Assembly: GCA_023511295.1 (NCBI GenBank)
Contig: JAIMBT010000001.1
Coordinates: 1-64,000 of the forward strand
Length of the DNA: 64,000 bases
From: Alicyclobacillus sp.
GTDB taxonomy: Bacteria; Bacillota; Bacilli; Alicyclobacillales; Alicyclobacillaceae
Direction: 5' to 3'
Below are positions 1 through 64,000 of the stretch, piece after piece. The stretch's first letter is position 1; each line of letters begins with the position of its first letter. Both the position numbers and the translations under genes were made by a program. The notes under the pieces were generated by a model that worked only from the letters and a program-made list of their open reading frames with translations, searched no databases and had not been told where the DNA came from.

Positions 1-201
1 GCCTGGCGGCGGGCGGGAATGTGCGATCTCGCCGACCCGCGGGTCCGATAGCGGATCGCCGTTCCCTTGTGGGCGGCAGGACCGAGCCGCGGGGCGGGAA
101 TAGCGGCCGGGCGTTCCCTTGTGTGCCTGGCGGCGGGCGGGAATGTGCGATCTCGCCGACCCGCGGGTCCGATAGCGGATCGCCGTTCCCTTGTGGGCGG
201 C
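1..201. repeat. Two copies of a 77-bp structured direct repeat
   Basis: Positions 1-77 and 125-201 are identical, so the unit recurs with a 124-bp period; the first copy may extend beyond the window. Each copy contains a long imperfect hairpin (15-66 and 139-190). Its arms start GGGAATG and end CGTTCCC, continue through GCGATC/GATCGC, and enclose the palindrome GACCCGCGGGTC. A shorter related hairpin (GGGAAT...GTTCCC) lies between them at 96-118. No convincing gene lies here. The structure fits an extragenic palindromic element rather than coding DNA. Genome copy number cannot be judged from this window. Confidence 0.85.
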
Positions 202-346
202 GGAGGTCGCCTCTGCGGCGGCAACGGACGGCGAAGATCCCCGGCTACCGTAGGGGCAACACAACCGCGCTCCTTTCGTCCGGCAGGCGCTCCCCCCGGC
301 GGATGTGTTATCATCAACTCGTCACATCCATGGGGAGCGAAAGAAC

Positions 347-535
347 GTGAATCGTACAGCGAAGTTCGCCTACCTTTTAACGGCTGTGGTCGCAATGGCG
401 GCTCTGGCCGGGGCCAGTATTGCCATGGCATCGAATCGAGCGGCATGGGCGGTCGTATTATTTGTCGTGGCCTTCGCCATCATTGCGGTGGCGTTCGTCG
501 TGAAAGCCCGGATGCGGGCGAGAGCCAAGGAGTAG
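347..535 (+). CDS. Small two-helix membrane protein, YlaF/DUF5325-like
   Basis: This encodes a 62-aa protein with two hydrophobic segments (roughly residues 6-25 and 31-48) and a basic C-terminal tail, so it is a small integral membrane protein. The GTG start at 347 is preferred over an in-frame ATG at 305 because GGGGAG at 332-337 gives a proper ribosome-binding site 9 nt upstream. Size and hydropathy resemble the uncharacterised Bacillales YlaF/DUF5325 proteins, but I have only general resemblance and no diagnostic motif. It sits 18 bp upstream of the ytvI-like gene on the same strand and may be co-transcribed with it. Confidence 0.6.
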   Translation: MNRTAKFAYLLTAVVAMAALAGASIAMASNRAAWAVVLFVVAFAIIAVAFVVKARMRARAKE

Positions 536-553
536 GACAGGGGGCTATCCTCC

Positions 554-1903
554 ATGCGCTGGCTGACACCTCGAGCGCAGCTTCGGCAGTACCTCTGGCG
601 GTGTGCGGAAGTCGCCAGCCTGTTGGTGTTTGTCGCCGTTCTGTGCCTCCTGTTCATCGCGACGCTCAAATACACCTTGCCGTTCGTGATTGGCGGGTTT
701 GCGGCCGTGCTTCTGCTTCCGTTGGTGCGCTGGGTGGAACAGTTCGGGATTGCGCGCGTGCGCGCGGTCCTGCTCGTGCTCGTCACGGTCGGGGCGGCCC
801 TGTTTGTCACCTCAGCCTACGTCCTGGTGCAGGTGACGCGCGAGGCTGTCCTGTGGTCGGAGAGCATCCCCGTCTACTTCCGCCTGGTTCAAGACTGGGT
901 GACCGACCGGTTGCTCTCCAGCCGCTCGCTGTTCGGACAGTTGCCACCCGATGTCGCGTCGAGCGTTCAGGCGGCTATCCTCAATTCGGTGACCACGGCG
1001 AAGTCGGTCCTCACCGGACTGACACGGCTGGTCGTCCACGTCGCGACGCACATGCCGGAGTCCCTGTTCGTCGTGGTGGTAGCGATTCTCACGACCTACT
1101 TCATCCTGGTGAATCGACGCCGCATGTACCGCCGCTTCGTGCGGTTCCTGCCGCCCGGATGGGAACCCAAGGTCCACGTCGTGGCGCACGACATGCTGCG
1201 CGCGCTCGGCGGTACCATCCGCGTCCAGATTATCCTGATGGTGATGTCTGCCGTCCTCGGCGTGTTGGGTCTGTTCGTGATGCGCATTCACTATGCCGTC
1301 ATCCTCGGCTTGATGTTCGGCCTGACAGGGATGATTCCCATCCTCGGATCCGCCATTCTCAGTGTCCCGTGGGCGATTGGCGCCCTGCTGATTGGAGACG
1401 TCAGCCTGGCACTGAAGGTGATCTTGCTTCAGCTGTTCATCTCCCTCGTACGGCACCTGGTGGAACCGAAGATCCTGGCCAACAGTGTGGGACTCGACAC
1501 GTTATCGACGCTGTTCGGCCTGTACGTCGGGATGAAATTGATGGGCGTTGTCGGGCTGTTGTTCGGTCCCATCATCCTGATTGGCATCAAATCGCTTCTG
1601 CGGATTCGCCTGTTTGTGGATTTCATGCCGCAGAGTGCTGTGGAGGCGGAAGCGGGTTCAGACCGACCGCCGTCGCCTGGAACTCCGCGGACCAGGGAGG
1701 AGGGAACGGCCCGTGGAACGGCGGATACGGGCGAGCGCAGGCGCGGGTGGGACGGGCGCGCGCTCGGCGGGATCGAGTCCAATCACGGCAGAGACCAGCA
1801 CGCGCTCGGCGAGATCGAGCCCAATCACGGCAGAGACCAGCACACGCTCGGCGGGAATGAGCAAGAGCGCGACGGGAATTCGGCTGGTGAGTCGACACGC
1901 TGA
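554..1903 (+). CDS. ytvI: AI-2E/YtvI-family membrane protein
   Basis: This is a 449-aa polytopic protein of the AI-2E transporter (UPF0118) family, closest in character to the sporulation-associated YtvI subfamily. Hydrophobic helices occur near residues 17-60 and 75-95, then several between about 145 and 360, separated by an amphipathic central region. The family glycine-rich stretch (GLTGMIPILGS) is visible. The last 80 or so residues are hydrophilic and carry a 14-residue tandem repeat. Family members exchange ions or small molecules; the substrate here is unknown. The ATG at 554 has an AGGGGG sequence upstream. YtvI itself is known as a mother-cell sporulation protein in Bacillus, so a sporulation role is inferred only from family. 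Confidence 0.8.
   Translation: MRWLTPRAQLRQYLWRCAEVASLLVFVAVLCLLFIATLKYTLPFVIGGFAAVLLLPLVRWVEQFGIARVRAVLLVLVTVGAALFVTSAYVLVQVTREAVLWSESIPVYFRLVQDWVTDRLLSSRSLFGQLPPDVASSVQAAILNSVTTAKSVLTGLTRLVVHVATHMPESLFVVVVAILTTYFILVNRRRMYRRFVRFLPPGWEPKVHVVAHDMLRALGGTIRVQIILMVMSAVLGVLGLFVMRIHYAVILGLMFGLTGMIPILGSAILSVPWAIGALLIGDVSLALKVILLQLFISLVRHLVEPKILANSVGLDTLSTLFGLYVGMKLMGVVGLLFGPIILIGIKSLLRIRLFVDFMPQSAVEAEAGSDRPPSPGTPRTREEGTARGTADTGERRRGWDGRALGGIESNHGRDQHALGEIEPNHGRDQHTLGGNEQERDGNSAGESTR
1760..1861 (+). repeat. 42-bp in-frame tandem repeat in the ytvI 3' end
   Basis: Two full 42-bp units (1760-1801 and 1802-1843) and a partial third (1844-1861) encode a repeated 14-residue block of the form ALGxIExNHGRDQH. 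The period is a multiple of three, so copy-number changes keep the reading frame. The block lies in the hydrophilic cytosolic-type tail after the last membrane helix. Confidence 0.85.
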
Positions 1904-1928
1904 CGGCAGCCCTCACCGCACGTGGACG

Positions 1929-2375
1929 ATGAGTGAGCCGACGCCAGATCCCTGGAGTTTCCTGGTGCCGCCGCACACCGCCGTTCGCGAAGCGGACGGA
2001 ACAACCTGGGCCAGTCCGTACCCTGTTATCATGACCTTCTGGCCCAAGGCGTTCGCGCAGGTGTGCATCTTGCTGCCGGCGGACGAGACCGCCTATTACT
2101 GCAACGTGATTGCGCCGCCCGTGTACCATCCTAGGCGGGAAAGCGTCGAATTCGCAGACCTGGACCTAGATGTGCGGGTCGGGCGCGGTCAAGTGGAGTT
2201 GGTGGATCAGGCGGAATTCCATGCACGAAAGGGAGCGTATCCTGCGGATTGGGTGGACGAAGCGGAGCGGGCGGCACAGCGCCTCATGCAGTGGGCCCGT
2301 GACGCGTACGGCGTGTTTTCACCCGCCACCGCGCGGCGATGGCGGGCTTGGTTGGAGCGGAGGCATCCGTTCTGA
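1929..2375 (+). CDS. DUF402-family protein
   Basis: This encodes 148 aa that match the DUF402 family, a small beta-barrel domain found in FAU-1-type RNA-binding proteins and in Gram-positive nucleoside tri/diphosphatases. The recognisable core is a cytosolic domain with Y-Y-C-N-V-I-A-P-P and an acidic D-L-D-L-D-V-R-V segment near residues 55-90, where the family binds metal or nucleotide. The ATG at 1929 gives the normal family length; no strong ribosome-binding site is visible, and an upstream in-frame ATG at 1857 overlapping ytvI is possible. Substrate is unknown. It follows ytvI by 25 bp on the same strand. Confidence 0.65.
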   Translation: MSEPTPDPWSFLVPPHTAVREADGTTWASPYPVIMTFWPKAFAQVCILLPADETAYYCNVIAPPVYHPRRESVEFADLDLDVRVGRGQVELVDQAEFHARKGAYPADWVDEAERAAQRLMQWARDAYGVFSPATARRWRAWLERRHPF

Positions 2376-2386
2376 GGCAGCGCTTC

Positions 2387-2450
2387 GATGCGGCCGGGGC
2401 CAGATGCGGCCGGGGCCAGATGCGGCCGGGGCCAGATGCGGCCGGGGCCA
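2387..2450. repeat. Four perfect 16-bp tandem repeats
   Basis: The unit GATGCGGCCGGGGCCA occurs four times head to tail (2387-2402, 2403-2418, 2419-2434, 2435-2450). It lies in the gap between the convergent DUF402 gene and rsfA. Each unit contains CGGCCGGGGCC, which can fold back on neighbouring units. There are no unique spacers, so this is not a CRISPR. It is a candidate variable-number tandem repeat, possibly acting as a structured 3' end for either gene. Confidence 0.9.
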
Positions 2451-2472
2451 AGGGAAGAGCTCGGCAGAGGCA

Positions 2473-3030
2473 TCATTCCGCCTTCGACTTGTCAGTCTCG
2501 AGCATGCGGCGCGCCCGCTCCATGATAGCGAACAGGGTCTTCGAGTCATGCTCGAGCTGTTCCGGCGTCAGGAACGCACCGCTGCCGGCGGGAGGGGCTG
2601 CCGACTCCAGCGCTTGCAGCCGAGACTGCAGCGCGTCGCGTTCTGACTGCAACTGCTGGAGCTGGTCACGCAATGCCTGCACCTGCTGTTCATAGGACTG
2701 CAAGAACTGAATGACCGCTTGGATAGATCCCATTGGCCGAACGGCCGCGGCACCATCGCGCGAACCGCCGGACTTCGCGTGGTTGCGCTGCGCCGCCTTG
2801 CGAACCTGTTTCGCCTCCTCCACTGCGTCGCGCCGGTCTTTGCGCAGCACGCCGTTCCAGCGGTAGCCACAGGCGGCGGGGGTTCGGCCCAGTTCGTTGG
2901 CCGCTTCGTCAAACGCCTTCAATTGCGTGCTGCCGGTGCGGATGTGCTGCAGAACAATCTCTGCCAGTCGCTCGTCATCGGCGGGTGTCCACGCATCCGA
3001 TCTGGTAGACCACTTCTCCACGCTTTGCAA
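2473..3030 (-). CDS. rsfA: RsfA-family prespore-type transcription regulator
   Basis: This is a 185-aa regulator of the RsfA family. The N-terminal 75 residues form a Myb/SANT-like DNA-binding domain with the family signature (AWTPADDERLAEIVL...GSTQLKAF...ACGYRWN). Residues 105-145 form a glutamine-rich coiled coil likely used for dimerisation. B. subtilis RsfA is a prespore-specific factor that modulates sigma-F dependent genes, so a forespore role is inferred here. A TTG start at 3030 is chosen because GGGAGGAA lies 7 nt upstream and because it gives family length. A TATAGTA sequence further upstream (about 3050) may be part of the promoter. Confidence 0.85.
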   Translation of the reverse strand: MQSVEKWSTRSDAWTPADDERLAEIVLQHIRTGSTQLKAFDEAANELGRTPAACGYRWNGVLRKDRRDAVEEAKQVRKAAQRNHAKSGGSRDGAAAVRPMGSIQAVIQFLQSYEQQVQALRDQLQQLQSERDALQSRLQALESAAPPAGSGAFLTPEQLEHDSKTLFAIMERARRMLETDKSKAE

Positions 3031-3303
3031 GGCGATTCCTCCCTCGGTCTGTACTATACTTTATCTCCATGAGATGTGAGATTCATACAGTTGCCGCGTT
3101 CACCCCGGCGCAGATCTCTTTAACATGCTATGTGTGAAAAACAGGATCGTGACCGATGGACGGCAAAATTTCGTAGAATGGCATGGCCGCACCAGAACAG
3201 GAGTTCGCATCGGCGGCGCGAATACACCATGTATGCCGCTCAACCCGCACGGCACGCACAGCCGTGCGCACATTTCGCCCGCAGACGGCACAACCAGGAT
3301 GTG

Positions 3304-5643
3304 ATGGCGTTGGAACTCTCCTTGTTGCTCGAAGAATGGCAGCGAACCCCTTCGTTCATAGATCAGGTGCAGGCTTGGCAGGTGACGCCCGCGAAGCCAG
3401 CGCGCTACCGCCCCTTGCCGGAATGGTTGGCGGATGAGGTTCAGGAGGCGCTCCGCCGGCGCGGGATGAACCAACTCTACAGCCATCAGCGAGCCGCGGT
3501 AGATCTCGTTCACGCCGGCCGGGACACGATGGTCCTCACGCCGACGGCGAGCGGAAAGACGCTCTGCTACAACCTGCCGGTGCTGCATGCGGTCTGTACC
3601 GACCCGTCGGCCCGCGCACTCTACTTATTCCCGACGAAGGCTCTGTCCCAGGACCAGGTCGCAGAGTTGCACGGGTTGTGTGAGGGACTGCAGACACAGG
3701 TTCAGTCGTTCACCTACGATGGCGACACGCCGATGCACGCGCGCAACCGTATCCGCGAGGCGGGGCACGTCGTGGTGACGAACCCGGACATGCTCCACGC
3801 GGCCATCCTGCCGCACCACACCAAGTGGCTGCGGCTGTTCGAGAATCTGCGGTACATCGTGATCGACGAAGCGCACATCTATCGCGGCGTGTTCGGCAGT
3901 CACGTGGCGAACGTCCTGCGCCGCTTGCTGCGCGTGTGCGCGTTCTACGGTTCGCGGCCACAGTTCATCCTCTCGTCGGCGACCGTGGCCAACCCGGGGG
4001 ATCTGGCGCGCGAACTGACGGGGCGGGAGGTCGCCCTGGTGACGGAATCCGGCGCGCCGGAGGGGGAGCGGCACACGGTCTTCTACAACCCGCCGGTATT
4101 CAATCCGCAGCTCGGGCTGCGCCGCTCGTCTTTGCTCGAGGCGCGGCGCATCGGAGCTCGGCTGCTGTCCGCCGGAATCTCCACCATCGGGTTTGTGAAG
4201 ACCCGGACACAGGTGGAACTGCTCGCGTCGTACTGGAAGCGGGATGTGCCGGAGCGCCTTCGCAACCAAGTGGTGGCGTACCGCGGCGGCTACCTGCCGC
4301 AGGAACGTCGGCAGATTGAACGCGGGTTGCGAGAAGGGGAGATTCGGGGGGTCGTGAGCACGAACGCCCTCGAGTTGGGCGTGGACATCGGGAGCCTCGA
4401 AGCAGTACTCACCGTCGGCTATCCCGGCACCATCGCCTCCATTCGCCAACAGGCGGGCCGAGCCGGGCGGCGCAAGGGACTTTCGCTCGCGCTGTTCATC
4501 GCGAACGCGTCGGCCCTCGACCAGTACGTCGTGACTCACCCCGCCTCCGTCCTCGAGCAGTCTCCGGAGGCAGCGCGCGTATATCCGGAGAACCTGCTCA
4601 TCCTGCTCGACCACTTGAAGTGTGCAGCCTACGAGCTTCCGTTCGCACCAGACGAGGCATTCGGGGTGGAGACCACCGCGGAGCTGCTCGAATACCTGGC
4701 GGCTCATCGCGTGCTGCACCAAGGACGGGACGGGCGTTACTTCTGGATGAGTGACGCGCTGCCGAGCCACAGCGTATCCCTGCGCAGCGCCGCGCAGGAC
4801 AATGTCGTGATTATCGACCAGACCGACGGGCGGGCGGAGGTGATTGGCGAGACCGACCGGTTCAGTGCGCTGACGATGTTGCACGAAGAGGCCATCTACC
4901 TGCACCAATCTCGGCCCTACCAGGTAGAGAAGCTCGACCTGGAGAACGGCAAGGCGTTCGTCCGGTCCGTGAGCGCGGATTACTACACGGACGCGGAACT
5001 CGCCGTACGGCTTCAGGTGTTGGACACGCTCGAACACCAACGCATCGGCGCTGCGGACCACGCCGTGGGGGAGGTGATGGTCAACGCGATGGCGACGTTG
5101 TTTAAAAAGATCAAGCTGGATACGCACGAGAACCTCGGTTGGGGGAAGATTCACCTGCCCGAGGCGGAGCTGCACTCGATGGGGTACTGGGTGAGCTTTC
5201 CCTCAGACGCGCTGCCCTTCGACAACCAGGCGTGGGAGAACGCGCTGGTGGGAGCCGCCCATGTGCTCCGGCACGCGGCATCCCTGCACTGCATGTGCGC
5301 CGTGTCGGATATCCACACCGCCGTGGAGGTGCGGGACCTGCTCACCCGCCGGCCGACGCTCTACCTGTACGACGCATACCCTGGCGGCATCGGCCTCGCA
5401 GAGCGCGTGTTTCGCTCCAGCGACGAGGTCTTTTCCACGGCTGCGGATATGGTCGCCGCCTGTCCGTGTGAGGACGGCTGCCCGTCCTGCATTGGGCCGG
5501 CGACAGATTCGCCGACCGGTGTTCCCAACGCGGCCGTTGACGGAGACGCGAGGGTCGCGGTGGCCGAGCGGATTACGGCCCCGTCCAGTCGCAAGCAACA
5601 GGTCCTGGCTCTGCTGCGCGCGGCCGTCCACCGCGCGGGTTGA
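3304..5643 (+). CDS. mrfA: MrfA/YprA-type DEAD/DEAH helicase with C-terminal Zn domain
   Basis: This is a superfamily 2 helicase of about 779 aa with the MrfA (YprA) architecture. Motifs seen are Walker A (TPTASGKT), DEAH (VIDEAHIY), SAT (LSSATVAN), and motif VI (QQAGRAGRR) in a C-terminal helicase lobe. A DUF1998-type cysteine cluster (CPCEDGCPSC) near the end is expected to bind zinc. In B. subtilis MrfA acts with the nuclease MrfB in a nucleotide-excision-independent pathway that removes mitomycin C lesions; the adjacent gene here is mrfB, so the same role is likely. Start is uncertain: ATG 3304 (GTG 3301 adjacent) gives near-family length (B. subtilis about 749 aa), while the open frame reaches back to 3130. 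Confidence 0.88.
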   Translation: MALELSLLLEEWQRTPSFIDQVQAWQVTPAKPARYRPLPEWLADEVQEALRRRGMNQLYSHQRAAVDLVHAGRDTMVLTPTASGKTLCYNLPVLHAVCTDPSARALYLFPTKALSQDQVAELHGLCEGLQTQVQSFTYDGDTPMHARNRIREAGHVVVTNPDMLHAAILPHHTKWLRLFENLRYIVIDEAHIYRGVFGSHVANVLRRLLRVCAFYGSRPQFILSSATVANPGDLARELTGREVALVTESGAPEGERHTVFYNPPVFNPQLGLRRSSLLEARRIGARLLSAGISTIGFVKTRTQVELLASYWKRDVPERLRNQVVAYRGGYLPQERRQIERGLREGEIRGVVSTNALELGVDIGSLEAVLTVGYPGTIASIRQQAGRAGRRKGLSLALFIANASALDQYVVTHPASVLEQSPEAARVYPENLLILLDHLKCAAYELPFAPDEAFGVETTAELLEYLAAHRVLHQGRDGRYFWMSDALPSHSVSLRSAAQDNVVIIDQTDGRAEVIGETDRFSALTMLHEEAIYLHQSRPYQVEKLDLENGKAFVRSVSADYYTDAELAVRLQVLDTLEHQRIGAADHAVGEVMVNAMATLFKKIKLDTHENLGWGKIHLPEAELHSMGYWVSFPSDALPFDNQAWENALVGAAHVLRHAASLHCMCAVSDIHTAVEVRDLLTRRPTLYLYDAYPGGIGLAERVFRSSDEVFSTAADMVAACPCEDGCPSCIGPATDSPTGVPNAAVDGDARVAVAERITAPSSRKQQVLALLRAAVHRAG

Positions 5644-5661
5644 GGGGAGGAGGTGTTGCAG

Positions 5662-7023
5662 GTGGCGCGGAGGACACTGCAGGAACGGCTGGCGGCGTTG
5701 GAGGCATCGGTGCGGTCGCAGCATCCCGCCGCAGCAGACTCGGAGGGCCGCACGGCCGGGAATTCCAACGGTGGTGCGGCCGGGGACGGCGACGACGCCA
5801 CGGGAAGGCGCACGCCGGTCGGCGGGCCCGTGTCTGGAACTGAGTCGGTCTCTTTGGACCAGACAGATCCGTTCGCTGCACTGGGCTTCACCCCGGACCC
5901 CGCGTCCGGCATTCTCCGCCGCGAGCTTCGTCTAGATCTCCTGATGCGCCACGGGCGCGCGCGTTTCGCCGACCTGCTGGAACTAGATCTCGCGGGCCTC
6001 TGCCGTTTGGCGAAAGTCCCGCCGTGCCGCCCGAGCAGCCTTCGCTTCTACGACACGGAGACGACAGGACTTGGCACTGGGGCCGGCACCGTCCCCTTTC
6101 TGCACGCGGTTGGGTGGATGGAGGAGGACGAGTTCGTCGTCACCCAGTACTTCCTGCGCGACTACGGCGAGGAATCGCGTTTGCTTGAGACGTTGCTGGC
6201 GAACCATCTGACCGGTCCCGACGGTATCGCTGTCGTGTCGTTCAACGGCAAGTCGTTCGACTGGCCCTTGCTCAAATCACGCTTGGCGATGCACCGCCTC
6301 CCTGTTCCGGATGTCCCGCAGGTAGATCTCGTCCACCCCAGCCGCCGTTTCTGGAAACAGATGTTGCCGCGTGTCTCTCTCGGCAACGTCGAGGCGAGCG
6401 TTCTCGGCCTCGTCCGGACGGATGATCTCCCCGGCAGCGAAGCGCCGTCGCGCTACTTCGAGTTTGTGGCCGATGGCGACCCGGCTCGCTTGGGCCCTGT
6501 CTTCGACCACAACGCCGCGGACGTGTGCAGCCTGGTCGCGCTCACGGTGCATCTGGCTGGGGTCGTCAACGGATCAATTCCGCTCGAACACGCCTCCGAG
6601 TGGGCGGCACTCGGTCGGGTGTTCGACGAGTGGGACGAGACGGCATGGGCCTCCCGCTGCTTCGAGTCTGCGACGGCCTGCCCGGATGTGTCTTGGCGGG
6701 AAGTGTGGCTCCACAGCTTGCACTGCAAACGCCTGCGAGCGTGGGCAACCGCCGAGGCGCTGTGGCTGAATCTGACGCAGCGGCACGAGTGGACTGTGCG
6801 TCCGTGCGTCGAGTTGGCGAAGCTGTACGAGCATCAGCGACGCGACTTCGCAGCAGCGCTCCACTGGGCGGAAACTGCAAGACGGCGGGCAGCCGCGTTC
6901 CCAGGCGGCGTGCGGCACTCGTCCGCGGGCTTAGCCGCCACGGTTGCCCGGACGGCGCAGTCCGATGTGTTGCGGGCGTTGGATAAGCGGATTGAGCGAA
7001 TCCTTCGGAAGATGCGCGGATAG
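5662..7023 (+). CDS. mrfB: MrfB/YprB-type DEDD exonuclease with TPR-like tail
   Basis: This roughly 453-aa protein is the partner of the preceding helicase. A ribonuclease H-like 3'-5' exonuclease domain spans about residues 110-310, with the first acidic motif FYDTETTGLG, a middle motif VSFNGKSFDWP and a final HNAADVCSL. Together these supply the DEDD metal ligands. The C-terminal 130 residues are helical and tetratricopeptide-like. In B. subtilis MrfB is the nuclease of the mitomycin-lesion repair pathway. The strong ribosome-binding site GGGGAGGAGG at 5644-5653 favours GTG 5662; GTG 5653 and TTG 5656 are in frame but too close. It begins 18 bp after mrfA stops, so the two form an operon. 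Confidence 0.87.
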   Translation: MARRTLQERLAALEASVRSQHPAAADSEGRTAGNSNGGAAGDGDDATGRRTPVGGPVSGTESVSLDQTDPFAALGFTPDPASGILRRELRLDLLMRHGRARFADLLELDLAGLCRLAKVPPCRPSSLRFYDTETTGLGTGAGTVPFLHAVGWMEEDEFVVTQYFLRDYGEESRLLETLLANHLTGPDGIAVVSFNGKSFDWPLLKSRLAMHRLPVPDVPQVDLVHPSRRFWKQMLPRVSLGNVEASVLGLVRTDDLPGSEAPSRYFEFVADGDPARLGPVFDHNAADVCSLVALTVHLAGVVNGSIPLEHASEWAALGRVFDEWDETAWASRCFESATACPDVSWREVWLHSLHCKRLRAWATAEALWLNLTQRHEWTVRPCVELAKLYEHQRRDFAAALHWAETARRRAAAFPGGVRHSSAGLAATVARTAQSDVLRALDKRIERILRKMRG

Positions 7024-7124
7024 TCCGCGTTCGCCTCGGCGTGCACAATTCAGAAACTTGCGCCGGCCGCATGGAATTGGCTACCCTGAAGACATGCCAC
7101 GCCGCCAGGTCAGGAGGGAGTGCC

Positions 7125-7775
7125 GTGCCGTTTCGCGGTTTTGAAGCCGCTGACTTCGAAGTGTTTGAGGTACCAGGTCTGGAACGGCGGATGGAGGCCT
7201 TACAGGCCCACCTTCGCCCGAAACTCGTGGAACTGGGCGAGCTGTTCGCGCCGCAACTCGCTGCGTGGACGGGGCGGCCGTTCTACGCGCACGTCGCGAA
7301 GCATGCGCGCCGGACCGTGAACCCGCCAAACGACAGTTGGGTCGCATTTTGCGAGGACAAGCGGGGGTACAAGAAACACCCGCACTTTCAGATTGGGGCC
7401 TGGGCCACCCACGCGTTCGCGCTGTTCGGCGTCATCTACGAATCTCCCGCACGCGCTTGGTTTGCCCGCCAGTTGGTGGAGCATGCGGAGGCCGTTGTGC
7501 GACGGATTCCCGGAAACTACGTGTTCGTCCCGAACCATATGGACACAGCGGTCATTCCAGCGTCCGAAGTGGATGCGGAGCGACTGTGCGCGTTGGCGTC
7601 AGACCTGCAGAACAAGCGCCACGGTGAGCTCTTGGTCGGCATCCAAATCCGCAAAGAGGAAGCGGTCGCCATGTCCGGGGCTGCATTTGCCGAGGCCGTC
7701 GCGGCGTGCTTTGAAACGCTGTTGCCCCTCTACGCCCTGGCGAACACGGAAGAGATAGGAGTGGAGCTGGTATGA
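7125..7775 (+). CDS. yktB: UPF0637/DUF1054 protein YktB
   Basis: This is a 216-aa cytosolic protein of the UPF0637 (DUF1054, YktB) family, conserved across Bacillales and without a known biochemical role. Family landmarks include the opening FRGF...DFEVF, the central KHARRTVNPPNDSW and the KKHPHFQIG segment. The GTG at 7125 is chosen because GGAGGGAG at 7113-7120 is correctly spaced and the protein then starts at the conserved residues. Its last codons overlap the next gene by 4 bp (ATGA), which points to translational coupling with the HD hydrolase. Confidence 0.87.
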   Translation: MPFRGFEAADFEVFEVPGLERRMEALQAHLRPKLVELGELFAPQLAAWTGRPFYAHVAKHARRTVNPPNDSWVAFCEDKRGYKKHPHFQIGAWATHAFALFGVIYESPARAWFARQLVEHAEAVVRRIPGNYVFVPNHMDTAVIPASEVDAERLCALASDLQNKRHGELLVGIQIRKEEAVAMSGAAFAEAVAACFETLLPLYALANTEEIGVELV

Positions 7776-8344
7776 AGACGAGGTCAGAAGCCCTCGCGCT
7801 GCTGCACGAGTACACACAATCGGAGTCGCTCTTGCGCCACGCCTACGCTGTCGAAGCGGCATGCCGCGCGTACGCGCGGAAGTTCGGCGAGGACGAGGAG
7901 AAGTGGGGCATCACGGGCCTCCTGCACGACTTCGACTATGAGCGCTACCCGACCCCGCTTGAGCACACGATTGTCGGCGCACAGATCTTGGCCGAGCAGG
8001 GGTATCCGGAGGATGTGATTCACGCCATCCAGGCGCACGCGGACTACAACCACCTGGAGCGGTCTTCGCTGTTGGACAAGACCTTGTACGCCTGCGACGA
8101 GATCTCAGGCTTCGTGATGGCCGTTGCGATGGTCCGCCCGACCCGCAACTTGGCGGATGTCGAGGTGAAGAGCGTCAAGAAAAAGCTGAAAGACAAGGCG
8201 TTTGCCCGCGGCGTCAACCGCGACGACGTGTACCGCGGAGCCGAGGAGCTCGGCGTCCCGTTGGACGAGCACATCGCGTTCGTCATCGAGGCGTTGTCCG
8301 GCGTGGCGAGCGAACTCGGATTGGACGGGTCTGCCGCCGACTGA
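7772..8344 (+). CDS. HD-domain metal-dependent phosphohydrolase
   Basis: This encodes a 190-aa HD-superfamily protein. The metal-binding residues are visible: H24 in LRHAYAV, the HD pair in GLLHDFDYER, then H in HTIVGAQI and H in IQAHADYN. These are followed by D in ACDEISGF, as in HDIG-type phosphohydrolases. The family usually cleaves nucleotides or phosphoesters, but this subgroup (often annotated only as HD hydrolase) has no assigned substrate. Its ATG overlaps the yktB stop by 4 bp. A convergent or regulatory context is absent, so function stays open. Confidence 0.8.
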   Translation: MKTRSEALALLHEYTQSESLLRHAYAVEAACRAYARKFGEDEEKWGITGLLHDFDYERYPTPLEHTIVGAQILAEQGYPEDVIHAIQAHADYNHLERSSLLDKTLYACDEISGFVMAVAMVRPTRNLADVEVKSVKKKLKDKAFARGVNRDDVYRGAEELGVPLDEHIAFVIEALSGVASELGLDGSAAD

Positions 8345-8483
8345 CGATACGGCGGAGACGTCCTATGGGAAAATCGACGCGGCCTCGGGGACGTCGCATT
8401 CATTTTCGGTGGTCAAGGCGTGTATGCTGAAACGAGCCCCGTTTCGCAAAACTCGTCGCCCACCACACACAGGGGTGGCTCTC

Positions 8484-9239
8484 ATGCCGTTGTTGTCTCG
8501 GGCCGAAACGCGCCGCATGCTCGGTAAATTGGAAACCGCGTACCCGGACGCGAAGTGTGCTCTCAACTTCTCGACACCGTTCGAGCTGCTGATTGCGACC
8601 ATCTTGTCCGCACAGTGTACGGATGCGCGGGTCAACATGGTGACCGAAAACTTGTTCAAGAAATACCGCGGCCCAGAGGACTACGCGGCCGTCACACCGG
8701 AAATACTGCAAGAAGACATACAGTCGCTAGGACTGTTTCGCGCCAAGTCGGAGAACATCGTGGCCGCTTGTCGCATGTTGCTCGAACGCTTTGGGGGCGA
8801 GGTGCCGAGGACACAGGATGAGCTGGTGCAGTTGCCGGGCGTGGGGCGCAAGACGGCAAACGTGGTGCTCTCCAACGCCTTCGGCATTCCGGCACTCGCC
8901 GTGGATACGCACGTTCAACGGGTTGCGAACCGGATTGGCTTGGCCAATTCGATGAACCCCAACCTGACGGAGCAGCAGATCTGCCAGCGCGTGCCCCAGA
9001 AGTTGTGGAGCCAAGCGCATCACTGGTTGATTCACCATGGCCGGCAGGTGTGCACGGCGCGCAACCCGAAGTGCGACGTTTGCCCGGTGCAGGCGCACTG
9101 TCAGTTTTACCGCAAATTGCAAGAGGAAGAGAAGCTTCGGGAAAAGGTGTTTGAGGCGAAGACAGCGGGCAAGAAGCGCGGTCGGTCCGGGCCACACCCG
9201 CGCAAAGGCGCGGCCTCGAGTGGGCGGTCGAGGGGTTGA
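8484..9239 (+). CDS. nth: Endonuclease III
   Basis: This is the bifunctional DNA glycosylase/AP lyase that removes oxidised pyrimidines in base excision repair. The 251-aa product shows the helix-hairpin-helix motif LPGVGRKTANVV with the catalytic lysine, the catalytic aspartate in VDTHVQR, and a C-terminal [4Fe-4S] ligand set C-x6-C-x2-C-x5-C (CTARNPKCDVCPVQAHC). After the cluster there is a basic 45-residue tail, longer than in E. coli Nth. ATG 8484 has AGGGGTGG upstream. The open frame extends upstream but the family N-terminus begins here. Confidence 0.93.
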   Translation: MPLLSRAETRRMLGKLETAYPDAKCALNFSTPFELLIATILSAQCTDARVNMVTENLFKKYRGPEDYAAVTPEILQEDIQSLGLFRAKSENIVAACRMLLERFGGEVPRTQDELVQLPGVGRKTANVVLSNAFGIPALAVDTHVQRVANRIGLANSMNPNLTEQQICQRVPQKLWSQAHHWLIHHGRQVCTARNPKCDVCPVQAHCQFYRKLQEEEKLREKVFEAKTAGKKRGRSGPHPRKGAASSGRSRG

Positions 9240-9256
9240 GCCCTGGCTCCATCTGC

Positions 9257-9291
9257 GGCGGACCGGGTCCTGCGGTAGGGTCCGGTCTGCC
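9257..9291. terminator. Hairpin between convergent nth and ygzB
   Basis: GGCGGACCGG (9257-9266) pairs with CCGGTCTGCC (9282-9291), giving a 10-bp stem with one G-T pair. It lies between the 3' ends of nth and ygzB, so it may stop transcription from both sides. No T-tract follows. Confidence 0.5.
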
Positions 9292-9299
9292 GACTCGAG

Positions 9300-9683
9300 C
9301 TACGGGGAACCCGGGTTACGGCCCACCCGGTCTGCGGCCGGGTTCGGGTCGACCGGCACAGACGTCGTGCGGGCATCGCCCGTTTGGACATCCGGCTCGT
9401 AGGAGCCGCTGGGCGTTCGCCGCAATGTCAGGTGGCAGTGGGGACAGGCGTCTATCTCGCCGGTCAGGCGAGCGGATTGGCCGCAGCGCGGGCACGTCAC
9501 CTTCTGGATGGACGTGTTCACCGGCCCGAATCGGAAGTACAGAAGGATGCCGATGACGACGCCGATTCCGCCCACCACCAGCAAGTAAGGCAGCAGGGCG
9601 CGGCTGTACATCCCGCAGTACATCACGAAGAATCCGCCGAACATGAAAACAAGGGCCCAGTTGCGCCACTTGTTCGAGTTCAC
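9300..9683 (-). CDS. ygzB: UPF0295/YgzB-type membrane zinc-ribbon protein
   Basis: This 127-aa protein has two membrane helices (about residues 8-26 and 30-50) followed by a zinc-ribbon knuckle pair, CPRCGQ and CPHCHL, around residues 63-85. The layout matches the UPF0295 (DUF2614) family represented by B. subtilis YgzB, of unknown function. The last 40 residues are a low-complexity tail not found in YgzB. The GTG start at 9683 has GGGAGGGG 6 nt upstream. It is transcribed toward nth. Confidence 0.83.
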   Translation of the reverse strand: MNSNKWRNWALVFMFGGFFVMYCGMYSRALLPYLLVVGGIGVVIGILLYFRFGPVNTSIQKVTCPRCGQSARLTGEIDACPHCHLTLRRTPSGSYEPDVQTGDARTTSVPVDPNPAADRVGRNPGSP

Positions 9684-9804
9684 AGAAAACCCCTCCCGGT
9701 CGAGGCCACAACGGTGTCGAAATCATCCTAGCGAACTTCCGGGGTGGTGTCCACCCCGGAGGCGACGGCCGGGAACGGGAGCGCGTCCGAGAGGGGGATG
9801 CCCG

Positions 9805-10404
9805 GTGTGGAAAAAAGCGTTCGTCGTCCTGTTGTCCCTCAACCTGTTCGTCGTCGTCGGCGGCGCGCTGTGGTGGGGGACCCTGCCGAAGGCGTCCTCG
9901 GTTCAGCCGCCGCAGGCGGCGGTGATGAGTAACGACAAACCGGCCACCATCCAACTGTCGGTTGGCCAGGACGCCATCAACAGTTATCTGGAGTACGCCC
10001 TGTCCGAGCAGGCCGACGTCAGCCAGGTCGTCAGCTACGCGAACGTCCAGTTTGCGGACACGTGGACCGTGCAGATTGGCCTCAAACTGAAGGATCGCGT
10101 GATTCCCTGCAACATTGTGTTCACGCCGACGGTCGCGAACGGCAACCTCATCCTGCACGTCGAGAGCGCGACGACGGGAGATCTCCCCGTCCCGCTCGGT
10201 GCATTGTTCTTCGTCATGTCGCATCTGCCGTGGCCCGCCTGGATAGCGGTGGACGGCGCCAACCACGACCTCCACCTCAACTTCACAGAGCGGCCGCAAC
10301 AGCCGTACGGTGTGCGGATCTTGGGCTATTCCGCCGCCACTCGCGAGGTCTCCCTGCAGGTGTCCATCTTGCCGAAATCGCTGCTCTCCACCACGCACTC
10401 CTGA
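9805..10404 (+). CDS. ypmS: YpmS/DUF2140-family membrane-anchored protein
   Basis: This 199-aa protein has one N-terminal membrane anchor (residues 4-24, LLSLNLFVVVGGALWW) and an extracytoplasmic domain of the YpmS/DUF2140 family. The conserved block after the anchor (IQLSVGQDAINSYLEYAL) and the later PVPLGALFFVM match the family. Function is unknown; the outward domain suggests an envelope role. The GTG at 9805 is preferred because a G-rich ribosome-binding site (GAGGGGG) sits about 8 nt upstream. An ATG at 9798 is out of frame. Confidence 0.8.
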   Translation: MWKKAFVVLLSLNLFVVVGGALWWGTLPKASSVQPPQAAVMSNDKPATIQLSVGQDAINSYLEYALSEQADVSQVVSYANVQFADTWTVQIGLKLKDRVIPCNIVFTPTVANGNLILHVESATTGDLPVPLGALFFVMSHLPWPAWIAVDGANHDLHLNFTERPQQPYGVRILGYSAATREVSLQVSILPKSLLSTTHS

Positions 10405-10553
10405 CGCCCGCGCAGCTTCGCACCCGCATCTCCGCCCGCATAGTCGGCTCGCACGCGTCACATCCTAATCCTTGCAACCTTGCCGGTTCACCCACACCCC
10501 GGCAACTTCAGGCAGGGAGGTGTCGCGCGCTGCTGCCTGCGTGGATCACCCGA

Positions 10554-12530
10554 TTGTTCACGGTCGACGATAGCATCGTGGCACACCAGTTTTCACTGGC
10601 GGACGAAGAGGGTGGGGATTCCGACTCCACCGATTCCGAGGGCGCTCGCACCTCATCCGCCGACCCGAATGACGATGCCGATCTCGATACCAGCCCCTCC
10701 CCGGCGGACGGACAGGCCAAACGCTCCGTCCGCCGAGCGCGCCCACTCGGCGAGCGCTCGCCAGAGCGCGACGGACAACGCGGGCATGCGGGCGACGACA
10801 ACCGAATCCCCACCCGCGTGAAGGAGGTCCAGGAACGCCTCAAAGAGACGTTCCATCTGCCGGTCAATAAGGACGTCGTGGTCCGGGAGTTCAGCGTGGG
10901 GCCGGATCAGTGGCCAGCCGTGGCCGTGTTTATCGACGGTATGGCGAGCACCTTGATTGTGAACGAGTCGATCTTGGAACCCCTGATGGTTCTCACGGCG
11001 GACGACCTGTTCGGCAGTCAAGCTGCGGTGGATGGGGCCGCACAGGCCCGTGCTGGCGCAGCGCCGCCGGCACAAGGGCGGGAATCCTTCGGCCGGCCCG
11101 CGCAGTTCGGCGACAAGCCACCCTTGCGCCCGCTGCCAGATCGGATGGACCGGGTGGTTCAGACCCTGCTGCCCAGCAACCAGGTGTCCGTCGTCGACAC
11201 CTGGAGTGGGGCTGTGGACGGAATCTTGACCGGATCGACCGCGGTGTTCGTCGAGGGGACGGAGCGCGCGGTCATCGCCGAAAGCAAGGGCTGGGAACAC
11301 CGGAGCGTGTCGCTGCCTCAGACGGAGAGTGTCGTCAAGGGCCCGCACCAGGCGTTCACGGAGTCGTTTCGGGCGAACACTGCTCTCATTCGCGCCCTGT
11401 TGCGGTCCGCCGACCTTGTGACAGAAATGATGTCGGTCGGCAGACTTGGCAAGACGGACGTCGCCATCATGTACATGCACGGGCTGACCAACGAACGGCT
11501 GGTGGCGGAGGTCAAGCGCCGGATTGAGGCGGTGGACGTGGACTACCTGGCGGACAGTGGCACGCTGCAACAGTTCATCGAGGACGACCCGCGCGTCTGG
11601 CTGCCGCAGTCCCTGTCCACCGAGCGCCCGGACCGGGTGGCCCAGATGCTGACGGAGGGCTACGTCGCCATCCTCGTCGGGCAGAGTACGTTCGTGCTGG
11701 TGGTGCCGGTGGTCTTCTGGACGCTCATGCAGTCGGCGGAGGACGCGTACGTGCGCTACCCGTTCGGCTCGTTCCTGCGCGGCATTCGGTGGGTCGCCTT
11801 AGCCGCGGCTCTGTTGGTCCCGTCTCTCTACCTGGCGGTCACCAACTACCACCCGGAGATGATCCCGACTGATCTCATGATGGCCATCGCCGGCAGCCGT
11901 GAGCAGGTGCCGTTTCCGGCGATTGTCGAAATCCTCATCATGGAATTCGCGATTGAGTTGATTCGCGAGGCCGGTATCCGCATCCCGTCCATCATCGGCC
12001 CTACCATTGGCATCGTGGGTGCGTTGATCATCGGCCAGGCAGCGGTTCAGGCGGGAATCGTCAGTCCGTTGTTGGTGATTGTGATTGCTGTGACAGCCCT
12101 CGCGTCCTTCAGTATTCCGACGTACAACCTGCAGTTTGGGGTTCGCATCATGCGCTTCGTGTTTCTGCTGGTCGCCGCGATGTTCGGATTCTACGGACTG
12201 GCACTGGCCATTGTCGCGATGATTGCGCGCTTGTCGGTGCAAAAGTCGTTCGGCGTGCCGCTGTTCGCGCCCGTCGCGCCGAAGATGGACTCCGCGCCGG
12301 ACGTGTTCGCACGTGGCCCCGCCTACGCGATGAACCAACGGCCGCTGTTCCTGTATACGCAGAAGTCGTGGCGACAGCAGCCGTACACGAGGCCCTGGAG
12401 CGCACTCAGCGCGAGGCGCCAGAACACCATACGCACTCGGGAGCAGCGACAGGACAGCAACTCGTTTAGTCCGCCCGGCCGCGCCGGTCGAAACGGCGGC
12501 GGGAACAACGGAGGGAGGAGTTCGGAATGA
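10554..12530 (+). CDS. gerA: GerA-family germinant receptor A subunit
   Basis: This is the A subunit of a spore inner-membrane nutrient germinant receptor. After a variable, highly charged N-terminal segment of about 100 residues rich in D, S, R and P, the protein has the typical GerA core: SVVKGPHQAFTESFRANTALIR, then GRLGKTDVAIMYMHG, then about five or six membrane helices. A basic, low-complexity C-terminal tail follows. The start is unclear: GGGAGG at 10515-10520 would serve a CTG at 10530 or 10533, while TTG 10554 and GTG 10578 are the first conventional in-frame starts. It overlaps the next gene by 4 bp (ATGA). Confidence 0.88.
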   Translation: MFTVDDSIVAHQFSLADEEGGDSDSTDSEGARTSSADPNDDADLDTSPSPADGQAKRSVRRARPLGERSPERDGQRGHAGDDNRIPTRVKEVQERLKETFHLPVNKDVVVREFSVGPDQWPAVAVFIDGMASTLIVNESILEPLMVLTADDLFGSQAAVDGAAQARAGAAPPAQGRESFGRPAQFGDKPPLRPLPDRMDRVVQTLLPSNQVSVVDTWSGAVDGILTGSTAVFVEGTERAVIAESKGWEHRSVSLPQTESVVKGPHQAFTESFRANTALIRALLRSADLVTEMMSVGRLGKTDVAIMYMHGLTNERLVAEVKRRIEAVDVDYLADSGTLQQFIEDDPRVWLPQSLSTERPDRVAQMLTEGYVAILVGQSTFVLVVPVVFWTLMQSAEDAYVRYPFGSFLRGIRWVALAAALLVPSLYLAVTNYHPEMIPTDLMMAIAGSREQVPFPAIVEILIMEFAIELIREAGIRIPSIIGPTIGIVGALIIGQAAVQAGIVSPLLVIVIAVTALASFSIPTYNLQFGVRIMRFVFLLVAAMFGFYGLALAIVAMIARLSVQKSFGVPLFAPVAPKMDSAPDVFARGPAYAMNQRPLFLYTQKSWRQQPYTRPWSALSARRQNTIRTREQRQDSNSFSPPGRAGRNGGGNNGGRSSE

Positions 12531-13642
12531 GACCGACGGCCCGCCACATGCGCGTTGGGGCGCGCGAGTTGACGAGCATGACGACCGTTCTGATTGCCAC
12601 GAACGCGTTCCTCAGCTATCCTGCCATTTCGAGCAGCGCCGGTCTCGAAGCGGCGTGGATGGAACCGCTGTGGGCGGGCGGCATGGCCATCCTGGCGTTT
12701 CTCATCATCGACATGATGTTTCGCCGCTACTTCCCGGGTCAGGACCTGTTGGAAGTGGCCCATCGCACCTTCGGCAAGGCGGTCGGCGGTTTCATCGCCA
12801 TCGCATACGCCGCGTACTTCATCTGGACGACGGCCGTCATCATGCGCCAGTTCGCGGAGACTGTCATCATCACGGTGTTGCCGAATACGCCGATTGTCGT
12901 CGTCGTCGGCCTCTTCACGGTCACCATGTGCTATGTCGCGTCGTGCGGATTGGAGGCCATCTGCCGTTTGGGCCAGCTGACCTTCCCGCTGGTGAGCCTC
13001 GGGATCATCAGCGCCGTCTGTCTCACCGGCAACTGGTGGCAGCCGACGTTCCTGATGCCGCTGTGGGGCAATGGGGTTGGGGCGGTCTTCCGCGGCAGCC
13101 TGTACAGTGCGTCGAGCTTCATCAACGTCCTGCTGTTGTGCCTCATCTACCCCCACGCGAAGGACTACCGAGATCTGCGCCGCGTCGGACTCTGGAGCAC
13201 CGTCTGGGGGATGCTGCTGCTGACGGTGTTCGTGGTCGGCTACCACCTCGTGTTCGCACCGGAATTGACGTCGAAGATGGCCTCCCCCATCTATTCGATG
13301 GCCCGCCTCGTGCACATCGGCCGTTTTTTACAGCGCGTGGAGAGTGTGTACGTGTTCATCTGGGTGGCGGCGGCGGTGATTCACCTCTCCATCACACTTT
13401 GGGCCGCAAGCTACGTCCTCTCCGGGACGTTTAACTGGCCGACGCATCGGCCGATTCTGCCCGCCCTCGGCCTCGCCTGCCTGACTGTCGGTATGACGCA
13501 GCCAGACATCGCCACGGTCATCCGCAGCCAGCGGGCAGCCCACATGACGTGGGCCTGGGCGGTCATCTTCGTGGTGCCCATCCTGTTGTTGGCGGTCGGC
13601 GCTCTGCGCGTCCGCGGCCGTCCGCGGCCGAAACCGTCGTGA
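12527..13642 (+). CDS. gerB: GerB-family germination permease (receptor B subunit)
   Basis: This 371-aa integral membrane protein belongs to the APC-superfamily endospore germination permeases (GerAB/Spore_permease). Ten hydrophobic segments are spread over the protein, starting near VLIATNAFLSYPA and ending near VVPILLLAVGAL. In GerA-type receptors the B subunit is the germinant-sensing membrane subunit; the ligand cannot be read from sequence. The ATG overlaps the gerA stop, so A and B are translationally coupled. No GerC-type lipoprotein gene follows: the next gene is a 57-aa membrane protein, so the C subunit is missing or located elsewhere. Confidence 0.9.
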   Translation: MRPTARHMRVGARELTSMTTVLIATNAFLSYPAISSSAGLEAAWMEPLWAGGMAILAFLIIDMMFRRYFPGQDLLEVAHRTFGKAVGGFIAIAYAAYFIWTTAVIMRQFAETVIITVLPNTPIVVVVGLFTVTMCYVASCGLEAICRLGQLTFPLVSLGIISAVCLTGNWWQPTFLMPLWGNGVGAVFRGSLYSASSFINVLLLCLIYPHAKDYRDLRRVGLWSTVWGMLLLTVFVVGYHLVFAPELTSKMASPIYSMARLVHIGRFLQRVESVYVFIWVAAAVIHLSITLWAASYVLSGTFNWPTHRPILPALGLACLTVGMTQPDIATVIRSQRAAHMTWAWAVIFVVPILLLAVGALRVRGRPRPKPS

Positions 13643-13764
13643 TGGCCCGTTCATCGAACAGCCGGTTTCCGCTCACTTGAGTCCCCGATGGCGACGTCGG
13701 CGTGGACCGAAGCGGCGGGGGCCTTTCCACTTCATGGGATGACGGAGTCAAGGAGGCTATCGGG

Positions 13765-13938
13765 ATGCTGCGCTTTCTGCTGTTGATGGTGTTACCCGTC
13801 TGGGTGTGCATCTACACAGTTCAGTTCGGCCGATGGGTGGGGAGCAAGCGGAACGTGCCTGGGGCGGTGGCTGCGTATGCGATAGCCGGACTCAGTTTTT
13901 GTGGTTCTGGCTGGATTTTATGGCGGCTGACGCACTGA
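13765..13938 (+). CDS. Small membrane protein of unknown function
   Basis: This is a 57-aa protein with two predicted membrane helices (residues 4-21 and about 33-53) separated by a short basic loop (GSKRN). I do not recognise the family. ATG 13765 is supported by AGGAGG at 13751-13756. It follows gerB by 122 bp, in the same direction. It has none of the signal peptide and lipobox features of a GerC subunit. It may simply be a small envelope protein. Confidence 0.55.
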   Translation: MLRFLLLMVLPVWVCIYTVQFGRWVGSKRNVPGAVAAYAIAGLSFCGSGWILWRLTH

Positions 13939-14008
13939 ATGGGTGCAGGTTGTGCGTCGAGGTGAAATCGGATGGCGTCCGGTGAACGCAGCCCCCTCTG
14001 GTGCGCGG

Positions 14009-14014
14009 TATAAT
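14009..14014 (+). promoter_or_regulatory. Candidate -10 element for rnhA-queG
   Basis: TATAAT at 14009-14014 lies 46 bp upstream of the rnhA start. No good -35 sequence is found at 16-18 bp spacing, so the promoter call rests on the -10 alone. Confidence 0.35.
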
Positions 14015-14059
14015 GTCTCCAACATGTCCCGAGGTATCGAGGGATTCAGGAGGTTTCCG

Positions 14060-14572
14060 ATGACCGATTCATCCATGAACGGGCAAGGCGTTGTGGACCG
14101 GGGGGAACCGGCGAACCGTCCGGTCGCCGGTGGTGGAGCGATGTCAGCAGTGGAGATCTACACAGATGGTGCGTGCTCGGGTAACCCGGGACCGGGAGGA
14201 TGGGCGGCGGTTCTGGTGTACGGAAACCAACAGCGAGAGATTTCCGGCGGTGCCGTGAACACCACCAACCAGCGGATGGAGCTCACTGCGGTGTGCGAGG
14301 CGCTCAAGCAGCTGAAGCGCCCGTGCCGCGTCGTCCTCTACAGCGACTCCGCCTACGTCGTCAACTGCTTTCGTCAGAAGTGGTATGTGTCCTGGCGGAA
14401 GAACGGCTGGAAGAACAGCAAAGGAGACCCCGTGCAGAACCGGGATCTATGGGAGGCGCTGCTCGCGCAGGTGGAGCGGCATCAGGTCACGTTCGCGAAG
14501 GTGAAAGGACATGCGGGCGTGGCGATGAACGAGCGCTGCGACGAGCTCGCTCGGGCGGCGGTGCCGCGATGA
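14060..14572 (+). CDS. rnhA: Ribonuclease HI
   Basis: This enzyme cleaves the RNA strand of RNA-DNA hybrids. All catalytic residues of bacterial RNase HI are present: D in IYTDGACSGNPGPGG, E in QRMELTAV, D in YSDSAYVV, the late histidine in KGHAG and the final D in NERCDELA. The basic W-rich handle (KWYVSWRKNGWKN) is retained. Two starts are possible. ATG 14060 has a strong AGGAGG site and gives a 27-residue N-terminal extension, while ATG 14141 has GGTGGAG upstream and gives the standard length of about 143 aa. I list the longer form. The stop overlaps the queG start (ATGA). Confidence 0.92.
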   Translation: MTDSSMNGQGVVDRGEPANRPVAGGGAMSAVEIYTDGACSGNPGPGGWAAVLVYGNQQREISGGAVNTTNQRMELTAVCEALKQLKRPCRVVLYSDSAYVVNCFRQKWYVSWRKNGWKNSKGDPVQNRDLWEALLAQVERHQVTFAKVKGHAGVAMNERCDELARAAVPR

Positions 14573-15780
14573 CGCGAGCGCGGGGAAGCGCGGGCTCCGT
14601 CAGCCGCGAGGCAGAAGGCAGGGAGGGACATGCAGTCAGCCGAGAGGTCCTGGCACGGATGGGACGTGCGGCGGGATTCGCGGCGATTGGCGCGACGACG
14701 GCAGACCCGTTTCCAGAACTCGTCCCGCGCCTGCGAGCGTACGAGAATCGCGGGCGCACGGGGTTCGAGCACGCGGAGATTGAGCGCCGCATCGACCCGA
14801 AACGTTGGTATCCGGAGGCGGTGTCGCTGATTGCGGTGGCGACCCCTTACCTCACGGAGGAGGGATTTCACACGGCTCGCCGCCACCCACGGCAGGGTTT
14901 GCACGGTGCCGTGACGGTGTACGCCTATGGGGCGGATTATCACACGGTCATGGCGGAGCGGGCCCGGGCACTGGTCCAGCTCCTCGAAGCCCACGTCGGC
15001 GGCCGGGTCGGTTACCGGATTGCCGTCGACACGGCACCCCTTGTGGACCGGCGCGTTGCGGAGCGAGCTGGTATCGGCTGGGTGGGTAAGAACTGCATGC
15101 TGTTTACGCCAGAGCATGGGTCTTTCGTCTTTCTGGGGACGATTGCCGTCGACATCGCAATTGAGCCAACGGGTCCGGAGCAGCCGTCTCGTTGCGGGAC
15201 CTGTACGCGGTGTCTGGATGCGTGTCCGACGGGGGCGCTGCTCGCACCGGGCGTGATAGATGCCACGCGCTGCCTGTCCTACGTGACGCAGATGAAAGGG
15301 GTGATTCCTCGCGAGTTCCGCGCCGCCATGGGGCGGAGGGTGTGGGGGTGCGACACGTGTCAGTGGGCGTGCCCGGAGAACCGCGACGTGTCGTTTGCCA
15401 AGGACGCTGCGTTTTTGCCTGAAGGAGAACTGGCCTACCCAGAGCTGGTGGAGATTCTGCAGTGGTCCAATCGGGGGTTCACGGCCCGCTACGGCCACAC
15501 GGCGGCGGCCTGGAGAGGCGTACGGACCTGGCAGCGCAACGCGCTGATTGCCCTCGGCAACACCCGCAAGGCCGAAGCGGTCCCTCACATCGCGCCGTTC
15601 CTGCGGCACGACCGCGTTGAACTGCGCATCAGCGCCGCTTGGGCGCTCGGGCGCATCGGTGGCCTCGCGGCTTCTCGGCACTTGACGGAAGCGCTGCAGG
15701 AGGAAGAGGACCCGGCCTGTCGGGAGGAACTGGAGCTCGCCCTCCGGGAAGCCGCTCGCTCGGATGCGACGCGGAGCTAG
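14569..15780 (+). CDS. queG: Epoxyqueuosine reductase QueG
   Basis: This is the cobalamin-dependent iron-sulfur enzyme that reduces epoxyqueuosine to queuosine in tRNA. The 403-aa protein has the catalytic Asp context (VDTAPLVDRRVAE), GIGWVGKN, and two ferredoxin-like clusters: CGTCTRCLDACPTGAL, and CDTCQWACPEN together with an earlier ATRC. The C-terminal 90 residues form HEAT-like repeats (NALIALGN..., SAAWALGRIGG), as in the Firmicute form that docks tRNA. The ATG overlaps the rnhA stop. The leading 30 residues are poorly conserved, so a downstream start is possible. Confidence 0.92.
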   Translation: MTRARGSAGSVSREAEGREGHAVSREVLARMGRAAGFAAIGATTADPFPELVPRLRAYENRGRTGFEHAEIERRIDPKRWYPEAVSLIAVATPYLTEEGFHTARRHPRQGLHGAVTVYAYGADYHTVMAERARALVQLLEAHVGGRVGYRIAVDTAPLVDRRVAERAGIGWVGKNCMLFTPEHGSFVFLGTIAVDIAIEPTGPEQPSRCGTCTRCLDACPTGALLAPGVIDATRCLSYVTQMKGVIPREFRAAMGRRVWGCDTCQWACPENRDVSFAKDAAFLPEGELAYPELVEILQWSNRGFTARYGHTAAAWRGVRTWQRNALIALGNTRKAEAVPHIAPFLRHDRVELRISAAWALGRIGGLAASRHLTEALQEEEDPACREELELALREAARSDATRS

Positions 15781-15822
15781 GGAACGGCCTTGCAACCGGT
15801 GAAGACGTCGCGATGCACCGAC

Positions 15823-15855
15823 GCGAATGGTCCCCCAAGGAGGGGGACCATTCGC
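15823..15855. terminator. 14-bp perfect hairpin between queG and holin-like gene
   Basis: GCGAATGGTCCCCC (15823-15836) is followed by a 5-nt loop and its exact complement (15842-15855). It lies between two convergent genes and is the likely bidirectional end of both transcripts. No T-tract is present. Confidence 0.7.
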
Positions 15856-15885
15856 AGGACCGAACACGCGGCTTCGGGTGCTGCT

Positions 15886-16236
15886 TCAGCGGTCGGACGG
15901 GACGCCTGGCCGCTGAAGCGGGATGAACAAGTCGATAATCCCAATCACCAGCGATGCGATGATGGCCCCCAGTGCTGTAACCCGCATCCCTGGAACGACC
16001 CACTGGGCGACGTAGAGAATGACGGCGCTGACGATGAAGCCCACAATCCCTCGCCCGTAATTCGTGATGCGAGGTCCGAACAGCGCCTCGACGCCCCAGC
16101 CAATCAGAGAGACCACAATCGCCGCGATGATTGCGGACCAAAAACCGGCGATTTGAAACCCAGGGACGAGATACGACACCAACAGGTACACGATAGCCGA
16201 TACGATGAATCGGACAATGGTTCCAAGCCAGTTCAT
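15886..16236 (-). CDS. Phage-holin-family IV type (YvlD-like) membrane protein
   Basis: This 116-aa protein consists of four hydrophobic helices with short loops (LGTIVRFIVSAIVYLLVSYLVPG, then WSAIIAAIVVSLIGWG, GIVGFIVSAVILYVAQW, LGAIIASLVIGIIDLFIP). The pattern and the paired VPG turns match the family commonly annotated as mycobacterial 4-TM phage holin, superfamily IV, including B. subtilis YvlD. There is no phage context, so a holin role should not be assumed. The ATG at 16236 has a perfect GGAGGAG site. Confidence 0.8.
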   Translation of the reverse strand: MNWLGTIVRFIVSAIVYLLVSYLVPGFQIAGFWSAIIAAIVVSLIGWGVEALFGPRITNYGRGIVGFIVSAVILYVAQWVVPGMRVTALGAIIASLVIGIIDLFIPLQRPGVPSDR

Positions 16237-16341
16237 TTTGCTCCTCCTTCGATACAGGCTGACCCTAGAGTTCCACGTTCTCCGCCAAATTAACCGTCGG
16301 ATGCAGAAAAAACGGCCCGCGGGCCAATGGGAGGAATGGAG

Positions 16342-16941
16342 ATGCAAGTTGTGTGGTGTGGAGGGAACGACGAACGCGCGATGGCCAGTGGTTTCGTCGA
16401 GACGCCGCACGGTCAGGTGTGGGTCGTAACGGATGCAGAAGGTGTGCTGGAGGTGAGCTGGGGGCAGCCCGAGACCAAAGGTGTACCGGCCGGTTCGCCG
16501 TCCGCACCGGCCGAAGGGTCAGGGCGCCCAGGCGACGGTTCGGCGCTGCCGGACGCTGCCGCCGCACGTCGCTGGCTCGTGGAGGCGCTGACGCAGTTGA
16601 CGGAGTATTTCGCTCTACAGCGCCGCACGTTTGACCTCCCCTTGCGACTGCAGGGGACGGACTTTCAACGGGCTGTTTGGCAAGCCCTGCTCGAGATCCC
16701 GTACGGGGAGACCCGGTCGTACGGCGAGATTGCCCGTGCCATCGGCCGGGACAAGGCCGTGCGCGCCGTCGGCCAGGCGAACCGGGCGAATCCCTTGGCT
16801 ATCGTTGTCCCGTGTCACCGCGTCGTCGGGCGCAATGGTTCCCTCACGGGGTATGCCGGTTCGCAGGTACACCTGAAGGCGGCACTGTTGCAGCTCGAAC
16901 GAGGGGATGCGTGCGGCGGGACTACGGCGAACGGGGCGTGA
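16342..16941 (+). CDS. ogt: Methylated-DNA-protein cysteine methyltransferase
   Basis: This is a suicide DNA repair protein that transfers the alkyl group from O6-alkylguanine to its own cysteine. The active site PCHRVVG is present, preceded by the DNA-binding helix-turn-helix region (FQRAVWQALLEIPYGETRSYGEIA) and the arginine finger (AVGQANRANP). A divergent N-terminal domain with a low-complexity insert (about residues 45-65) precedes it. ATG 16342 is best placed relative to GGGAGGA at 16329-16335; ATG 16336 is too close. It is divergent from the holin-like gene. Confidence 0.9.
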   Translation: MQVVWCGGNDERAMASGFVETPHGQVWVVTDAEGVLEVSWGQPETKGVPAGSPSAPAEGSGRPGDGSALPDAAAARRWLVEALTQLTEYFALQRRTFDLPLRLQGTDFQRAVWQALLEIPYGETRSYGEIARAIGRDKAVRAVGQANRANPLAIVVPCHRVVGRNGSLTGYAGSQVHLKAALLQLERGDACGGTTANGA

Positions 16942-16981
16942 CCGGTGCGCCAGCATCGCACCGGGATGTGGCCCCTCTTCG

Positions 16982-18388
16982 TTAGTGGATCTGACGTGCA
17001 AACGCTTCCATGAACCGCTCCCGCCGATCTGCTTCGTCCACACACGCCTCAAGTTCCTCCAACTGCCCCGGAGCTTGCCCCACTCGGTAGTGGCTGCGGG
17101 CCACACGCCAAGTGCGGTAAGGAAAGGTCATCAGTGCCTGGATGACGCGGTACTCCGGCCCGTCTATCGGACGCACCTGGTTGTACGCGCTGAAGCAGGT
17201 GTACGCGACCTCGGAGCGCCACTGCTGTCGCTGCAGCGCGCGCCGCAACAGGTGCGAGACGTCGAGCGCGCGGGGGGCGTAGGCGGCGAGATCAAAATCG
17301 ATAGCGGTCATCCCGCGGCGGGGGTGGAGGATGAAGTTCTCCGGGATGACATCCAGGTGGCAGACCCCCGGTACGCCTTCGTCGGCCGCGAGAAACGACT
17401 GGCACCGCGTATCGCTGATGAGCCGCACACTTTCTTCTGCGGCTTCACGCAGGCGGCTGGCCGAGGATGCCAACAACCGGTCGAATCGGTCGGCGTCGCG
17501 CCGTGCCTGGGCCACGGCGAGCATCGCCTGTAAGTCCTCCGTGCGTCGGCGGAGCAGGTGCTCCAGGTCGAAGACCATCTCTGCGCCATCCGCTTCGTAG
17601 CCGCGCGAACACTCATGAAAGTGGGCAAGGACATCGGCTATCTGGCGGACCTGGTCGACGGACGCGAAGTTGGCCGGGTTCCCATCCACCCAGCGGGTCG
17701 CGTAGTACACGCGGCCTCGATGCAGGAGGTACGGGTCCTCCGCGCGCGTGTGCACGATGGGTGCGAAAGCTTGGAAGCCCTGTTCTCGGACGAACTCGAA
17801 CAGGCCGTTCAAAAACTCGATGCGTTCCGGGGGCGTCTCGGTCCGCTTCAGCGCGTACGTTTGTTTCGCCGTCTGCACTCGCAGGACCCCGCTCTCGACG
17901 AGGGCGCGCTGAATCGTCCATCCGTACGCCTTCGCGGCATGCGTCGGAACTCCAGCCTTTTTGAAGACCAACTGCCAGTTCAGGACCTCTCCGCGCCGTG
18001 TCCGATCCGCTGCGCGTGCCTTGTCCGCTGTGGCGGAAGCGGCTGCGGGGACGACGTCCGACCGGTCATTCGCTGCTCGGTGAGGTCGCTGAACGTCATG
18101 CGCTTGGGCCGAGCTGGATGACGTTGGCGGATCACCCTCGGAGGCGGTGGATAGACGGCTGGAAGGACCCGCACGACGGGAACCGACCGCGGGCGCGGGC
18201 CGCGTGTGAGAACGCGGCGCATCCCCAGTGCCGGAATCGGAACTGCCACCGTTCGATTCCTGGGTGGGCGGAGGGGCGGATTTGGTCGCTTGTTGCTGGA
18301 TGGCGGCGTCGAGAAAGTACGGTGGGCGCGTCAGTTCCTTCATGAGTTCGCCCCACCACGCCGGCATGGGGCGCCGTCTACGAATCAT
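16982..18388 (-). CDS. CotS/YsxE-like spore-coat kinase-fold protein
   Basis: This is a 468-aa protein. About 140 N-terminal residues are low-complexity and probably disordered (rich in S, A, P, R). The remainder is an aminoglycoside-phosphotransferase-type kinase fold of the CotS family, with a lysine in TYALKRTE, a catalytic-loop segment VCHLDVIPENFIL and a metal-binding IDFDLA. In Bacillus such proteins (CotS, CotI, YutH, YsxE) are spore coat components or coat kinases. The start at 18388 is an ATG with GAGGGGAT upstream. The long disordered N-terminus is unusual for the family. Which CotS paralogue it corresponds to is unclear. Confidence 0.75.
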   Translation of the reverse strand: MIRRRRPMPAWWGELMKELTRPPYFLDAAIQQQATKSAPPPTQESNGGSSDSGTGDAPRSHTRPAPAVGSRRAGPSSRLSTASEGDPPTSSSSAQAHDVQRPHRAANDRSDVVPAAASATADKARAADRTRRGEVLNWQLVFKKAGVPTHAAKAYGWTIQRALVESGVLRVQTAKQTYALKRTETPPERIEFLNGLFEFVREQGFQAFAPIVHTRAEDPYLLHRGRVYYATRWVDGNPANFASVDQVRQIADVLAHFHECSRGYEADGAEMVFDLEHLLRRRTEDLQAMLAVAQARRDADRFDRLLASSASRLREAAEESVRLISDTRCQSFLAADEGVPGVCHLDVIPENFILHPRRGMTAIDFDLAAYAPRALDVSHLLRRALQRQQWRSEVAYTCFSAYNQVRPIDGPEYRVIQALMTFPYRTWRVARSHYRVGQAPGQLEELEACVDEADRRERFMEAFARQIH

Positions 18389-18512
18389 GTTCCATCCCCT
18401 CCATTCGCCTGTGGGCAGATCTACCGCACCCTATGCGATGGGGCCACCGGCGGTATAGGCGAATGTCCCAGGAGAATGACGGACGGGTACCAGATTTGGT
18501 TGGAATTGAAGA

Positions 18513-18545
18513 GGGACCTGTCGGCGGGGGCGTCGACAGGTCCTC
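18513..18545 (-). terminator. Hairpin after the idh-like gene
   Basis: GGACCTGTC and GACAGGTCC pair into a 9-bp stem just beyond the stop codon of the minus-strand dehydrogenase gene. It probably ends the iclR-idh transcript. Confidence 0.6.
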
Positions 18546-18554
18546 GAAGGGGGG

Positions 18555-19640
18555 TTACCGGTTTTCGCCGAGGGTGCTCCAGACCTCCAGCTTCGTCTTC
18601 ACGCGTGCAATCACATTGTCCGTAAACTCCGTGGTGCTGGTGCCGCCGCCGAGGTCTGCCGTGCGCATGCCGCTCACGACCGCCTCCAGTGTCGCCTCGT
18701 AGATGGCCCGCGAAGCCGTCTGGAGTTGCTTGTCGTCGCTGTGGGCCAGGAGGGATGCACCCGCCAGAATCATCGCCATCGGGTTGGCCACGTTCTTCCC
18801 CTGCAAGCTCGGCGCGGTGCCGTGCGGCGCTTCCGCCATCACCACCTGCGGGTGCCAGTTGTCGTCCAAGGAGAGCAGGATGGATTCCGATCCGGCGATG
18901 GACCCGAACATCTGCAACACGAGGTCCGACAGGCAGTCGCCGTCGCGGTTCAAGGCGGGGATGACGAGAGCCTCGCCGGCCTTGACCAAGAGCAGCGCGT
19001 AGGTGGCGTCAATCAACTGCGGTTCGTACGCAACCTCCGGGTACCGTTTAGCCGCCGCATCCATCTCTTCCTTCAGCATGCCTTCGTAGATGGGGCTGAC
19101 GGTAAACTTCGGGCCGCCGAAGACCTTGGCGTTTTGGCGCTTCGCGTACTGGAACGCATATTCGGCCACGCCGCGGCAGACGGACCGCGAGATCTTCTCG
19201 GTCCGGTACGCAATCTCGTCCCCGTCCGAGGTTTCGCGCCACTCCTTGGCTCCGTATGCGTCGTCAACCGCCATGCGAACGACCGAGATCGGCGAGAACA
19301 CGCCAACCGGGGGGGCAATCCCCGGAATGCGGCGCCCTGTCCGGACAATCACCGTACCGTTGATCTCCTTGCGCAGGATGGCGTTCGGGCTGCCGACATC
19401 GTCCTTGGTCTCGGGCGTGATGGTCGCCGCCTTCAGACCATACCCGCATTCGCGCATGGCTGCCGCCGCCTCGTACACCACTTGGTTGTTCGTCTTGCGG
19501 CGGTTTTCCAAGCTGAGATCAAAGCGTTGCAGTTCCAGCGGCGCGCCAATCACATCCGGCGAGAGGACGCGCAAGGCCTCCTCGAGCAGTTCTTGGCCGG
19601 TTTGGTCACCTTCCATGACGACGATTTTCGAAGCTGTCAT
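18555..19640 (-). CDS. Isocitrate/isopropylmalate-family dehydrogenase
   Basis: This is a 361-aa beta-decarboxylating dehydrogenase of the ICDH/IPMDH superfamily, which oxidises a 2-hydroxy acid with NAD(P) and decarboxylates it. Landmarks are the N-terminal MEGDQTGQE (nucleotide/substrate pocket), RTGRRIPG with substrate-binding arginines, FGGPKFTVSP with the catalytic lysine, and EAPHGTAPSLQGKNVANP at the cofactor site. NAD-dependent isocitrate dehydrogenase is the most likely call; tartrate/malate-type activity is possible because an IclR regulator is directly upstream. The start at 19640 gives a complete fold. The hairpin at 18513-18545 follows it. Confidence 0.8.
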   Translation of the reverse strand: MTASKIVVMEGDQTGQELLEEALRVLSPDVIGAPLELQRFDLSLENRRKTNNQVVYEAAAAMRECGYGLKAATITPETKDDVGSPNAILRKEINGTVIVRTGRRIPGIAPPVGVFSPISVVRMAVDDAYGAKEWRETSDGDEIAYRTEKISRSVCRGVAEYAFQYAKRQNAKVFGGPKFTVSPIYEGMLKEEMDAAAKRYPEVAYEPQLIDATYALLLVKAGEALVIPALNRDGDCLSDLVLQMFGSIAGSESILLSLDDNWHPQVVMAEAPHGTAPSLQGKNVANPMAMILAGASLLAHSDDKQLQTASRAIYEATLEAVVSGMRTADLGGGTSTTEFTDNVIARVKTKLEVWSTLGENR

Positions 19641-19690
19641 CTCAAGCCACCTCGGTCTCTCGTTGATACACGTCGATACTTCGTTTCCGT

Positions 19691-20446
19691 TCAGTGGGAC
19701 AGCAGCCTGGTCAGCAGCCGGGCAGATTTCAGCAGCGTCTCGCGATGGGCCTGCATGACCGGTTCCGTCAACCGGGACGCTTTGCCCGTGACCGCGAGTG
19801 CTGCGAGAAACCCGTTGCGCCCAAAGACAGGGGCAGCCATCGCAGACAGGTCAGGATCTCGCTCCCGGAAGCTGATGGCAAATCCAGCGGCTCGGACGTC
19901 TTGCAGTTGCGCCTGAAACTCTGTCGGTGACAGGTAGGCCGGAAACGAATCGCTCTGCAGTACCGATTCGACCACTTCCGGGTCGCCGTAGGCGAGTAAT
20001 ACCTTGCCCGCAGCTCCGAGGTACAGCGGATACGCGTTTCCGATGTCGAGTGTCTGGTGCCCCGGGTCACTCGTCTCCACCGCCTGAATGCGGATGCGCA
20101 CGTAACCGGACCGGACGTACAGCACCACGGATTCACCCGTCGCGTCCCGCAACCGGGTCATCTCGGGGAGGACCAGAGACGACAGCTCGTCTGACTGGTA
20201 AATGCCGCTGATGAGTTCGAGCACACTCCAGCCGAGAAAGTAGCGGTCGGACTGCGGGTGCTTGCGCACAAACCCCTTCGCTTGCAGCGACGCGAGCAAC
20301 CGGTGCACGGTGCTCTTGTGCAGGTGTACCGACCGCGCAATCTCACTGAGGCTCAGTCCGCCATCTGAGCGGGCAAAGCAGAGCAGGATGTCCAACGCGC
20401 GATCCACCGCACGCACTGTCGCCTGGGCGGGCGGATCTTGTGGCAT
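19691..20446 (-). CDS. IclR-family transcription regulator
   Basis: This 251-aa regulator has an N-terminal winged helix-turn-helix (ALDILLCFA...LSLSEIARSVHLHKSTVHRLLASL) and a C-terminal GAF-like effector domain (GAAGKVLLAYGD, later FAISFRERDPDLSAMAAPVF). The ATG at 20446 is preferred over the longer frame because GAGGG lies 8 nt upstream and the HTH begins at the usual distance. IclR proteins control carboxylic-acid and aromatic catabolism. The dehydrogenase gene lies 50 bp downstream on the same strand and is the likely target. Two palindromes in the promoter region suggest autoregulation. Confidence 0.88.
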   Translation of the reverse strand: MPQDPPAQATVRAVDRALDILLCFARSDGGLSLSEIARSVHLHKSTVHRLLASLQAKGFVRKHPQSDRYFLGWSVLELISGIYQSDELSSLVLPEMTRLRDATGESVVLYVRSGYVRIRIQAVETSDPGHQTLDIGNAYPLYLGAAGKVLLAYGDPEVVESVLQSDSFPAYLSPTEFQAQLQDVRAAGFAISFRERDPDLSAMAAPVFGRNGFLAALAVTGKASRLTEPVMQAHRETLLKSARLLTRLLSH

Positions 20447-20476
20447 ATCGGCGGCCCTCCTCTGCGTCCCACCAAG

Positions 20477-20526
20477 CGGAACCGTGTTCCGTCGGGTAGT
20501 ATAGCACATCGGATGTGCACCGTCAC
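20477..20526 (-). promoter_or_regulatory. iclR promoter with two palindromic operators
   Basis: Read on the minus strand, GTGACG (20521-20526) and TATACT (20498-20503) are separated by exactly 17 bp. The spacer holds the perfect inverted repeat GCACATC-G-GATGTGC (20504-20518). A second palindrome, CGGAAC-CGT-GTTCCG (20477-20491), lies between the -10 and the ribosome-binding site. The GGAAnnnnTTCC-like form is typical of several IclR-family operators. Both sites are placed for repression. Confidence 0.6.
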
Positions 20527-20647
20527 CACGCGTAGTATTTGTCGACACTCTCGGCATTATCGCACCTTTCGGGTGTCGTGTGCCGGTCACACCCATGGGC
20601 GGATGTCATATCGTGTGAACAGAGCATCCGAAAAAGGGGGATTCTCC

Positions 20648-21688
20648 GTGCACGAATGCTTGGCCGCCATCCGCGCCTATTTTGACCTCCGGAACCGGTT
20701 GTGGCTCGGAGGAAACCCGCAGTCTGTGCGACCGCTGCTGTACGACCCCCGGGATGACCGGCTGTCTGCACGTCTCACGGCCGCCATCCGCCGTAAGCGA
20801 CAGGCGTCCGCAGCGCGACAGCACCCACTGCTTCGGGCCCACACCCGGATTACCGTTCGCACGCTGGACGTGACCGCGGGCACACACAACAGGCCGGAGG
20901 TCCGGCGATATGACATTGAAGAGCACATCTGGTGGGTGGTCCAACACGGCCATGATCTACATGTGGAAGGCCGCCGGATTCAGCACCGCCAGGACTGGAC
21001 GCGGGCGGAGAGCGAGTGGAAATTGACCTCCGCCTGGGAATCGGACGAAGTACATCTGCGGCCGACCCAGCGCATCGACGGGCCGGCGGTCACCCTCTCG
21101 GTGGAGGAAGCGGGTTCAGGGGACAAGGGGCCCCTTCTGCCGTATTCGGAGCCGAGTACCCCTGCGCTTGCGTGGGGCCGCGCGGGCCGACGCCGATACG
21201 ACCGGCTGCGGGCCTTGCGCTATGCCGAGCTGTGGTGGGACGCGTACAACCCCGCCTTTCCGGAACTGCGCGAGGACTGTACCAACTTCGTCTCACAGTG
21301 TCTCTGGGCTGGCCAGTTGCCGATGGACCAACGCCCGTCCCGCGCGCAGGGTTGGTGGATGGAACTGGGAACCAGCGCAGCCTCCGAGCGGTGGAGCTAC
21401 AGTTGGGCGACCGCCCAAGCGCTGCGCGGTTACCTGCGGCAGATAGGCGCGAAACCGGCTACGGGGACGGAAGCACTTCGAATCGGCGACGTCATCTTTT
21501 ACGACTGGCAGGGAACGGGCCAGTTTCATCACGCGGCCATCGTCGTCGATTTCGACGAAGCAGGGGATCCCCTCGTGAACGCCCACACCGATGCCAGTTA
21601 CCACCGTCCGTACCGGTACACGGACAGCCGCGCCTGGACCCCCAACACGCGATACGAGATGTTGCACATCCCGGATACGGTGGACTAG
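20648..21688 (+). CDS. Amidase_6-domain protein
   Basis: This 346-aa protein carries a C-terminal putative amidase domain (Amidase_6), a papain-like fold common in Bacillales. The presumed nucleophile is the cysteine in EDCTNFVSQCLWAG, and the presumed histidine is in FHHAAIVVDF; YAELWWDAYNPAF precedes it. The first 170 residues show no recognisable domain. There is no signal peptide, although the family often acts on peptidoglycan-like substrates, so location is uncertain. GTG 20648 follows AAGGGGG. It is divergent from iclR. Confidence 0.75.
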   Translation: MHECLAAIRAYFDLRNRLWLGGNPQSVRPLLYDPRDDRLSARLTAAIRRKRQASAARQHPLLRAHTRITVRTLDVTAGTHNRPEVRRYDIEEHIWWVVQHGHDLHVEGRRIQHRQDWTRAESEWKLTSAWESDEVHLRPTQRIDGPAVTLSVEEAGSGDKGPLLPYSEPSTPALAWGRAGRRRYDRLRALRYAELWWDAYNPAFPELREDCTNFVSQCLWAGQLPMDQRPSRAQGWWMELGTSAASERWSYSWATAQALRGYLRQIGAKPATGTEALRIGDVIFYDWQGTGQFHHAAIVVDFDEAGDPLVNAHTDASYHRPYRYTDSRAWTPNTRYEMLHIPDTVD

Positions 21689-21780
21689 TCCGGGTCCGCG
21701 ACGCGGTGTGGTAGACTGGTGCACGGGGAGAGGCTCCAATCCCAATCCCCGGGAGCCGGTCCGGCAGGGAGGCGAGATCT

Positions 21781-22242
21781 GTGCTGCACATCGTGCTGTT
21801 TGAACCCGAGATTCCCGCGAATACGGGGAATGTCTCCCGGACCTGTGCGGTGACCGGGAGTGTCCTCCACCTGATTCGCCCACTCGGGTTTTCCACGGAT
21901 GACAAGCACCTCAAGCGCGCAGGATTGGATTACTGGCACATGCTCGACATCCGGTATTACGATGCGCTGGACGAGCTGTGGGCAGCGTATCCAGAGGGCC
22001 GCTTTTTCTACATCGAGACCTCGGGTACCAAACGGTACACCGACGTGCAGTTTGAGGACGAGGACTTCCTCGTGTTCGGGAAGGAGACAACCGGTCTGCC
22101 TCGACGCGTGTTGGAGCGACAACCAGATCAGGTGATCCGCATCCCCATTCGGCCCGGAGCGAGATCTCTCAACCTGTCGAATGCGGTGGCCATCGTCGCC
22201 TTCGAAGCCTACCGACAACTGTCGTTTCCGGGGATGGCCTAG
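21781..22242 (+). CDS. trmL: tRNA (cytidine/uridine-34-2'-O)-methyltransferase TrmL
   Basis: This is a 153-aa SPOUT-class methyltransferase that 2'-O-methylates the wobble base of leucine tRNAs using S-adenosylmethionine. The family signatures are present: FEPEIPANTGNVSRTC at the N-terminus, LVFGKETTGLP in the middle and IPIRPGARSLNLSNAVAIV forming the knotted cofactor site. The GTG at 21781 is preceded by AGGGAGG. It is 93 bp downstream of the amidase gene and may lead the next gene, which starts 26 bp after its stop. Confidence 0.92.
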   Translation: MLHIVLFEPEIPANTGNVSRTCAVTGSVLHLIRPLGFSTDDKHLKRAGLDYWHMLDIRYYDALDELWAAYPEGRFFYIETSGTKRYTDVQFEDEDFLVFGKETTGLPRRVLERQPDQVIRIPIRPGARSLNLSNAVAIVAFEAYRQLSFPGMA

Positions 22243-22268
22243 ATCACTTGCCGCAAGGAGGATCCCGA

Positions 22269-22997
22269 TTGCTGACCACACTCCTATTCGACCTCGATGG
22301 AACGCTGCTGCCGATGGACCTCGATGTCTTCATGCGGGGATACTTCCGAAAACTTGTTCCGCACATCGCACACCTGGTGAACGTCGATACCATTGCGGAT
22401 GAAATCATGGATGCGACCCACCACATGATGGAGAACGAGTCGCCGGACACAACCAACCTGGAGGCCTTCAAGCGAGCATTTTTCGACGGCAGGGCCGTCG
22501 CTGAGTCGGAAATTTGGCCAATCTTCGATGCATTCTACCGCGAGCGGTTTGCGGAATTGCGGGAGCTGACATCGCCGACCCCTATTGCTCGGGAAATATG
22601 TCGAACGGCCCTGGCGAAAGGGTACCAGCTGGTTCTGGCGACCAACCCCATCTTTCCGGCCGAAGCGGTGGAGCACCGGATGCGTTGGGCCGGAATCGCA
22701 GACCTCCCGTTCGCCTTGGTCACCACCATGGAACACATGCACTACTGCAAGCCGAATCCCAAGTACTACCTCGAGATCTCGGCGCGGTTGAACGTACGCC
22801 CGGATGCGTGCATGATGTTTGGAAACGACGTGCAGGAGGACGGTGTGGCGAGTCAGGTGGGGATGGAGACCTTCCTCGTCGAAGACTACCTGATTGACCG
22901 CGGCCTCGGCTACCTGGAGTTCACGCGGCGGGGGACCCTCGCCGACGCCCTGGCCTTCGTCGAGGCGTTGCCCGAGGTGGCTGCGGCCACCTGCTGA
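22269..22997 (+). CDS. HAD-family hydrolase
   Basis: This 242-aa haloacid-dehalogenase-type phosphatase has motif I FDLDGTLLPMD (both catalytic aspartates), motif II in LVLATNPIF, the motif III lysine in HYCKPNPKYY and motif IV in MFGNDVQEDG. A helical cap lies between motifs I and II (about residues 15-100). The substrate is not predictable from sequence. The TTG at 22269 is chosen because AAGGAGG at 22255-22261 is ideally spaced and the protein then starts right before the beta strand carrying motif I. It likely shares a transcript with trmL. Confidence 0.85.
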   Translation: MLTTLLFDLDGTLLPMDLDVFMRGYFRKLVPHIAHLVNVDTIADEIMDATHHMMENESPDTTNLEAFKRAFFDGRAVAESEIWPIFDAFYRERFAELRELTSPTPIAREICRTALAKGYQLVLATNPIFPAEAVEHRMRWAGIADLPFALVTTMEHMHYCKPNPKYYLEISARLNVRPDACMMFGNDVQEDGVASQVGMETFLVEDYLIDRGLGYLEFTRRGTLADALAFVEALPEVAAATC

Positions 22998-23050
22998 CGT
23001 TGCGCGGCGTCCTGCCACGTCCCTGGACGCCTTTTTGGACCGTCCCACCA

Positions 23051-23107
23051 CGTCACGACGCGAAGCAGCCCCTGCCGGCGCAACCAGCGCGGACAGGGGC
23101 TGTGACG
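23051..23107. terminator. Long hairpin between HAD gene and pdh operon
   Basis: CAGCCCCTG (23066-23074) pairs with CAGGGGCTG (23094-23102). An outer CGTCAC (23051-23056) matches GTGACG (23102-23107). It lies between convergent genes and is the likely end of the pdh operon and of trmL-HAD. Confidence 0.65.
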
Positions 23108-23125
23108 TAATGCGGATTGATAGGG

Positions 23126-24535
23126 TCACTTCGTGACGATGTGAATCGGCGAACCGAGGGCGACCTCCGCGGACTCCATGACCATCTCGCCGAGGGTCGG
23201 GTGCGCGTGGATGGTGAGGGCCACGTCTTCCAGGGTGGCGCTCATCTCAATGGCAAGCCCCAACTCCGCAATCAGGTTCGACGCTTCGACGCCAATCACC
23301 TGCGCGCCGACGAGAAGCCCGGACGCCTTGTCTGCAATCAGCTTCACAAAGCCGTCCGTCGCGTTCAGCGCGGTGGCGCGACCATTGGCGGCATACGGGA
23401 AGCGGCCGGTGGCAATCTCGCCGTACTGCTCCTTCGCTTCCGCCTCGCTCAAGCCGACGGTGGCAATCTCCGGGTCGCAAAAGACGACAGCGGGAATGCA
23501 TCGGTAGTCGACCACACTCGGCTGGCCGGCAATCGCCTCTGCAGCGACCTTTCCTTCGTACGACGCCTTGTGTGCGAGCGCAGCCCCCGGGACGATGTCG
23601 CCGATGGCGTAGATGTGCGGGTTGCTTGTCCGACACTGGGCGTCCACCTCGACCAGCCCGCGGTCGGTCAGCTTGACGTTTGCAGCCTCGAGCCCGATGT
23701 CGTCGGTGTTCGGGCGGCGGCCCACGGTGACCAGGACGTAGTCGGCGGTCACCGTCTTCTCCTCGTCCTTCACCTTGAAGGTCAAGGTGATGCCGTCCGC
23801 TTCTTCCTTCACGGACTGCGCCAGAGCACCGGTGAAGATGTCGACGTCGTACTTCTTGAGGTTGCGCGTGACGAGTCGCGTCAGCTGCGCGTCAAAGGTC
23901 GGCAGGATGCTGTCCGTGCCCTCGATGATGGTCACCTTGGAACCGAACTTCGCGTACGTCTGTCCGAGCTCAATCCCGATGTACCCGCCACCCACGACAA
24001 TCAGGCGCTTCGGAACTTCCTGGAGCTCCAGAGCCTCCGTGGAGGACAGGACGCGCTTGCCGTACGGCAGAGCCCGCAGTTCAATCGGGCGTGACCCGGT
24101 CGCCAGGATGCAGTCCTGGAAGTGCAGTTTCTTGCTCTCGTGCTCTCCGGCGACGTGCACCTCGTTCGGGCCGGAGAAGAACACCTCGCCCTCTATCACG
24201 TTCACCTTGTTGCCTTTGAGCAGGGTTTTCACACCGCCGGTCATCTTGTCGACGACCGTCTGTTTCCAGGCCATGACCTTGCCGAAGTCCAACTCGGCGG
24301 TGGTCTTGATGCCCGGGAACGGCTCTTCCTTCGCAGCCTCGTAGTGGTGCGCAGCGGAGATGAGCGCCTTCGACGGGATGCATCCGCGGTTCAAGCAGAC
24401 ACCGCCGAGTTCCGCCTTGTCCACAACCGTCACCGACTTGCCAAGCTGGGCGGCGCGGATGGCCGCCACGTACCCGCCGGGGCCGGCACCGACGACGAGA
24501 ACGTCAACTTCCTCTGTAAACTCTCCAACAACCAT
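23126..24535 (-). CDS. pdhD: Dihydrolipoyl dehydrogenase (E3)
   Basis: This FAD flavoenzyme reoxidises dihydrolipoamide with NAD+ as the E3 component of 2-oxoacid dehydrogenase complexes. The 469-aa protein shows the FAD-binding VGAGPGGYVAA, the redox-active disulfide in GGVCLNRGCIPSK, the NAD-binding GGGYIGIELG, and the C-terminal catalytic pair in HAHPTLGE. It is the last gene of the four-gene pyruvate dehydrogenase operon, 2 bp after pdhC. Its usual role also covers the 2-oxoglutarate and branched-chain complexes when no other E3 exists. Confidence 0.95.
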   Translation of the reverse strand: MVVGEFTEEVDVLVVGAGPGGYVAAIRAAQLGKSVTVVDKAELGGVCLNRGCIPSKALISAAHHYEAAKEEPFPGIKTTAELDFGKVMAWKQTVVDKMTGGVKTLLKGNKVNVIEGEVFFSGPNEVHVAGEHESKKLHFQDCILATGSRPIELRALPYGKRVLSSTEALELQEVPKRLIVVGGGYIGIELGQTYAKFGSKVTIIEGTDSILPTFDAQLTRLVTRNLKKYDVDIFTGALAQSVKEEADGITLTFKVKDEEKTVTADYVLVTVGRRPNTDDIGLEAANVKLTDRGLVEVDAQCRTSNPHIYAIGDIVPGAALAHKASYEGKVAAEAIAGQPSVVDYRCIPAVVFCDPEIATVGLSEAEAKEQYGEIATGRFPYAANGRATALNATDGFVKLIADKASGLLVGAQVIGVEASNLIAELGLAIEMSATLEDVALTIHAHPTLGEMVMESAEVALGSPIHIVTK

Positions 24536-24537
24536 GA

Positions 24538-25869
24538 TTACACCTCCATCATAAGCAGACGCGGATTTTCCAACAGACGCTTCACTTCGTTGACGAAGTT
24601 TTGACCGAGCGCGCCGTCAATGACGCGGTGGTCAAAGCTGAGCGACAAAGCCATCATCTGGGCGCCGACGACCTGCCCGTCCTGCATGATGGGCCGCTCC
24701 GTGATACGGCCGAGGCCGAGAATCGCGACCTCAGGGTAGTTGATGATGGGGGTGAAGAACATCCCACCTGCAGAACCGATGTTCGTGATGGAGATGGTGC
24801 TTCCCTTCATCTCTGCAGGGCCGAGCTTGTTCGTGCGCGCACGTGTCGCCAGGTCGGCAATCTCGTCGGCAATCGCCCACATGCTCTTGCGGTCCGCGTT
24901 GCGGACGACGGGGACCACCAGTCCGCGCTCCGTGTCGGTCGCAATTCCGATGTGATACGACTTCTTGATAACCAACTCCTGCCGCTCTTCGTCAAGTGAG
25001 CTGTTCAGCTGCGGATACTTCCGCAACGCGGAGATCATCGCCTTCACGACAAATGGAAGGTAGGTGATCTTGGTGCCGCGCTCGGCGGCGAGCGGCTTCA
25101 GTTCCTGGCGCAACTGGACGAGAGCGGTGACGTTCGCCTCATCCATCACCGTGACGTGTGGTGCGGTGTAGAAGCTCTTGCTCATCGCTTGGGCGATGAT
25201 CTTCCGAATACCGGAGAGCGGAACGCGCTCCTCTTCGCTGTCCGCAGCCAGCGTCGCAGCCGCTGCAGCGGGTGTCGCGGCCGCTGCGGGGGTGGCGTCA
25301 CCGGTCGCCGTGTCCGCCGGGCCCGGCGCCGTCGCACCCCCCTGCAGGTACTTCTCCACGTCCTCCCGGGTCACCTTGCCGTTTGGCCCAGTGCCCGTGA
25401 CGAGGCTGATATCCACGTTGTGTTCGCGCGCAAACTTTCGCACGCCAGGGGTCGCCAGCACTTCCCGCGCGTGGGACGTCGGCACCGCCGCTGCCGGCTG
25501 GGATGCCGCAGGCGCCGCCACATGCGCAGGCTGGGCCGCCTGGGCCGGGGCGGGTTGTTCCGGCGCTGCGGCGGGCGCAGTCGATTCGCTCGCAGTCGGG
25601 GCTTGCGCTGCCCCTACGTTTCCTTCGCCCTCGACTTCAAACGTGATTAACAAGTCCCCGACGACGGCGGTGGTTCCTTCCTCCACAGCCAGGCTCTTGA
25701 CCGTCCCGTCGACCGGGCTCGGCAGTTCGACGAGGGATTTGTCGTTCTCGACTTCGGCGATGGCGTCGTCTTCCTTCACCGTGTCACCGGGTTTCACAAG
25801 CCACTTGGAAATCCGACCCTCGTGCAGACCTTCGCCGAGTTCCGGCAGTCTAAATTCGTACAATGCCAC
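24538..25869 (-). CDS. pdhC: Dihydrolipoamide acetyltransferase (E2)
   Basis: This is the core acyltransferase of the pyruvate dehydrogenase complex (443 aa). The domain order is lipoyl domain (residues 1-80, lipoylated lysine in ENDKSLVE), an alanine/proline-rich flexible linker, a peripheral subunit-binding domain (TPGVRKFAREHNVDI...GKVTREDVEKY), a second Ala-rich linker and the catalytic domain ending with SFDHRVIDGA (catalytic His and Asp). A single lipoyl domain is present, as in B. subtilis PdhC. The GTG at 25869 is preferred to the GTG at 25878 because of GGAGG spacing. Confidence 0.94.
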   Translation of the reverse strand: MALYEFRLPELGEGLHEGRISKWLVKPGDTVKEDDAIAEVENDKSLVELPSPVDGTVKSLAVEEGTTAVVGDLLITFEVEGEGNVGAAQAPTASESTAPAAAPEQPAPAQAAQPAHVAAPAASQPAAAVPTSHAREVLATPGVRKFAREHNVDISLVTGTGPNGKVTREDVEKYLQGGATAPGPADTATGDATPAAAATPAAAAATLAADSEEERVPLSGIRKIIAQAMSKSFYTAPHVTVMDEANVTALVQLRQELKPLAAERGTKITYLPFVVKAMISALRKYPQLNSSLDEERQELVIKKSYHIGIATDTERGLVVPVVRNADRKSMWAIADEIADLATRARTNKLGPAEMKGSTISITNIGSAGGMFFTPIINYPEVAILGLGRITERPIMQDGQVVGAQMMALSLSFDHRVIDGALGQNFVNEVKRLLENPRLLMMEV

Positions 25870-25920
25870 TCCTCTCACCTCCGCGAGCGTTCAAACGGTT
25901 GTCCAAAAACGGACGTGTGC

Positions 25921-26901
25921 TCACAGGCTGAGCACTTTGTCGAATCCGCGCAGCACCTGGGCAGAGTCTGGAATCCACTCGTCCTCAATCTGCGCGAACG
26001 GGTAGACCGTATCCGGCGGCGTAACGCGTAACACCGGGCCTTCCAGGTGATAGATGGCGTGCTCGTTGATTTGGGCGATGATTTCCGCTGCGGCGCCCGC
26101 CGACCGTTGCGCTTCCTGAACCACCACCGCGCGATGCGTCTTCTTCACGGACGTGACAATCGTCTCGATGTCAATCGGGTTGACGCTGCGCAGGTCAATC
26201 ACTTCCGCCTGTACGCCGCGCTGTTTCGCCAACTCCTCCGCCGCCTTCAGTGCCGTGTGGACCATGGCTCCGTAGGCGATCACGGTCAGATCCCGCCCCT
26301 CGCGGACGACATTCGCCTTGTCGAGCGGGACGGTGTACGCCTCCTCCGGAACCTCGGCCCGGAGCGAGCGGTACAGTTTCATGTGCTCCAGGAAAATGAC
26401 GGGATCATTGTCGCGAATCGCCGAGATGAGCAGGCCCTTCGCGTCGTACGGGTTGGACGGGATGACCACCCGTAACCCCGGCGTCTGAACGAACAAGCCT
26501 TCAAGGCTGTCCGCGTGCATTTCCGGAGTCTTGTTGCCGCCGCCGAACGGGGAACGGACGACGAGCGGGCACGTGTAGCGGCCGTTTGTCCGGAACCGCA
26601 TGCGGGCCGCTTGGCCAGCAATCTCGTCCATCGCTTCGAAGACGAATCCGAAGAACTGGATCTCCGCGACAGGACGGAAACCCTGCATCGCCAGGCCATT
26701 TGCCAGGCCGATGATGCCCGATTCCGCGAGCGGTGTGTCAAACACCCGGTCTTTGCCGTATTTGGCCTGCAGCCCGTCGGTCGCGCGGAACACGCCGCCG
26801 TTCTGACCCACGTCCTCACCAAACACCAACACGCTTTTATCGCGCCCCAACTCCACGTCGAGCGCGTTGTTGACGGCTTGCACCATCGTCATCTGTGCCA
26901 T
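25921..26901 (-). CDS. pdhB: Pyruvate dehydrogenase E1 beta subunit
   Basis: This 326-aa subunit pairs with E1 alpha to form the thiamine-diphosphate-dependent decarboxylase. It shows the transketolase pyrimidine-binding region ([25 protein letters not shown]) and the C-terminal transketolase domain ([27 protein letters not shown]). Length is the family norm. It starts 3 bp after the pdhA stop and lies upstream of pdhC, matching the pdhABCD order of Bacillales. Confidence 0.94.
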
Positions 26902-26904
26902 CGC

Positions 26905-27990
<1,086 letters not shown>

Positions 27991-28045
27991 TCATTCGGAT
28001 TGTCTGGAGTGGGCTCTGCCGTACATTGATACAGGGTACCTCTAT

Positions 28046-28074
28046 ATTATAATACACATGGCTGGATTCGTCTA
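28046..28074 (-). promoter_or_regulatory. Promoter of the pdh operon
   Basis: On the minus strand TAGACG (28069-28074) and a perfect TATAAT (28046-28051) are 17 bp apart. They lie about 65 bp upstream of the pdhA start, which fits a vegetative sigma-A promoter. Confidence 0.75.
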
Positions 28075-28103
28075 AAGATCCTTTAATATGTGCGGTTCTC
28101 CTG

Positions 28104-28132
28104 TTGCACAGTTATCTGGTACAGTGTGTATA
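28104..28132 (+). promoter_or_regulatory. Candidate promoter for the esterase gene
   Basis: TTGCAC (28104-28109) and TGTATA (28127-28132) are 17 bp apart and lead toward the esterase start at 28244. The match to consensus is moderate, and the leader would be long. Confidence 0.4.
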
Positions 28133-28243
28133 ACAGGTCTTCAAGTCGGACTTGGATGCGGCCGCCACAGGCGTTCCCCTGTTGTAGCACACGTTTCGAC
28201 ATCAAACGGGTTGGGCTGTCCCAGCCTGAGAGGAGGAGTCCCG

Positions 28244-29008
28244 ATGTCAGAGTATCCGGCAACGGACGCTCGGTACGCCAAACGCGTCATCGAAGCGCAC
28301 ACGGTTCAGAGTGCCCATCTCGGAGAGGAACGAACCATCAAGGTGTGCCTTCCTGCGGGGTATGATCCCTCGGCGACGCGCCCGTATCCTGTGTTGTACT
28401 GTCACGACGGCCTGGAGTTCTTTACCCACGGCCGAATCGCCACCATCGCCAACCAGATGGCAGAGCAAGGACGCCTAGATCCATTGGTGATTGTCGGGAT
28501 GGCGGTGAACAAGCAAACGCGTAACGAGGACTACGATCCCAGTGGCAGCCGGCACGCCGCCTACGTTCGCTTCGTCCTGGAGGAGTGCGTTCCACTCATT
28601 GAAGGACGGTATCGCGTCCGTACAGATACCGACGGTCGTTGGATGGCCGGAATTTCTCTCGGTGGCTCCGCAGCCTTATCCATCCACCTGTCACACCCGC
28701 AGGCGTTTCGGAGACTGCTGTTGTTCTCGGGCGCGTTCTATCCATTCATCACCGAAGAGGTGCGGCGCCAGACGACCCTCTCCAACCTGCAGGCGTATCA
28801 ATTGGTGGGGCGGCAGGAGACCGAGGTTGAGACGGCAACCGGCACCTACGATTTCTGCGAGGCAAACCGGACGATGCACCGCCTGCTGGTGGAGCGAGGA
28901 GCCCGTATCACGTGGAAGGAATCGGACGGCACGCACATCTGGGGATTCTGGCAGCGCGAGTTGCCGGAGGCGTTGGCGTATCTGCAATCGCTTGTGGGGC
29001 GTGCGTGA
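28244..29008 (+). CDS. Esterase D/Fes-type alpha/beta hydrolase
   Basis: This 254-aa protein belongs to the alpha/beta-hydrolase putative esterase family that includes enterochelin esterase and esterase D. The nucleophile elbow is GISLGGSAAL; the catalytic histidine is probably in SDGTHIWGF. The opening strand LPAGYDPSATRPYPVLYCHDG is typical of the family. No signal peptide is present, so it is cytosolic. ATG 28244 has AGGAGGAG upstream; the longer open frame has no such site. The natural substrate is unknown (B. subtilis YbbA/BesA relatives hydrolyse siderophore esters). Confidence 0.82.
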   Translation: MSEYPATDARYAKRVIEAHTVQSAHLGEERTIKVCLPAGYDPSATRPYPVLYCHDGLEFFTHGRIATIANQMAEQGRLDPLVIVGMAVNKQTRNEDYDPSGSRHAAYVRFVLEECVPLIEGRYRVRTDTDGRWMAGISLGGSAALSIHLSHPQAFRRLLLFSGAFYPFITEEVRRQTTLSNLQAYQLVGRQETEVETATGTYDFCEANRTMHRLLVERGARITWKESDGTHIWGFWQRELPEALAYLQSLVGRA

Positions 29009-29353
29009 GCGCCATACGGGCCGGTGACAGCTTGTGAGGCTCGTGCATATTCTGGTATCACCCCGCTGTGGTCGAGCATCCGGGCGCCGGGGCTGCCGAC
29101 GGCCCCCAGCGCCCCTTCTGAACCCGTTCATTATTGGAATTTTCAGTATTACGGGGGTTGGCTCTACAGCAGCGCGGTGGCGGGGGCATGTGGCCAAGAT
29201 TGGCAGGAATATAGTCAATTAAGGTTGTCGGAGTTGCACGCCGCTGGCCGTCGGACGTCGCACGGGCGGCAGCGAGTTCGTCGGCGTCGTACCCCCGCCC
29301 GCGGATGACTGGACGGAAGGGCCCCGTTGCCCAGACTGAAAGGGGATGGAACC
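29009..29353. other. Gene-free interval upstream of prkA
   Basis: These 345 bp separate the esterase from prkA. Open frames here are short and lack ribosome-binding sites or recognisable products. The promoter of prkA-yhbH-spoVR should lie in this interval. A relatively AT-rich patch occurs near 29128-29150 and again at 29205-29225, but I could not fit a convincing sigma-A or sigma-E pair. Confidence 0.6.
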
Positions 29354-31252
29354 GTGAACTTTCTCAATCGTCTAGGCGCGTATCGGGCAGAAGAAGAGCG
29401 CTTGCGCTGGGAAGGAACCTTTGCCGACTACCTGCAAATTGTAAAAGACAACCCCGGTGTGGCGAAGACCGCGCATGCCCGGATCTACGACATGATTGAA
29501 GCGGCCGGCATCGAAACCGACGAGAATGGCCGCCGTCACTACCGGTTCTTTGACCACGAGATCTTCGGCTTGGTGGAGGCGCTTGAGCGGTTGGTCGAGG
29601 AGTACTTCCACGCCGCGGCCAAGCGACTCGAGGTTCGAAAGCGGATCTTGCTACTGATGGGGCCGGTGAGCGGCGGCAAGTCGACCTTGGTGACGATGCT
29701 GAAGCGCGGTCTCGAGCGATACACCCGGACGCCGGAAGGCGCCCTCTACGCCATCAAGGGCTGCCCGATGCACGAAGATCCGCTTCATTTGATTCCGGCT
29801 CAGCTGCGCGACGAGTTTTTCAACGAGTACGGTGTTCGCATCGAGGGGAACCTGTGCCCCGCCTGTCAGTTGATGGTGGACACGGAGTACCAGGGCCAGA
29901 TTGAAGCGGTCGCTGTGGAGCGGATTGTGCTGTCGGAAGATAAGCGGATCGGCATCGGAACGTTCAGCCCATCCGACCCAAAGTCGCAGGATATCGCGGA
30001 CCTTACGGGCAGTATCGACTTTTCGACCATCACCGAATACGGGTCGGAATCTGATCCGCGAGCCTACCGGTTTGATGGGGAGTTGAACAAGGCCAACCGC
30101 GGTTTGATGGAGTTTCAGGAAATGCTGAAGTGCGACGAGAAGTTTCTCTGGCACCTGCTCAGCCTGACGCAGGAAGGCAACTTCAAGGCCGGGCGGTTTG
30201 CACTCATCAGCGCCGATGAAATGATTGTCGCACACACCAACGAGGCCGAGTACCGGTCGTTCATCGCGAACAAGAAGAACGAAGCGCTCCAGTCGCGAAT
30301 GATTGTCATGCACGTGCCCTATAACCTTCGTGTCGACGATGAAGTCAAAATCTATGAAAAATTGGTCCGCCAGAGCGACCTGCAGGGGGTGCATATCGCG
30401 CCGCACGCGCTGAAGACGGCAGCCATCTTCTCCGTCCTCACACGCCTGAAGGAGCCGAAGAAGCAGGGCGTAGATCTGCTGAAGAAGCTGTACCTCTACA
30501 ACGGCCAGGCGGTCGAAGGGCTGAAGGAGGCGGACGCCAAGGAGCTGCGTCAGGAGTACCCGGATGAAGGGATGTCCGGGTTGGACCCGCGGTACGTCAT
30601 CAACCGTATCTCGACCGCGCTCATCCGCCGTGATACCACGTGTATCAACGCGCTCGACGTCCTTCGGGCATTGAAGGAGGGCTTGATGCAGCACGCGTCC
30701 ATCTCCGCTGAGGACAAGGAGCGGTTGCTGAACTTCATCTCGGTGGCCCGCAAAGAATACGACGAGATGGCGAAAACGGAGGTGCAAAAGGCGTTCGTCT
30801 ACTCGTTTGAAGAGTCGGCGAAAACCTTGATGGAAAACTACCTCGACAACGTCGAGGCGTACTGCAGCTGGCAGAAGCTCCGGGACCCGCTGACCGGTGA
30901 GGAGGTCGATCCCGACGAGAAACTGATGCGGTCCATTGAAGAGCAGATTGGCATCTCGGAGAACGCGAAGAAGGCGTTTCGCGAGGAGATCCTCATCCGC
31001 ATCTCGACGTACGCCCGGCGCGGCAAACGGTTTGAGTACCACTCCCACGAGCGGCTCCGCGAGGCGATTGAGCGCAAGCTGTTCGCGGACCTGAAGGATG
31101 TCGTCAAGATTACGACCTCGTCGAAGACGCCTGACGAGCAGCAGTTGAAGAAGGTCAACGAGGTGACGGCGCGATTGATTGACGACCACGGCTACTGCCC
31201 CGTCTGCGCGAACGAGCTTTTGCGCTACACGGGCAGTTTGTTGAACCGCTGA
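29354..31252 (+). CDS. prkA: PrkA serine protein kinase / AAA+ protein
   Basis: This is a 632-aa PrkA-family protein with an N-terminal AAA+ ATPase domain (Walker A GPVSGGKST near residue 105) and a C-terminal kinase-like region. In B. subtilis, PrkA is expressed in sporulation and affects late mother-cell gene expression; both kinase and protease-like activities have been reported for the family. GTG 29354 gives an N-terminus that aligns with the family (RLGAYRAEEERLRWEGTF) and a length nearly identical to B. subtilis PrkA (631 aa). It is followed 44 bp later by yhbH, the usual prkA-yhbH-spoVR order. Confidence 0.94.
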   Translation: MNFLNRLGAYRAEEERLRWEGTFADYLQIVKDNPGVAKTAHARIYDMIEAAGIETDENGRRHYRFFDHEIFGLVEALERLVEEYFHAAAKRLEVRKRILLLMGPVSGGKSTLVTMLKRGLERYTRTPEGALYAIKGCPMHEDPLHLIPAQLRDEFFNEYGVRIEGNLCPACQLMVDTEYQGQIEAVAVERIVLSEDKRIGIGTFSPSDPKSQDIADLTGSIDFSTITEYGSESDPRAYRFDGELNKANRGLMEFQEMLKCDEKFLWHLLSLTQEGNFKAGRFALISADEMIVAHTNEAEYRSFIANKKNEALQSRMIVMHVPYNLRVDDEVKIYEKLVRQSDLQGVHIAPHALKTAAIFSVLTRLKEPKKQGVDLLKKLYLYNGQAVEGLKEADAKELRQEYPDEGMSGLDPRYVINRISTALIRRDTTCINALDVLRALKEGLMQHASISAEDKERLLNFISVARKEYDEMAKTEVQKAFVYSFEESAKTLMENYLDNVEAYCSWQKLRDPLTGEEVDPDEKLMRSIEEQIGISENAKKAFREEILIRISTYARRGKRFEYHSHERLREAIERKLFADLKDVVKITTSSKTPDEQQLKKVNEVTARLIDDHGYCPVCANELLRYTGSLLNR

Positions 31253-31296
31253 GTAACGGCCGGTCGGCTGGGCGCAACGAAGAGGGGGGAGAACCG

Positions 31297-31980
31297 ATGG
31301 TCCAGAACGAGTTCAGCTTGCAGAAGGAGGACTGGTCCCTGCACCGCAAGGGGCAGCAGGACCAGGAACGGCACCGGGAAAAGGTCAAGCAGGCCATCCG
31401 GGACAACCTCGGAGACCTCATCAGCGACGAGAGCATCATCCTCAGCGACGGCCGAAAGATTGTGAAGATCCCCGTCCGGTCGCTGGAGGAGTACCGTATC
31501 CGCTACAACTTCAATAAGGATCGCCATGCCGGGAGCGGCAACGGGGACACGAAGGTGGGCGACATCATCGCGCAGGGGCGTCCGGAACCAGGGGCAGGCG
31601 GGCAAGGTCCAGGACAGGGGCAGGGCGCCGGGGATACCCCCGGCGTCGACTACCTGGAGGCCGAGGTCACACTGGAGGAGATTCAAGCCCTCCTGTTTTC
31701 AGAGTTGGAGTTGCCGAACTTGGCCCCGAAACGACCAGAGCATGTCACGGTTCAGCAGGTCGAGTACAAGGACGTTCGCAAGAAGGGCTTGATGGGCAAC
31801 GTCGACAAGAAGCGGACGTTGCTGGAGTCCATCCGGCGCAACCAGCTGCACAACACGGGCAAACACCAAATTCTCCCGGATGACCTGCGCTTCAAGACGT
31901 GGGAGGAGGTCACCAAACCGGAGTCCAGCGCGGTCGTCCTGGCGATGATGGATACGAGCGGATCTCCGGATGTATCATGA
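31297..31980 (+). CDS. yhbH: yhbH 5' part (interrupted sporulation gene)
   Basis: This is the N-terminal part of YhbH (DUF444), a sporulation protein normally about 390 aa. Here 227 codons are read, ending ...AMMDTSGS followed by six foreign codons-plus-stop (PDVS then TGA). In intact homologues the metal-ion-dependent adhesion-site-like motif DTSGSMG continues. The missing part is encoded at 36944-37445, on the same strand and in the matching frame. Joining 31297-31964 to 36944-37445 gives a 390-codon open frame including the stop, close to B. subtilis YhbH (392 aa). The break falls at the left end of a recombinase-bearing element. The unexcised gene is non-functional by prediction. Confidence 0.93.
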   Translation: MVQNEFSLQKEDWSLHRKGQQDQERHREKVKQAIRDNLGDLISDESIILSDGRKIVKIPVRSLEEYRIRYNFNKDRHAGSGNGDTKVGDIIAQGRPEPGAGGQGPGQGQGAGDTPGVDYLEAEVTLEEIQALLFSELELPNLAPKRPEHVTVQQVEYKDVRKKGLMGNVDKKRTLLESIRRNQLHNTGKHQILPDDLRFKTWEEVTKPESSAVVLAMMDTSGSPDVS

Positions 31981-31982
31981 TG
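31946..31982 (+). other. attL: left recombination junction
   Basis: This joins yhbH coding sequence (ending GAGCGGATC at 31964) to the element arm TCCGGATGTATCATGA. The crossover lies within ATC 31962-31964. The arm contains CGGATGT (31967-31973), one half of the attP-like dyad. Confidence 0.8.
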
Positions 31983-32101
31983 CACCACCCGGGCACCTTA
32001 TGTCATTGAAGCGACGCTCCATCTCAGCGGCCGGCTGTGGTTTCAGCCGAGGGGTTCGCGGGCGCGGGCGGATCGACTCCCAGACAAAGGAGTGAGCGGG
32101 C

Positions 32102-32296
32102 ATGGCAAGCCCCAAGCCGAACGATTCGGACAGCAGAGAAAAGAATTTTGTCGACATCGACCGGATGATTAACGAAGGCCTCGGCGGCGGCCAGGTGACC
32201 ATGGATAACGGGTTGATTGAGCACTCCACCGACCACACCCTCCAGTTTCCGGAGTCGGCGCTGGACAACACAACGAAGGCCCGGAAGGACGACTGA
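32102..32296 (+). CDS. 64-aa hydrophilic protein, unknown
   Basis: This small acidic/polar protein has no membrane segment, signal or cysteines. A central glycine-rich turn (NEGLGGGQVTMDNG) is followed by a hydrophilic tail ending KARKDD. I do not recognise the family. The ATG at 32102 has AAAGGAG upstream with good spacing, which supports translation. It lies inside the yhbH-interrupting element, 33 bp upstream of acnA, and is probably co-transcribed with it. Confidence 0.6.
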   Translation: MASPKPNDSDSREKNFVDIDRMINEGLGGGQVTMDNGLIEHSTDHTLQFPESALDNTTKARKDD

Positions 32297-32329
32297 GGTC
32301 CGGCAGACGGGCCGTGGAAGGGGAGACAT

Positions 32330-35038
32330 GTGAATTTGGCAACGGATGACTACACATTTCTGTTGACGGACCTGAAGGTCGGCAACCGTTCGTACAAATA
32401 CTTCGCCTTGGACAAGCTGGAGCAAAAAGGGTTTCGCGGCATTTCGTCATTCCCCTTCTCCATCCGCATCCTGCTGGAGGCGGCCGTGCGCCAGTTTGAC
32501 GGGAAGACCATCACCCATGAACACGTGGAGAAGTTTGCGCGCTGGGACCAGCACCAAGGGAAGGGGGAGGTACCGTTCAAGCCGTCGCGCATCCTGCTGC
32601 AGGACTTCACGGGCGTGCCGGCGATTGTCGATCTCGCTGCGATGCGCAACGCGATGCAGCAGATGGGCGGTGACCCGGAACATATCAACCCTCTGGTCCC
32701 GGTTGACCTCATCATTGACCACTCCATCATGGTGGACAAGTTCGGCACGCAGGACGCCCTCGCGTACAACGCCGAGATGGAGTTTGAACGCAACGCGGAG
32801 CGCTATAAGTTCCTGCGCTGGGCGACGACTGCGTTCCGAAACCTGAAGATTGTGCCGCCCGCGACCGGCATCTGCCACCAGGTGAACCTGGAATACCTGG
32901 CCAAGTTGGCGCTGACGAAAGAGGAAGGCGGGCACACCATCGCATATCCGGATTCCCTGGTGGGCTGCGACTCCCACACGACGATGATCAACGGCCTCGG
33001 CGTGGTGGGTTGGGGCGTCGGCGGGATTGAGGCGGAGGCTGGTATGCTGGGACAGCCCCTGTACTTCATCACGCCGCAGGTCGTGGGATTCAAACTGACG
33101 GGCAAGCTGCGCGAAGGTGTCACCGCGACGGATATGACCCTCACCATCACCGAGATGTTGCGCAAGAAGGGCGTCGTCGGCAAGATTGTCGAGTTTTACG
33201 GCACAGGCCTGTCCAGCATCAGCCTTGCGGACCGTGCCACGGTCGGCAACATGTCGCCGGAGTACGGGGCGACGATGGGCTACTTCCCAGTGGACGAAGA
33301 GTCGCTCAACTACCTGCGGCGGACCGGCCGGCCCGAAGAACTGGTGCAACTCGTCGAGGCGTACTACAAGGCCCAGGGCATCTTTCGAACGGACGACACG
33401 CCAGACCCGGTCTTCTCGGACACCCTGGAGTTGGACCTGTCCACGGTCGTGCCGAGCGTTGCCGGACCGAAGCGTCCGCAGGACCGGATTGCGCTGTCCG
33501 ACCTAAAGGACACGTGGCACCAGTTGCTTCGCAAGCCGATTGCCGAGGGCGGATTCGGGCTGTCGGATGAAGAGATTCAGAAGGAAGTCGAGGTCACCTT
33601 CGCAAACGGTGAGAAGAGTCGAATCGGGACTGGTTCGGTCGTGATCTCGGCCATCACCAGCTGTACCAACACCTCCAACCCATCGGTGATGCTGGCAGCC
33701 GGCCTGGTCGCGAAGAAGGCGGTGGAGAAGGGCCTGCGCAGGCCACCGCACGTCAAGAGCAGTCTGACACCCGGCTCCAAGGTGGTCACCGACTATTACG
33801 AGAAACTGGGGCTTTTGGACGCGCTCGACCAACTGGGGTTCGACCTGGCCGGTTACGGGTGTTGCACGTGCATCGGGAACAGTGGCCCGCTGCCGGACGA
33901 AGTGCGCCAGGCGATTGACGACCACGACTTGACCGTGGCCTCGGTGCTAAGCGGCAACCGCAACTTCGAGGGGCGCATTCATGCGCAGGTGAAGGCGAAC
34001 TTTCTGATGTCGCCGCCGCTGTTGCTGATTTTCGGTTTGGCGGGGCGGATTGACATCGACTTCGACAAGGAACCGGTCGGCTACAACGACCGCAATGAGC
34101 CGGTGTACCTGAAGGACATCTGGGCGACGTCGCAAGAGGTGGAACAGGCGTTGGCGGACGCCATTGATCCAGAGATGTTCCGCAAGGAGTACGAGAACAT
34201 CTACGACGCGAACGAGCGCTGGAACAAACTACCGGTTGGGAAAGGCACGCTGTACGAGTGGGACGAGGAGTCGACGTACATCCACCATCCGCCTTTCTTT
34301 GAAGGGTTGAAGCCGACGCCAGAGCCGGTGCAGGATATCCGCGGGGCGCGCGTGTTGGCGCTGCTCGGCGACTCCGTCACCACGGACCACATCTCGCCGG
34401 CGGGCGGGATTGCCAAGTCCAGCCCGGCCGGTCGCTACCTGCAGGAGCACGGTGTGGAGGTCCGCAACTTCAACTCGTACGGCTCACGCCGCGGAAACGA
34501 CCTGGTGATGACCCGCGGGACGTTCGCCAATATCCGCATCCGCAACCAGATTGTCCCCGGCACAGAGGGCGGATACACGAAGTACTTGCCGACCGGGGAG
34601 CAGATGACCATCTACGACGCGGCGATGAAATACAAGGAGGACGGGACGCCGCTTGTCGTCGTGGCCGGGAAGGAGTACGGGACGGGGAGTTCCCGCGACT
34701 GGGCGGCCAAGGGCACGTTGTTGCTCGGCGTGAAGGCGGTCATCGCCGAATCGTTCGAGCGGATTCACCGCAGCAACCTCGTCGGCATGGGCGTGCTGCC
34801 GTTGCAGTTCCGGGACGGCGAGAGCTGGAAGTCGCTCGGACTGGATGGTACGGAGACCCTCGACATCGTCGGATTGACAGATGAGATGGAGCCCAATCAG
34901 GAATTGACGGTCGAGGCAACCCGCAGTGACGGATCGACCTTCCAGTTTCAGGTAATCTCCCGGCTCGATAGCGGCGTGGACGTCGAGTACTACCGCAACG
35001 GCGGGATTCTGCAGACGGTGCTGCGCCAGATGGCCTAA
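32330..35038 (+). CDS. acnA: Aconitate hydratase (AcnA type)
   Basis: This 902-aa [4Fe-4S] enzyme isomerises citrate to isocitrate in the TCA cycle. All landmarks of the IRP/AcnA type are present: cluster cysteine in SCTNTSNPS, the CC-containing [12 protein letters not shown], the substrate region [14 protein letters not shown], and the swivel domain motif [14 protein letters not shown] with the catalytic serine and [20 protein letters not shown] 32330 has GGGGAGA upstream. Length is normal and no lesion is seen. It lies inside the element that splits yhbH, an unexpected place for a central metabolic enzyme. If this is the only aconitase, the element cannot be lost from vegetative cells. Confidence 0.95.
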
Positions 35039-35084
35039 CGCCGCTGCGTGGGGCGACGTTGGTTCCGTGAAGCCAAGCGGGAAA

Positions 35085-35110
35085 AAGGGGTCGGCGACGG
35101 CCGACCCCTT
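35085..35110 (+). terminator. acnA terminator
   Basis: AAGGGGTCGGC (35085-35095) and GCCGACCCCTT (35100-35110) form an 11-bp stem with a 4-nt loop 47 bp after the acnA stop. The downstream T-tract is short. Confidence 0.75.
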
Positions 35111-35179
35111 GTGCGCGTCCGCCTCCTTGACAAGCGGACAACTCGGCGGCGCATAGGCTGTACGGAGGAGGCGGATGCC

Positions 35180-35386
35180 ATGACCGATTCCCTTCGTATG
35201 GACAGCGTTCACATCACCTGCCCGTCGGACGCGCCGGCCCTCTCCACGTGGGTCGCCCGTGAGTTGGCGTGTTGGTTACGCCGCTGCAGCGGCGGCGTCG
35301 AAGTCGACGTGACGCTCTGGGCAGCCGCATCAGACCCCGCGGCCAACCACGCTCCCTCGGCGCCGGAGAGGAGCGTCCAGGCGTGA
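35180..35386 (+). CDS. 68-aa protein coupled to the recombinase
   Basis: This is a small protein of unknown family with the opening [14 protein letters not shown], two further cysteines ([12 protein letters not shown]) and an Ala/Pro-rich end. ATG 35180 is preceded by GGAGGAGG. Its stop codon overlaps the recombinase GTG start (GTGA at 35383-35386), so translation of the two is coupled. Position and coupling make it a candidate accessory factor for the recombinase, for example a directionality factor. No motif proves this. It could also be only a leader ORF. Confidence 0.55.
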
Positions 35387-36891
35387 CCCAGACGTGCGCC
35401 GTGTATGCCCGCGTCAGCACGGATATGCAGGGCGAAAGTCTCGCCAATCAAGTGGATTACGCGAAAGAGTACGTGCGCAGGCTGGGGGACGAGTTCCACT
35501 TGGACGAGGCCTGCATCTACACCGATTTCGACCAGAGCGGGTACTACACCCGCTTCCTGCAGCGGCCCGCTGTGCAGCAGGCTTTACAAGACGCGCGGGA
35601 TGGGCGCTACGACGTGATTGTCATGAAGGAGATCAGCCGCATCAGCCGAGATCAGGCGGAGCACATCGAAATTGTCAGTCGGTTTGCGCAGTGTGGGGTC
35701 CGCGTCATCGCCATCAACGACAACCTGGACAGCGACCGGCCGGAGACATTGGATCTCCTCGGCATCCACTCGGTCATGTCCGAGATGGAGAGCAAACGCA
35801 TCTCCACGCGCGTCTCTTCGGGCAAGAAGTCGCTGGCGCGGCGCGGGTTGTGGGTCGGGGAGCCGCCGATTGGGTACCGGCTGAACCCGGACACGCGGCG
35901 TCTCGAAATCGATCCGCTGTGGGCCGACATCCCCCGGACCATCTTCCGCCTCTTTACGGTCGAAGGATACGGAACGCTCAAGATTGCCGCGCATCTGAAC
36001 GCCAACGGCCTGCTCACGAAAAACGGGAACCTGTGGTCCCGTGTCACGGTGAACCGCGTCCTGCGCAACCCGGCCTACGCGGGCGACCTGGTCTACGGCC
36101 GAACGCGCAACACCCTGAAGCGCGTGTTCGACGAGTCCGGGTACAGCAAGGTCCGCGGCCGAAACGGTCTTCCGGCGGACGAGTGGGTCGTCGTCCGCGA
36201 CGCCCACCCTGCGCTCGTCTCGAGGGAGGTGTTCGCTTCCGCCGAGGCGCTGCTCGTGGAGCGCGCGAAGCACAACCCGCGCCGCACTCGGCACCCGCTC
36301 ACGGGAATCCTCCGCTGCGGACGGTGCGGCAGCGGCATGCTTTGTCAGACGCACCGCTCCCGCGGGACTGCGTACCGGTACTACGTGTGCTCCCGTGCCT
36401 TTCGCTTTGGACGCGACCAGTGCGACCAGCCGAACTTGCGCGCCGAGGATACGGAGCGTGTCGTCTGGCAGTTCCTGCTCGAGCGCCTTCAACCCCTTTG
36501 CTGCGCGGTCGCACAGGTGCGGGTGGTCGGCCGCGCGACCCGCGCACAACCGATTCGGCAGTTGGAGCAAACGTTGCGCAAGGCACAACTCGGTTTACAG
36601 CGCTTGCTGGTCGAGACGGACCTGCCGGGAGACACGTTCGAGCAGCTGAAGGCGTCCTACGTGAAGGCCATCGAGCAGGCGCAGAGCCAGTTACAAACAC
36701 TGCAGGCGTCCGGGGGAACGGCCGGATCCCTCCCGGCCGATGTGACCGTCGCCGAGTGGCTCGCGGACGTGGAACGGACGAGTCGCGGCCATCCCGACGA
36801 AGTGCGGCGCATCTTCCGCGGTCTGCTGACCGCGGTGGTGGTCGACGGGCACGAGGTGACCGAGATTCAGAGCCGCTACCGTCTGTCTTGA
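35383..36891 (+). CDS. Large serine site-specific recombinase (SpoIVCA-like)
   Basis: This is a 502-aa large serine recombinase. The N-terminal resolvase domain carries the nucleophile in [13 protein letters not shown], with the downstream conserved ISRISRDQ and the E-helix region [18 protein letters not shown] recombinase domain follows ([15 protein letters not shown]...[15 protein letters not shown]), then a zinc ribbon (CGRCGSGM...YYVCS...C) and a coiled coil (about residues 390-450). Length equals SpoIVCA, which excises skin from sigK (500 aa). GTG 35383 is chosen from GAGGAG at 35367-35372. It is 52 bp upstream of the restored yhbH 3' half and is predicted to act on the attL/attR sites flanking this element. 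Confidence 0.93.
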
Positions 36892-36924
36892 CAACACATC
36901 CACGGGGCTGCTGGTCCATTCCGC

Positions 36925-36961
36925 ATCACGCGACATCCGCATCCATGGGGATGTTTGAAAA
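36925..36961 (+). other. attR: right recombination junction
   Basis: This joins the element arm (ATCACGCGACATCCGC) to yhbH sequence (CATGGGGATGTTTG). The crossover lies within ATC 36941-36943. The arm contains ACATCCG (36933-36939), the other half of the attP-like dyad. It lies 33 bp after the recombinase stop. Confidence 0.8.
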
Positions 36962-37445
36962 GTACTGCGCGCGCACGTTCTTCTTCTGGATGACGCGGTT
37001 CCTGCGCACGAAGTACGAGACCGTGCAGATCCGCTACATCGCCCATCACACGGAAGCGAAAGAGGTCAGTGAAGAGCACTTTTTCACGCGCGGTGAGAGC
37101 GGCGGCACCATCTGCTCCTCGGTGTACGAGTACGCGCTGAACCTGGTGGAGCGCGAGTACCCGCAGTCGCAGTACAACATCTACCCCATCCACTTCTCGG
37201 ACGGCGACAACCTGACGTCGGACAACGAGAAGTGCGTGAAGTACGTGTTACGACTGTGCGAGCTGTCGCAGATGTTCGGCTACGCGGAGGTCAACCAGTA
37301 CAACCGGTCGTCAACCCTGATGAGCGCCTACAGCAAGCTGCAGCACCCCGACTTTCGGCGCTACGTGATTCGCGACAAATCAGGGGTCTACGGGGCACTG
37401 CGCCACTTCTTCTCGCGCCAGGAGAGCGGGGTGAAACCCGCGTGA
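36944..37445 (+). CDS. yhbH: yhbH 3' part
   Basis: This encodes the C-terminal 166 residues of YhbH, beginning with the MGMFEKY that follows DTSGS in intact homologues. It continues with [35 protein letters not shown] and [12 protein letters not shown], all conserved YhbH blocks. No start codon with a ribosome-binding site precedes it, so it is not an independent gene. The reading frame fits the 5' part exactly once the element is removed. The stop overlaps the spoVR GTG (37442-37445). Confidence 0.93.
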
Positions 37446-38905
37446 ACGCGTTGGAAATGGAAGATCTGGAGCGCAGCATCGACCAAATGATGGAGATTGC
37501 CCGGGGGTTCGGGCTCGACTTCTTCCCCATGCGGTTTGAGGTCTGCCCCGCGGACATCCTGTACACCTTCGGCGCGTACGGGATGCCGACGAGGTTTCAC
37601 CATTGGAGCTTCGGGAAGGCCTTCCATCGGATGAAGCTGGAGTACGATCTCGGTCTCAGCCGCATCTACGAGCTCGTCATCAACTCCGACCCGTGCTACG
37701 CGTTTCTGCTCGACGGCAACTCCCTGTTGCAGAACAAGACCGTCTGCGCACACGTGCTTGCGCACTGCGACTTCTTCAAGAACAACGCCATGTTCGCCCG
37801 CACGTCGCGGGATATGGTCGAGCGGATGGCCGCCAACGCGGAGCGGATTCGGCAGTATGAACTGGAGTACGGCCGCCCGCGGGTGGAACGCCTGTTGGAT
37901 GCGGGGATGGCCTTACAGGAACATGTCGACCCGACCCTGCACGGCTCCCGCGGCCGGGCGGTTGCGGAACAGCGGCGCCGGTTTTCCTGGCAAGCGCGGG
38001 GGGAAGCGCGCGTGTCGCAGCAGCGCACGCGGACGCCGAGCCCGTATGACGATTTGTGGGGTCTGGACCCGGACGACCCGACCCGTGCGGAATCGCAGCC
38101 GGAAGTCGCAGAGCTCCCTCGACGGATTCCGCCCTTTCCGCAGAAAGACCTGATGCTGTTCTTGATTGAACACAGCCCGACCCTCGAGGAGTGGGAGCGT
38201 GACGTCCTGTCGTTGCTGAGGGAGGAGATGCTCTACTTCTGGCCGCAGATTGAGACCAAGATCATGAACGAGGGATGGGCTACGTACTGGCACCTGCGAA
38301 TCATGCGGGAGCTGGACCTGGATGAGTCGGATGCGGTCGAGTTTGCCAAGATGCACGCGGGTGTGGTATTGCCCTCGCGGACATCCATCAACCCGTACCA
38401 CGTCGGTCTCGCCATTTGGGAGGACATCGAACGCCGTTGGGATCACCCGACTGAGGAGGAGCGCGCGCGCCTCGGCCGGGAACCCGGCCAGGGCCGCGCC
38501 AAGATGTTTGAGGTGCGTGAAATGGAGAACGATATGTCGTTCCTGCGCAACTACCTGACCAAGGATCTGATGCGCAAACTCGACTTGTTCCTCTACCAGA
38601 AGGTCGGCAACGACTGGCGGGTGGTCGAGACGGACTGGGAGAAGGTGCGCGACCAGATCTGCGCATCCCGCATCAACGGCGGCATGCCGGTCCTGTACGT
38701 CCACGACGGAGACTACAACCGCAATGGAGAGCTGTTTGTGAAACACGCCTACGAGGGTGTGGAGTTGGATCTGAAACATCTCGACAAGACGCTGCCGTAC
38801 CTGCAACAACTGTGGGGGCGCACCGTGCACTTGCAGAGCGTGGTGGAGGGGCGAGAGGTGCTGTTCACCTGCGACGGGCAGCGGGTGCAGCGGAAGTTTG
38901 TATAG
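37442..38905 (+). CDS. spoVR: SpoVR-family sporulation protein
   Basis: This 487-aa protein belongs to the SpoVR family; B. subtilis SpoVR is a mother-cell protein involved in spore cortex formation. Conserved blocks are [25 protein letters not shown], the FKNNAMF segment, [23 protein letters not shown] and the C-terminal [18 protein letters not shown] variable charged insert lies near residues 180-220. The GTG at 37442 overlaps the yhbH stop (GTGA) and has GGGGTGA upstream. Its translation would normally be coupled to intact yhbH. In the unexcised state it lies downstream of the recombinase transcript instead. Confidence 0.93.
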
Positions 38906-38952
38906 CGTGGTCATACGGACGGCAGCATCCCTGAAAACAAAAAACGGAAATG

Positions 38953-38975
38953 GCAGAAGGGGAACGCCCTTCTGC
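38953..38975 (+). terminator. spoVR terminator hairpin
   Basis: GCAGAAGGG and CCCTTCTGC form a 9-bp stem with a 5-nt loop 47 bp after the spoVR stop and close the sporulation operon. An A-rich run precedes it, so it may also act for the convergent gene. Confidence 0.6.
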
Positions 38976-39034
38976 GGTGGTTGCGCTGGCCCCCGGTCCG
39001 TGGCGCGGACGGGGGCTCCTGTTTCGTTTTACCG

Positions 39035-39901
39035 TTATCCCCGGTGGCCCATCCTCAAGTGCCACCGCCGAGCACCCCGGTGCTCCAGGCAACGCGGATG
39101 GGCGCACAGGGCGAGCAGCACCATCAGCGGGCCGGAGTTGACGTCCGTGGACAGCGGATCGACCACTTGCCCAAAGGCCTGGCCGAACCACCAACAGGCG
39201 AGGGATAACACAACGGTCGCCCAAACCGCGATGTCCAGCCGGCGACCCAACAGGTATAGGCTGGCAACAGCCAATTCGAGGAGGCCGAGCACAACGGACG
39301 CCGCAGCTCCGGCCTCGTGCACGGGATGCGCGAGCCACGGAACGGCAATGGTCTGGGAGATGCCGTTGGCGGACAGATACGATGGCTGTACATCCAAACC
39401 GCAGCCGATGGCCAAAATCACGCCGAGTGCAATCTGTGCGAACCGAGGCCCCCAACCGGTCCAAGCGTCATCGCTGTCTTTTCGCGGCCAGATGGAGATA
39501 CCCACGAGGCCGTACAATGCAGCCGCTCCCGGGGCTCCGTTGAGGACCAGCGCCTGCCCTGTGAACAGCTGCCCGAACCCCTCCCCAAACACCCAGACAA
39601 TGGCACTCCAAAGGAGGGACGCGACGATGGTTGGCTTGAGCCGGAAGTTGACGATGAAGGCGATGCCAAGCGCCAGCTGGATGGCCGCGAAGAGCGCATT
39701 CCAACCGGCGATATGTCCGATGACCAGTTGACTTCCAAAGGTTACAACATCAGAAATCCATCGGGGCTCCCCTTGGGCAGTTGGGAGGATGACGGATGTG
39801 ACAAACGCCGGGGTGAACATCTGCGGTTTGAGTTGGAGCACGCCGTCGAACATCCACAGTGCTCCCAGCACCACTTGAATCCTGCGCCGCGATATCCGCA
39901 C
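39035..39901 (-). CDS. Polytopic membrane protein, unknown function
   Basis: This 288-aa protein has about seven or eight hydrophobic segments (for example IQVVLGALWMFDGVLQ, LVIGHIAGWNALFAAIQLALGIAF, PTIVASLLWSAIVWVFGEG, FAQIALGVILAIGCG). The first block, with WMFDGVLQLKPQMF, resembles proteins loosely described as DoxX-like or DUF-type membrane subunits, but I cannot name a family with certainty. GTG 39901 is preferred because GAGGTGG lies 6 nt upstream; the frame is open back to ATG 39952. It converges on spoVR. Confidence 0.6.
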   Translation of the reverse strand: MRISRRRIQVVLGALWMFDGVLQLKPQMFTPAFVTSVILPTAQGEPRWISDVVTFGSQLVIGHIAGWNALFAAIQLALGIAFIVNFRLKPTIVASLLWSAIVWVFGEGFGQLFTGQALVLNGAPGAAALYGLVGISIWPRKDSDDAWTGWGPRFAQIALGVILAIGCGLDVQPSYLSANGISQTIAVPWLAHPVHEAGAAASVVLGLLELAVASLYLLGRRLDIAVWATVVLSLACWWFGQAFGQVVDPLSTDVNSGPLMVLLALCAHPRCLEHRGARRWHLRMGHRG

Positions 39902-40208
39902 GGGAATCCACCTCATTCCGAAACGAGATCTATGCCGTAGGGAATTGGGCATCGCGTCAAAACCTTCGCGAGCATCCCTTCATCGACCATTGTACGGCGT
40001 CGCGGACTTGGGGGATCTGAGATTTCTTTGACGAATGTGGCCGGTGTGTCGCGACTGTGTGACCGTTGGCCACAAGGCGGGGAGCGCGGGAACCGCCATT
40101 CCTTAAATACCAATTGACATACATGGCGCTGCGTCGGTACCATTGCATCAACAAAACTCAAATACATATCGGTTTACACGGTTATTGGGACGACGGAGGC
40201 GAGGAAAC
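39902..40208 (+). promoter_or_regulatory. Upstream region and promoter of the sulfite reductase operon
   Basis: This 307-bp interval is divergent between the membrane protein and cysI. It holds a perfect -35 TTGACA (40114-40119) and TACCAT (40138-40143) with 18-bp spacing, 66 bp before the cysI ATG. No riboswitch fold was recognised. The AT-rich stretch around 40100-40125 could hold a regulator site (sulfur genes in bacilli are often under CymR), but I cannot match a consensus. Confidence 0.6.
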
Positions 40209-41933
40209 ATGTCTGAACAGGACGTAGAAGCGCGCGAACAAGGCGCCTCCAAGTGGTCGAAGGTCGAGCGTATCAAGGACGCCAGCCGTCAGTTGCGCGG
40301 GACCATCGCGGAGGCGCTCACGGATGGCACGCCGCGTTTTTCTGAGGAGAACGTGCAGGTGCTCAAGTTCCACGGTGTCTACCAGCAGGACGACCGGGAT
40401 CTGCGCAAGGCCCTCAAGCAGGAGGGAAAGGAACGCGCGTATAGGATGATGGTCCGCACGCGGATTCCCGGCGGTGTCCTGAATGCGGACCAGTACCTCC
40501 AATTTGACCGTCTCGCTGACTTATACGGCGGTGGGCAGTTGCGGATAACCACCCGCCAGACGTTTCAACTTCACTACATCCTGAAGCAGAACCTAAAAGA
40601 GACCATCCGCGGCATCCACGAAGTGCTGTTGACCACCCTCGGCGGCTGCGGGGACCAGGTCCGCAACACCATTTGCTGTGCCGCGCCGCACAGCGGGCCG
40701 TTCTACGACCAAGTGCGCGAGGACCTGCGCACGTTGGTGAACGCGTTTGCGGCGAAGACCAACGCGTATCACGAAATCTGGCTGGACGGAGAAAGACTGC
40801 AGCTGGACGACGGCGTGGAGGAGGAGCCCCTCTATGGGCGGACCTACCTGCCGCGCAAATTCAAGATCGCATTTGCGTATGAAGGCGACAACTGCTGCGA
40901 CGTGTATTCGAACGACATCGGCGTGGTGGCACACCGGGCGGGCGACGCGGTCGCCGGGTACACCCTGCTGGTCGGCGGCGGCATGGGACGGACGGCCAGC
41001 GACAAGCAGACGCACCCGGCGCTCGCGAAGCCGTTCGCGTTCGTTCCGCCAAGCGCGTTGCTGGACGTGTGCACCGCCATTTTGAAGGTGCAGCGGGATT
41101 TCGGGAACCGAGCGGATCGCAAATTCGCGCGCATGAAGTACTTGCTGGAGGAGCGCGGTCTCGACTGGTTCCGGAGCCAGGTGGAGGCATCCTGCGGCAC
41201 CACGCTGCAACCGCCGCGCGCGTTGGTGTGGGGGTCATCTGAAGATCACCTCGGCAGTCACACAGACGAGGCGGGGCAGGGGTACATTGGCATCTTCGTC
41301 GAAAGCGGGCGCGTGCGCGATACACCCGAAGTGGCGCTCAAATCGGTGTTGCGCGACGTCGTCGAAAAATACCGGCCGACGGTACGGTTGACCACGCAAC
41401 AGAACCTCATCCTCGCAGACTTGACCGTCGACGAGGTGAAAGAGATTGAGCAGATGCTGACGGATGCCGGTGTGCCCCTCGCCGAGGACCTGGCCCAGAC
41501 GCGCACGGCGTCGATGGCTTGCGTGGCGATGCCGACGTGCGGTCTCGCGATTGCGGAATCGGAGCGGGTGTTTCCCGAGGTGGTACGGGCGTTCGAAGCG
41601 CTTCAGGCGGAGCTCGGTATCCCCGACGTGCCCATCTCGCTGCGCATGACCGGTTGCCCGAACGGTTGCGCCCGTCCGTACATTGCGGAGATCGGGTTTG
41701 TAGGGCGGGTGTTGGGCAAGTACGACATCTACCTGGGGGCCAGCCCGGACGGCACCCGCGTCAACACGCCCTTCCGCGAGATGATCCCGCTCGCCGACCT
41801 GGCGGAGGCGCTGCGGCCAGCGTTGACTGCGTTTGCGCGCGGGCGGCAGGAAGGCGAGCGGTTTGGCGACTACGTGCACCGCGTGGGCATCGACGCGTTG
41901 CGGTCGCTCCATGCGGTGAGGGTGAAGGTTTAG
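40209..41933 (+). CDS. cysI: Sulfite reductase, siroheme hemoprotein subunit
   Basis: This 574-aa hemoprotein reduces sulfite to sulfide in assimilation. It contains two ferrodoxin-like nitrite/sulfite reductase half-domains and the siroheme/[4Fe-4S] ligand pattern C-x5-C then C-x3-C (ACVAMPTCGLA and TGCPNGCARPY). The substrate arginine motif (ITTRQTFQLHY) and CCAAPHS are present. ATG 40209 has GGAGGCGAGG upstream. No flavoprotein subunit (cysJ) is adjacent, so the electron donor may be ferredoxin or an unlinked CysJ. Two siroheme-synthesis genes follow in the same operon. Confidence 0.9.
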   Translation: MSEQDVEAREQGASKWSKVERIKDASRQLRGTIAEALTDGTPRFSEENVQVLKFHGVYQQDDRDLRKALKQEGKERAYRMMVRTRIPGGVLNADQYLQFDRLADLYGGGQLRITTRQTFQLHYILKQNLKETIRGIHEVLLTTLGGCGDQVRNTICCAAPHSGPFYDQVREDLRTLVNAFAAKTNAYHEIWLDGERLQLDDGVEEEPLYGRTYLPRKFKIAFAYEGDNCCDVYSNDIGVVAHRAGDAVAGYTLLVGGGMGRTASDKQTHPALAKPFAFVPPSALLDVCTAILKVQRDFGNRADRKFARMKYLLEERGLDWFRSQVEASCGTTLQPPRALVWGSSEDHLGSHTDEAGQGYIGIFVESGRVRDTPEVALKSVLRDVVEKYRPTVRLTTQQNLILADLTVDEVKEIEQMLTDAGVPLAEDLAQTRTASMACVAMPTCGLAIAESERVFPEVVRAFEALQAELGIPDVPISLRMTGCPNGCARPYIAEIGFVGRVLGKYDIYLGASPDGTRVNTPFREMIPLADLAEALRPALTAFARGRQEGERFGDYVHRVGIDALRSLHAVRVKV

Positions 41934-41954
41934 CGGCAGGGAGGAGGCGATTGC

Positions 41955-43385
41955 GTGGCTATCGGGCGCGTGTTTCTGGTTGGAGCTGGACCGGGGGACC
42001 CCGGCTTGTTGACGGTCAAGGCGAAACGATGCCTGGAGCAAGCCGACGCGGTGGTCTACGACCGTCTGGTGTCTCCTCGGTTACTGGGGTACGTGCCACC
42101 CGGTGCGGACTTGTACGACGTCGGCAAGACGGCGGAGTCGGGCACCGGGTCGCAGACGGCCATCCACCGCCTGCTCGTCGAGCTCGCTCTCTGCGGGAAG
42201 ACGGTGGTGCGACTGAAGGGGGGAGACCCGTTCGTGTTCGGCCGTGGCAGTGAAGAAGCGGCGTTTCTCACAGCGCACGCCATCCCGTGGCAAGTGGTGC
42301 CGGGGGTGTCGTCGGCCATCGCGGCGCCGGCGTACGCAGGCATCCCGGTCACGCAGCGCGCGGTGTCCCCCTCCTTTACGGTCGTGACCGGCCATCGCTG
42401 TGCAGGCGAGGAAGCGCCCAACTGGTCGGCGCTTGCGGCACAGGGCGGAACGCTTGTGATTTTGATGGGCGTTCGTCCGTTGCGGAGAATTGTGGCACAA
42501 CTGCTCGCCGGTGGGATGTCGCCCGACACGCCGATCGCGCTCATCCATTGGGGCACCCGAGCAAACCAAGAGACTCTGGTCGGCACCTTGGCCGACATCG
42601 TCGAGCGGGTTCACGCGGCAGGGTTCCAGTCGCCCGCCTGTATCGTGGTGGGCCGGGTGGTGGATGCCCGCGCGGTGCTGCAGTGGGTTGAATCACAACC
42701 CCGGTTTGGGCAACGGTGGGTGGTTGCAGCCGAGACCCGGGTGGACGCCGAGGCGCAGGCGGTTACCCTGGAACAGCTCGGTGCGGAGACCATCGCGCTG
42801 GCCGCGCAGGACGTTCTGGAACTGCACCAAGCGGCCCTGGTGGAGGCGGTGCAGGCCAGCGCTCGCACAGCGGCGGTGTGGGCGTTTCACACGGCACTTG
42901 GCGTGGCGCAGTTCTTCTCGACTTGGCGGGCTGCCTCGCTGGACGTGCGGCGGTTGGCGAACCTTCGGTTTGTCGCATGTTCCGCGGCGGCTGGGGCGGC
43001 GCTCCGCCGCGAAGGCATCCAACCCGATTGGACCCTGGAACCGCATCCACCTACCGGGCAGCCGCGGGATCTCCCGCTCGTCGCTACGGCGCCGGTCTAC
43101 TCCGATGCACCGGAGGGTCGGGACGTTCGCTCGGACGCACACCCGATGCCACAGGTCGGCCCGTCTTCCCAAGTGACCGTCCTGCCTTGGCGACCGCTCG
43201 CCGAAGGCCGCGCCAGGGCGCTGGACGCGCGAACCCGAGAGTGGATATCCGAAGGGTTTGACGGTATCTGGGCGCAGACGCCGTGGGCGGAAGTCGTCAT
43301 CCGGCGGCACTTCTTGGCGGACAAGGGGCGCTCGCCCCATCCCACCGGTGCATGGCCGTCTCTGGCGCCGGCGGAGCGCGCATGA
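41955..43385 (+). CDS. cobA: Uroporphyrinogen-III C-methyltransferase with C-terminal HemD-like domain
   Basis: Residues 1-250 are a complete SUMT, which methylates uroporphyrinogen III twice to precorrin-2, the first step to siroheme. The family motifs VGAGPGDPGLLT, YDRL, RLKGGDPFVFGRG and PGVSSAIAAPAYAGIPVT are present. The remaining 226 residues look like a diverged uroporphyrinogen-III synthase domain, as found in fused CobA-HemD proteins, but with weak conservation and an irregular proline-rich insert. GTG 41955 has GGGAGGAGG upstream. It follows cysI by 21 bp and overlaps sirB by 4 bp. The HemD activity of the second half is doubtful. Confidence 0.85.
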   Translation: MAIGRVFLVGAGPGDPGLLTVKAKRCLEQADAVVYDRLVSPRLLGYVPPGADLYDVGKTAESGTGSQTAIHRLLVELALCGKTVVRLKGGDPFVFGRGSEEAAFLTAHAIPWQVVPGVSSAIAAPAYAGIPVTQRAVSPSFTVVTGHRCAGEEAPNWSALAAQGGTLVILMGVRPLRRIVAQLLAGGMSPDTPIALIHWGTRANQETLVGTLADIVERVHAAGFQSPACIVVGRVVDARAVLQWVESQPRFGQRWVVAAETRVDAEAQAVTLEQLGAETIALAAQDVLELHQAALVEAVQASARTAAVWAFHTALGVAQFFSTWRAASLDVRRLANLRFVACSAAAGAALRREGIQPDWTLEPHPPTGQPRDLPLVATAPVYSDAPEGRDVRSDAHPMPQVGPSSQVTVLPWRPLAEGRARALDARTREWISEGFDGIWAQTPWAEVVIRRHFLADKGRSPHPTGAWPSLAPAERA

Positions 43386-44188
43386 GCCGGTGTGTGTTGT
43401 TTATCGGCCACGGCACGACACGGCCAGCCGGTCGTGCGGAGTTCTTCGAGCTCGTCCGCCAGGTGTCGGCGCGCCTGCGAATGGGTTCGATGAGCGGCGG
43501 CGAAGCGCACGGCCGTGTGTCGGTGCGGCACGCCTTCTTGGAGTTTGCTGAGCCGACGATTGCGCAGGCGATAGAGGACGCCGTCACTTCGGGGATTCGG
43601 GAGTTGTTGTTGGTCCCGGTCTTTCTGTTCGCGGCGCGGCATCTCAAGCACGACATCCCCCAACAGCTCCGCGCACTCGGTGAGCAGTTGCGGGACGTCT
43701 CGGTGCATTCGACGGCGGCCGTCGGGGATTGCGACGGATTGCTGGACGCCGCCTACGCCCGGCTTCAAGCCGCTGGGTTTACGCGGGGAACGGACGGAAC
43801 CGTCGTCCTGGTGGCACGCGGGAATCATGATCCACAGGCTCAAGCCGCGTTCGAGGCGGTCGCGCGGCGCCTGCAAGGTCGTTTCGCGATTCCGAAATTG
43901 GCTTGGGCCTACCTGTCGGGCACCGGCGTGCCGCTGGAGATGGTGTTGGCGCGGCTGTCACACGCGGGCGAACGCACATTTTGGATTCTGCCGTATCTTT
44001 GGTTTCAAGGCTTCCTCACGGAGACCCTCGCGGAACGCGTGCGTCGCGCGGTGGACTTCGCTGGCGTTGGCGCCGCGGCGCGCATCCGCATCGCAGCGCA
44101 CCTCGGCGTGCATCCGCGTGCGGTGGAGGCCGTCGCTCAGTCGATTGCCCCCTTCGTTGGTTTGCAGCCCTCCCAACCTGTACAATAG
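43382..44188 (+). CDS. sirB: Sirohydrochlorin chelatase (CbiX/SirB-like)
   Basis: This 268-aa class II chelatase has two tandem CbiX half-domains. It inserts Fe2+ (or Co2+) into sirohydrochlorin to make siroheme. The first metal-binding histidine is in LFIGHGTT and the second in LFAARHLKHDI; the second half-domain repeats the pattern less perfectly (LVARGNHDP, WILPYLWFQG). The ATG overlaps the cobA stop. With cysI and cobA this forms a sulfite-reduction module; a precorrin-2 dehydrogenase gene is not seen in the window. Confidence 0.85.
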   Translation: MSRCVLFIGHGTTRPAGRAEFFELVRQVSARLRMGSMSGGEAHGRVSVRHAFLEFAEPTIAQAIEDAVTSGIRELLLVPVFLFAARHLKHDIPQQLRALGEQLRDVSVHSTAAVGDCDGLLDAAYARLQAAGFTRGTDGTVVLVARGNHDPQAQAAFEAVARRLQGRFAIPKLAWAYLSGTGVPLEMVLARLSHAGERTFWILPYLWFQGFLTETLAERVRRAVDFAGVGAAARIRIAAHLGVHPRAVEAVAQSIAPFVGLQPSQPVQ

Positions 44189-44243
44189 CGGTAGACTGGA
44201 GCGCGCGAGCCGCACCGAAATCGGCAGGAGGGAGGCATGGGCT

Positions 44244-45170
44244 GTGCACACCGCGTTTCAAACCCTCCCGACCCTCGCGTTGGACCACGTGATCCACGTC
44301 GTTCGAGACCCGGAAGTGGCGCGCCGGCGGTTCGAGCGCGCCGCGGGAGTCCACACCGTGCCTGGCGGCGTTCACCCCGCTTGGGGAACCTGGAACACCC
44401 TCGCGTACTTCGGGCTCTCGTACATCGAATGGCTCGGCGTGCAAGATCCCGCCGTGGCCGCCCACAGCACCTTCGGTCGCAACGCGTTGAACCGGCTGGC
44501 AATGGGGGAGGGCGCCAGCCAGTTCGCCTTGCGGACGCGGCAGATGGACGAGCTGGCCGCCGCGTGGCAGCGGCGCGGCCTGTCGTTCACCGGCCCGGTG
44601 GAAGCGAGCCGCAAACGGCCGGACGGGAGCGAGTTGCGGTGGCGGATGCTGTTCCCGGAGCAACTGAAGGGAGCTGGAGAAGCGGGCGGACCTGCGCTGT
44701 TGCCGTTCGTCATTGAATGGGGAGAAGACGACCGCGAACGCTTGGCTGAGCTGCGCACATCCGGCGCGTTGCAGCAAGATATCGGCCTGGAACTGGCGGC
44801 GGTTTATGTGGCCACCAGCAATCCGTTGACCTGGATGGCGCGGTACGGCGAACACTTCGGGGTGGACCTTGCCGACGACGGGACGACGGCAGGCGGAGCG
44901 GGCAGTGGAACCCGCGGGGCCTCGGTGGACGCAGCGGATGGGCCGAGGGAGGCGACGACCAACGAGTTCTGGCAGGCGGATGTCGGGTCTGTGCAGCTGC
45001 GCGTGGCCGACCTTGCAACGGCCGGAGCGCGCGCCGGTGCGCCGGGCGACGTGCTTCCCGGTGTCTGCCAGTTGGACTTCCGGAGGGGCCGAGTGGCAGC
45101 GGGGCCCTCGGTTGCGGAAGAGGAATTTGCGTTGGCGGGACTCCGAGTGCGGATTTGCCCGACCGAATAG
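44244..45170 (+). CDS. VOC/glyoxalase-fold family protein
   Basis: This 308-aa protein starts with the glyoxalase-like strand LALDHVIHVVRDPEVARRRFE and continues with a GGVHPAWGTWNTLAYFG segment, as in the Glyoxalase_3-like domain of Bacillales. The second half repeats the domain weakly (LAAVYVATSNP). The family binds metals and catalyses diverse isomerase or dioxygenase reactions; the substrate is unknown. The GTG at 44244 is placed 8 nt after GGAGGGAGG. It is 55 bp after sirB and may belong to the same transcript. Confidence 0.7.
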   Translation: MHTAFQTLPTLALDHVIHVVRDPEVARRRFERAAGVHTVPGGVHPAWGTWNTLAYFGLSYIEWLGVQDPAVAAHSTFGRNALNRLAMGEGASQFALRTRQMDELAAAWQRRGLSFTGPVEASRKRPDGSELRWRMLFPEQLKGAGEAGGPALLPFVIEWGEDDRERLAELRTSGALQQDIGLELAAVYVATSNPLTWMARYGEHFGVDLADDGTTAGGAGSGTRGASVDAADGPREATTNEFWQADVGSVQLRVADLATAGARAGAPGDVLPGVCQLDFRRGRVAAGPSVAEEEFALAGLRVRICPTE

Positions 45171-45285
45171 TCCCGGCGTCACCCCAGCAGGGCTGGGCAC
45201 CTGTGGTGGGGCCTTCCGGACCGGCAGCTGGACCCCGGGTTGGAGAACCGGAAAGACACGAAAGAAGCAGAAGGGAGCACGGCGT

Positions 45286-45750
45286 GTGGCGTACGTGGTC
45301 GATTTTCACAACGTGTCCACAGCAGGGTTGGAGTCCTCGCCAGTGGCCGAGGCGTTGGCGGGCTTACGCGCGAACGAAGCGCGCTACTTCATGAACAAGT
45401 ACGGACACCCGTTTACCGTGGAGCCGGCGAGCGAAAGCCAGGATGCGGTGGCGTACGTGCACCGCATCCTGAAGGAAGAGCGCGGCATCGAGATTGCCGC
45501 CAAACCTCTTGAAACGTCGCGCTTTCAGGTGGAGAACATTCAGTGGACATACGTGTTTTACGAAGACGGCCTTGAGGTCAATGTCATGTACGCAGTGGAC
45601 GACCCGAAAAAGCGAGCCGTCGGCTTCAAGCTGTCTGAAGGGATGGAGGTGCCAGAGGCGTTGGCGGGCAAGTTCAAATTCGCGAAACAAAAGTCCAAAC
45701 TCGCTGGCACCATCCGCGGGTCGTTCTTCGTGATGAAAGGCACGTACTGA
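45286..45750 (+). CDS. Conserved-looking 154-aa protein, unknown
   Basis: This is a soluble alpha/beta-looking protein without membrane segments or cysteines. I do not recognise its family. Codon use matches the neighbours and AAGGGAG precedes the GTG start at 45286, so it is likely a real gene. A central block (IQWTYVFYEDGLEVNVMYAVDD) looks like consecutive beta strands, and the C-terminus is lysine-rich (KFKFAKQKSK). It converges on the DMT transporter gene with 21 bp between stops. Confidence 0.6.
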   Translation: MAYVVDFHNVSTAGLESSPVAEALAGLRANEARYFMNKYGHPFTVEPASESQDAVAYVHRILKEERGIEIAAKPLETSRFQVENIQWTYVFYEDGLEVNVMYAVDDPKKRAVGFKLSEGMEVPEALAGKFKFAKQKSKLAGTIRGSFFVMKGTY

Positions 45751-45771
45751 CAACCGTCGCAGGCCCGCTCC

Positions 45772-46674
45772 TCACAACGCCTTCGAATCCGGCGTGAGCG
45801 GGTGCTGTCTGCGCTTGAAGCGGATGTTGACGACGAGCCCGACGCTGAGCAGGATGACGAGAAGGCCGAGGATGAGGTGCATCGTGATCTCCTCGTGCAG
45901 GAACAAGCTCCCCCAGAGAACCCCGAACACGGGCACGAGAAAGGTCACGGTCAGGGTCTTCAAGGCGCCTACGTTTTGGATGAGCGCAAAATAGAGCAGG
46001 TACGCGAGCGCCGTGCAGAGCACGGCCAATCCGGCGACAGACAAAATCGCGGCGCCGGACGGGACGGTGTGCGGAAGTGCGGCAAAACAGAACGGAAACA
46101 GCACGACGCCGGCGCCGAGTTGCTGACCGACGGCCATGTCGAGCGGTTTTTCGCCCTGGAACTGCCGCGATGAGAACACACCGCCGACCGCGTAGAAGAT
46201 GGCCGCGAGCAGGGAGCCAGAAGCGAACAGCCAGGCGACGTGTGCGCCACTTCCAGGATGCCAGCCAATCACGATGGCCACCCCGACGATGCCAAGCAGC
46301 ACGCCGCCCATTTTCTTCAGCGTAAATGGATCTTTCAGCCACAACCACGATACCACAGCGGTGAACATCGGGGTGGTCGCATTGAGGATGGAGGCGAGGG
46401 CGGCGTCGAGCCGCAGCTCAGCGAACGAGATGAGGGCAAACGGAAGAGCGGCGTTCACAGCGCCAAGTACGAGGTACTGCCACCACCTGTGCAGCAGGCG
46501 CAGGCGCTGGCGCCGGACCAGGGCGTACACGGCGAGGGATGCGGCCGCGAGCAGCACGCGCAGCTCGACCAGCATCAAGGGCCCGAAGGACGGAACCGCC
46601 ACGCGGATGAACAGGTAGGACGCACCCCACAGGGCAGCTAAGAGCAACAACATGGCGATGTCTTTTGCGCGCAC
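45772..46674 (-). CDS. DMT-superfamily (EamA) transporter
   Basis: This is a 300-aa permease with ten membrane helices in two homologous EamA repeats (repeat 1 from about residue 5, repeat 2 from about residue 150). It carries the family signatures ALWGASYLFIRVAVP and FLVPVFGVLWGSLFLHE. Such proteins export metabolites, amino acids or drugs; the substrate here is unknown. The GTG at 46674 is preferred over ATG 46680 because GGAGGA abuts that ATG. It is divergent from the CstR-like regulator. Confidence 0.83.
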   Translation of the reverse strand: MRAKDIAMLLLLAALWGASYLFIRVAVPSFGPLMLVELRVLLAAASLAVYALVRRQRLRLLHRWWQYLVLGAVNAALPFALISFAELRLDAALASILNATTPMFTAVVSWLWLKDPFTLKKMGGVLLGIVGVAIVIGWHPGSGAHVAWLFASGSLLAAIFYAVGGVFSSRQFQGEKPLDMAVGQQLGAGVVLFPFCFAALPHTVPSGAAILSVAGLAVLCTALAYLLYFALIQNVGALKTLTVTFLVPVFGVLWGSLFLHEEITMHLILGLLVILLSVGLVVNIRFKRRQHPLTPDSKAL

Positions 46675-46855
46675 GGCCATTCCTCCAAACGGTGTCGATG
46701 GACGTCTTTGCGGGATGATGATCCGCTCTTCAGCCGGGTGTATCCTTCGGCTACGGAAGGCTCCGACAACGCGGAGGAGACCCTCGGACGTCGTTGTGTG
46801 TCGCGTACAGTATTACATACCGTTGTCATGCGTCAACTCCCCAAGGGTGTGGATT

Positions 46856-46880
46856 TTGTACGGAGGGGGGTATAATAGAA
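46856..46880 (+). promoter_or_regulatory. CsoR/CstR-type operator over a -10 element
   Basis: A G-tract followed by GTATAAT (46861-46876) contains TATAAT at 46871-46876. A GGGGGGTAT core next to TAC is characteristic of CsoR-family operators, here directly overlapping the -10 of the repressor gene. No good -35 is visible, and the downstream gene is 26 bp away. Confidence 0.55.
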
Positions 46881-46901
46881 AGGGACGGGGGGACCATCGA
46901 T

Positions 46902-47162
46902 ATGCAGTATACAGATCCGATGAAGCACCGCCTGCGGAGGGTTGAAGGGCAGGTCCGCGGCGTGTTGCAGATGATGGAGCAGGGACTGTCGTGCAAGGAT
47001 GTGGTGACGCAACTGTCAGCCATTCGCGCGGCGGTGGACAGGGTGATCATGTATGTCGTCGGCGAGAACATGGAGCAGTGCATCCGCGAAGAAATCGCCG
47101 GCGGCGGTTCGGCCGACAAGGTCCTCCGCGAGGCCATTGAACTGTTGATGAAAAGTCGATAA
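46902..47162 (+). CDS. CsoR-family repressor, CstR-like
   Basis: This 86-aa all-helical DUF156 protein binds operator DNA as a tetramer. It has C31 and C60 but asparagine at position 56, where copper sensors (CsoR) have histidine. That C-N-C pattern and the residue numbering match persulfide/sulfite-responsive CstR rather than copper-binding CsoR. The neighbour trxA and the sulfur genes 2.7 kb upstream fit a sulfur-stress role, which is inference. ATG 46902 has a G-rich ribosome-binding site. The operator at 46856-46880 suggests autoregulation. Confidence 0.75.
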   Translation: MQYTDPMKHRLRRVEGQVRGVLQMMEQGLSCKDVVTQLSAIRAAVDRVIMYVVGENMEQCIREEIAGGGSADKVLREAIELLMKSR

Positions 47163-47174
47163 GGGGGAAGAACG

Positions 47175-47492
47175 ATGGCGACCTTGACGGTGACAGATCA
47201 AAACTTTGACAGCGTGATTCAGGGGGACAAACCGGTTTTGGTGGATTTCTGGGCGGCTTGGTGCGGGCCTTGTCGGATGATGGCCCCGGTACTCGAGGAA
47301 GTGTCCGATGAGGCGGCGGATCGACTGGTGGTGGCGAAGCTGAACGTGGACGAAAACCCGAGAACGGCTGGGGCCTACGGCATCATGAGCATCCCAACGA
47401 TGATCTTGTTCCGCGGTGGCCGGCCGGTGAAACAACTGGTTGGATATATGCCGAAGGGGCAGCTGGAGAGCCAACTGGCGGACGTCCTGTAA
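47175..47492 (+). CDS. trxA: Thioredoxin
   Basis: This 105-aa thioredoxin has the active site WCGPC (FWAAWCGPCRMM) and the cis-proline in SIPTM. It reduces protein disulfides in the cytosol with electrons from thioredoxin reductase. It starts 12 bp after the CstR-like gene and is probably in the same operon, so it may be a dedicated sulfur- or oxidative-stress thioredoxin rather than the housekeeping copy. ATG 47175 has AAGGGGGAAG upstream. Confidence 0.92.
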   Translation: MATLTVTDQNFDSVIQGDKPVLVDFWAAWCGPCRMMAPVLEEVSDEAADRLVVAKLNVDENPRTAGAYGIMSIPTMILFRGGRPVKQLVGYMPKGQLESQLADVL

Positions 47493-47566
47493 GGGTTTGG
47501 CAGTTAAAGGCCCTCCCGATGGATTCACGGGGGCGACCGCTCCCGGCTGGATGTAGGGAGCAGAAG

Positions 47567-48154
47567 ATGGGACCTCGAAAGGCGGTGAAGGGCGTGGGAC
47601 ATCGATTTGACCCGAGGCATGTGGCGCGACTTTTGGATGAACAGCGGCGCAACCTGTTACCACCGGATGAGATTTTGGCACCCCTTGACGTTCACCCGCA
47701 GCATGTGGTCGCGGACGTTGGGTGCGGGCCGGGCTACTTCAGCCTGCCGCTCGCCGAGCGGTGCCGTACGGTGTACGGCGTCGACGTGTCGCCGGACATG
47801 CTGGACATGCTCCGGCGACGGGCTGGTGAAGCGGGCACATTGAACATTGAACCCATTCAGGCGGTGGCGGAACAGATCCCGCTGCCCGATGCCAGTGTGG
47901 ACCGCTTGCTGTGCGCCTTCGTGTTGCACGAAGTCGACAGCCTGGCACTGGCGTTGAGGGAGTTTCGCCGGCTGCTGAAGCCGGCTGGGAAACTGATGAT
48001 CATCGAGTGGGACAAACAGCCGATGGAGATGGGGCCTCCGCTCGCCGAGCGGCTTCACGTGGACGATTTGGTGCGGGTCGCCGAGGAGGTTGCATTTCAG
48101 GTGGAGTGGCGTCGCCTGAACCCGTACCACTACGTCGTCCTGGCACAACGGTGA
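47567..48154 (+). CDS. Class I SAM-dependent methyltransferase
   Basis: This 195-aa methyltransferase has the Rossmann-like SAM motif VVADVGCGPGYFSLPLAE, motif II/III strands (VYGVDVSPDML, AEQIPLPDASVDRLL) and a later VLHEVDSL. The substrate is unknown; such stand-alone enzymes methylate small molecules, arsenicals or quinones. ATG 47567 has AGGGAG at 47555-47560; GTG 47594 is another option. It follows trxA by 74 bp. It converges on the acyl-CoA ligase gene with a hairpin between the stops. Confidence 0.78.
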   Translation: MGPRKAVKGVGHRFDPRHVARLLDEQRRNLLPPDEILAPLDVHPQHVVADVGCGPGYFSLPLAERCRTVYGVDVSPDMLDMLRRRAGEAGTLNIEPIQAVAEQIPLPDASVDRLLCAFVLHEVDSLALALREFRRLLKPAGKLMIIEWDKQPMEMGPPLAERLHVDDLVRVAEEVAFQVEWRRLNPYHYVVLAQR

Positions 48155-48206
48155 GGATGCGTTGGTGTGGCCCAGCGCTCTAAAGGGATCACCTGGCAGA
48201 AAGCGA

Positions 48207-48235
48207 GCGCGCCGAACCTCTCCCGTTCGGCGCGC
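48207..48235. terminator. 11-bp hairpin between convergent genes
   Basis: GCGCGCCGAAC (48207-48217) and GTTCGGCGCGC (48225-48235) form a perfect stem with a 7-nt loop, between the methyltransferase and the minus-strand ligase. Confidence 0.7.
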
Positions 48236-48243
48236 CTTCCCAA

Positions 48244-49893
48244 TCAAGGCGTATACTGAGCTCGCAGCGCGGCCTTGTGCACCTTGCCCGCACTGGTCAA
48301 GGGGATCTCTGCGACGCGCTGGATGCGATCTGGTACCCAGAACCGCGCGATGACTCCGGACGCGACCGCCGAATCGAGATGGGCTCGCACGGTTTCCTCT
48401 TGGAGGTCCTCGCCAGCCTGCAGGATGGCGAGCGGTCGTTCTCCCCACCGTTCGTCCGGCACAGGGATGACGGCCGCCAGCGCCACACCTGGGATTTCCG
48501 ACAGAACCGCTTCCACCACACTGGTCGCAATCCACTCTCCGCCGCTCTTGACGGCGTCCTTGACCCGGTCCACGACTTGGAAGGACCCGTCTGGCAGCCA
48601 AACCGCCAGGTCGCCGCTGTGAAACCAGCCGTCTTGGTACGCCGCTTGCGATGCAGCGGGGTTGTCCAGGTAGCCGCTCGGCAGCCAAGGACTTTGTACC
48701 CATAACTCGCCCACGGTTGCGCCGTCGCGGGGGACGTCATGGCCGGTCGTGTCGCAGACCCGCATCCGTACCATCGGCAGTGGCTGCACCGTGGTCGACA
48801 AGGACTGCACCCGGAGCGCCTCATCCGACATCGGTTGACGAACGGCGGAGATGGCCGCACCCAGTTGGTCCGATCCGCCGTAGATGAGCGAAAACGCAAC
48901 GCCTGCTCGGTGGGCTCGCTTCGCCAACCCACTCGGGAGCGGGCTGCCGCCGGTTAACACTTTCAGGCGGAGCTGGGCCACCGTGGCATCCGGCGACGGG
49001 CCGTCGGCAAGCGCGTCGAGGAGCATTGCGAGTTGCGTGGGGACCATGTTCGACCAGGTGACTTGCTCGGCCCGAATGAGCGCCAGTTGCGCCGCAGCGT
49101 CGGCCCGCTCCGGCAGAACCAGCTTATTTCCGAGGTAGGGTGCGAAAAACGGTGTTCCCCAGCCGTGGATATGGAAGAACGGGATGAGCGGCATGATGGT
49201 GTCGCCCGCGCGAAGGGCTGCGCCGGTGTCGTGAATCGCCAGGTGGTGCGCGATTTGCAGCGGCGCCAACATCATGTCGCGATGACGGTAGATCATGCCT
49301 TTGGGGCGACCGGTTGTGCCCGTCGTATAGAACACGGAGTACGCATCGGTGTCCTGGAGTTCCACGGGTGGCGGCGCGGCGCCCGCCGGTTGAGACTGAA
49401 TCAGGGACTCATAATCCGGCCATTCGGACACGTCTGCCGGTCTCGTCTCTCCAGCCACGGCAAGGGCGGCCTCTGCGGTCGCTGCGGCTGGGGGCGCTGA
49501 CCCCGCCTCCGGCATCCAGACCACGCCGCGCACGAACCTGCGCAACGCCTCACCCAACGGGCGGAAACCGTCCCACACAAACAGGACCTCGTCCCGCGCG
49601 TGCTGCACGGTGAATGCGAGGTCGGCCAGCGGCAGGCGGAAGTTCAAAGTGTGGACCACCGCACCGACCAGGCCCAGCGCATACTGGAGCTCGAAATACC
49701 GGTGGCTGTTCACATCGAGAACGCCCACGACCGTCCCCTTGTGGATGCCAATCTGCTTCATGGACCGAGCCAACCGCACAACCCGTTCCCACGCCTCCGC
49801 GTACGTGTAGCGGACCTGGCCGCTCACGACCTCCACATCGCCGGATTGCCAGGCGGCATCCGCCAGCAGTTCAGGTATCAGCCCGTGCCGCAT
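48244..49893 (-). CDS. AMP-dependent acyl-CoA synthetase/ligase
   Basis: This is a 549-aa ANL-superfamily enzyme that activates a carboxylic acid to acyl-AMP and then to acyl-CoA. The P-loop motif YTTGTTGRPKG, the IPFFHIHGWG core, the YGGSD segment and the aspartate motif GWFHSGDLAVWLPDG are intact, and the C-terminal SAGKVHKAALR carries the catalytic lysine. It most resembles medium/long-chain fatty acid-CoA ligases. ATG 49893 lies 23 bp inside the upstream acyl-CoA dehydrogenase gene and has a GGGTGGG sequence upstream, so the two are coupled. A longer upstream frame to 50034 lacks support. Confidence 0.87.
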   Translation of the reverse strand: MRHGLIPELLADAAWQSGDVEVVSGQVRYTYAEAWERVVRLARSMKQIGIHKGTVVGVLDVNSHRYFELQYALGLVGAVVHTLNFRLPLADLAFTVQHARDEVLFVWDGFRPLGEALRRFVRGVVWMPEAGSAPPAAATAEAALAVAGETRPADVSEWPDYESLIQSQPAGAAPPPVELQDTDAYSVFYTTGTTGRPKGMIYRHRDMMLAPLQIAHHLAIHDTGAALRAGDTIMPLIPFFHIHGWGTPFFAPYLGNKLVLPERADAAAQLALIRAEQVTWSNMVPTQLAMLLDALADGPSPDATVAQLRLKVLTGGSPLPSGLAKRAHRAGVAFSLIYGGSDQLGAAISAVRQPMSDEALRVQSLSTTVQPLPMVRMRVCDTTGHDVPRDGATVGELWVQSPWLPSGYLDNPAASQAAYQDGWFHSGDLAVWLPDGSFQVVDRVKDAVKSGGEWIATSVVEAVLSEIPGVALAAVIPVPDERWGERPLAILQAGEDLQEETVRAHLDSAVASGVIARFWVPDRIQRVAEIPLTSAGKVHKAALRAQYTP

Positions 49894-51487
49894 CGAGACC
49901 CACCCCCCAAACGGACCTGTCGGAAAGGACCCAGTCCGGATACTCGTCGTGCTGGAACGCGTGGTGAGCGTACAGGTTTGCGAGTTTCTCGTAGCGTTCT
50001 CCGGCCGTTTCGGCAATCCGATAGAGCGCCGCAACCTGCGCAGCGTCCGCCGCTAGGCGAAGGGCTGCTTTCGCTCGCCACTCTGCAGACTCGGGCGGGA
50101 GAGTCATGAGGCCGTGCAACGCTCGGCGAACCGCTTCCGCGCCAGCCCGCGCCGCGGGTGAACCAACCTGGTGGAGTGGCGCCAGGGCCTCCTCCAGGAA
50201 CCACTCGTGCGTCATCGGCTTGCGGCAAGTCTCGAGGAAATCGAGTGCCTGGATGTTGCTGGGTCCCTCCCAAATGGGCGTGATGAGCGCTTCCCGGTGC
50301 CAACGCGCAATCCCGTACTCTTCAAGGAACCCGAGTCCACCGAACAGTTCCATCGCAAGTGCCGTCAGGTGTGCCGCGTGGTCTGCCGTACGGGTCTTGA
50401 CCAGGTGAGTGAGGAAACGGGCGCGATGGTATGCATCCGTGTACGGCGGCCGGTCTGACCAAGCGCGCTGGAATGCGTCAATGGCCTCGAAGGTCAGGGC
50501 AAGTCCAGCGGCATGTCGCACGGCGAAATCCGTCAGGTCGCGGCGGATGAGCGGGTGGTCCTGCAACAGACGACCGAAGCTGGTGCGGCGGGTGACGCGT
50601 CCTTGCACTTCCAAGAACGCCTTTTGGGCGATGCCCATCGCTCCGATGGCGTTGGCCAGCCGGGACACCGTCAGGTTTTCCAACGTATAGTAGATTCCGA
50701 GCTTGGCGTCGCCAATGAGGTACGCTTCGCTGTCCGCCAGTTCCACCTCGCCGGACGGGACGGCCCGGGTTGCGCTCTTGTCCTTGAGCCGGCGCACGTG
50801 GAAATTCAGTTCTCCCGCGCCGTTCACGCGTGGCAGAAGGTACAGGGCGAGACCCTTCGGACCCGCGGGCGCACCTTCGGGACGGGCCGTCGTGATGGCG
50901 TAATCCGTTAGGCCCGCGCCGCTGGCGAAGTATTTGTCCGCCGTGATACGCCACCGTGACCCGTCTGGGCGCGCCGTCGCTTGGTTGGCTCCGAGGTCGC
51001 TTCCGCCCTGAGATTCCGTCATCCACGTCGCTCCGAACGCTTGGCCGGACAACAACGCCTCCTTCCACTCCGCGAACGCCGGCGCGTACTTGTGAATCGC
51101 GTAGACGACCTGGTTGGTGATGGTCAGGACACAGTACAGTCCGGGGTCACCGACGAGGTACCCCAGCGCGAAGTGATGGTGCCAGCTCCCGCCCTCGTAG
51201 GGTGGGCGGTTGATTCGGGCAAGCTGCTGCAGCATCTGGCGGTGCGGCGGGCTCAGCCGCACACGGTCCACCCGACGCCCGTCCAAGTCGTGGTGGATGA
51301 GGACCGGAGCCGCATCGTGATCAACGTGGTAAACGGTTTCATAGACCTCGCGTCCAGCGAACGCGCCGAACTCGACGAATTCCCGGCGATGGTTTACGGA
51401 TTCGGGCCAGATATGCGTGAGGATGTCTTGAAACGTTTCATCTCGGGTAAAATGGTTGGTATCGTAGGCGTAGGAGATGTGCTTCAA
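49871..51487 (-). CDS. Acyl-CoA dehydrogenase, AidB-like subfamily
   Basis: This 538-aa FAD flavoprotein is longer than ordinary acyl-CoA dehydrogenases and shows the AidB-like layout. Features include WMTESQGGSDLGAN (FAD/substrate signature), YFASGAGLTDYAI, RTSFGRLLQDHPLIRRDL, and the late GGLGFLEEYGIARWHREALITPIWEGPSNIQALD. It probably oxidises an acyl-CoA; AidB homologues can also act in alkylation damage response. The TTG start at 51487 has GGAGGGG upstream and overlaps the merR stop by 4 bp. It is the first enzyme gene of the merR-dehydrogenase-ligase operon. Confidence 0.85.
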   Translation of the reverse strand: MKHISYAYDTNHFTRDETFQDILTHIWPESVNHRREFVEFGAFAGREVYETVYHVDHDAAPVLIHHDLDGRRVDRVRLSPPHRQMLQQLARINRPPYEGGSWHHHFALGYLVGDPGLYCVLTITNQVVYAIHKYAPAFAEWKEALLSGQAFGATWMTESQGGSDLGANQATARPDGSRWRITADKYFASGAGLTDYAITTARPEGAPAGPKGLALYLLPRVNGAGELNFHVRRLKDKSATRAVPSGEVELADSEAYLIGDAKLGIYYTLENLTVSRLANAIGAMGIAQKAFLEVQGRVTRRTSFGRLLQDHPLIRRDLTDFAVRHAAGLALTFEAIDAFQRAWSDRPPYTDAYHRARFLTHLVKTRTADHAAHLTALAMELFGGLGFLEEYGIARWHREALITPIWEGPSNIQALDFLETCRKPMTHEWFLEEALAPLHQVGSPAARAGAEAVRRALHGLMTLPPESAEWRAKAALRLAADAAQVAALYRIAETAGERYEKLANLYAHHAFQHDEYPDWVLSDRSVWGVGLDAARADT

Positions 51488-51948
51488 GTGGCGTGCCCCT
51501 CCCTGAGCTTTTCATCCAGGACGCGCTGCAGCGTATCCCGTACTTCCAGAAGCTCCTCGCGCAGCGCTTGCAACTCGGTTATCTGCTCCTCTATCTCCTG
51601 CAGCTTTCGGTCCCCTCTGTGCAGCGCGTCGCGAAGTTGCGTCACCTGTGTCGGGTCCACGTCGTACAGGGCGAGCATCTCGGAGATCTCCGGCAGGCTG
51701 AAACCGAGTCTCCGCCCGCGCAGGATGAGCTGAATCCGAACCCGATCTCGCTCCGTGTACAGCCGTTGGCTGCCCCGCCGTTCCGGCTGCAACAAGCCGA
51801 TGTCTTCATAGTGGCGCAGGGTGCGCGGCGTGACGTCAAATCGCTGCGTGAGTTCGGTGATGGTGTAGCGCTTCGCGTCTAGCCCCCCTCTCGGTGTGGC
51901 TGTGCGTGGCGATTCCCGCCGCGCTTGGCCGTGAAGGGCGGATGCCAT
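51484..51948 (-). CDS. MerR-family regulator of fatty-acid-type genes
   Basis: This 154-aa regulator has a MerR winged helix at residues 26-95 (YTITELTQRFDVTPRTLRHYEDIGLL...GSQRLYTERDRVRIQLILRGRRLGFSLPEI) and a long coiled coil (about 105-145) for dimerisation. The short C-terminal part has no cysteine pair, so it is not a metal sensor. It most resembles the LiuR/fatty-acid-degradation type. About 22 N-terminal residues precede the HTH from the ATG at 51948; no clear ribosome-binding site is seen and a shorter form is possible. The stop overlaps the dehydrogenase start. Confidence 0.85.
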   Translation of the reverse strand: MASALHGQARRESPRTATPRGGLDAKRYTITELTQRFDVTPRTLRHYEDIGLLQPERRGSQRLYTERDRVRIQLILRGRRLGFSLPEISEMLALYDVDPTQVTQLRDALHRGDRKLQEIEEQITELQALREELLEVRDTLQRVLDEKLREGHAT

Positions 51949-51959
51949 CGGTTGCGTGA

Positions 51960-51988
51960 AATATACTGCAAATTTACGTTTACGTCAA
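51960..51988 (-). promoter_or_regulatory. Promoter and palindromic operator of the merR operon
   Basis: On the minus strand TTGACG (51983-51988) and TATATT (51960-51965) are spaced by 17 bp. The near-perfect palindrome TTGACGTAAACGTAAA (51973-51988) covers the -35 and the start of the spacer, a typical position for a MerR-family repressor/activator and close to the ACGT-centred sites of LiuR-type regulators. The end of arsB overlaps the -35. Confidence 0.65.
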
Positions 51989-53268
51989 CGTATGGCGAGA
52001 TTCCACAGCCACAGACCCGTCAACGTCACGAACAAGGTGGGGAGCGTGAGGACGAGGCCGGATCGAAAATACCGCCCCCAGGTGATGGTGATGCCCTTGT
52101 TACCCAGTACGTATAGCCAGAGCAGCGTTGCGAGAGACCCAATCGGGGTGATCTTCGGCCCCAAGTCACAGCCAATCACGTTGGCGTACGCCAACGACTG
52201 CTGCATCGCCTGTGTCACACTCGCCGAGTGGATAGCGAGTGCGTCAATCATCACGGTGGGCAGGTTGTTCATCACACTGGACAGGATGGCCGCGATGAAG
52301 CCCATCGACAGGGTACCGGCGAACAGGCCACCGTGTGCGGTCGCTTGAATCACGTGGCCGAGCAGGGTCGTCAGTCCAGCGTTGCGAAGCCCCCAGACAA
52401 CCACGTACATGCCGATGGAGAAGACGACGATGGCCCACGGCGCGCCTTTGAGGATTTGCCAAGGTTGAATCACCTGAGTTCGGCTGCCAACGATGAGGAA
52501 CACGATGGCAATCGCACCCGCGACCAGCGAAACCGGAAGGTGGAGCAACTCGGTCAAGATATAGCCCACCAGGAGAATGGCGAGAATCACCCAGGATGCG
52601 CGGAACATCCCCTGATGTGCGATGGCGGACGATGGGTCTGGCAGGTCGCTGGGTTGATAGTACGGCGGAACATCCTTGTGGAAAAACAGGTAGAGAACCA
52701 AGATGCTGGCGCCGAGGGAAAACAGGTCCGGAATCACCATGTGCACCAGATACGTGAGGAACCCGATGTGGAAGTAATCGGCGGACACGATGTTCACCAG
52801 GTTGCTGACAATCAGCGGCAGCGAGGTGGTATCCGCGATAAATCCGGACGCCATGATGAACGGGATCATCTTCCGCACGTCAAACTTCAGCAGCTTCATC
52901 TTTTCAAGGACAATCGGCGTCAAGATGAGCGCCGCCCCGTCGTTCGCAAAGAAGGCAGACACCGCTGCGCCGAGCAAAATGACGTAGAGAAACACGCGTC
53001 TCCCGTTGCCATTCGCCGCGCGCGCCATCTTCAAAGCGGCCCACTCAAAAAACCCGATTTGGTCCAGAATGGTCGACGTGATGATGATGGCGACGAATGT
53101 CAACGTTGCATCCCAAACAATCTTCGTGACGGACCAGACGTCCTGCAGCGATACGACGTGGAACACCAAGGCCAGCACGGCCCCTCCGAACGCGCTCCAG
53201 CCAATAGACAAGCCTCTCGGTTGCCAGATGACCAAACCGAGTGTCAGGATGAATAGCGCAATCGCCAC
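51985..53268 (-). CDS. arsB: ArsB-type arsenite efflux permease
   Basis: This 427-aa membrane protein is a clear ArsB homologue (12 helices). It exports arsenite/antimonite. Signature segments include FANDGAALILTPIVLEKMK, MASGFIADTTSLPLIVSNLVNIVSAD, GAPWAIVVFSIGMYVVVWGLRNAGL, MNNLPTVMIDAL, and ANVIGCDLGPKITPIGSLATLLWL. GTG 53268 has GGAGGT 8 nt upstream. No arsR, arsC or arsA is adjacent; upstream is only an unrelated HTH gene. The stop lies in the promoter of the merR operon. Its 3' end and the merR start are 37 bp apart, so read-through is possible. Confidence 0.92.
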   Translation of the reverse strand: MAIALFILTLGLVIWQPRGLSIGWSAFGGAVLALVFHVVSLQDVWSVTKIVWDATLTFVAIIITSTILDQIGFFEWAALKMARAANGNGRRVFLYVILLGAAVSAFFANDGAALILTPIVLEKMKLLKFDVRKMIPFIMASGFIADTTSLPLIVSNLVNIVSADYFHIGFLTYLVHMVIPDLFSLGASILVLYLFFHKDVPPYYQPSDLPDPSSAIAHQGMFRASWVILAILLVGYILTELLHLPVSLVAGAIAIVFLIVGSRTQVIQPWQILKGAPWAIVVFSIGMYVVVWGLRNAGLTTLLGHVIQATAHGGLFAGTLSMGFIAAILSSVMNNLPTVMIDALAIHSASVTQAMQQSLAYANVIGCDLGPKITPIGSLATLLWLYVLGNKGITITWGRYFRSGLVLTLPTLFVTLTGLWLWNLAIR

Positions 53269-53280
53269 GCATACGGACCT

Positions 53281-53312
53281 CCATTGTGTTCAATGGTCCC
53301 ATCATAGGGACC
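53281..53312 (-). promoter_or_regulatory. Double hairpin next to the arsB ribosome-binding site
   Basis: CCATTG-TGTT-CAATGG (53281-53296) and GGTCCC-ATCATA-GGGACC (53295-53312) sit back to back immediately upstream of arsB. The first overlaps the GGAGGT site (53277-53282) by two bases, so it could control access to it. This may be a regulator site or an RNA structure. Confidence 0.45.
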
Positions 53313-53412
53313 GGCATTCGGGCTGTCAACCTTCGGTTGGAATCCAAGAGTCACGAAGACCCATACCTGGGGGTGGGCCCATGGCAGGGCCCGGGTGTGA
53401 TGGGGTGAAGGC

Positions 53413-53679
53413 CTATTGCGAATACCGGTTGACAATCTGCTGAATCTCCGAGATGGCCTCCAGCGGAAGGGTTTTGATGCGTTCCGCGAGACCCACAATT
53501 TCCTGTAGCTGTTGCGCTGAGACCCGCCCGTGAACCAGGTTCATTCGCTTGCGCTTTTCGTACACTTGATTGGCCGTCACGCCGAACTGTTCGGCAATCT
53601 GAGCGTCGGTGAGGCCCTGGTTCCAAACGAGATCCATCAACGCTTGCCGGGAGATGAGGTGGAAGTTGTGTTGGGTCAC
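53413..53679 (-). CDS. Helix-turn-helix protein, unknown family
   Basis: This 88-aa protein has a helix-turn-helix near residues 14-45 (QALMDLVWNQGLTDAQIAEQFGVTANQVYEKRKRMNL). The second half (residues 45-88) is predicted helical and polar. The HTH resembles sigma-70 region-4-like or YlxM-type folds, but I cannot assign it. GTG 53679 is chosen because CGGAGGT lies about 10 nt upstream. It does not look like ArsR, which would have metal-binding cysteines. It is upstream of arsB on the same strand. Confidence 0.7.
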   Translation of the reverse strand: MTQHNFHLISRQALMDLVWNQGLTDAQIAEQFGVTANQVYEKRKRMNLVHGRVSAQQLQEIVGLAERIKTLPLEAISEIQQIVNRYSQ

Positions 53680-53872
53680 GTGTTGCACCTCCGGGGTGTA
53701 CAGTCGGCCGCGAATCAGCCGCCGCGGTTGCACGGCTCGTTCGGGCCTGTTCCAGTGTACCCAGCGGCCCGGAAACCGATGCAATCCGGCGCTGAAATGT
53801 CAGTCCTTTCCCTGCTGCGGTCCATGTTCTGCTATCATAGGGGAGATCAATTCGACGGATTGAGGTGTCGTC

Positions 53873-54403
53873 TTGCGGTATTTCGTGAGTTTTATCAAGG
53901 GTTACCTGCTGCCGATTGCGATTGGTGTCGCGATTGCCCTGTTGTGCCGCTACTACGCGTTCAGCATGGCGACCGTGGTCTCTGGCTCCATGGTGCCGAC
54001 CCTGCCGTACCCCACCCGCCTGTTGGTGGACCATCTGGCCGTCGAACTGCACGCGCCGTACCGCGGAGAGGTGGTGATGTTCACCGCGCCTCCGCACACG
54101 ACCACCGAGTCGCCGCTCCTCAAGCGGATTATCGGAATGCCTGGGGACACCGTCATGATTAAGAATGGAGGGGTGTACATCAATGGCAAGCGGCTTTCCG
54201 AGCCGTACCTGCACGGTGTGGTGACCCTCGGTACGTTCGGGCCGTACAAGGTCCCACCTGGGGAGTACTTTATGATGGGTGACAACCGCAACAACTCGTA
54301 CGACAGCCGCTTCTGGCAGAATCACTTCGTGGCGCGCAAGTACATCATCGGTCGCATCGATGCGGTGCTCTGGCCGCCGCAGGATTTCAAGCTGGTGCAC
54401 TGA
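53873..54403 (+). CDS. sipS: Type I signal peptidase
   Basis: This 176-aa Bacillus-type signal peptidase cleaves signal peptides at the outer membrane face. One N-terminal membrane anchor (residues 6-26) is followed by the catalytic serine in SGSMVPTL, the catalytic lysine in LLKRIIGMPGDTV, and the conserved GEYFMMGDNRNNSYDSRFW. The TTG start at 53873 has GAGGTG nearby, and the alternative upstream frame lacks a site. A hairpin follows the stop. Confidence 0.93.
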   Translation: MRYFVSFIKGYLLPIAIGVAIALLCRYYAFSMATVVSGSMVPTLPYPTRLLVDHLAVELHAPYRGEVVMFTAPPHTTTESPLLKRIIGMPGDTVMIKNGGVYINGKRLSEPYLHGVVTLGTFGPYKVPPGEYFMMGDNRNNSYDSRFWQNHFVARKYIIGRIDAVLWPPQDFKLVH

Positions 54404-54435
54404 GCTGGCGTAGACGGTGTCGAGCCGTGTAGAAA

Positions 54436-54482
54436 GAGACGGCGTTCGGGGGTGGGCGGTCTCCACCCAAGAACGCCGTCTC
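54436..54482. terminator. Strong hairpin between sipS and proS
   Basis: GAGACGGCGTTC (54436-54447) pairs with GAACGCCGTCTC (54471-54482), with a smaller stem GGTGGG...CCACCC inside. It is followed by TCGTTTC on the plus strand and lies between convergent stops. Confidence 0.8.
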
Positions 54483-54499
54483 GTTTCACGCGCTCGAAC

Positions 54500-55951
54500 T
54501 CAGTAGGCTTTCGCGTACCACACGCTGTGGGCGGCTGGTTTTCCGCAGACCGCACAGTTGTCGAGGCGCGTCGGCGGGTCAAACGGGATGTTGCGGCTCG
54601 TGGCGCCGCAGGCGTCTTTCACTGCTCGTTCGCACGCGTCATCCCCGCACCAGCCAGCGAGTACGAACCCGCGCTGGTTTGTGATGATCTCGCTCAATTC
54701 ATCCAGGCTGTGCGCGACGTACGAGTGCGCCTCCTGGAACGCCTTTGCAGCGGCGAACATGTCTCGCTGAATCCCGTCGAGGAGCTCTGGTAACTGCTGC
54801 AGCAGTTGCGCCTCGGGGATGACGAGCTTCTCCCCGGTGTCGCGCCGCACCAGGACGACCTGGCCGCTGTCGATGTCGCGCGGGCCAATCTCGAGCCGTA
54901 CGGGGATGCCTCGCATCTCGTACTCGTTGAACTTCCAACCCGGGCTGAAGTCCTCGCGCGCGTCCATGCGGACGCGGAAGCCTGCGCACTGCAGGCGCTT
55001 CAAACAGTCGGTCGCATGCGCCACGACCCTTTCTCGCTCCTTCTGCGGCCCAATCGGGATGATGATGACCTGGGTCGGCGCAATCTTCGGCGGAAGTTGC
55101 AAGCCGCGGTCGTCGCCGTGCACCATGATGAGCGCTCCGAGGATGCGCGTACTCAGGCCCCAGGACGTGGTGTAGACGTGCTTCAGGGTGTTGTCCCTGT
55201 CGACGAACGTGATGTCAAACCCCTTGGCAAAGTTCTGCCCGAGGTAGTGCGACGTGGCAGCCTGCAGGGCCTTTCCGTCTTTCATCATCGCTTCGAGCGA
55301 ATAGGTGCTCACGGCGCCCGCGAACTTCTCGGATGGCGTCTTCTGGCCGCGGAAGACCGGAATCGCGAGCACCGACTCGACGAAGTCCGTGTACACGTCG
55401 AGCATCTGGCGCGTCTCGGCTTCCGCTTCCTCTGCCGTGGCGTGGGCGGTGTGCCCCTCCTGCCAGAGAAACTCGCTGGTGCGCAGGAACGGCAGGGTCC
55501 GCTTCTCCCAACGAACCACGTTCGCCCACTGGTTGATGAGAACGGGCAGGTCTCGGTAAGACTGAATCCACTGTGCGTACATGTGCCCGATGATGGTCTC
55601 GCTGGTCGGCCGCACCGCCAGGCGCTCTTCCAACTTCTCGCCGCCTGCTTCCGTCACCCAGGGGAGTTCTGGGTTGAAGCCTTCGACGTGTTCCTTTTCC
55701 TTTTGGAAAAAGCTCTCCGGAATAAACAGCGGGAAGTACGCGTTGCGATGTCCCGTTTCCTTGAATCGCCGGTCCAGCTCGCGCTGGCATCCTTCCCACA
55801 GCTCGTAGCCGTCTGGCTTGAACACGATGCAGCCGCGTACGGGCGCGTAATCCATCAAGTCCGCTTTGCGGATGACGTCGATGTACCAGCGAGAGAAGTC
55901 TTCACTCTGAGGGGTGATCTCCTTCACAAACTGCTTGTCCTGTTTGGCCAA
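54500..55951 (-). CDS. proS: Prolyl-tRNA synthetase, archaeal/eukaryal type (ProS3)
   Basis: This 483-aa class II aminoacyl-tRNA synthetase charges tRNA-Pro. Class II motif 2 (VRWEKRTLPFLRTSEFLWQEGHTAH) and motif 3 (GDDRGLQLPPKIAPTQVII) are seen, followed by an anticodon-binding domain and a C-terminal zinc-binding block (CGDDACE...CAVCGK). The lack of an editing insertion and the presence of the zinc C-terminus mark the type 3 enzyme rather than the E. coli type. TTG 55951 has AGGAGG upstream. It is a single-gene unit with a hairpin after its stop. Confidence 0.93.
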   Translation of the reverse strand: MAKQDKQFVKEITPQSEDFSRWYIDVIRKADLMDYAPVRGCIVFKPDGYELWEGCQRELDRRFKETGHRNAYFPLFIPESFFQKEKEHVEGFNPELPWVTEAGGEKLEERLAVRPTSETIIGHMYAQWIQSYRDLPVLINQWANVVRWEKRTLPFLRTSEFLWQEGHTAHATAEEAEAETRQMLDVYTDFVESVLAIPVFRGQKTPSEKFAGAVSTYSLEAMMKDGKALQAATSHYLGQNFAKGFDITFVDRDNTLKHVYTTSWGLSTRILGALIMVHGDDRGLQLPPKIAPTQVIIIPIGPQKERERVVAHATDCLKRLQCAGFRVRMDAREDFSPGWKFNEYEMRGIPVRLEIGPRDIDSGQVVLVRRDTGEKLVIPEAQLLQQLPELLDGIQRDMFAAAKAFQEAHSYVAHSLDELSEIITNQRGFVLAGWCGDDACERAVKDACGATSRNIPFDPPTRLDNCAVCGKPAAHSVWYAKAY

Positions 55952-56127
55952 TGGGCGAACCTCCTGTGTCGGTGGACAGACCCAGTCTGTCACCGCTAAA
56001 CGGGCACCTCTGTATATCCGTGTATTGTAGCGTATCCCGGCGGAAGATGGAATGTCTGGGGGAGGTCTGGGGCACGCTGAGACCAGACCGCTCGGCCGTG
56101 CCCGAGTGTGCGGTTGGAGGTGGACCT

Positions 56128-56949
56128 GTGGCAGACATCTCAGCGAGTGGATGGGAGTCCCTCCAAGGGCTCCAGCTGACGCCCGTGGTTCCTGATATCT
56201 ATTGCCTGCGCGTGCAGATTGCCAACCTCTGCTTTGTCGGAGACCCGGCGCGGGACGAATCGTGGGTGCTCGTCGACGCTGGGCTCGCCCACGCCGGTGA
56301 GCGCATCCGCAGGGCTGCGGTGGACCGCTTCGGAGACCGGCCACCGAAAGCGGTGGTTCTCACCCACGGTCATTTCGATCACGTCGGCGCCCTCCTCGAA
56401 TTGTGCCGCCCGTGGGACGTTCCGGTGTACGCGCATCCCAGCGAGTTCCCCTACCTGGACGGTTCCACGCCGTACCCGCCGCCCAACCTCGCCGCGGGCG
56501 GGGGGATGATGACCCTGCTGTCACCGCTCTACCCGCGTGGGCCCATCGACCTCGGTCATCGCTTGAAGGCTTTGCCGGAGGACGGATCCATCCCAGGCAT
56601 GCCGGACTGGCAGTGGATTCACACGCCGGGGCACACCCCGGGACACGTGTCGCTGTACCGGGCGGCGGACGGAAGTCTCATTGCTGGGGACGCCTTCACC
56701 ACGGTGAAGCAGGAGTCGGCGATGGCCGTCCTCACCCAGGAGCCGGAGGTGCACGGGCCGCCGGCCTACTTCACCATGGACTGGGCCGCGGCGGCTGAAT
56801 CTGTCCGCAAGTTGGTGGAGTTGCGGCCATCGTGGGCGATGACGGGGCACGGCATCCCGCTGGCTGGCGAGGTGCTGCGCCGCGGGCTGGCAGACTTGGT
56901 GCCGAAACTCGAGCGCGTTGCCGCAAAGTATGCCAGGGCGCTGCAGTAA
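56128..56949 (+). CDS. Metallo-beta-lactamase-fold hydrolase
   Basis: This 273-aa MBL-fold protein carries the metal motif HGHFDHVG, a second histidine in HTPGHTPGHVSLY, the aspartate in IAGDAF and a final TGHGIPL. The layout is that of the general hydrolase/glyoxalase-II-like subgroup; the substrate cannot be deduced. GTG 56128 follows GGAGGTGG. It is divergent from proS and its stop is 2 bp from the mscL stop. Confidence 0.8.
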   Translation: MADISASGWESLQGLQLTPVVPDIYCLRVQIANLCFVGDPARDESWVLVDAGLAHAGERIRRAAVDRFGDRPPKAVVLTHGHFDHVGALLELCRPWDVPVYAHPSEFPYLDGSTPYPPPNLAAGGGMMTLLSPLYPRGPIDLGHRLKALPEDGSIPGMPDWQWIHTPGHTPGHVSLYRAADGSLIAGDAFTTVKQESAMAVLTQEPEVHGPPAYFTMDWAAAAESVRKLVELRPSWAMTGHGIPLAGEVLRRGLADLVPKLERVAAKYARALQ

Positions 56950-56951
56950 CT

Positions 56952-57425
56952 TCAGTGGTCAGAATGGGTTCCGACCTTCGCGAGCAGCGACGTACAGTTG
57001 GGGCAACGCGTCGCCTGCACAGGAATTTCGGTGAAGCAGTAGTCGCACAGCTTTGTGGTCGGGGGAGCCGGTGCCGTTGCGGACCGTCGCTTGAAGTGCT
57101 CGTTCGTCCGGACAATCACGAAGTATACGACGGCCGCGATGATGAAGAAGTCCACCACGTTCTGAATGAAGGTGCCGTAGTTGAGCGTCGGCGCGCCGGC
57201 TTTCTCCGCCTCCGCCAGCGTGGCGTACTGGTGCCGGCTGAGGCTGATGAACAGGTTCTGAAAATCCATGCGGCCCAGCACCAGTCCAATCGGGGGCATG
57301 ATTACGTCGTTCACCAGCGACGACACCACCTTATTGAACGCGGTGCTGATGATGAACGCGACCGCGAGATCAATCACGTTGCCGCGCAGGATGAACGTTC
57401 GGAATTCCTTCCATACTTTCAGCAT
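56952..57425 (-). CDS. mscL: Large-conductance mechanosensitive channel with zinc-ribbon tail
   Basis: This 157-aa protein is MscL: MLKVWKEFRTFILRGNVIDLAVAFIISTAFNKVV forms helix 1 with the pore and S1 motif, and FIQNVVDFFIIAAVVYFVIV forms helix 2, continuing into the charged C-terminal helix. It opens under membrane tension to release solutes. Unusually, it ends with a zinc-ribbon-like tail (CDYCFTEIPVQATRCPNC), where typical MscL stops after the helical bundle. ATG 57425 has GGAG at suitable spacing. Confidence 0.92.
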   Translation of the reverse strand: MLKVWKEFRTFILRGNVIDLAVAFIISTAFNKVVSSLVNDVIMPPIGLVLGRMDFQNLFISLSRHQYATLAEAEKAGAPTLNYGTFIQNVVDFFIIAAVVYFVIVRTNEHFKRRSATAPAPPTTKLCDYCFTEIPVQATRCPNCTSLLAKVGTHSDH

Positions 57426-57593
57426 CTCGGAAATCTCCACCTTTCTTGAGAGGGTCCTTCGTAAGCCATGATACAGGTTTCCCAGGCCTGTTCGCTGCAC
57501 CAAGTTTCCAGGGGTGGTTGACAACGGCATCCATGAAAGCGGTGTGATATAGTTTCCCTATCATCGCTTGTGGCAGCTGAGGGAGGCATGCGG

Positions 57594-59615
57594 ATGGGGC
57601 GGGTTGTACGGGTCGTTCAGTGGCTGTTGATTGCTGCGGTTCTTGTGCTGTTGGTGGAGGCCCCGCACGGACAGGCAGCGGGCCAGTCGTCGCTCTACCC
57701 GCAGCCCATCCACGCCTTCAGCTGGCATGTGTACGGACAACAACTGGCTGCCTTGGGGCACGGCATCCTCACGCTGTCCTTCGGCAAGACCGTGGTCGAC
57801 GGTTCCCCCGTGATGCCCCAGGTGTGGCGGACGGCGTGGAGGTCCATCGTGTTCATGGCAATCGCGCTCTTCATCGTGCTGGTCGGCGGTGTCGCGAAAG
57901 GCATCTACGATGGCCTTCACGCCGGCAAGCAGACTCGGGGCTTCGCTCTGTCGTCCTTTGTGCAGTGGTTCCTCGAATCGGTGCCGGACTTCTTCGTCAT
58001 CGTGACGCTGGAGACCATCGTGTTTGCGGTTGAAATCGCCACGCGCCAGCAGATCCCGTTTATCGGCAGCGCCCTGTTCATCCCGGGCATACTCGTACCT
58101 GCAGTGACGCTGTCGCTCGTCCCGACGATGTTCATGGCACGGGCCGTTCGGACCGCAGTGGAAGAACAGTTCGGACAGTTGTACCTGGTCACAGCTCGGG
58201 CGAAAGGCCTCAGCGCCCGCCGTGTGCTGTGGAAGCACCTGTTGCCGAACCTCCTCTCCACGATTCGCGTCGCCAGCGTTCCGGCATTGGCGATGCTCTT
58301 CTCCGGGCTCATCATGGTGGAATATCTTTACTACCAACACGGCCTCTTGTACGGGCTGTTTTCCGCGATGGGGAACAGCGGATCGGAGCCGGTGTACGAC
58401 CACCCCATCGACGCGGGTGGGCAGGTGGTGGCGGTATTCAGCCCGTTCGACCGCAACCTCGTGCTCGGGTACCTGACGGCCTGCCTCCTGGTGTTCGTCG
58501 CGTTCTACGCCATCGTCGCGCTCATCCTCGACATGGCGGGATACCGCAAGGTGCGAAACCCTTATACCAGTGTGCTCCGCGACACGTCCGCTTCGGGTAA
58601 GGTGGACTGGCTGCTCTGGCCCGGGGCGTTGATGCTCGTGCTCCTCTGTGCCGCTGCGGCGCTGGCGAACCACCTCGGCTTGCCGGCACCGGACCAGATG
58701 GACGCCATTCATATCACGAGTCACTCCATGTCTACTCCGGCCTTCCCACCGTCGGCGCAGCACCTGTTGGGGACGGACCGCTATGGGCGCGACATGCTGA
58801 GCAATGCCTTGCACGACACCCTACCGACGTTTCTGTATGCCGGCATCGCCACGGTCGGCGTGATTTTCCTCGGGACGGGGCTTGCCGTCCTGTCGTCCAT
58901 CGTGGGGTGGCGCCCTGTGCGCTTCTTGATTGAGACGTGGAACGGCTGCGTCAGCCTCATCCCGGGTGTGGTCGGCGCACTGCTTATTCTGGAGTTGCCG
59001 CCGGTCTACTGGCTCGGCGTCCATGTGGAATCCAACGGCAGCTCCTACTGGGGGCCCATCCATGCGGTCATCTACATGTGTGTGATTGCCCTGATTGAAA
59101 CGGGGAAGGTGTCTTACGTCATCCAACACGTCCTCGACGACGCTTCGGACAAGGAGTATATGGACGCGGCGGAGATTTCCGGAAATACGCGCTGGACCCG
59201 GTTCCTGATTCACCTCTGGCGGCCACTCGTGGAGACGGCGTCGGAGCAGCTGTTCGTGGAGTTCAACCGGATTGTCATCCTTGTCGCCGTCGTCGGTTAC
59301 TTCCAGATTACGCTCGGGCAGGCGTGGATTCCGTCACAGGCCGGGTACGTGTTCGTCAACACGTCGCACGATTGGGGCGGTTTGTTCGCGGATACGGCGC
59401 ACGAGTTCTTTGCGTCGCCGTGGGAACTGATGGCACCCGCCCTGTTCGTCGCGTGGACCGTCTTCGCCATGAACCTGATTTTGGAGTCTGTGCGGCGCCG
59501 GGTCCGGTCCGTGCCGCGGCAGCCGAAGGGCCTCGCTCGCTCGTTTCCCTACCGGTTGATTGCAACAGCGGCGCGCACGGCCGACCGAGATCAGGTATCG
59601 CAGCACGTGTACTGA
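57594..59615 (+). CDS. Fused peptide/nickel-type ABC permease (DppB-DppC in one chain)
   Basis: This is a 673-aa inner-membrane protein made of two BPD_transp_1 permease domains. The first (about residues 70-330) contains the EAA-loop-like TARAKGLSARRVLWKHLLPN; the second (about 360-640) starts after LGTDRYGRDMLSNAL, as in DppC/OppC proteins, and has its own EAA-like MDAAEISGNTRWTRFLIHLWRP. A signal-like hydrophobic N-terminus precedes it. Usually the two permeases are separate genes. ATG 57594 is favoured over 57588 by GGGAGG spacing. No ATPase gene is adjacent; the peptide-binding lipoprotein at 63093 may be its partner. Confidence 0.82.
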   Translation: MGRVVRVVQWLLIAAVLVLLVEAPHGQAAGQSSLYPQPIHAFSWHVYGQQLAALGHGILTLSFGKTVVDGSPVMPQVWRTAWRSIVFMAIALFIVLVGGVAKGIYDGLHAGKQTRGFALSSFVQWFLESVPDFFVIVTLETIVFAVEIATRQQIPFIGSALFIPGILVPAVTLSLVPTMFMARAVRTAVEEQFGQLYLVTARAKGLSARRVLWKHLLPNLLSTIRVASVPALAMLFSGLIMVEYLYYQHGLLYGLFSAMGNSGSEPVYDHPIDAGGQVVAVFSPFDRNLVLGYLTACLLVFVAFYAIVALILDMAGYRKVRNPYTSVLRDTSASGKVDWLLWPGALMLVLLCAAAALANHLGLPAPDQMDAIHITSHSMSTPAFPPSAQHLLGTDRYGRDMLSNALHDTLPTFLYAGIATVGVIFLGTGLAVLSSIVGWRPVRFLIETWNGCVSLIPGVVGALLILELPPVYWLGVHVESNGSSYWGPIHAVIYMCVIALIETGKVSYVIQHVLDDASDKEYMDAAEISGNTRWTRFLIHLWRPLVETASEQLFVEFNRIVILVAVVGYFQITLGQAWIPSQAGYVFVNTSHDWGGLFADTAHEFFASPWELMAPALFVAWTVFAMNLILESVRRRVRSVPRQPKGLARSFPYRLIATAARTADRDQVSQHVY

Positions 59616-59699
59616 GATGACAGATGCCGACCAGGTAGAGGGGTTTCGCAGGGCCGCAGAACACGGGGCGGTTCGGTCCATCGGGTTGTTTCTGCGTTC

Positions 59700-59728
59700 T
59701 TGACCCGGCGTGTCTACAACCGTATATT
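59700..59728 (+). promoter_or_regulatory. Promoter of the RsbT-like/kinase pair
   Basis: TTGACC (59700-59705) and TATATT (59723-59728) are separated by 17 bp, giving a good sigma-A-type promoter 26 bp upstream of the ATG at 59754. Confidence 0.7.
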
Positions 59729-59753
59729 GGCTACGAAAGGTCTGGGTGACACG

Positions 59754-60266
59754 ATGTCAGTGGCGGAGGCGTTGCATCGGATGGACCGCGACGTCGCTCT
59801 GGAAACGGTCAGCATCCGTACAGAGGATGACGTCTACGTTGCACTAGCCCTGGCCCGGCGCGCGATGCGGGGGCTTCCGTTCACGGACATGGATGCACAG
59901 CAGGTCCTGGTCAGCGTGTCGGAGCTCACCCGGAACGTGCTGGCGCATGCCGTGGGGGGTGCTGGCTCCTTTAAGTGTGGCCTTGTGCCACGAGGGATCT
60001 ACATACGGGTCACAGACCACGGGCCGGGGATTTTGAACCTGGACGACGTCTTGGAAGGGCGCAACCGCCTTCCGACGTCCGGTCTCGGCTTGGGACTAGC
60101 GGGTGTCATACGGTTGATGGATGACGTCGACATCCGGACGTCTGCGGGAGGGACGACCATTCGTGCAGTCAAATGGACGCGACAAGGCCGGGTCGGGTCT
60201 GGGCGAGGAGCAGACGCTCAGCCGGCTGGCGGCGATTGGCAAGATATCGGCTGGCATCGCCCATGA
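59754..60266 (+). CDS. RsbT-like serine kinase / anti-sigma-type GHKL ATPase
   Basis: This 170-aa protein has the RsbT-type Bergerat ATP-binding fold: N box in VSELTRNVLAHA, DHGPGI in the G1 box, and the lid GLGLGLAGVIRLMDDV. In the B. subtilis stressosome, RsbT phosphorylates RsbR/RsbS and then activates RsbU. RsbT is about 133 aa; here the 20 or so C-terminal residues are extra and lie in the overlap with the next gene. ATG 59754 is chosen from the promoter position. It is directly upstream of a kinase with an RsbR-like STAS domain, its likely substrate. Confidence 0.8.
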   Translation: MSVAEALHRMDRDVALETVSIRTEDDVYVALALARRAMRGLPFTDMDAQQVLVSVSELTRNVLAHAVGGAGSFKCGLVPRGIYIRVTDHGPGILNLDDVLEGRNRLPTSGLGLGLAGVIRLMDDVDIRTSAGGTTIRAVKWTRQGRVGSGRGADAQPAGGDWQDIGWHRP

Positions 60267-61722
60267 AATCCGCAATCCGCTGACTGCCGTGAAGGGCTTC
60301 TTGCAACTCTTGCAAGAAGAGCATCCGCACCGCTACCTCGAGGTGGCCAGCAGCGAACTCGATAGGGCCATCCTGACGTTACAGAACCTTCTGCAAGTGT
60401 CGAAACCCGACCTCGACGACGAACCGGTGCAGGCGGTGTACCTGTGCGCCGAGATGGAGTCCATCCTCTACCTGTTTCAGGAGCAACTGTACCGCGTCAA
60501 AGTGGACAAGCAGTTTCAGGACGAAGATCAGTCCATTTACGTGAAACGGAATCAGTTTAAGAAAGTCTTCTTCAACCTGCTCAAAAACGCTTTTGAGGCC
60601 ATTCGCGGTGAGGGCACCGTCACCATCGTCCACCGACGGGAAGGAAACCACCTCCGCATTTCCATTCAGGATACCGGCGTGGGCATCGCGGAGGAAGACC
60701 TGCGGTTGCTCGGAACCCCGTTCTTCTCCACGAAGGAACAGGGGACGGGCATGGGGTTAACTCAGGTGTATTCGACGGTCTACGAACATGGCGGCCGCAT
60801 CGAGGTCCACAGTGAGCTGGGGCGTGGAACCGAATTCACACTGGAGCTTCCGCTCTACCCGGTGGCGCCGATTGGAGGGGAGAATTTGTCACTAGAATAC
60901 GAGGACGGACAGACGTTCCAGGCATTCGCTGAGGCCAACTGGGCGTCGTTTGAGGATCATTTCCGGGCCCAAGCGCCACACTCGTTTCGGTACATTGAGG
61001 AAAACGACTGGACGCCCGACGGGCTGTTTCGCCTGATTCACGAACTGTTCACGTCCATCGTGACTGGCAACAAACACGAACTGAACCGTCATGGCAAGGA
61101 GTTTGGCAAGAGTGCGGCGAAGCAAGACCACCCGCTCGTGTTGATTCTCGAGTTGACGGAAGCGTTCCGGACGACGCTGTGGGATTTTCTGTACCAGTAC
61201 CACGTCAACCATCCGCTCAGTGCCGATGAAGTGTTCCACCTGCAGCGGCAGTACAACGGGATGCTCGATGCGTACCTATCGCAATACTACATCGCCTATA
61301 TCGATTACAAGAACGAGATCTTGCGTTCACACCGCGAGGCGATAGATGACTTGTCGGTGCCGGTCATTCCGCTTTCCGACACGCAGGCCATCCTGCCGCT
61401 GGTCGGGACCATCGACACCCATCGGGCCAAGACCATCCAGGAGAAAACGCTTCAACAGATCTCGCAGCTGAGACTGGAGCACATTGTGATTGACGTCTCG
61501 GCGGTTGCCTTCCTCGACACCGCCGTGGTGGGGCACCTGTTCCGCATCATCGAGGGGATTGGACTCTTGGGTTGCGAAGCGACGATTACCGGCATCCGGC
61601 CGGAGATTGCAAACGCGATGATCTCCCTCGGCATCTCCTTGAGCGGGAAGGTGGAGACGAAAGCAACCCTGCAGCAAGCGCTCGAGAGCCGTTTGTTAAA
61701 GCGGTCGCCAGATCTCCCGTAG
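60163..61722 (+). CDS. Hybrid histidine kinase with RsbR-like STAS domain
   Basis: This 519-aa protein combines modules that are usually separate. Residues 20-85 are a HisKA domain with the phospho-accepting H34 (GIAHEIRNPL); residues 130-245 are a HATPase domain (NLLKNAFEA, DTGVGIAEEDL, STKEQGTGMGL). Residues 265-390 form an RsbR-N-like helical domain, and residues 400-519 form a STAS domain (VGTIDTHRAK, LDTAVVGHLF, TGIRPEIANAMISLGIS). Both threonines corresponding to RsbRA T171 and T205 are kept (in IDTHRAK and LDTAVV). GTG 60163 has GGGAGGG upstream, so the gene overlaps the RsbT-like gene by 104 bp. A membrane or sensory domain is absent. Confidence 0.85.
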   Translation: MQSNGRDKAGSGLGEEQTLSRLAAIGKISAGIAHEIRNPLTAVKGFLQLLQEEHPHRYLEVASSELDRAILTLQNLLQVSKPDLDDEPVQAVYLCAEMESILYLFQEQLYRVKVDKQFQDEDQSIYVKRNQFKKVFFNLLKNAFEAIRGEGTVTIVHRREGNHLRISIQDTGVGIAEEDLRLLGTPFFSTKEQGTGMGLTQVYSTVYEHGGRIEVHSELGRGTEFTLELPLYPVAPIGGENLSLEYEDGQTFQAFAEANWASFEDHFRAQAPHSFRYIEENDWTPDGLFRLIHELFTSIVTGNKHELNRHGKEFGKSAAKQDHPLVLILELTEAFRTTLWDFLYQYHVNHPLSADEVFHLQRQYNGMLDAYLSQYYIAYIDYKNEILRSHREAIDDLSVPVIPLSDTQAILPLVGTIDTHRAKTIQEKTLQQISQLRLEHIVIDVSAVAFLDTAVVGHLFRIIEGIGLLGCEATITGIRPEIANAMISLGISLSGKVETKATLQQALESRLLKRSPDLP

Positions 61723-61821
61723 GCAGAGGGGACTCGTCCGGCGTATCCTGGGGAGTGAGGAAACCCATTGTGCGCGGCCGACGAACAGCCGCAGGACGTT
61801 CATCTGACAGGAGTGTGAGAC

Positions 61822-62583
61822 ATGACATCCAGGTCTTTGAAACCGCTGATTGGCATTTCCGGAACACGCTTTTCTCCAGATCTTCGAATTCCAGGACCGA
61901 ATCTGCTGGGTGTCAGTCTGGGTGATGACTACGCGCACGGCGTGGAGACAGCGGGCGGTCTGCCGTTGGTAATCCCGTTTCTGGAAAATGCGGAGAATCT
62001 CGTGGACATTGCCGACCGGATTGACGGGCTGCTGCTGTCCGGTGGTGAAGACGTCGATCCGTTGCGTTACGGAGAACAACCGCAGCGCGGCCTCGGCAAC
62101 ATCATCCCCGAGCGGGACGAGCTGGAGCTGCAGCTGATTCGGGCCGTCGTAGAGCGCCGGAAACCGATTCTCGCTATCTGTCGCGGCATCCAGGTGTTGA
62201 ACGTCGCGTTTGGCGGCACCTTGTACCAGGACCTGCCGTCGCAGTGGCGCAGTCCCATCCTGCACGCTCAACACGCTCGGCGGGCACACCTGTCGCACGA
62301 CGTCCGTATCGCTCCCGACAGTTTGCTCTACCGCCTTCTCGGCGAGCGCCCGTCGGTGCGCACCAACTCATTCCACCATCAAGCGGTCAAGAGCTGCGGA
62401 GATGGCTTACGGCCCGTGGCATGGGACGCAGACGGTCTGATTGAGGCCGTCGAGCACGAAGCGTACCCATTCGTCGTCGGCGTGCAGTGGCACCCCGAGA
62501 ACCTGTGGCGCACCGCATCCCACTTCCTCGGACTGTTTAAGGGATTGGTGGATGCGGCGGCCAACGCGTCCGGGTTGCAATAG
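61822..62583 (+). CDS. Class I glutamine-amidotransferase-like hydrolase (PuuD type)
   Basis: This 253-aa protein belongs to peptidase C26, the family of gamma-glutamyl-gamma-aminobutyrate hydrolase PuuD. The catalytic triad is visible: C in ILAICRGIQVLNV, H and E in VQWHPENL. GGEDVDP precedes it. It probably hydrolyses a gamma-glutamyl amide in polyamine or similar catabolism; the exact substrate is open. ATG 61822 has AGGAG upstream. It follows the kinase by 99 bp and a hairpin structure lies after the stop. Confidence 0.87.
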   Translation: MTSRSLKPLIGISGTRFSPDLRIPGPNLLGVSLGDDYAHGVETAGGLPLVIPFLENAENLVDIADRIDGLLLSGGEDVDPLRYGEQPQRGLGNIIPERDELELQLIRAVVERRKPILAICRGIQVLNVAFGGTLYQDLPSQWRSPILHAQHARRAHLSHDVRIAPDSLLYRLLGERPSVRTNSFHHQAVKSCGDGLRPVAWDADGLIEAVEHEAYPFVVGVQWHPENLWRTASHFLGLFKGLVDAAANASGLQ

Positions 62584-63092
62584 AGGGTCAGTCCCAGGTT
62601 GCAGGCCCATCCGGATTTCGGTCTGAGCCCATCATGGACTTGGATCGGAGTTGGATGGGCCTGCTGCTTTCTTTTCGCGTTGACCATTCATACCGAGTGC
62701 ACCAAGGAGTACGAAAACGGCGTCCGTTTTGCTGCTTGGGAGGTATTGTTAATCTCGATCCCAATCCCTTACTTGCCTAGTTCCGGGTACATGCCGCATA
62801 ATTGCCACGTGTATAAAATTACACGCAATGCAGGGAACCATGCTCTGCGTTGCAGGCGCGACTGTCAGCTGTATCGAGGGCGATGGGCGTTGGGTTCGTT
62901 CACGCTCGATTACCTGTTCAATGGGATGGGCTGTTTCAAGGCCCTGGACAAGCAATCATGGACAACCCGCCCCCGGAGAACCCGGCTTCCTGCGTGGATG
63001 TGACGCATGTGGCTCGCATCAATGCTGACGGTTGTATGGTTATCGGATGTTTCTCGTATCGCATGCACTTTTAACACGAGGGGGAAAATAAG
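62584..63092. other. Gene-poor interval with a long inverted repeat
   Basis: This 509-bp region has no supported gene. GCAGGCCCATCC (62601-62612) is repeated as the exact inverse complement GGATGGGCCTGC (62653-62664), followed by a pyrimidine-rich TGCTTTCTTTTC. It may be a terminator of the upstream gene with a large loop. The rest is of lower G+C than the genes; the open frame 62599-63003 has no ribosome-binding site and an unlikely product. Confidence 0.55.
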
Positions 63093-64000
63093 ATGCCGGC
63101 AAAGACGAAGGTGGCCATCCTGGCGGTCGCGATGATAGCCGCCGCAGGAGGCATCACAGCGTGCGGTGGTTCGACGAATTCAGGCGGGAGTACGGCAGGG
63201 AATCATGCCGCGTCTGGTAGTGGGCAGAACAGCACCGGCTCCGGAACAGCCGCGGGCGGATCGAGCAATGGCGTCTTAACCGTCGCCCTGAACGGAAATC
63301 CAACCACAACAGATCCGTACGATACGCAGGATAACCTATCGTACACTATTGAGAAGACGATGTACCAGGGGTTGCTTGGATTTGACAAGAACATGAAGAT
63401 TGTGCCGGTGCTCGCTCAATCGTACACCGTCGCCCCAGATGCCAAGTCCATTACCTTCACTCTCCGTCAGGGTATTAAATTTGCGGATGGAACACCGTTT
63501 AATGCAGAAGCGGTCAAGGTCAATCTGGACCGCGCCAAGGACCCAAACAGTCACCTCAAGAGATATAGCTTGTTCTCCATGATCAGCCAGGTAAAGGTTT
63601 TGGGTGACTACAAGGTCGAGGTCGACTTAAACCAGCCTTTCGGAGCCATCGCCGGGAACTTTGCCCACCCCGCCGCGATGATGATCAGCCCGAAGGCGCT
63701 ACAGGAATACGGTTCGAAGGTGGCACAGCATCCGGATGGAACCGGTCCGTACGAGTTCGTGTACTGGAAGGACGGGAGTGACCTTCTGGTCAAGCAAAAT
63801 CCAAACTACTGGGGCACAAAGACGAACGTCAAGGAGATTGACTTCAAGTTTGTCCCTGACGAGGCGACGAGTGTTTCCATGCTGGAAAGCGGAGAGGCTC
63901 AATTCGTATTTCCGATTCCTACGGACCAGGTATCCTCGCTTCAGTCCAATTCGGACATCGTTGTCAAGCATACGCCAAGCATCGTTGTAGATTACATCGC
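63093..64000 (+). CDS. Peptide-type ABC transporter substrate-binding lipoprotein (truncated by window)
   Basis: This is the first 302 codons of an SBP_bac_5 (OppA/DppA/GsiB-like) protein; no stop is reached before the window ends. An N-terminal signal (VAILAVAMIAAAGGITACGG) includes a lipobox with cysteine 24, so the mature protein is lipid-anchored. A Ser/Gly/Asn-rich linker follows, then the binding domain (LAQSYTVAPDAKSITFTLRQGIKFADGTPFNAEAV, DGTGPYEFVYWKDG). ATG 63093 has GAGGGGGAAAATAAG upstream. Permease and ATPase genes may follow outside the window; the fused permease at 57594 is the other possible partner. Confidence 0.9.
   Translation, partial: MPAKTKVAILAVAMIAAAGGITACGGSTNSGGSTAGNHAASGSGQNSTGSGTAAGGSSNGVLTVALNGNPTTTDPYDTQDNLSYTIEKTMYQGLLGFDKNMKIVPVLAQSYTVAPDAKSITFTLRQGIKFADGTPFNAEAVKVNLDRAKDPNSHLKRYSLFSMISQVKVLGDYKVEVDLNQPFGAIAGNFAHPAAMMISPKALQEYGSKVAQHPDGTGPYEFVYWKDGSDLLVKQNPNYWGTKTNVKEIDFKFVPDEATSVSMLESGEAQFVFPIPTDQVSSLQSNSDIVVKHTPSIVVDYI

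Follow-up and report, generated by a model that had tools for sequence, protein, structure and literature searches.

The stressosome of Bacillus and Listeria is built on RsbR, RsbS and RsbT, and in a model B. subtilis stressosome signalling does not strictly require phosphorylation of T171 (PMC3944199). A two-gene locus of Alicyclobacillus sp., found in a 64,000-nucleotide stretch of contig JAIMBT010000001.1 (the window), resembles this system in three respects: its middle and STAS regions are colinear with Listeria RsbR, both phospho-threonine positions are present, and an RsbT-family partner is encoded. It departs from the stressosome in that the RsbR part shares one protein with a histidine kinase core, and the genome lacks RsbS, RsbU, RsbV, RsbW and sigma-B, which gives no grounds to expect a classical RsbR:RsbS shell.

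The kinase core finds its counterpart in KinA-KinE of B. subtilis, which feed Spo0F. Like them, it is an orphan with a HEIRNPLT...GF.QL H-box and the specificity residues of KinA and KinE, in a genome that encodes Spo0F, Spo0B and Spo0A. In KinA-KinE the sensor region is an N-terminal PAS or membrane sensor, whereas here it follows the kinase core on the C-terminal side and is of RsbR/STAS type, and a Ser/Thr-type kinase partner is encoded together with the fused kinase.

Another related system is B. anthracis BA2291, a sporulation kinase with a non-heme globin sensor that is inhibited by related plasmid proteins (PMC5862856). The likeness lies in the coupling of a globin-type sensor, the type of the RsbRA N-domain, to a Spo0F-directed kinase. 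The BA2291 sensor is N-terminal, unlike that of the fused kinase, and BA2291 is not known to have a STAS domain or an RsbT partner. One relative of the fused kinase gives a weak match to the HisK_N Pfam model (E 0.09).

That stressosome parts can be linked to a two-component output is also already known. The rsbRSTX modules of Vibrio and other proteobacteria have histidine kinase/REC outputs without sigma-B, and RsbT-dependent phosphorylation of the downstream sensor kinase has been proposed for them (PMC9237108). In those modules RsbR, RsbS and RsbX are separate proteins and the kinase is a downstream gene unfused to RsbR. No description of an RsbR-kinase fusion paired with RsbT was found in the mainly open-access literature searched.

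Gene pair, domains and genomic setting

A sequence-only reading of the window had described a single protein with HisKA (H34), HATPase and STAS domains, the last retaining both threonines targeted by RsbT, and Pfam searches and alignment to Listeria RsbR bear this out (Table 1). The HisKA (E 2e-14), HATPase_c (3e-24) and PF01740 STAS (2e-15 in one search, 4e-16 in another) matches all fall in one open reading frame (60121/60163-61722). A Shine-Dalgarno sequence, GGGAGGG, lies just 5' of GTG 60163, and from this start the overlap of 104 bp with the RsbT-like gene is exactly as first described. The start of the RsbT-like gene itself needs correction: ATG 59781, which is preceded by GGAGG and near which most relatives begin, is the more likely start than ATG 59754, which would lengthen the gene by 27 nt.

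Table 1. Features of the gene pair in the window
Feature	Coordinates	Strand	Remarks
RsbT-family GHKL serine/threonine kinase gene	59781..60266	+	161 aa from ATG 59781; PF13581 E 4e-12
Fused histidine kinase-RsbR gene	60163..61722	+	519 aa, GTG start; Pfam domains
HisKA domain, H34 in IAHEIRNPLTAVKGFLQLL	60223..60411	+	specificity residues TAGFQL
HATPase_c catalytic domain	60550..60858	+	PF02518 E 3e-24; N142, D170, G194 intact
Putative RsbR-type N-terminal (RsbRD_N-like, helical) domain and linker helix	60889..61374	+	colinear with Listeria RsbR
STAS domain	61381..61677	+	PF01740; best PDB matches are stressosome RsbR chains
T419 codon	61417..61419	+	counterpart of RsbRA T171; predicted RsbT phosphosite
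T453 codon	61519..61521	+	counterpart of RsbRA T205

The RsbT-like protein matches HATPase_c_2 (PF13581, the RsbT/SpoIIAB class; E 4e-12) and has an intact E/N N-box and intact G1/G2 motifs (DHGPGI, GLGLGLAG); E57, N61, D88 and the GLG motif are invariant across 17 relatives. With profile A3, canonical RsbT proteins score 85-116 bits and RsbW/SpoIIAB-type proteins about 50 or less, which places the protein nearer to RsbT than to SpoIIAB/RsbW. A second SpoIIAB was ruled out by the lower scores to the SpoIIAB family. In two genomes (L204/L205 in G166 and G225) there is an RsbT-like gene of another kind, standing alone, and the next gene encodes ~350-360 aa (DUF1232 in G166).

The STAS domain of the fused protein has its best solved matches in the RsbR chains of the Listeria and Vibrio stressosomes, and T419 and T453 align with the two threonines of Listeria RsbR. 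The weakest part of the first description was its RsbR-N-like domain, for which the window protein gives no Pfam match; RsbRD_N is matched in only 2 of 43 relatives (best E 2.6e-5). The assignment draws instead on a profile of the middle and STAS regions from 25 relatives, which aligns end to end with full-length Listeria RsbR (residues 3-257, E 1.4e-38). For the middle region alone the best PDB match is an RsbR N-domain (E 0.045), with 2bnl also among the matches, and in hhalign it reaches 93.7% when the linker is included; when the linker is left off, P is 0.002 (shuffled columns, 0.14 or worse). An AlphaFold model made without an alignment was poor (mean pLDDT 58), and its Foldseek match to 7b0u is not counted as independent support for the middle domain. 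With moderate confidence, the middle region may be called RsbR-type; its assignment as a sensor domain, taken on its own, is weak.

No response regulator adjoins the pair, as the sequence-only reading had noted; the flanking frames encode a transporter and a C26 peptidase. Upstream in the window, a single 681-aa frame (57570-59615) contains two BPD_transp_1 permease domains and resembles fused oligopeptide/nickel permeases, with OppB- and OppC-like halves.

Absences from the genome were called on an assembly 99.6% complete. Its only two STAS domains are those of SpoIIAA and the fused protein, so that neither RsbS nor RsbV is found. Only two stand-alone HATPase_c_2 proteins exceed the cut-off, SpoIIAB and the RsbT-like protein, the other matches being histidine kinases or weak; SpoIIAB is the only anti-sigma GHKL protein, and there is no RsbW. 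A PF07228 search of the genome for phosphatases of the RsbU or RsbX kind returned just SpoIIE and one PrpC/Stp-like PP2C, with no RsbU-like phosphatase, and no sigma-B exceeds the family cut-off.

The orphan kinase half and Spo0F

The sequence-only reading had allowed that the kinase module might be degenerate. That possibility is rejected: the 519-aa reading carries H34, N142, D170 and G194, and almost all family members retain the catalytic motifs undamaged. The HATPase_c domain has PDB matches in ZraS (9jfj) and KinB (3d36). Specificity residues were read by the anchoring of Davidson et al., Table 1 (PMC6136694), with EnvZ as position control. The six HisKA residues read TAGFQL, the same set as in B. 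subtilis KinA and KinE, and recur exactly in 31 of the 50 family members that could be read. Similar residues, with the pattern T-x-G-F, occur in seven further HEIRNP-type orphan kinases of this genome, while most of its paired kinases have a different H-box, HELRTP- or HELKTP-like. The genome's Spo0F carries the published Spo0F specificity residues, and its Spo0B gene sits between rpmA and obg.

By these residues the fused kinase is classed as an orphan of the Spo0F type, which would account for the missing adjacent response regulator. Since TAGFQL is the KinA/KinE set and Spo0F, Spo0B and Spo0A are encoded while sigma-B, RsbS and RsbV are missing, Spo0F is most likely the cognate regulator that the earlier reading had left to be found. 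An output that is very probably Spo0F, given the identical specificity residues, would make the fused protein a stress-to-sporulation input.

Distribution of the pair and retention of the threonines

A peptide-pattern search of the genome contig collection returned only a Rhodococcus kinase; the distribution given here rests on the whole-genome searches that replaced it. Of 59 genomes from the order, about 20 have the fusion; each of the 11 RsbT-like genes detected across the 59 sits directly upstream of a fused kinase. Among 399 sampled genomes of class Bacilli there were 48 matches, about 41 of them intact full-length fusions once kinase-only or broken matches were removed, and the phylum sample added a single match, from the same class. 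The fusion is thus widespread in Bacilli and not unique to Alicyclobacillus sp. The sequence-only reading had asked whether the architecture might be both widespread and characterised; the first half holds (about 41/399), and for the second no description was found in the literature searched.

Several loci show variants of the pair. At L042 (G025, about 7760-9440) the fused gene is split by an insertion with a DDE transposase (DDE_Tnp_1_4) while the upstream RsbT-like gene is intact, and at L044 (G054, upstream of 8724, minus strand) both genes have decayed. At L045 and L046 (G014, G004) the STAS domain lies in another frame or in an ORF separate from the kinase and middle part, and two RsbT-paired members (L164 in G340, L165 in G136) have ~110 extra N-terminal residues with a PAS-like look. 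Plasmids carry partial relatives: Priestia megaterium pBM400 encodes a stand-alone STAS protein (L209, 4013-4849) that shares ~35% identity with the window protein's C-terminal half and has no RsbT annotated beside it. On a Mesobacillus foraminis plasmid (L210) the N-terminal half has a relative consisting of the kinase alone, and a gene for a Spo0E-family phosphatase lies ~1.4 kb off.

RsbT lies directly upstream of the fused kinase in 25 of 52 full-length family members, and the distances of the two proteins correlate (Mantel r 0.92). Conservation at 25 loci rules out an annotation accident. The fused protein could in principle be no more than an orphan sporulation kinase whose regulatory tail is unrelated, and RsbT might hitch-hike beside it without function. 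Such a reading draws on how common RsbT-less fused kinases are (27 of 52) and on there being only two or three independent losses, but the pair persists in 12 family codes amid non-conserved flanks, and only members with a dedicated RsbT retain the threonines, which are lost where the genome has canonical sigma-B-type RsbT alone; we regard this reading as very improbable.

The retention of the threonines argues further for a dedicated partner. The T171 counterpart is kept in all 25 RsbT-adjacent members and both threonines in 24, compared with both in 4 of the 27 members without adjacent RsbT (Fisher p 1e-9 for the ungrouped count). For two of the four exceptions, a dedicated-type RsbT is encoded at another site in the genome, scoring 188 and 168 bits where canonical RsbT reaches at most 116; the third (G166) has only a divergent RsbT (133 bits), and in the fourth (G134) the gene is cut by a contig edge. 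With the first two regrouped and G166 and G134 left out, both steps taken after the exceptions had been seen, both threonines are present in 26 of the 27 members that have a dedicated RsbT (T419 in 27, T453 in 26) and in none of 23 without (Fisher p 2e-13, a value that ignores relatedness). Loss of the threonines where only canonical RsbT is encoded argues for a dedicated partner. Weighing against this model, one locus (L032) retains both threonines beside a frameshifted RsbT.

Among 35 conserved STAS columns, that of T419 is the one least retained in the RsbT-less set (0.04, a value shared by one other column), and kinase-core columns average 0.94. In a tree built without the STAS columns the RsbT label changes only three times, corresponding to two or three independent losses; because these are so few, an independent-pairs sign test, although it follows the prediction, is not significant (p 0.5). 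Phosphomimetic replacement in RsbT-less members was ruled out, the replacements being mixed (N, L, A, H, E, D, K, P).

Other STAS columns that putatively face RsbT (A, Q, H and F near the threonines) are lost along with them. This joint decay makes a general relaxation of the STAS domain a possible account of the threonine loss. It is also what a docking surface predicts, and the RsbT-like protein might be a binding partner only, an allosteric inhibitor or STAS chaperone for which the threonines are contacts and not phosphosites. Phosphorylation-independent stressosome signalling is documented (PMC3944199), yet the N-box and G1/G2 motifs of the RsbT-like protein are conserved and both threonines occupy known RsbT phosphosite positions, and pure binding seems unlikely.

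Candidate wiring and its meaning

The conserved RsbT/histidine kinase pair and the retention of the threonines only with a dedicated RsbT support well the earlier proposal of a link between two-component and partner-switching signalling. That proposal left open whether the kinase controls STAS phosphorylation or is controlled by it. RsbT acting on the kinase is favoured because members that lack RsbT keep an intact kinase, which gives RsbT the look of a dispensable input. In the reverse wiring, the histidine kinase half would sense or be set by the phosphorelay, and the RsbR half would hold or release RsbT as an output on another target, an RsbU substitute. Classical stressosomes do release RsbT as a messenger (PMC3944199), and RsbT adjacency and threonine retention fit both directions, but no RsbU-like phosphatase was found in the genome and the fully intact kinases of RsbT-less members imply that kinase output survives without RsbT. 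We consider the reverse direction improbable.

For the favoured direction, the locus is probably an RsbS-free, two-gene stressosome derivative wired to sporulation, in which RsbT would phosphorylate the STAS domain and so adjust a kinase directed at Spo0F. The RsbR half, a helical sensor-like domain and STAS, follows a KinA/KinB-type orphan kinase core in the same protein, and the co-translated RsbT-like kinase would dock on the STAS domain and phosphorylate T419 and possibly T453. STAS phosphorylation and sensing by the RsbR-type domain would together set the kinase/phosphatase balance of the histidine kinase, whose phosphate would pass to Spo0F, Spo0B and Spo0A. The domains, their intact motifs, the conserved pairing, the joint occurrence of RsbT and the threonines, the Spo0F-type specificity residues and the lack of RsbS, RsbV and sigma-B are read directly from sequence; we infer the phosphorylation of the STAS threonines, Spo0F as the partner and the direction from RsbT to the kinase. 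There is about an even chance that the system is a self-contained, RsbS-free "mini-stressosome", in which threonine phosphorylation of the fused STAS by RsbT gates a Spo0F-feeding kinase and Ser/Thr partner-switching and a His-Asp phosphorelay share one polypeptide, kept in Bacilli with the unit lost several times.

How general stress sensing joins the sporulation decision in Bacilli is an old question. If the proposed wiring is true, a single protein would bring the stress and sporulation machineries together, and would do so in an organism that has no sigma-B. Because some family members have RsbT and the threonines and others do not, natural controls are at hand, and the role of RsbT phosphorylation can be tested apart from RsbS and the shell, which has been hard in classical stressosomes.
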